A program made the translations under genes and the position numbers. From Deltaproteobacteria bacterium (lineage in GTDB: Bacteria > Desulfobacterota > Syntrophia > Syntrophales > UBA5619): a stretch of 10,954 bases of DNA. The first letter of the stretch is position 1. Each line of letters opens with the position of its first letter. The stretch is taken from contig JAPLJY010000256.1 of NCBI GenBank assembly GCA_026388345.1, forward strand, positions 1 through 10,954, read 5' to 3'. Below the pieces are notes generated by a model. The model did not search any database. It saw nothing but the letters and a program-made list of their open reading frames with translations, and was not told where the DNA came from. Positions 1 through 10,954 of the stretch are shown piece after piece.

Positions 1-1
1 G

Positions 2-1261
2 TTGGATGTTCGCATGCCGGGTCTCAACGGCATGGAGGTCCTCAAAAAAATCAAGGCAATAGAAGAAAATCTTCCGGTAGTGCTGGTTACGGCGTATGCG
101 GATACTCACCAAGCCGTGGAAGCGATGAAGGAAGGGGCCTACGATTATCTTGCCAAACCCTTCGACAATAACGAGGTCGTCTGGATTACCAGCCGCGCTC
201 TGGCGGAAGGGAAACTAAGAAGAAACCTCAAATCCATAAATGATCGTTATAAAGGAAACTTCAGTCTTATCGAGAACATGGGACCGAGCGACAAGATTGG
301 CCGGCTTGCGGCCGATGTTCACCGGGTGGCCAAGTCTGACTTTTCTGTGATCATCATGGGCGAAACGGGTTCCGGCAAAGAACTTGTCGCGAGGGCGATT
401 CACGGGGACAGCGCCCGGGCGGAAGCGCCCTTTGTGGCGGTGGATTGCGGGGCCATCCCGGAGAACCTCCTGGAGAGTGAATTGTTTGGTCATGAAAAGG
501 GGTCGTTTACCGGGGCGGACCGTCAAACGGCGGGCAAATTTGAATCGGCCCACGGCGGCGCCCTTTTCATGGATGAGATCGGGAATATGCCTCTCGGCTC
601 CCAGGCGAAGGTTCTCCGGGTCATCCAGGACCGGAAGCTCTATCGGGTAGGCGGAAACAAGCCCGTACCTGTTGATATCCGGCTTATTGTGGCGACCAAC
701 CAGGACCTCCAGGAAATGGCGGCTACAGGTACTTTTCGAAAGGATCTCTATTACCGTCTGAGCGAGTTCACAATCAATGTACCCCCCCTCCGGGAGAGAA
801 AAGAGGACATTCCCTATTTAGCCAAGCGTTTTCTGGATCTGGCCAACATCGAGTTGAACAAGATAATCGCCGGCTTTACCGATGCAGCGGTGGAGACGTT
901 GATGTCTTACGATTGGCCGGGGAATGTCCGCCAGCTCCGGTCGGTGATCCGGCGGGCCACCCTGGTAGCCAGGGATGAGATCACCGAAAATGATCTCAGC
1001 ATCAAGCGGGCTGAGGTGCCCGGACTTGCATTTTCCCCGAAGGTTCACGGTACGCCCTGGAAAAATGCATCGTTGAGTGAAATTGTCCAGCAGAGCGTCC
1101 TTGCCGTGGAAAAGGAGGTATTGAAAGAAGTCCTGCGCTTCACCGGGGGAAACAAGGCCAAGGCGGCCAGATTGTTGCGGGTCGATTACAAGACCATGCA
1201 CACGAAGGCAAAAAAATTCGGCATTCAGCAGAACGGAGAAAACAATGGCGACAAAAAATAA
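2..1261 (+). CDS. Sigma-54-dependent NtrC-family response regulator (5' partial)
   Basis: Transcriptional activator that remodels sigma-54 RNA polymerase; probably the activator of the gvp genes. The gene is cut by the window edge: the first readable codon (TTG) is an internal Leu, not a start, because the sequence enters at the receiver phospho-acceptor (Asp 2 in DVRMPGLNG), with the receiver Thr 30 and Lys 52 following. The AAA+ domain is complete: Walker A GETGSGKE (120-127), sigma-54 contact loop GSFTGA (167-172, a Ser variant of GAFTGA), Walker B FMDEIG (189-194), arginine-finger region near 246-252 and sensor II WPGNVRQL (305-312). A Fis-type helix-turn-helix lies at about 370-408 (NKAKAARLL). 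The last 17 bases overlap gvpH. Its position before gvpH matches, from memory, gvrA of the Serratia gas vesicle cluster. Family assignment is certain; the gvp target is inferred from context and the sigma-54 promoter at 7801. Confidence 0.96.
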   Translation: MDVRMPGLNGMEVLKKIKAIEENLPVVLVTAYADTHQAVEAMKEGAYDYLAKPFDNNEVVWITSRALAEGKLRRNLKSINDRYKGNFSLIENMGPSDKIGRLAADVHRVAKSDFSVIIMGETGSGKELVARAIHGDSARAEAPFVAVDCGAIPENLLESELFGHEKGSFTGADRQTAGKFESAHGGALFMDEIGNMPLGSQAKVLRVIQDRKLYRVGGNKPVPVDIRLIVATNQDLQEMAATGTFRKDLYYRLSEFTINVPPLRERKEDIPYLAKRFLDLANIELNKIIAGFTDAAVETLMSYDWPGNVRQLRSVIRRATLVARDEITENDLSIKRAEVPGLAFSPKVHGTPWKNASLSEIVQQSVLAVEKEVLKEVLRFTGGNKAKAARLLRVDYKTMHTKAKKFGIQQNGENNGDKK

Positions 1262-1934
1262 GAGCGATCGTAAAGAAACAGATGCAGACCGGGGCGACAT
1301 CGGGGGCGGTATTTTGGGCAGTTTGACAGGCTTTATAAATAACTTAGGAGATTTTGCCGAGGCGGGCGAGCGACTTTCCAAGCGGCAGACAACAACCCGG
1401 GATGCCGGGGGAAAAGGGCGCGCCGGGGAAACGGGCGGGGGCGGGAACAGTTTTAGTCGTATCCTCAGCGGTTTGACCGACATCGCCGAAAAGCTGAACG
1501 AGATTTCGGAGAAAGGGGAAACGGTCACCAAAAAGGGAGAGTTTACATTCCCCTCCAAGGAAGGCGGCATCAAGGGCGTTTATGGTTTCAGCCTGAAAAC
1601 AGGCCTCGGCGGGAAGGATGACGCCATCAAGGTGGAGCCCTTCGGCAATATCCGCAAGGACAAGAAAACCGGCGAGGCGGTGGTTCAGGAGATCCATGAA
1701 CCCCTGATCGATGTCTTCGAAGACGAAAAAGCCACCACGCTGATCGCGGAAATGCCCGGCGTGGGACCGGATGATATAAAAATCGATGTCCGGGATGATG
1801 TCCTGACGATCTCGGCCAACAAGGGGGCGAAGAAGTACCAAAAAGAGGTCCTCCTCAGCCATTCCCCCGCCAAGGACAAGATCAAGGTGACCAGCAACAA
1901 CGGCATCGTGACCATCCGCTGTGCAAAGGCGTGA
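1245..1934 (+). CDS. gvpH: Gas vesicle protein GvpH, Hsp20-like
   Basis: A 229-residue protein with a GvpH-type middle segment (YGFSLKTGLGG, 113-123) and a C-terminal alpha-crystallin (Hsp20) domain at about 152-226 (EPLIDVFED, AEMPGVGPDDIKIDV, DVLTIS, GIVTIRC). The first 110 residues are Gly/Lys rich with two short amphipathic stretches (GILGSLTGFINNLGDF and SRILSGLTDIAEKL) and look partly disordered. GvpH proteins are thought to be small chaperones that keep gas vesicle proteins soluble; in haloarchaea GvpH has been reported to bind other Gvp proteins. The ATG lies inside the end of the upstream activator gene in another frame, which suggests translational coupling. The assignment rests on the combined GvpH segment and Hsp20 fold together with the neighbours; the protein could also be described simply as an Hsp20-family protein. 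Confidence 0.9.
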   Translation: MATKNKSDRKETDADRGDIGGGILGSLTGFINNLGDFAEAGERLSKRQTTTRDAGGKGRAGETGGGGNSFSRILSGLTDIAEKLNEISEKGETVTKKGEFTFPSKEGGIKGVYGFSLKTGLGGKDDAIKVEPFGNIRKDKKTGEAVVQEIHEPLIDVFEDEKATTLIAEMPGVGPDDIKIDVRDDVLTISANKGAKKYQKEVLLSHSPAKDKIKVTSNNGIVTIRCAKA

Positions 1935-1960
1935 TAAATGATGGAGAAGGAAGAGGCATC

Positions 1961-4096
1961 ATGAAAGAGACTGAAAATCCGTTCATCAAGCTGAAGGTGA
2001 CGGAAGCATTGACCAAGGACGTCGGCCGCGCGCTGGCCCGGATGGGGCCGGAAGACCTCGAACGGCTTAAGGCTGCCGTCGGAGACACGGTGGAGGTCGA
2101 GGGAAAACGCAAGGCCCTCTGCAAGGTCATGCCCGCCTATCAGGAAATCCGCGGTCAGTCGCGGGTCCAACTCGACGGCCTGACCCGGGAGAACGCCGGC
2201 GTCGGCCTCGATGAAACGGTGAAGATCAGCAAGATGAAGTGCCGTCCGGCGGAACGGATCGTCCTGACGCCGACCAACGTCACCCCGGCGGAACGGGATC
2301 TGCAATACATCGGAAGCCTTTTGGACGGCCTGCCGGTCCTGGAGGGGGCCAAGATCCAGGCAGCCCTGTTCGGCAGCCGCGCCGCCTTCTTCAAGGTCGA
2401 AGCCGTGACGCCCAAGGGTCCGGTGATCATCAACCCGGCCACCATCCTGGTCATCGGCAAGTCCCAGGGTGAAGAAGGGGGCGGCCGAACCCTCGCCTAT
2501 GAAGACATCGGCGGCCTGAAATCCCAGCTCCAACGCATACGGGAAATGATCGAGCTGCCTCTGCGCTATCCCGAGGTCTTTGAACGCCTGGGGATCGACG
2601 CGCCCAAGGGCGTGCTCCTCTACGGCCCTCCCGGCTGCGGGAAGACCCTCATCGCCCGCGCCATCGCCCACGAGACGGAGGCCAATTTCTTTTCCATCAG
2701 CGGGCCGGAGATCATCCACAAGTTCTACGGCGAAAGCGAGGCCCACCTCCGGAAAATATTTGAAGAGGCGACCAAAAAGGGACCGAGCATCCTGTTCCTG
2801 GACGAGATCGACGCCATCGCCCCCCGTAGGGAAAACGTTGTCGGGGATGTGGAAAAGCGGGTCGTCGCCCAGCTCCTTGCCCTCATGGACGGCCTGAACA
2901 AAAGACAGAACGTCATCGTCATCGCCGCCACCAACATCCCCAACGCCCTTGACCCGGCCCTGCGGCGTCCGGGGCGGTTCGACCGGGAGATCGTCATTCC
3001 GATCCCGGACCGGCGCGGCCGCATGGAGATCCTGGAGATTCACAGCCGGGGGATGCCTCTGGCGGAAGACGTCCGGATGGAGCATCTGGCGGAGATCACC
3101 CACGGCTTCGTCGGGGCGGATCTGGAGGCCCTCTGCCGGGAGGCGGCCATGAGTTGCCTGCGCCAGATCATGGGGGATATCGATTTCGCCCAGGCCGGGA
3201 TTCCCTATGAGACCCTTGCGAAGCTCGAAGTGCGGATGGAGGATTTTCTCTCCGCCCTGCGAGAGATCGAGCCTTCCGCCATCCGGGAGGTGTTTGTCGA
3301 ATCCCCCAATATCCACTGGGACGACGTGGGAGGAATGTCTTCTCTGAAAGCGCGCCTGATCGAAGCCGTGGAGTGGCCACTCAAGTATCCCCACTTTTTT
3401 GAAAAGGCCGGCGTGACGCCTCCCAAGGGGATTCTTCTCGTCGGCCCCCCGGGTTGCGGGAAGACCTTGATTGCCAAGGCGATCGCCACGGAGAGTCATG
3501 TGAATTTCATCTCCGTCAAGGGGCCGGCCTTGATGTCGAAGTGGGTTGGGGAGTCGGAGAAAGGGGTGCGGGAGATCTTTCACAAGGCAAAGCAGGCGGC
3601 CCCCTGCATCATCTTCTTCGATGAAATAGACGCCCTCGTTCCGACCCGGAGCTCCGGGTCGTCGGATTCCCATGTTTCAGAGCGGATCCTGAGCCAGTTC
3701 CTGGCCGAGTTCGACGGCATTGATGAACTCCGGGGGGTCCTCGTCCTGGGGGCGACCAACCGCATGGATATGCTGGATGCAGCGGTCCTCCGTCCGGGCC
3801 GCTTCGACGATATCGTGGAGATGATGATGCCCACCCCGGAAGACCGGGAGGCGATTTTTACCGTCCATCTCCGCCAAAAGCCTATGGCAAAAGGGGTAAA
3901 ATCAGCCGCTTTGGCTGAGAAGACGGAAGGCTTCAGCGGGGCCGACATTGCCTCCGTCGTGCGGAAAGCGGCCATGACGGCGGTACGCCGCGCTGTTTCG
4001 TCCATGGAAAAGGCCGGGGCTGGGGAACCGGACATCCTCATCAGTAGCCAGGATGTCGAAGACGCCGTTGCGGAAGTGCTCAGGGGGATGGGATGA
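1961..4096 (+). CDS. CDC48/p97-type double AAA+ ATPase
   Basis: A 711-residue ATPase with the full CDC48/VAT layout: a double-psi barrel N domain (about 5-90, LKVTEALTKDVGRALARM), a second N subdomain (about 95-165), then two AAA+ rings. D1 has Walker A GPPGCGKT (222-229), Walker B LFLDEID (D281, E282) and the arginine-finger stretch ending RRPGRFDREI (about 328-343). D2 has GPPGCGKT (495-502), IFFDEID (D554, E555) and VLRPGRFDDI (about 610). All catalytic motifs are intact in both rings, so both should hydrolyse ATP. An in-frame GTG lies at 1931 inside the end of gvpH, but the ATG at 1961 is chosen because GGAGAAGGAAGAGG stands just upstream and the N domain starts cleanly from it. CDC48 family members unfold or extract proteins. 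Here it sits between gvpH and gvpF/L with an ATGA junction, so a role in remodelling vesicle proteins is likely but inferred. Confidence 0.95.
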   Translation: MKETENPFIKLKVTEALTKDVGRALARMGPEDLERLKAAVGDTVEVEGKRKALCKVMPAYQEIRGQSRVQLDGLTRENAGVGLDETVKISKMKCRPAERIVLTPTNVTPAERDLQYIGSLLDGLPVLEGAKIQAALFGSRAAFFKVEAVTPKGPVIINPATILVIGKSQGEEGGGRTLAYEDIGGLKSQLQRIREMIELPLRYPEVFERLGIDAPKGVLLYGPPGCGKTLIARAIAHETEANFFSISGPEIIHKFYGESEAHLRKIFEEATKKGPSILFLDEIDAIAPRRENVVGDVEKRVVAQLLALMDGLNKRQNVIVIAATNIPNALDPALRRPGRFDREIVIPIPDRRGRMEILEIHSRGMPLAEDVRMEHLAEITHGFVGADLEALCREAAMSCLRQIMGDIDFAQAGIPYETLAKLEVRMEDFLSALREIEPSAIREVFVESPNIHWDDVGGMSSLKARLIEAVEWPLKYPHFFEKAGVTPPKGILLVGPPGCGKTLIAKAIATESHVNFISVKGPALMSKWVGESEKGVREIFHKAKQAAPCIIFFDEIDALVPTRSSGSSDSHVSERILSQFLAEFDGIDELRGVLVLGATNRMDMLDAAVLRPGRFDDIVEMMMPTPEDREAIFTVHLRQKPMAKGVKSAALAEKTEGFSGADIASVVRKAAMTAVRRAVSSMEKAGAGEPDILISSQDVEDAVAEVLRGMG

Positions 4097-4881
4097 GTAC
4101 GGGAATCTATCTTTTCTGCCTGACTCCGGCCGAGCCTCTTCCAAAGATCGCCGGAACAGGGATCGACGGGGAACACCTCATTTTTATTGAGGTCATCGGG
4201 GATGTCGCCGCCGTCCTTGCAGAGGTGAATATCGAGGACTTCACCGGCACCGAAGCCCAGCAGAAAATGGAAGACCTGAAATGGGTGGCCCCCCGGGCGC
4301 TGCGCCATGAAAAGGTCGTCCTGTCCGCAATGGAGCAGGGGCCGGTGCTCCCCGTCCGTTTCGGCACGGTCTTTTCTTCAATAGAAGCCGCGGCGGAACC
4401 ACTGCGGCAGCGTCAGGATGTCCTGCTGAAGTTTTTCCAGGATACAATCGATAAAAAAGAATGGACTCTCAAGGGATACGTGGATCGGTCCCAGGCCCGG
4501 GCGCGAATGATGGCGGTCCGTCTGGCGGCGGAAAAGGAACAATTGGCAGGGCTTTCTCCCGGTAAGCGCTATTTTTTAGAGCAGAAAATCAAGGGAGCCG
4601 TGGATAAGGATGTGGCAGCCTGGCTGAAAGAGATGGGGCGAGACATCTTAAGCGTCGCGAAGAAGATCTCCGTGGGGTTCAGTGAATGCCGTCTCCAGTC
4701 GCAGGATGTCACCGGCAGGGACGAGGAGATGTTTTTCCACGGCGCCCTGCTCGTTCCCGACGGGTCCGCGACGGTCCTGCAAGGCATAACGAACGAATGG
4801 AACACGCGCCATGAAGCTCAGGGGCTTCAAATTGAGCTTTCCGGCCCCTGGCCGCCCTATCATTTCGCCCCGGCTCTTTAG
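4093..4881 (+). CDS. gvpF: Gas vesicle protein GvpF/GvpL family (first copy)
   Basis: A 262-residue GvpL/GvpF family protein. Signatures visible: an N-terminal beta strand start (IYLFCL), the central VLPVRFGTVF (85-94) typical of the family, a charged helical middle (about 100-195), and the near-C-terminal GPWPPYHF (251-258), which is the best-known mark of GvpF/L. Family members are minor structural or accessory proteins needed early in vesicle formation; GvpF has been found at the gas-facing side in cyanobacteria and interacts with GvpA. The start codon overlaps the stop of the CDC48-type gene (ATGA), so translation is probably coupled. F versus L cannot be decided from sequence alone. Confidence 0.95.
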   Translation: MSTGIYLFCLTPAEPLPKIAGTGIDGEHLIFIEVIGDVAAVLAEVNIEDFTGTEAQQKMEDLKWVAPRALRHEKVVLSAMEQGPVLPVRFGTVFSSIEAAAEPLRQRQDVLLKFFQDTIDKKEWTLKGYVDRSQARARMMAVRLAAEKEQLAGLSPGKRYFLEQKIKGAVDKDVAAWLKEMGRDILSVAKKISVGFSECRLQSQDVTGRDEEMFFHGALLVPDGSATVLQGITNEWNTRHEAQGLQIELSGPWPPYHFAPAL

Positions 4882-4892
4882 GAAGAGGGATC

Positions 4893-5651
4893 ATGGCTTA
4901 TCTGGTATATGGTGTCGTGAAAGAGCCGGCGGTTGTCGGCTCGTCCATGGCGGGGATGAAGGGCCAGGCAGTGTCCTTTGTTGCCGGTCACGGACTGTGT
5001 GCGGCCGTATCGGAGCTAGACGTTGAAGAGAGCGCGCCGCCCGTTTCGGAACTCATGGTTTATAGCAAGGTTGTGGAGGATCTCCATCGCCTGCAGGCGG
5101 TTGTCCCCATGAGATACGGCTGTTTCCTCAATGGAATTAAGGCAATTCGGAACGCCCTGAAGGAGAGGCAGCGTCAGTATGATACCCTGCTTGCACAATT
5201 GGAAGGCCATGTCGAAATGGGTATCCGGATACTTCTTCCCGAAAAGGAGTGGCGTCCCCGGCAGGAGGAGACGATGAAGGGGCGAGACGCTCTTTCTACT
5301 GTGGGAACAACGGCGCAGCCGAAGGATGAACAGTCGGTTGACGGTCGCGCCTATCTTGCCATCCGGAAGGCTCATTACCAAATGCAAAATGAGACGCTGC
5401 AGGATCGCCAGGCGCTTATCGATCGCTATATCCGGGCCTTTTCCGGTCTTTACGCCAAACACCGGACAGAAACGGATACGAAAAACGGCGCCGTCATTTT
5501 ATCCCTCTATTTCCTGACACCGGAAAGCAAGGTCAACCGTTTCCGGGAGACCTTCGGGCGGGTAGCGGAAAACGGAGACGCCAAGGCCATGCTCAGCGGC
5601 CCCTGGCCGCCCTATAATTTTGTCACCACCGATCTCGCAGCGGCTAAGTAA
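4893..5651 (+). CDS. gvpL: Gas vesicle protein GvpF/GvpL family (second copy)
   Basis: A 252-residue GvpL/GvpF family protein following the first after an 11-bp gap, with GGAAGAGGG as ribosome binding site. It shows AYLVYGVV at the start, VVPMRYGCFL (70-79) where the first copy has VLPVRFGTVF, a charged helical middle, VILSLYFLTP (201-210), and the C-terminal signature GPWPPYNF (236-243). Outside these motifs it is clearly different from the upstream copy, so this is an old paralogue and not a recent duplication. Two or three GvpF/L paralogues in one cluster are common in bacteria. The L symbol is a convenience; this could equally be named gvpF2. Confidence 0.93.
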   Translation: MAYLVYGVVKEPAVVGSSMAGMKGQAVSFVAGHGLCAAVSELDVEESAPPVSELMVYSKVVEDLHRLQAVVPMRYGCFLNGIKAIRNALKERQRQYDTLLAQLEGHVEMGIRILLPEKEWRPRQEETMKGRDALSTVGTTAQPKDEQSVDGRAYLAIRKAHYQMQNETLQDRQALIDRYIRAFSGLYAKHRTETDTKNGAVILSLYFLTPESKVNRFRETFGRVAENGDAKAMLSGPWPPYNFVTTDLAAAK

Positions 5652-5666
5652 AAGGAGAGACCCAAG

Positions 5667-7166
5667 ATGGGAGACAAAACCCTGAAAGCAACAGACCATG
5701 ACCTTTCGGCACGGTACGAACGGCTCTACACCATGCTCCTGGATGCGATTCCCTCGTCCGTCCTCCTGATCGATCAAAATATGTGCACTGTCTCGGCGAA
5801 TCGCAATTTTCTCGAAAAGGGACAGCGCACCCTCGCCAATACCATCGGCTACCGGCTGGAAGAGGTATTTCCCACCGTCATCCTCGACCAGATGGATATT
5901 ACCAAGCGCATCCGCCAGGTCATCGAAAATAATCAACCGGTTAAGGGAGAGCGGATGACCTACCGCGCCCCTGGGGTGCCCATCCGCATTTATTACTACA
6001 GCATCCTGCCCTTCACCTGGCAGAGACAGGTGGAAGGAGCCATCCTCCTTATGGAAGATGTGACAGAGCAGGTGCGCCTGAGCGAAGAGGTCCGGCAGGT
6101 GGAGCGGCACCTGGGAAGTGTCGTGGAGAGCGCCAGCGATCTCGTCCTGTCCACGGACAAAAAGGGTAGGATTCTGACGTGGAATGCGGCGGCGGAGAGG
6201 CTGTCCGGCTATCCCGCCGCGGAGGCGAGGGAACACGATTTTATCGATTTCTGCACCGATGAGGACCGCAAGGATATCCGGGAGATTTTTTCCCGCATTG
6301 ATACACGTAAGTACGCCCGCCAGATGAAGGAATTCTCCTTGCGGACCAAGCAGGAGACCTTCATTCCCGTTTCCTGGGTCTTTTCGCCCCTGAAGGACAG
6401 TTCCAATCAGACGGCGGGCGTCGTGGCCGTGGGCAGGGATTTGACGGAGAGAAGGAAATTTGAGACGGAACTCCATCAATCCCAGAAATTTGCCGCCCTT
6501 GGGGTCATGGCGGGCGGCATTGCTCATGAAATCCGAAACCCCTTGGCCATCTGCTCTTCCAGCGCCCAGTTTCTTATGGAAGAGGACGGCACGCCGGAGT
6601 TTCGCCGGGAGTGCGCGGAAAAGATCCACCAGGGCATCCAGCGGACCTCGGCCATCATCGAGAATCTCCTCAAATATTCCCATCCTGCCACGACGACCCG
6701 GACAACCCTGGTCAATCTCGCGTCCCTGATCAGGGAAACCCTGACCCTGGTCACCTATCACGCCAAGATCCACAAGATTGAAATGACTCCATCCTTTCCC
6801 AAAGAGCCCATCATGGTGCAAGGGGTCGCCACCCTGCTCCAGCAGGTCTTCATGAATCTTTTTTTAAACGCGATCAACGCCATGCCCAACGGCGGGCACC
6901 TGGGAATTGACGTGAAGATGGATCATCAAGAGGTCCGGGTGCAAGTTACGGACACCGGTTGCGGCATCTCCCCCCGGGAAATCGGAAAGATCTTCGATCC
7001 TTTCTATACGACTTCCATCGTGGGACAAGGGACCGGCCTCGGCCTGTCTCTCTGTTATTCCATCGTAAAGCAGCACCGGGGGACCATTGAAGCGGAAAGT
7101 GTGGAAGGCCGGGGCAGTGTCTTTACCGTAAAATTGCCCGCCCGTTTTGGCGGAGGAGAATCATGA
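5667..7166 (+). CDS. Soluble PAS-domain sensor histidine kinase
   Basis: A 499-residue cytosolic sensor kinase with no membrane segment or signal peptide. Two PAS domains are visible (about 20-135, ending LLMEDVTEQVRLSEEV; about 145-265, with LSTDKKGRILTWNAAAERLSGY and ending VVAVGRDLTERR). The HisKA dimerisation helix carries the phospho-acceptor His 287 in GGIAHEIRNPL, and the HATPase domain has the N box (NLFLNAINAM, 397-406), G1 DTGCGI (429-434), FDPFYTT (443-449) and G2 GTGLGL (455-460). It resembles NtrB-type kinases, which pair with sigma-54 activators. The ATG follows AAAGGAGAG by about 8 bases. Its stop overlaps the next start (ATGA), so the receiver protein is its most likely first partner; the sigma-54 regulator at the start of the window is a second candidate. 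The signal sensed by the PAS domains cannot be read from sequence. Confidence 0.96.
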   Translation: MGDKTLKATDHDLSARYERLYTMLLDAIPSSVLLIDQNMCTVSANRNFLEKGQRTLANTIGYRLEEVFPTVILDQMDITKRIRQVIENNQPVKGERMTYRAPGVPIRIYYYSILPFTWQRQVEGAILLMEDVTEQVRLSEEVRQVERHLGSVVESASDLVLSTDKKGRILTWNAAAERLSGYPAAEAREHDFIDFCTDEDRKDIREIFSRIDTRKYARQMKEFSLRTKQETFIPVSWVFSPLKDSSNQTAGVVAVGRDLTERRKFETELHQSQKFAALGVMAGGIAHEIRNPLAICSSSAQFLMEEDGTPEFRRECAEKIHQGIQRTSAIIENLLKYSHPATTTRTTLVNLASLIRETLTLVTYHAKIHKIEMTPSFPKEPIMVQGVATLLQQVFMNLFLNAINAMPNGGHLGIDVKMDHQEVRVQVTDTGCGISPREIGKIFDPFYTTSIVGQGTGLGLSLCYSIVKQHRGTIEAESVEGRGSVFTVKLPARFGGGES

Positions 7167-7537
7167 ACGAAAAACAGGCCCCGATTCTCGTTGTGGACGA
7201 TGAGCCGGAGATGTGCTGGATTCTGGAGAATATTATCCGCAGAACGGGCTTTTCCTGTATGACGGCCTTGAGCGCCGGGGAAGCCATAGCCCTGACAAAA
7301 AGCAATAAATTCGGCATGGCCTTTTTAGACGCCAAACTTCCGGACATTGACGGTCTCGAGTTGGCCCGGAAGCTCCGTAAAACAAATGCCAGCCTGCCGA
7401 TCGTCATCGTTTCCGGCTATTTCTACCAGGATGATCCGACCATTGAAGGGGTCCTCCGGGAGGGGCTGATCGCCGCCTTCGTCGGCAAGCCCTTCGATCA
7501 TGATGAGATCGTGAGCGTCATCACCCGCTTCGCCTGA
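7163..7537 (+). CDS. Stand-alone receiver-domain response regulator
   Basis: A 124-residue protein made only of a CheY-like receiver domain, with no DNA-binding or enzyme output. All phosphorylation residues are present: the acidic pair Asp 12/Asp 13 (VVDDEPE), the phospho-acceptor Asp 56 (FLDAKLPDIDG), Ser 84 (VSGY) and Lys 109 (GKPFD). It overlaps the kinase gene by four bases, so the two are probably made together. With no output domain it may work as a relay intermediate, a phosphate sink, or by binding another protein such as the kinase or the sigma-54 activator. By position it matches the small receiver gene (gvrC) I recall at the end of the Serratia gas vesicle regulatory operon. It is the last gene of the operon before a 353-bp non-coding region. 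Confidence 0.95.
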   Translation: MNEKQAPILVVDDEPEMCWILENIIRRTGFSCMTALSAGEAIALTKSNKFGMAFLDAKLPDIDGLELARKLRKTNASLPIVIVSGYFYQDDPTIEGVLREGLIAAFVGKPFDHDEIVSVITRFA

Positions 7538-7542
7538 CGGTA

Positions 7543-7556
7543 GGGAAGGCCTTCCC
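7543..7556. promoter_or_regulatory. Perfect 14-bp palindrome after the receiver gene
   Basis: GGGAAGGCCTTCCC is a perfect inverted repeat beginning six bases after the receiver gene stop. It has no unpaired loop and no T tract follows, so it is a poor intrinsic terminator; a dimer-binding site for a regulator is an alternative. It lies about 270-285 bp upstream of the predicted transcription start at 7827, within reach of a sigma-54 enhancer protein. Confidence 0.4.
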
Positions 7557-7563
7557 GCTATTG

Positions 7564-7593
7564 TGGAATGGATTCCATAGTTACGATTCCATA
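7564..7593. promoter_or_regulatory. Half-site cluster, possible activator binding site
   Basis: The 9-mer GATTCCATA occurs twice as a direct repeat (7571-7579 and 7585-7593, 14-base period), and the first copy also forms an inverted repeat with TGGAAT at 7564-7569 (TGGAATGGATTCCA). Three half-sites in 30 bases of non-coding DNA, about 235-260 bp upstream of the sigma-54 promoter's start point, look like an upstream activator sequence. The binding protein is unknown; the NtrC-family regulator in this window is the natural candidate. Confidence 0.4.
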
Positions 7594-7643
7594 ACCACCG
7601 CCAAATGAGCGCAGACCTCCTCAATTTTTATACTATTGACGCA

Positions 7644-7764
7644 TTCGTAAAAAGCCTGAAAACCCCCTGCTCTGTCATTCCCGTGAAAACGGGAATCCAG
7701 TCTTTCCGGGTAGTTTCATACTCTCTGGATTCCCGCCTGCGCGGGAATGACGACTTTTTGCGAA
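7644..7764. repeat. MITE-like palindromic repeat element
   Basis: A nested inverted-repeat element of about 121 bp. Outer ends TTCGTAAAAAG (7644-7654) and CTTTTTGCGAA (7754-7764) are complementary with one mismatch. Inside are two 27-base arms, GTCATTCCCG...CGGGAATCCAG (7674-7700) and CTGGATTCCCGC...GCGGGAATGAC (7725-7751), each a hairpin on its own and complementary to each other, separated by 24 bases. It encodes no transposase. Similar GTCATTCC/GGAATGAC repeats are scattered through many proteobacterial genomes and are commonly mistaken for short ORFs. It sits between the candidate activator sites and the gvpA promoter. Confidence 0.75.
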
Positions 7765-7800
7765 CCAAGCCTGTCACGGCAGATCCTGTTCCCGGAGGGC

Positions 7801-7816
7801 TGGCATAGCTATTGCT
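7801..7816 (+). promoter_or_regulatory. Sigma-54 (-24/-12) promoter of the gvpA operon
   Basis: TGGCAT-N5-TTGCT matches the sigma-54 consensus TGGCAC-N5-TTGCW at all but one listed base, with the required GG (7802-7803) and GC (7814-7815) exactly ten bases apart. Transcription would start near 7827, giving a leader of about 64 bases before the first gvpA ATG at 7891. The presence of an NtrC-family activator in the same cluster supports it. No equally good -24/-12 match was seen before the other genes, so this promoter may drive gvpA through gvpN. Confidence 0.82.
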
Positions 7817-7826
7817 CTATAGGAGT

Positions 7827-7838
7827 CAGGCATGCCTG
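7827..7838. promoter_or_regulatory. Perfect 12-bp palindrome at the predicted transcription start
   Basis: CAGGCATGCCTG is a perfect inverted repeat that begins at the base predicted as +1 of the sigma-54 promoter. It could be an operator overlapping the start site or a small hairpin protecting the 5' end of the abundant gvpA message. No bound protein can be named. Confidence 0.35.
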
Positions 7839-7890
7839 GTGAAGGTTTTCGGAAAGATCATTATAACAAAAGGAAGAGGAGGAATTAGCG

Positions 7891-8109
7891 ATGGCAAAGG
7901 TACAAAAATCAACGGATTCTTCGAGTTTGGCGGAAGTTGTCGACCGGATCCTCGACAAGGGTATCGTGATCGATGCGTGGGTGAAGGTATCTCTGGTCGG
8001 TATCGAGCTGCTTTCCATCGAAGCGAGAGTCGTGATTGCATCGGTTGAGACCTATCTCAAGTACGCCGAGGCGATTGGTTTGACAGCCAGTGCGGCTGCT
8101 CCGGCATAA
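7891..8109 (+). CDS. gvpA: Gas vesicle structural protein GvpA (copy 1)
   Basis: The major shell protein, 72 residues, which polymerises into the ribs of the gas-permeable vesicle wall. It carries the conserved GvpA core in order: [20 protein letters not shown] (11-30), [20 protein letters not shown] (31-50), then [13 protein letters not shown] (51-63), and a short Ala-rich end. The length is normal for GvpA. The strong ribosome binding site AGGAGG (7877-7882) lies 8 bases before the ATG. It is the first gene after the sigma-54 promoter. The protein is identical to copy 2 at 8523. It is followed at once by a stem-loop and a GvpC-like gene, the arrangement seen in other gas vesicle operons. 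Confidence 0.99.
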
Positions 8110-8125
8110 GACTAATTGAAGGATG

Positions 8126-8165
8126 CCCATGGGGCGGGGGCTTTTGATGCGCCCGCTTTCATGGG
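8126..8165 (+). other. Intercistronic RNA stem-loop after gvpA copy 1
   Basis: CCCATG (8126-8131) pairs with CATGGG (8160-8165); an inner stem GCGGG (8134-8138) pairs with CCCGC (8152-8156), extended by two further pairs across one mismatch and closed by a 7-base T-rich loop. No T tract follows, so it should slow or protect rather than end transcription. The same hairpin, with compensatory base changes, follows gvpA copy 2. A likely role is to stabilise the gvpA end of the message and lower expression of the next gene. Confidence 0.65.
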
Positions 8166-8201
8166 TGTGCCGGTTTCAGAAGAAGGTGAGGGGAAATCAC
8201 T

Positions 8202-8492
8202 ATGGGTAATTTGACCGATGATATGACCCGTTTACGCGGGGAGGTAGACGCCTTGCGGAGTGATCGAGGGGCGCTGATGCAGGATCTGGCGCGCGGGGCC
8301 AAGGATCTGGCCTCTTCGGTTTCAGCCATGCAGTCTGGCTTTGCCGCCGCCCACGCCACGATGGCCAAGAAAACCGGGAGAGCGCGGGCCACGTATGTAT
8401 CAAGGATCAAGAGGCAGGTCGGCCGAATGAGAAAAGAGAACGTCGCCGACCTTGCGGGGGCATCTCAGGTTTGGTTCGGTAAAGCAAAATAA
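8202..8492 (+). CDS. Short GvpC-like coiled-coil protein
   Basis: A 96-residue, charged, mostly helical protein without signal peptide or membrane segment. It is the short paralogue of the protein at 8836: the first 14 residues (MGNLTDDMTRLRGE) are identical, similarity continues through FAAAH and MAKKT, and the end (RQV.RMRKENVADLAGA) matches RQVMDLRKETADDLMGA of the long form. Compared with the long form it lacks exactly 33 residues after MAKKT-GRAR and stops after the homologous helix with only a short FGKAK end. Position after gvpA and the 33-residue unit suggest GvpC, the outer-surface protein that stiffens the shell, but there is no long run of repeats as in cyanobacterial GvpC, so the name is tentative. 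GAGGGG upstream serves as ribosome binding site. A stem-loop separates it from gvpA. Confidence 0.9.
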   Translation: MGNLTDDMTRLRGEVDALRSDRGALMQDLARGAKDLASSVSAMQSGFAAAHATMAKKTGRARATYVSRIKRQVGRMRKENVADLAGASQVWFGKAK

Positions 8493-8522
8493 ACAATCAA
8501 ATACAAAAAGGAGGAAATTAAG

Positions 8523-8741
8523 ATGGCTAAAGTACAGAAATCAACGGATTCTTCGAGTTTGGCGGAAGTTGTCGACCGGATCCTCGACAAAGGAATCGTG
8601 ATCGATGCCTGGGTGAAAGTATCTCTGGTCGGCATTGAGCTGCTTTCCATCGAAGCGAGAGTGGTGATTGCTTCGGTTGAGACCTACCTCAAGTACGCTG
8701 AGGCGATTGGCCTGACGGCCAGTGCCGCAGCTCCGGCCTGA
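8523..8741 (+). CDS. gvpA: Gas vesicle structural protein GvpA (copy 2)
   Basis: Second gene for the shell protein, with the same 72 residues as copy 1. By codon comparison 19 sense codons differ and every change is silent; the stop codon also differs (TGA against TAA). AGGAGG (8509-8514) lies 8 bases before the ATG, only 30 bases after the short GvpC-like gene. The silent divergence with no replacement shows strong purifying selection and an old duplication kept for dose. It opens the second unit of a gvpA/GvpC-like tandem repeat and is followed by a terminator-like hairpin. Confidence 0.99.
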
Positions 8742-8757
8742 GAGTAAGGTAATGACG

Positions 8758-8805
8758 CCTGTGGGGCGGGGGCTTTTTTAGCCTCCGCCTTGCACAGGTT
8801 TTTTT
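8758..8805 (+). terminator. Rho-independent terminator or attenuator after gvpA copy 2
   Basis: CCTGTG (8758-8763) pairs with CACAGG (8793-8798). The inner stem GCGGGGGC (8766-8773) pairs over all eight positions with GCCTCCGC (8781-8788), one of them a G-U pair, around a 7-base loop. Seven T residues (8799-8805) follow at once, the classic form of an intrinsic terminator. Since the next gene starts 31 bases later with no clear promoter of its own, partial termination that sets the ratio of shell to accessory protein is more likely than a full stop. Confidence 0.8.
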
Positions 8806-8835
8806 CGCGTTCGGAGAAGGTGAAGGAGAATCATC

Positions 8836-9672
8836 ATGGGCAATTTGACCGATGACATGACGCGCTTGCGTGGAGAAATAGAGACCCTGCGGGGTGCGCG
8901 AGAGGCGCTGCTGCAGGAGATGGCGCGGGATACCAGGGAGCTGACCACCGCGGTTTCGGCCACGCAGGCTTATTTCGCCGCCGCCCACACCGTGATGGCG
9001 AAAAAGACCAGTGAGGAGCGGGAGGCCTTTGTGGCCGCCATGATCGATGAGGTCAACTCCCTGCTGGGTGAATTTTCCAGAGACCGGAATGATAAGGCCC
9101 GGAAGGGAAGACATGACCGGGAAGTCTTTCTCTCAGAAATGAGAAGACAGGTTATGGACCTGCGCAAAGAGACGGCGGACGACCTGATGGGGGCCCGGCT
9201 TGCCTGGCGCGGCGAGAGTCCCGGAAAGTCCCGGCCCGTTCCGATGAAGAAGAAACAGGTCGTCGTAAAACCCATATTGCCCCCGGTGGAAGCAGCACCG
9301 AAGAAGACGGCGGCAGCGCCTGAGATCAAGACAGAAAAGCTACCGGTCACATTCAAGGAACCACTGAAAAAAGAACCGGTGGTCGTAAAACCCATACCGC
9401 CCCCGGTGGAAGCAGCACGGAAGAAGACGATCGTCGCGGCGCCTGAGATCAAGGCGGAAAAGCCTCCGGTCAAATTCATGGAACCGCTGAAAAAAGAAGA
9501 AAAAAAGAAGGCGGTTGCAGCGCCTGAAGCCCCGGCGGTCGAAACCCCCAAGGTCAAGGCCCCGCCGTTGGTCAGCGCCTCCAAGCCGCCGTTTCTGAAG
9601 AGCAAAGAGAAGAGCTGGCTGGATGAAAAACCAGCCAAAGCCGGGATCAGGGCGAAACGGGGCAGGAAATAG
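8836..9672 (+). CDS. Long GvpC-like protein with 33-residue unit and Lys/Pro-rich tail
   Basis: A 278-residue cytosolic protein in two parts. Residues 1-126 are charged and helical and correspond to the short paralogue at 8202, with an added 33-residue unit (63-95). Three segments can be aligned by a shared opening E-x-[FL]-[LV]-x-x-M: from 23 (EALLQEM), 63 (EAFVAAM) and 96 (EVFLSEM). Thirty-three residues is the repeat length of cyanobacterial GvpC, which forms helices across the shell ribs. Residues about 127-278 are Lys/Pro/Ala/Val rich, probably extended, and hold two direct repeats (142-181 and 182-222) beginning VVVKPI and ending EPLKKE. The protein ends with a basic AKRGRK. The start is supported by AAGGAG (8823-8828). 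Synteny (gvpA, this gene, then gvpN) also favours GvpC. The family name is tentative; the coding call is firm. Confidence 0.92.
   Translation: MGNLTDDMTRLRGEIETLRGAREALLQEMARDTRELTTAVSATQAYFAAAHTVMAKKTSEEREAFVAAMIDEVNSLLGEFSRDRNDKARKGRHDREVFLSEMRRQVMDLRKETADDLMGARLAWRGESPGKSRPVPMKKKQVVVKPILPPVEAAPKKTAAAPEIKTEKLPVTFKEPLKKEPVVVKPIPPPVEAARKKTIVAAPEIKAEKPPVKFMEPLKKEEKKKAVAAPEAPAVETPKVKAPPLVSASKPPFLKSKEKSWLDEKPAKAGIRAKRGRK
9022..9120 (+). repeat. 33-residue (99-bp) unit present only in the long GvpC-like gene
   Basis: This in-frame 99-bp segment encodes residues 63-95 (EAFVAAMIDEV to KGRHDR). When the long and short GvpC-like proteins are aligned, flanking sequence resumes exactly on both sides: SEER matches GRAR before it, and EVFLSEMRRQV matches ATYVSRIKRQV after it. 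A whole repeat unit has been gained or lost. Confidence 0.7.
9259..9501 (+). repeat. Two tandem repeats in the tail of the long GvpC-like gene
   Basis: Units 9259-9378 (40 codons) and 9379-9501 (41 codons) share GTCGTAAAACCCATA, CCCCCGGTGGAAGCAGCAC, CCTGAGATCAAG and GAACC(A/G)CTGAAAAAAGAA. The encoded repeats both run VVVKPI-x-PPVEAA...APEIK...EPLKKE. High DNA identity points to a fairly recent duplication inside the tail. Confidence 0.85.
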
Positions 9673-9677
9673 CGAAA

Positions 9678-9706
9678 TACCCGGCCCGGATTGCAGCACC
9701 CGGGTA
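9678..9706 (+). other. Weak stem-loop after the long GvpC-like gene
   Basis: TACCCGG (9678-9684) pairs perfectly with CCGGGTA (9700-9706) around a 15-base loop, six bases after the stop codon. There is no T tract, so it is not a convincing terminator; it may protect the 3' end of a processed message or have no role. Confidence 0.3.
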
Positions 9707-9746
9707 GTTCCTGTGAATGGGCGACAAACAATGTACCCTGCTGCTT

Positions 9747-9869
9747 GTCATCGTCCGGCTTGACCGGACGATCCAGTGTTTTTTGGATTCCCCGATTGCC
9801 CCTATCTGTCATTCCTCCGGAGGCCGGAATCCAGAATCGGACTGGATGCCGGATCAAGTCCGGCATGAC
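9747..9869. repeat. Composite palindromic repeats in the spacer before the zinc-protein gene
   Basis: This 240-bp spacer (9673-9912) holds no gene but is mostly repeat DNA of the same class as the element at 7644. One hairpin arm runs GTCAT...ATCCAG (9747-9776) around CGTCCGG/CCGGACG and is followed by a remnant TGGATTCCCCG (9784-9794). A fuller element then follows: arm GTCATTCC...GGAATCCAG (9808-9834), a 7-base spacer, and arm CTGGATGCCGGA...TCCGGCATGAC (9842-9869). The mixture suggests one element landed in or next to an older one. Confidence 0.65.
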
Positions 9870-9912
9870 AATTGATATGTTTAATTGCCGGAGTAATAAT
9901 TGAGGGGTTGAC

Positions 9913-10296
9913 ATGAAGAACGCGCGTTTAAGCCCTAACCCGGTGGTATTTGAGGAACTGACTTGCGCCTTTTGCGGTGGCCGGGGCAGAGATCCTTTCG
10001 ATATCATGTCTTCCCTTTCCACATGTTGTGTTTGTGGGGGAAGCGGCAAAGTATTGGTCAAGGCGCCGGCTGTCGCCTGCGCTCATTGCCGGGGAACAGG
10101 GGCCGTTAAAACCCTTACATGTACCACCTGCGGCGGCAGGGGCTTCGTCCCCCAAACCCTGTCGCCAACTGTATCATGTCCTCTATGTAAAGGTTCGGGC
10201 GATGACGCCTCGGCCCCGGCAATGGCTTGTCTGAAATGCCGCGGGACCGGATGGATGATGGAACAATTCAGGAAGGAGAACAGAGTTCATGAATAA
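9913..10296 (+). CDS. DnaJ-type zinc-finger protein with six CxxCxGxG motifs
   Basis: A 127-residue protein made almost only of DnaJ cysteine-rich motifs: CAFCGGRG (18-25), CCVCGGSG (38-45), CAHCRGTG (56-63), CTTCGGRG (70-77), CPLCKGSG (89-96) and CLKCRGTG (106-113). DnaJ itself has four such motifs that bind two zinc ions; six could form three sites. There is no J domain (no HPD motif) and no C-terminal substrate domain, so it cannot stimulate DnaK in the usual way and may act as a zinc-dependent holdase or protein-binding adaptor. GAGGGG lies a few bases before the ATG. Its last eight bases overlap the gvpN start, tying it to vesicle assembly. Its precise role is unknown. Confidence 0.92.
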
Positions 10297-10954
10297 GAAT
10301 GCCGTAAGAATCGTCAGCACATCAACCGTGCGCGAATCGGCCGGGGAAGACAGCGTTCAACCCGAACCCAGCGACAGCTTTATTTCTTCTCCCTATGTGG
10401 AGCAGGTCACGGAGCGGGCCCTGGCCTACCTGGTGGCCGGTTATCCCGTCCATTTTTCCGGCGTGGCAGGAACGGGAAAGACGACCATGGCCTTTCACGT
10501 GGCGTCCAAACTGGGACGGCCCGTCACCCTGGTCCACGGGGACGATGAATTCGGCAGTTCCGATCTGGTGGGCAGGGACTCCGGATACCGGAAAAACAAA
10601 GTTGTCGACAATTATATCCACTCGGTCCTGAAGACGGAGGAAGAGATGAAAAGCCTCTGGGTGGACAACCGGTTGACCACGGCCTGTGAGCGCGGGGAGG
10701 TCCTCATTTATGACGAGTTCAACCGCTCCCGGCCGGAGGCCAACAACGCGCTCCTCAGCGTCCTATCCGAGGGGATTCTGAACCTGCCGAAACTGCGCCG
10801 CTCCGGGGAAGGATACATGGCCGTGCATCCCGAGTTCCGGGCGATCTTTACCTCCAACCCGGAAGAATACGCGGGAGTCCACAAGACCCAGGACGCCCTG
10901 ATAGACCGCCTGATTACCATACACTTAGAACACTATGATCGGGATACGGAAATC
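10289..10954 (+). CDS. gvpN: Gas vesicle protein GvpN, MoxR-like AAA+ ATPase (3' partial)
   Basis: The open frame runs from the ATG at 10289 to the end of the window, giving 222 residues without a stop. After a variable N-terminus, the family start [18 protein letters not shown] (31-48) is clear. The AAA+ motifs are Walker A GVAGTGKT (58-65), Walker [10 protein letters not shown] (138-146), the region [12 protein letters not shown] (151-162), sensor-type TSNPEEYAG (188-196), and [12 protein letters not shown] (202-213) near the cut end. GvpN is an ATPase that helps the initial bicone grow into a full-width vesicle; mutants make small or few vesicles. The start overlaps the zinc-protein gene by eight bases. 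The preceding GAAGGAGAA is the ribosome binding site. Probably well over half of the usual length is present. Confidence 0.97.

Follow-up and report, generated by a model that had tools for sequence, protein, structure and literature searches.

The gas vesicle locus

The window analysed in this study is the whole stretch of 10,954 nucleotides of contig JAPLJY010000256.1, from a deltaproteobacterium of the Syntrophales (Desulfobacterota). An NtrC-type regulator gene, cut by the window start, is followed by genes for an Hsp20-like protein, a CDC48-family AAA ATPase, two GvpF/L-like proteins, a histidine-kinase-like protein, and a response-regulator-like protein, and then by gvpA, a short rod gene (S), a second gvpA copy, a long rod gene (L), a gene for a CxxCxGxG zinc protein, and gvpN. 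Curated cut-offs were passed by CDC48, GvpA (as PRK09371), GvpN, and the zinc domain, and the matches of the NtrC-type regulator, Hsp20, and GvpF/L were below them; the names of the histidine-kinase-like and response-regulator-like proteins, taken from sequence, are putative. The features of interest are the following:

7891..8109, plus strand: gvpA copy 1, shell protein of 72 aa, upstream of S (PF00741, E 2e-17)
8121..8171, plus strand: predicted GC-rich stem-loop in the spacer from gvpA copy 1 to S (fold of 8110-8201, z -3.62, 0/200 shuffles as stable)
8202..8492, plus strand: S, short GvpC-like rod of 96 aa, an open reading frame ending in the motif D-L-x-G-A-x(3)-W
8523..8741, plus strand: gvpA copy 2 (PF00741), its protein identical to that of copy 1
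8757..8799, plus strand: predicted GC-rich stem-loop followed by a T-run, in the spacer from gvpA copy 2 to L (fold of 8742-8835, z -4.85, 0/200 shuffles as stable)
8836..9672, plus strand: L, long GvpC-like rod of 278 aa, an open reading frame with a K/P/A-rich tail after the rod
9028..9126, plus strand: additional unit of 33 residues in L (65-97, beginning with F65 and stopping just before F98), placed by the S/L alignment gap and the match to rod HMM A1
9214..9669, plus strand: tail of L (residues 127-278), K/P/A-rich in composition, with two 40-41-residue repeats at 9245-9498
9913..10296, plus strand: CxxCxGxG zinc protein of the DnaJ central-domain type, between L and gvpN (PF00684, E 2.6e-10, over the cut-off)
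10289..10954, plus strand: gvpN, cut by the window end (TIGR02640, E 6e-86, above the cut-off)

The two gvpA copies of the window encode identical proteins and carry synonymous differences in 20 of their 72 codons, and 60 positions of this GvpA are identical to a 71-residue GvpA of Nostoc. The initial annotation had placed S and L between gvpA and gvpN, as two lengths side by side, and this arrangement was found both in the window and in the clusters of relatives.

Two rods that differ by one 33-residue unit

It had been proposed that the two proteins align end to end except for a single stretch of 33 residues, and this was confirmed by a single BLASTP alignment, in which residues 1-95 of S were matched to residues 1-128 of L with 52 of the 128 columns identical and one gap of 33 (pairwise E 1e-28). 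This match goes beyond chance, since each protein belongs to a family of fixed rod length. The length of the gap stood, but its exact placement slides, from L 63-95 in the initial annotation to L 67-99 in BLAST; the natural extra unit corresponds to L residues 65-97, because F65 and F98 stand 33 residues apart, and rod HMM A1 aligned the S proteins of relatives as positions 1-68 plus 98-127. The motif E-x-[FL]-[LV]-x-x-M, described in the initial annotation as opening the three helical segments, does occur three times in L, at residues 23, 63, and 96, but a spacing of 33 holds only for the second pair, the first being 40 apart. The rod family has an N-terminal cap (MGNLTDDMTRL) and a C-terminal motif (GA..W).

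The long helices assumed for both proteins were supported by AlphaFold2 prediction, which gave for S two helices at residues 2-55 and 59-92 (mean pLDDT 92.3, pTM 0.54) and for L two helices at 2-55 and 59-125 followed by a low-confidence tail (mean pLDDT 66.5, pTM 0.32), with ten-residue mean pLDDT values of 79-97 over residues 1-120 of L and of 41-56 after residue 130. In these predictions helix 2 grows from 34 residues in S to 67 in L, and both proteins take the extended alpha-helical form expected of a GvpC. A PDB sequence search with L and a Foldseek search of the L model against the PDB gave no match, and the hydrophobic moments of the four helices were no better than those of shuffled sequences (P 0.06-0.40). 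Helix 1 favours a heptad-like angle of 101.5-103 degrees, which was not significant against shuffles.

Conservation of the pair in related loci

A genome scan yielded ten related loci in Syntrophaceae, Syntrophobacterales, Geobacter-like, and other deltaproteobacterial records. The order gvpA-S-gvpA-L-gvpN is complete in the window and in loci L001, L002, L003, and L005, and it was also found in L090, L093, L094, L095, L099, and L106, the S proteins of the first five of these being 87 aa long. In L008 and L009, S is the sole rod gene between gvpA and gvpN, and L010 carries S without L in the stretch examined. Locus L006 carries L, and the S of this genome lies on a separate contig (L123); the L007 contig breaks off within L, and the stretch of L004 begins at L. 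The zinc protein was recognised clearly in L001, L002, and L005, was matched by a 16-residue fragment alone in L003, and was seen in neither L004 nor L006.

Among 395 genomes of the phylum, 16 matched the rod profile (E <=0.001) and 28 carried gvpN (E <=1e-60), 27 of them over the curated cut-off. Fifteen of the 16 rod-profile genomes were among these 28, and nine more gvpN genomes matched the rod HMM in the slot between gvpA and gvpN (E <=0.01); the remaining four (G045, G100, G118, and G134) had no rod HMM match in the slot stretch examined. The sixteenth rod-profile genome, G387 (E 5e-4), is absent from the gvpN genomes and was set aside as probably a chance match. Slot proteins of gvpN genomes range from 72 to 450 aa, with two such genes in some slots, and GvpA-type genes (PF00741) were found in 12 of the 12 genomes tested, with 2 to 6 matches each. 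Among viral contigs, 70 stretches matched the search pattern, none of which encoded a relative of S or L.

In 12 of the 13 same-genome pairs with both rods complete, L exceeds S by exactly 33 residues. Counted to the conserved W, S and L measure 91 and 124 residues in the window, L001, L002, L003, L005, L006/L123, and L111/L119, and 84 and 117 residues in L090, L093, L094, L095, and L099; the members of L006/L123 and of L111/L119 lie on different contigs of one genome, and the count for L006 leaves out 24 extra residues before its cap. The exception is L106, the second cluster of genome G364, with 69 against 146 residues to the W.

Length variation within the two classes was followed in the best 120 of the 166 relatives of S and the best 120 of the 207 relatives of L recovered by protein search, and in the 120 listed of the 551 proteins recovered by an eleven-rod profile search that scored 7998 candidates. 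Among the matches listed, 94 of the 120 S relatives have exactly 96 aa, and 108 of the 120 L-search proteins, the L of the window included, have residue 119 as the first of the G[AS]...W end motif. Relative to the S of the window, no rod indel was found in 114 of the 120 S relatives listed, and the six indels observed all remove 7 residues; relative to the L of the window, 128 of 159 L-type proteins are free of rod indels, and the other 31 comprise 28 losses of 7 residues, one gain of 7 (at 113), one loss of 15 (at 65), and one loss of 3 (at 33). All 34 losses of 7 fall at residues 27-37, within helix 1, and they represent few events, because 26 of them belong to the 39 extra entries of the eleven-rod profile search. 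Thus, no stepping by 33 exists inside either class, and the step of 33 divides the two classes. Mean identity over 300 random pairs was 0.80 within S and 0.76 within L.

The total length of L behaves differently from its rod: 86 of the 120 L-search proteins listed fall in three bins of about 210, 237, and 264 aa (19, 40, and 27 proteins), which step by about 27 residues, and whole-protein length was therefore rejected as evidence for a step of 33. These steps sit in the tail, since the rod end is fixed. The expectation that homologue lengths would step by 33 was in this way upheld in part: lengths are not free and the step from S to L is 33, but the usual indel within a class is 7 residues and most of the variation in the total length of L lies in its tail.

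Repeat units in the wider slot family

Periodicity was assessed by self-comparison, at lags of 5-61, of 21 slot proteins picked and trimmed by hand. The strongest lag was 33 in 11 of them, 40 in four, 7 in three (window L, window S, and L113), and 44, 51, and 29 in single proteins. Where lag 33 was strongest, it always exceeded lags 11, 22, and 44, and its z score reached 13.3 among the proteins compared. In the L of the window, lag 33 came second (z 3.2) to lag 7 (z 3.3), and in S its z was 0.5. Tandem 33-residue repeats, which are a feature of cyanobacterial GvpC, were thus evident in distant members of the slot and weak in the window. The F anchors of L109 lie at residues 57, 90, 123, and 156, all 33 apart, and those of L114 at 25, 65, 98, 131, 171, and 204, with spacings of 40, 33, 33, 40, and 33; other F residues of the same pattern occur inside the units of both. 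Judged by their sequences, the wider slot proteins make up a family of 33-residue repeats in which some units have 40, which the window protein alone would not prove.

Possible relationship with cyanobacterial GvpC

The Pfam and NCBIfam libraries hold a haloarchaeal GvpC model. In the Pfam search, run to E 10, neither S nor L matched PF01304 or had any GvpC model listed, and no GvpC model was found among the NCBIfam matches of S and L at E up to 1. PF01304 was over the cut-off in 0 of the 395 genomes of the phylum; sub-threshold matches occurred in 97 genomes, one of them (positions 3-33 of 33, E 0.735) in the slot gene of G211 (L109). Neither S nor L thus gave a PF01304 match over the cut-off, and the membership in the GvpC family put forward in the initial annotation was, for the cyanobacterial family, not borne out by profile search. 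Nor did the name GvpC appear on any of the matches listed for S, L, or the eleven-rod profile, most of which were unnamed or called "hypothetical protein", and a few carried unrelated names.

With a profile built from four Nostoc units and two published consensus lines, the best of 901 plus-strand ORFs was L109 (E 0.0098), followed at E 0.5-0.8 by others that included two non-slot genes; S and L were absent at E 1 from this search. This cyanobacterial profile was also compared with a family unit profile of 17 rows (four misregistered rows of 21 left out) and with an L109 profile of four units (the fifth left out). Over all 33 phases, the F-anchored phase came first in each comparison, scoring 8.8 for family against GvpC (next 4.3), 12.5 for L109 against GvpC (next 6.1), and 20.9 for family against L109 (next 5.3), a phase that is not independent, since the F anchors were chosen after seeing the HMM alignment. 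Against a null in which the 11-residue pattern is preserved, P was 0.12, 0.018, and 0.0003, respectively, for the F-anchored phase, and 0.33, 0.06, and 0.0003 with the phase left free.

The unit of cyanobacterial GvpC is described as having L12, R19, and F33 as invariant positions (PMC5259702). In the best-scoring register, the window unit 65-97 carries L, R, and F at these positions. Across the 17 family units, position 19 is H in 12 and R in five, and L occupies position 12 in nine; the F anchor is there by choice, and P is 0.12 under the helix-pattern null.

Among 362 stop-to-stop plasmid ORFs, the top three matches of rod HMM A1 were the slot protein of Spartinivicinus (E 3.6e-10), that of Methylosinus (E 0.0017), and GvpC of Nostoc (E 0.014), the best reversed decoy having E 0.052; the slot proteins of Methylocella and Octadecabacter were outside the first six matches. 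The family unit profile placed the Methylocella slot protein first (E 0.019; best decoy 0.11) and gave E 0.3 for Nostoc GvpC in a search of five proteins, and the cyanobacterial profile missed all proteobacterial slot proteins, the best score being that of Spartinivicinus (E 3). A chain may therefore be drawn from the window rods through L109 to GvpC in which every step is modest. This weak, in-register evidence suggests a likely kinship of the S and L rods with cyanobacterial GvpC, and part of the resemblance could come from helix pattern and composition.

Origin of the one-unit difference

A tree of 29 rods was computed on 91 columns after the extra unit had been removed from L. It comprised two main groups, in both of which S and L formed separate branches, and 7 of its 26 inner branches were weak. 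The S/L label requires two changes on this tree, and none of 200 bootstrap trees had one change; a single S clade was rejected by the AU test (p 0.00038, and 5e-6 without L008 and L009). The plain reading of these sequences would be that the one-unit difference originated twice, although gene conversion between neighbouring S and L genes could imitate this pattern. Whole-unit gain or loss, as first suggested for the cluster, is supported by the tandem units of distant slot homologues, by the 12 of 13 pairs differing by 33, and by the double split on the tree.

A single origin, in which a gvpA-rod tandem duplication accompanied by one gain or loss of a unit was later disguised by S-L conversion, is less probable than two origins and still deserves serious weight; it would be compatible with a GvpC-type function. 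In its favour, the tree rests on few columns once the unit is removed, and the gvpA copies of L003 and L005, compared after leaving out the misaligned pairs of L010 and L096, differ within a genome by 8 and 10 synonymous codons versus 18-46 and 24-46 between genomes; these low differences within genomes suggest gvpA conversion there. In the window, however, the copies differ by 20 codons from each other and by 18 from L003, so there is no sign of conversion, and S fell on one side in 0 of the 200 bootstrap trees, in line with the rejection of one S clade. Moreover, other slot proteins contain larger numbers of units, the F anchors lying 33 or 40 residues apart, and unit change was therefore not one single event in the wider family.

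A proposed function for the two rods

Taken together, the evidence leads us to propose, with a probability of roughly three in four, that S and L are proteobacterial GvpC-type rods that strengthen the gas vesicle shell, their helix 2 lying as one or two 33-residue units along the GvpA rib. Published models place one 33-residue GvpC unit along the rib over about four GvpA monomers, at 49.5 vs 50.8 Angstrom (PMC9994262, PMC10185304), and Glu52 and Glu59 of GvpA touch GvpC in the contact model (PMC9994262). These glutamates correspond to positions 53 and 60 of the window GvpA. Each rod gene is preceded by its own gvpA copy. Helix 1 (residues 2-55), a predicted helix, would be common to both rods, and helix 2, with one unit in S and two in L, would run along the rib at one unit per about four GvpA monomers, a binding mode and stoichiometry that we infer, so that S would cover about four GvpA and L about eight. 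If one unit spans about four GvpA, helix 2 could therefore lengthen in register only by a whole unit. The tail of L would be disordered and point away from the shell. The two rod lengths probably help to cover ribs of differing curvature, and may thus tune vesicle width and collapse pressure.

The exact step of 33, found also in related genomes, hints that such rods may grow only in steps that fit the shell. A stronger form of this idea is that the shell dictates a length rule for the GvpC-type rods of Desulfobacterota, in which helix 2 changes by whole units, because 33 residues make nine helical turns and span four GvpA, and helix 1 changes by heptads, and that the device of one and two units, each with its own gvpA, was built twice as a ruler of vesicle diameter. 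We regard this extended version as tentative and, as a whole, rather doubtful.

The predicted stem-loops add a possible level of regulation. Secondary structures were predicted in gvpA-rod spacers, with 0-6 of 200 shuffles equally stable in each of 12 spacers. When 10 sequences from five genomes were aligned, 2 of the 18 consensus pairs of the stem-loop had changed on both sides, and the covariation term was small (-0.13). A stem-loop 3' of gvpA would probably reduce expression of the rod relative to gvpA, and the predicted structures would fit much GvpA alongside little GvpC.

An unlikely alternative is that S and L are not clamps on the outer surface but coiled-coil assembly factors, such as partners of GvpN or factors of the tip or seam, the period of 33 being generic 11-residue helix geometry. 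The heptad-like angle of helix 1, although not significant against shuffles, would suit such a role, as would the confinement of 34/34 losses of 7 residues to that helix, as in dimeric coiled coils, the weak residue-specific likeness to cyanobacterial GvpC, and the proximity of the rod genes to gvpN. Against this reading, lag 33 outscored lags 11, 22, and 44 in all 11 slot proteins that had it as their strongest lag, the exact difference of 33 in 12 of 13 pairs is a regularity not called for by a generic coiled coil, and the slot is the same as that of annotated GvpC. It is highly improbable that L alone is structural and S a truncated, decaying copy, as the missing unit and tail might suggest, because S is conserved as much as L (0.80 vs 0.76), 114 of its 120 listed relatives are free of internal indels, and in L008 and L009 it stands alone between gvpA and gvpN.

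Should S and L be GvpC-type rods, the family would be of use beyond its annotation. Knowledge of GvpC on the rib comes largely from one cyanobacterial system, in which the GvpC-GvpC junctions are described as unresolved (PMC10185304). The natural series of unit numbers, together with a recurring pair that differs by one unit, lends itself to testing the register of 33 residues per four GvpA, and rods of graded unit number could serve to strengthen engineered gas vesicles to different degrees. The proposal also provides a likely name for a family whose listed members, where named, are mostly "hypothetical protein".

Comparison with known gas vesicle systems

Among the titles listed by the literature searches, none dealt with the S/L family or with two rods one unit apart in such bacteria. 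Vesicles have been produced in E. coli from genes of Desulfobacterium vacuolatum (PMC10344784). In Serratia sp. ATCC 39006, deletion of gvpC is reported to lower the collapse pressure from 0.4334 to 0.1435 MPa, and the same report describes GvpC as conserved in seven proteobacteria (PMC4982088). Serratia GvpC thus strengthens vesicles; no Serratia record was present in the plasmid search with GvpN or among the ten related loci. The deltaproteobacterial GvpC of that report may perhaps be a member of the S/L family.

Another close counterpart is the slot protein of plasmid pA of Spartinivicinus ruber, a protein annotated with 97 aa as "hypothetical protein" that likewise lies between gvpA and gvpN. 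Its stop-to-stop frame was the best rod HMM match of the 362 ORFs, with 34.7 bits, and the annotated protein alone scored 16.9 bits. It differs from S and L in being a single gene, in having no tail, and in belonging to the Gammaproteobacteria.

Cyanobacterial GvpC (PF01304; Anabaena, Calothrix, Nostoc) resembles the window rods in its 33-residue helical units and in the slot between gvpA and gvpN, which is occupied by an annotated gvpC in Nostoc; in this slot, S and L occupy the position of a GvpC in the broad functional sense. The cyanobacterial landmarks F, L4, F11, L12, R19, and F33 are partly common, the window unit having F, M4, L11, L12, and R19, followed by F98, whereas Q26 and L30 are replaced by G and R. 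Unlike cyanobacterial GvpC, the window family carries the MGNLTDDMTRL cap, the GA..W end motif, and, in L, the K/P/A-rich tail.

A parallel to two rods in one organism comes from Planktothrix, whose strains can carry gvpC28 together with gvpC20, and some also gvpC16 (PMC4349496; length variants also in PMC5259702), and in which GvpC size was found to correlate negatively with critical pressure (PMC4349496). As described for gvpC16, gvpC20, and gvpC28, more than one GvpC length is therefore possible per strain. In contrast to Planktothrix, the window family keeps its own gvpA before each length, a fixed gene order, and a difference of one unit in 12 of 13 pairs.

Length variation in the slot rods and their tails

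The 33-residue rule, by which the long rod (L) exceeds the short rod (S) of the same genome by exactly one 33-residue unit, had a sole exception, found in a genome carrying two gvp clusters (G364; L099 and L106), in the second of which (L106) S was shortened and L contained odd-sized inserts. In another locus (L103), the protein encoded in the slot between gvpA and gvpN (7550-8317, oriented), the start of which was partly masked, displayed on self-comparison a very regular repeat of 44 residues and not 33 (z 17.8). The tail of L harbored two repeats of 40-41 residues (window 9245-9498) and, since total L lengths clustered near 210, 237, and 264 aa among the 120 L matches listed, this tail seems to gain and lose pieces of about 27 residues.

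For the Spartinivicinus slot gene (L136 4448-4873), the profile built from the rod family gave 34.7 bits for the stop-to-stop frame versus 16.9 for the annotated 97-aa protein; this twofold score suggests that the annotated start may be too late.

Apparent terminal domains of slot rods in other loci

Slot rods with apparent C-terminal helix-hairpin-helix/DUF4332-like domain (oriented coordinates)
L098 7802-8980, Pfam matches
L104 7160-8227, Pfam matches
L102 6468-7436, by eye

Slot rods with winged-helix-like end domain (oriented coordinates)
L109 7505-8617, by eye
L096 7154-8506, by eye
L108 3-743, by eye

The first three rods seem to carry a helix-hairpin-helix/DUF4332-like domain fused to the C-terminus, the Pfam scores for L098 and L104 being mostly near or below the cut-off. 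The terminal domain of the other three looks like a winged helix, which is surprising in a shell protein.

Elements surrounding the gvpA-rod block

Between L and gvpN, the window encodes the following:
9913-10296, a small zinc protein of the CxxCxGxG type that lacks a J domain

Such a protein occupied the same interval in many related gvp clusters. Short inverted-repeat stretches were also observed on both sides of the gvpA-S-gvpA-L block (window about 7675-7755 and 9750-9872), with pieces such as CATTCCCG...CGGGAATCCAG...CTGGATTCCCGC...GCGGGAATGAC, and, by eye, these look like REP- or MITE-like palindromes.
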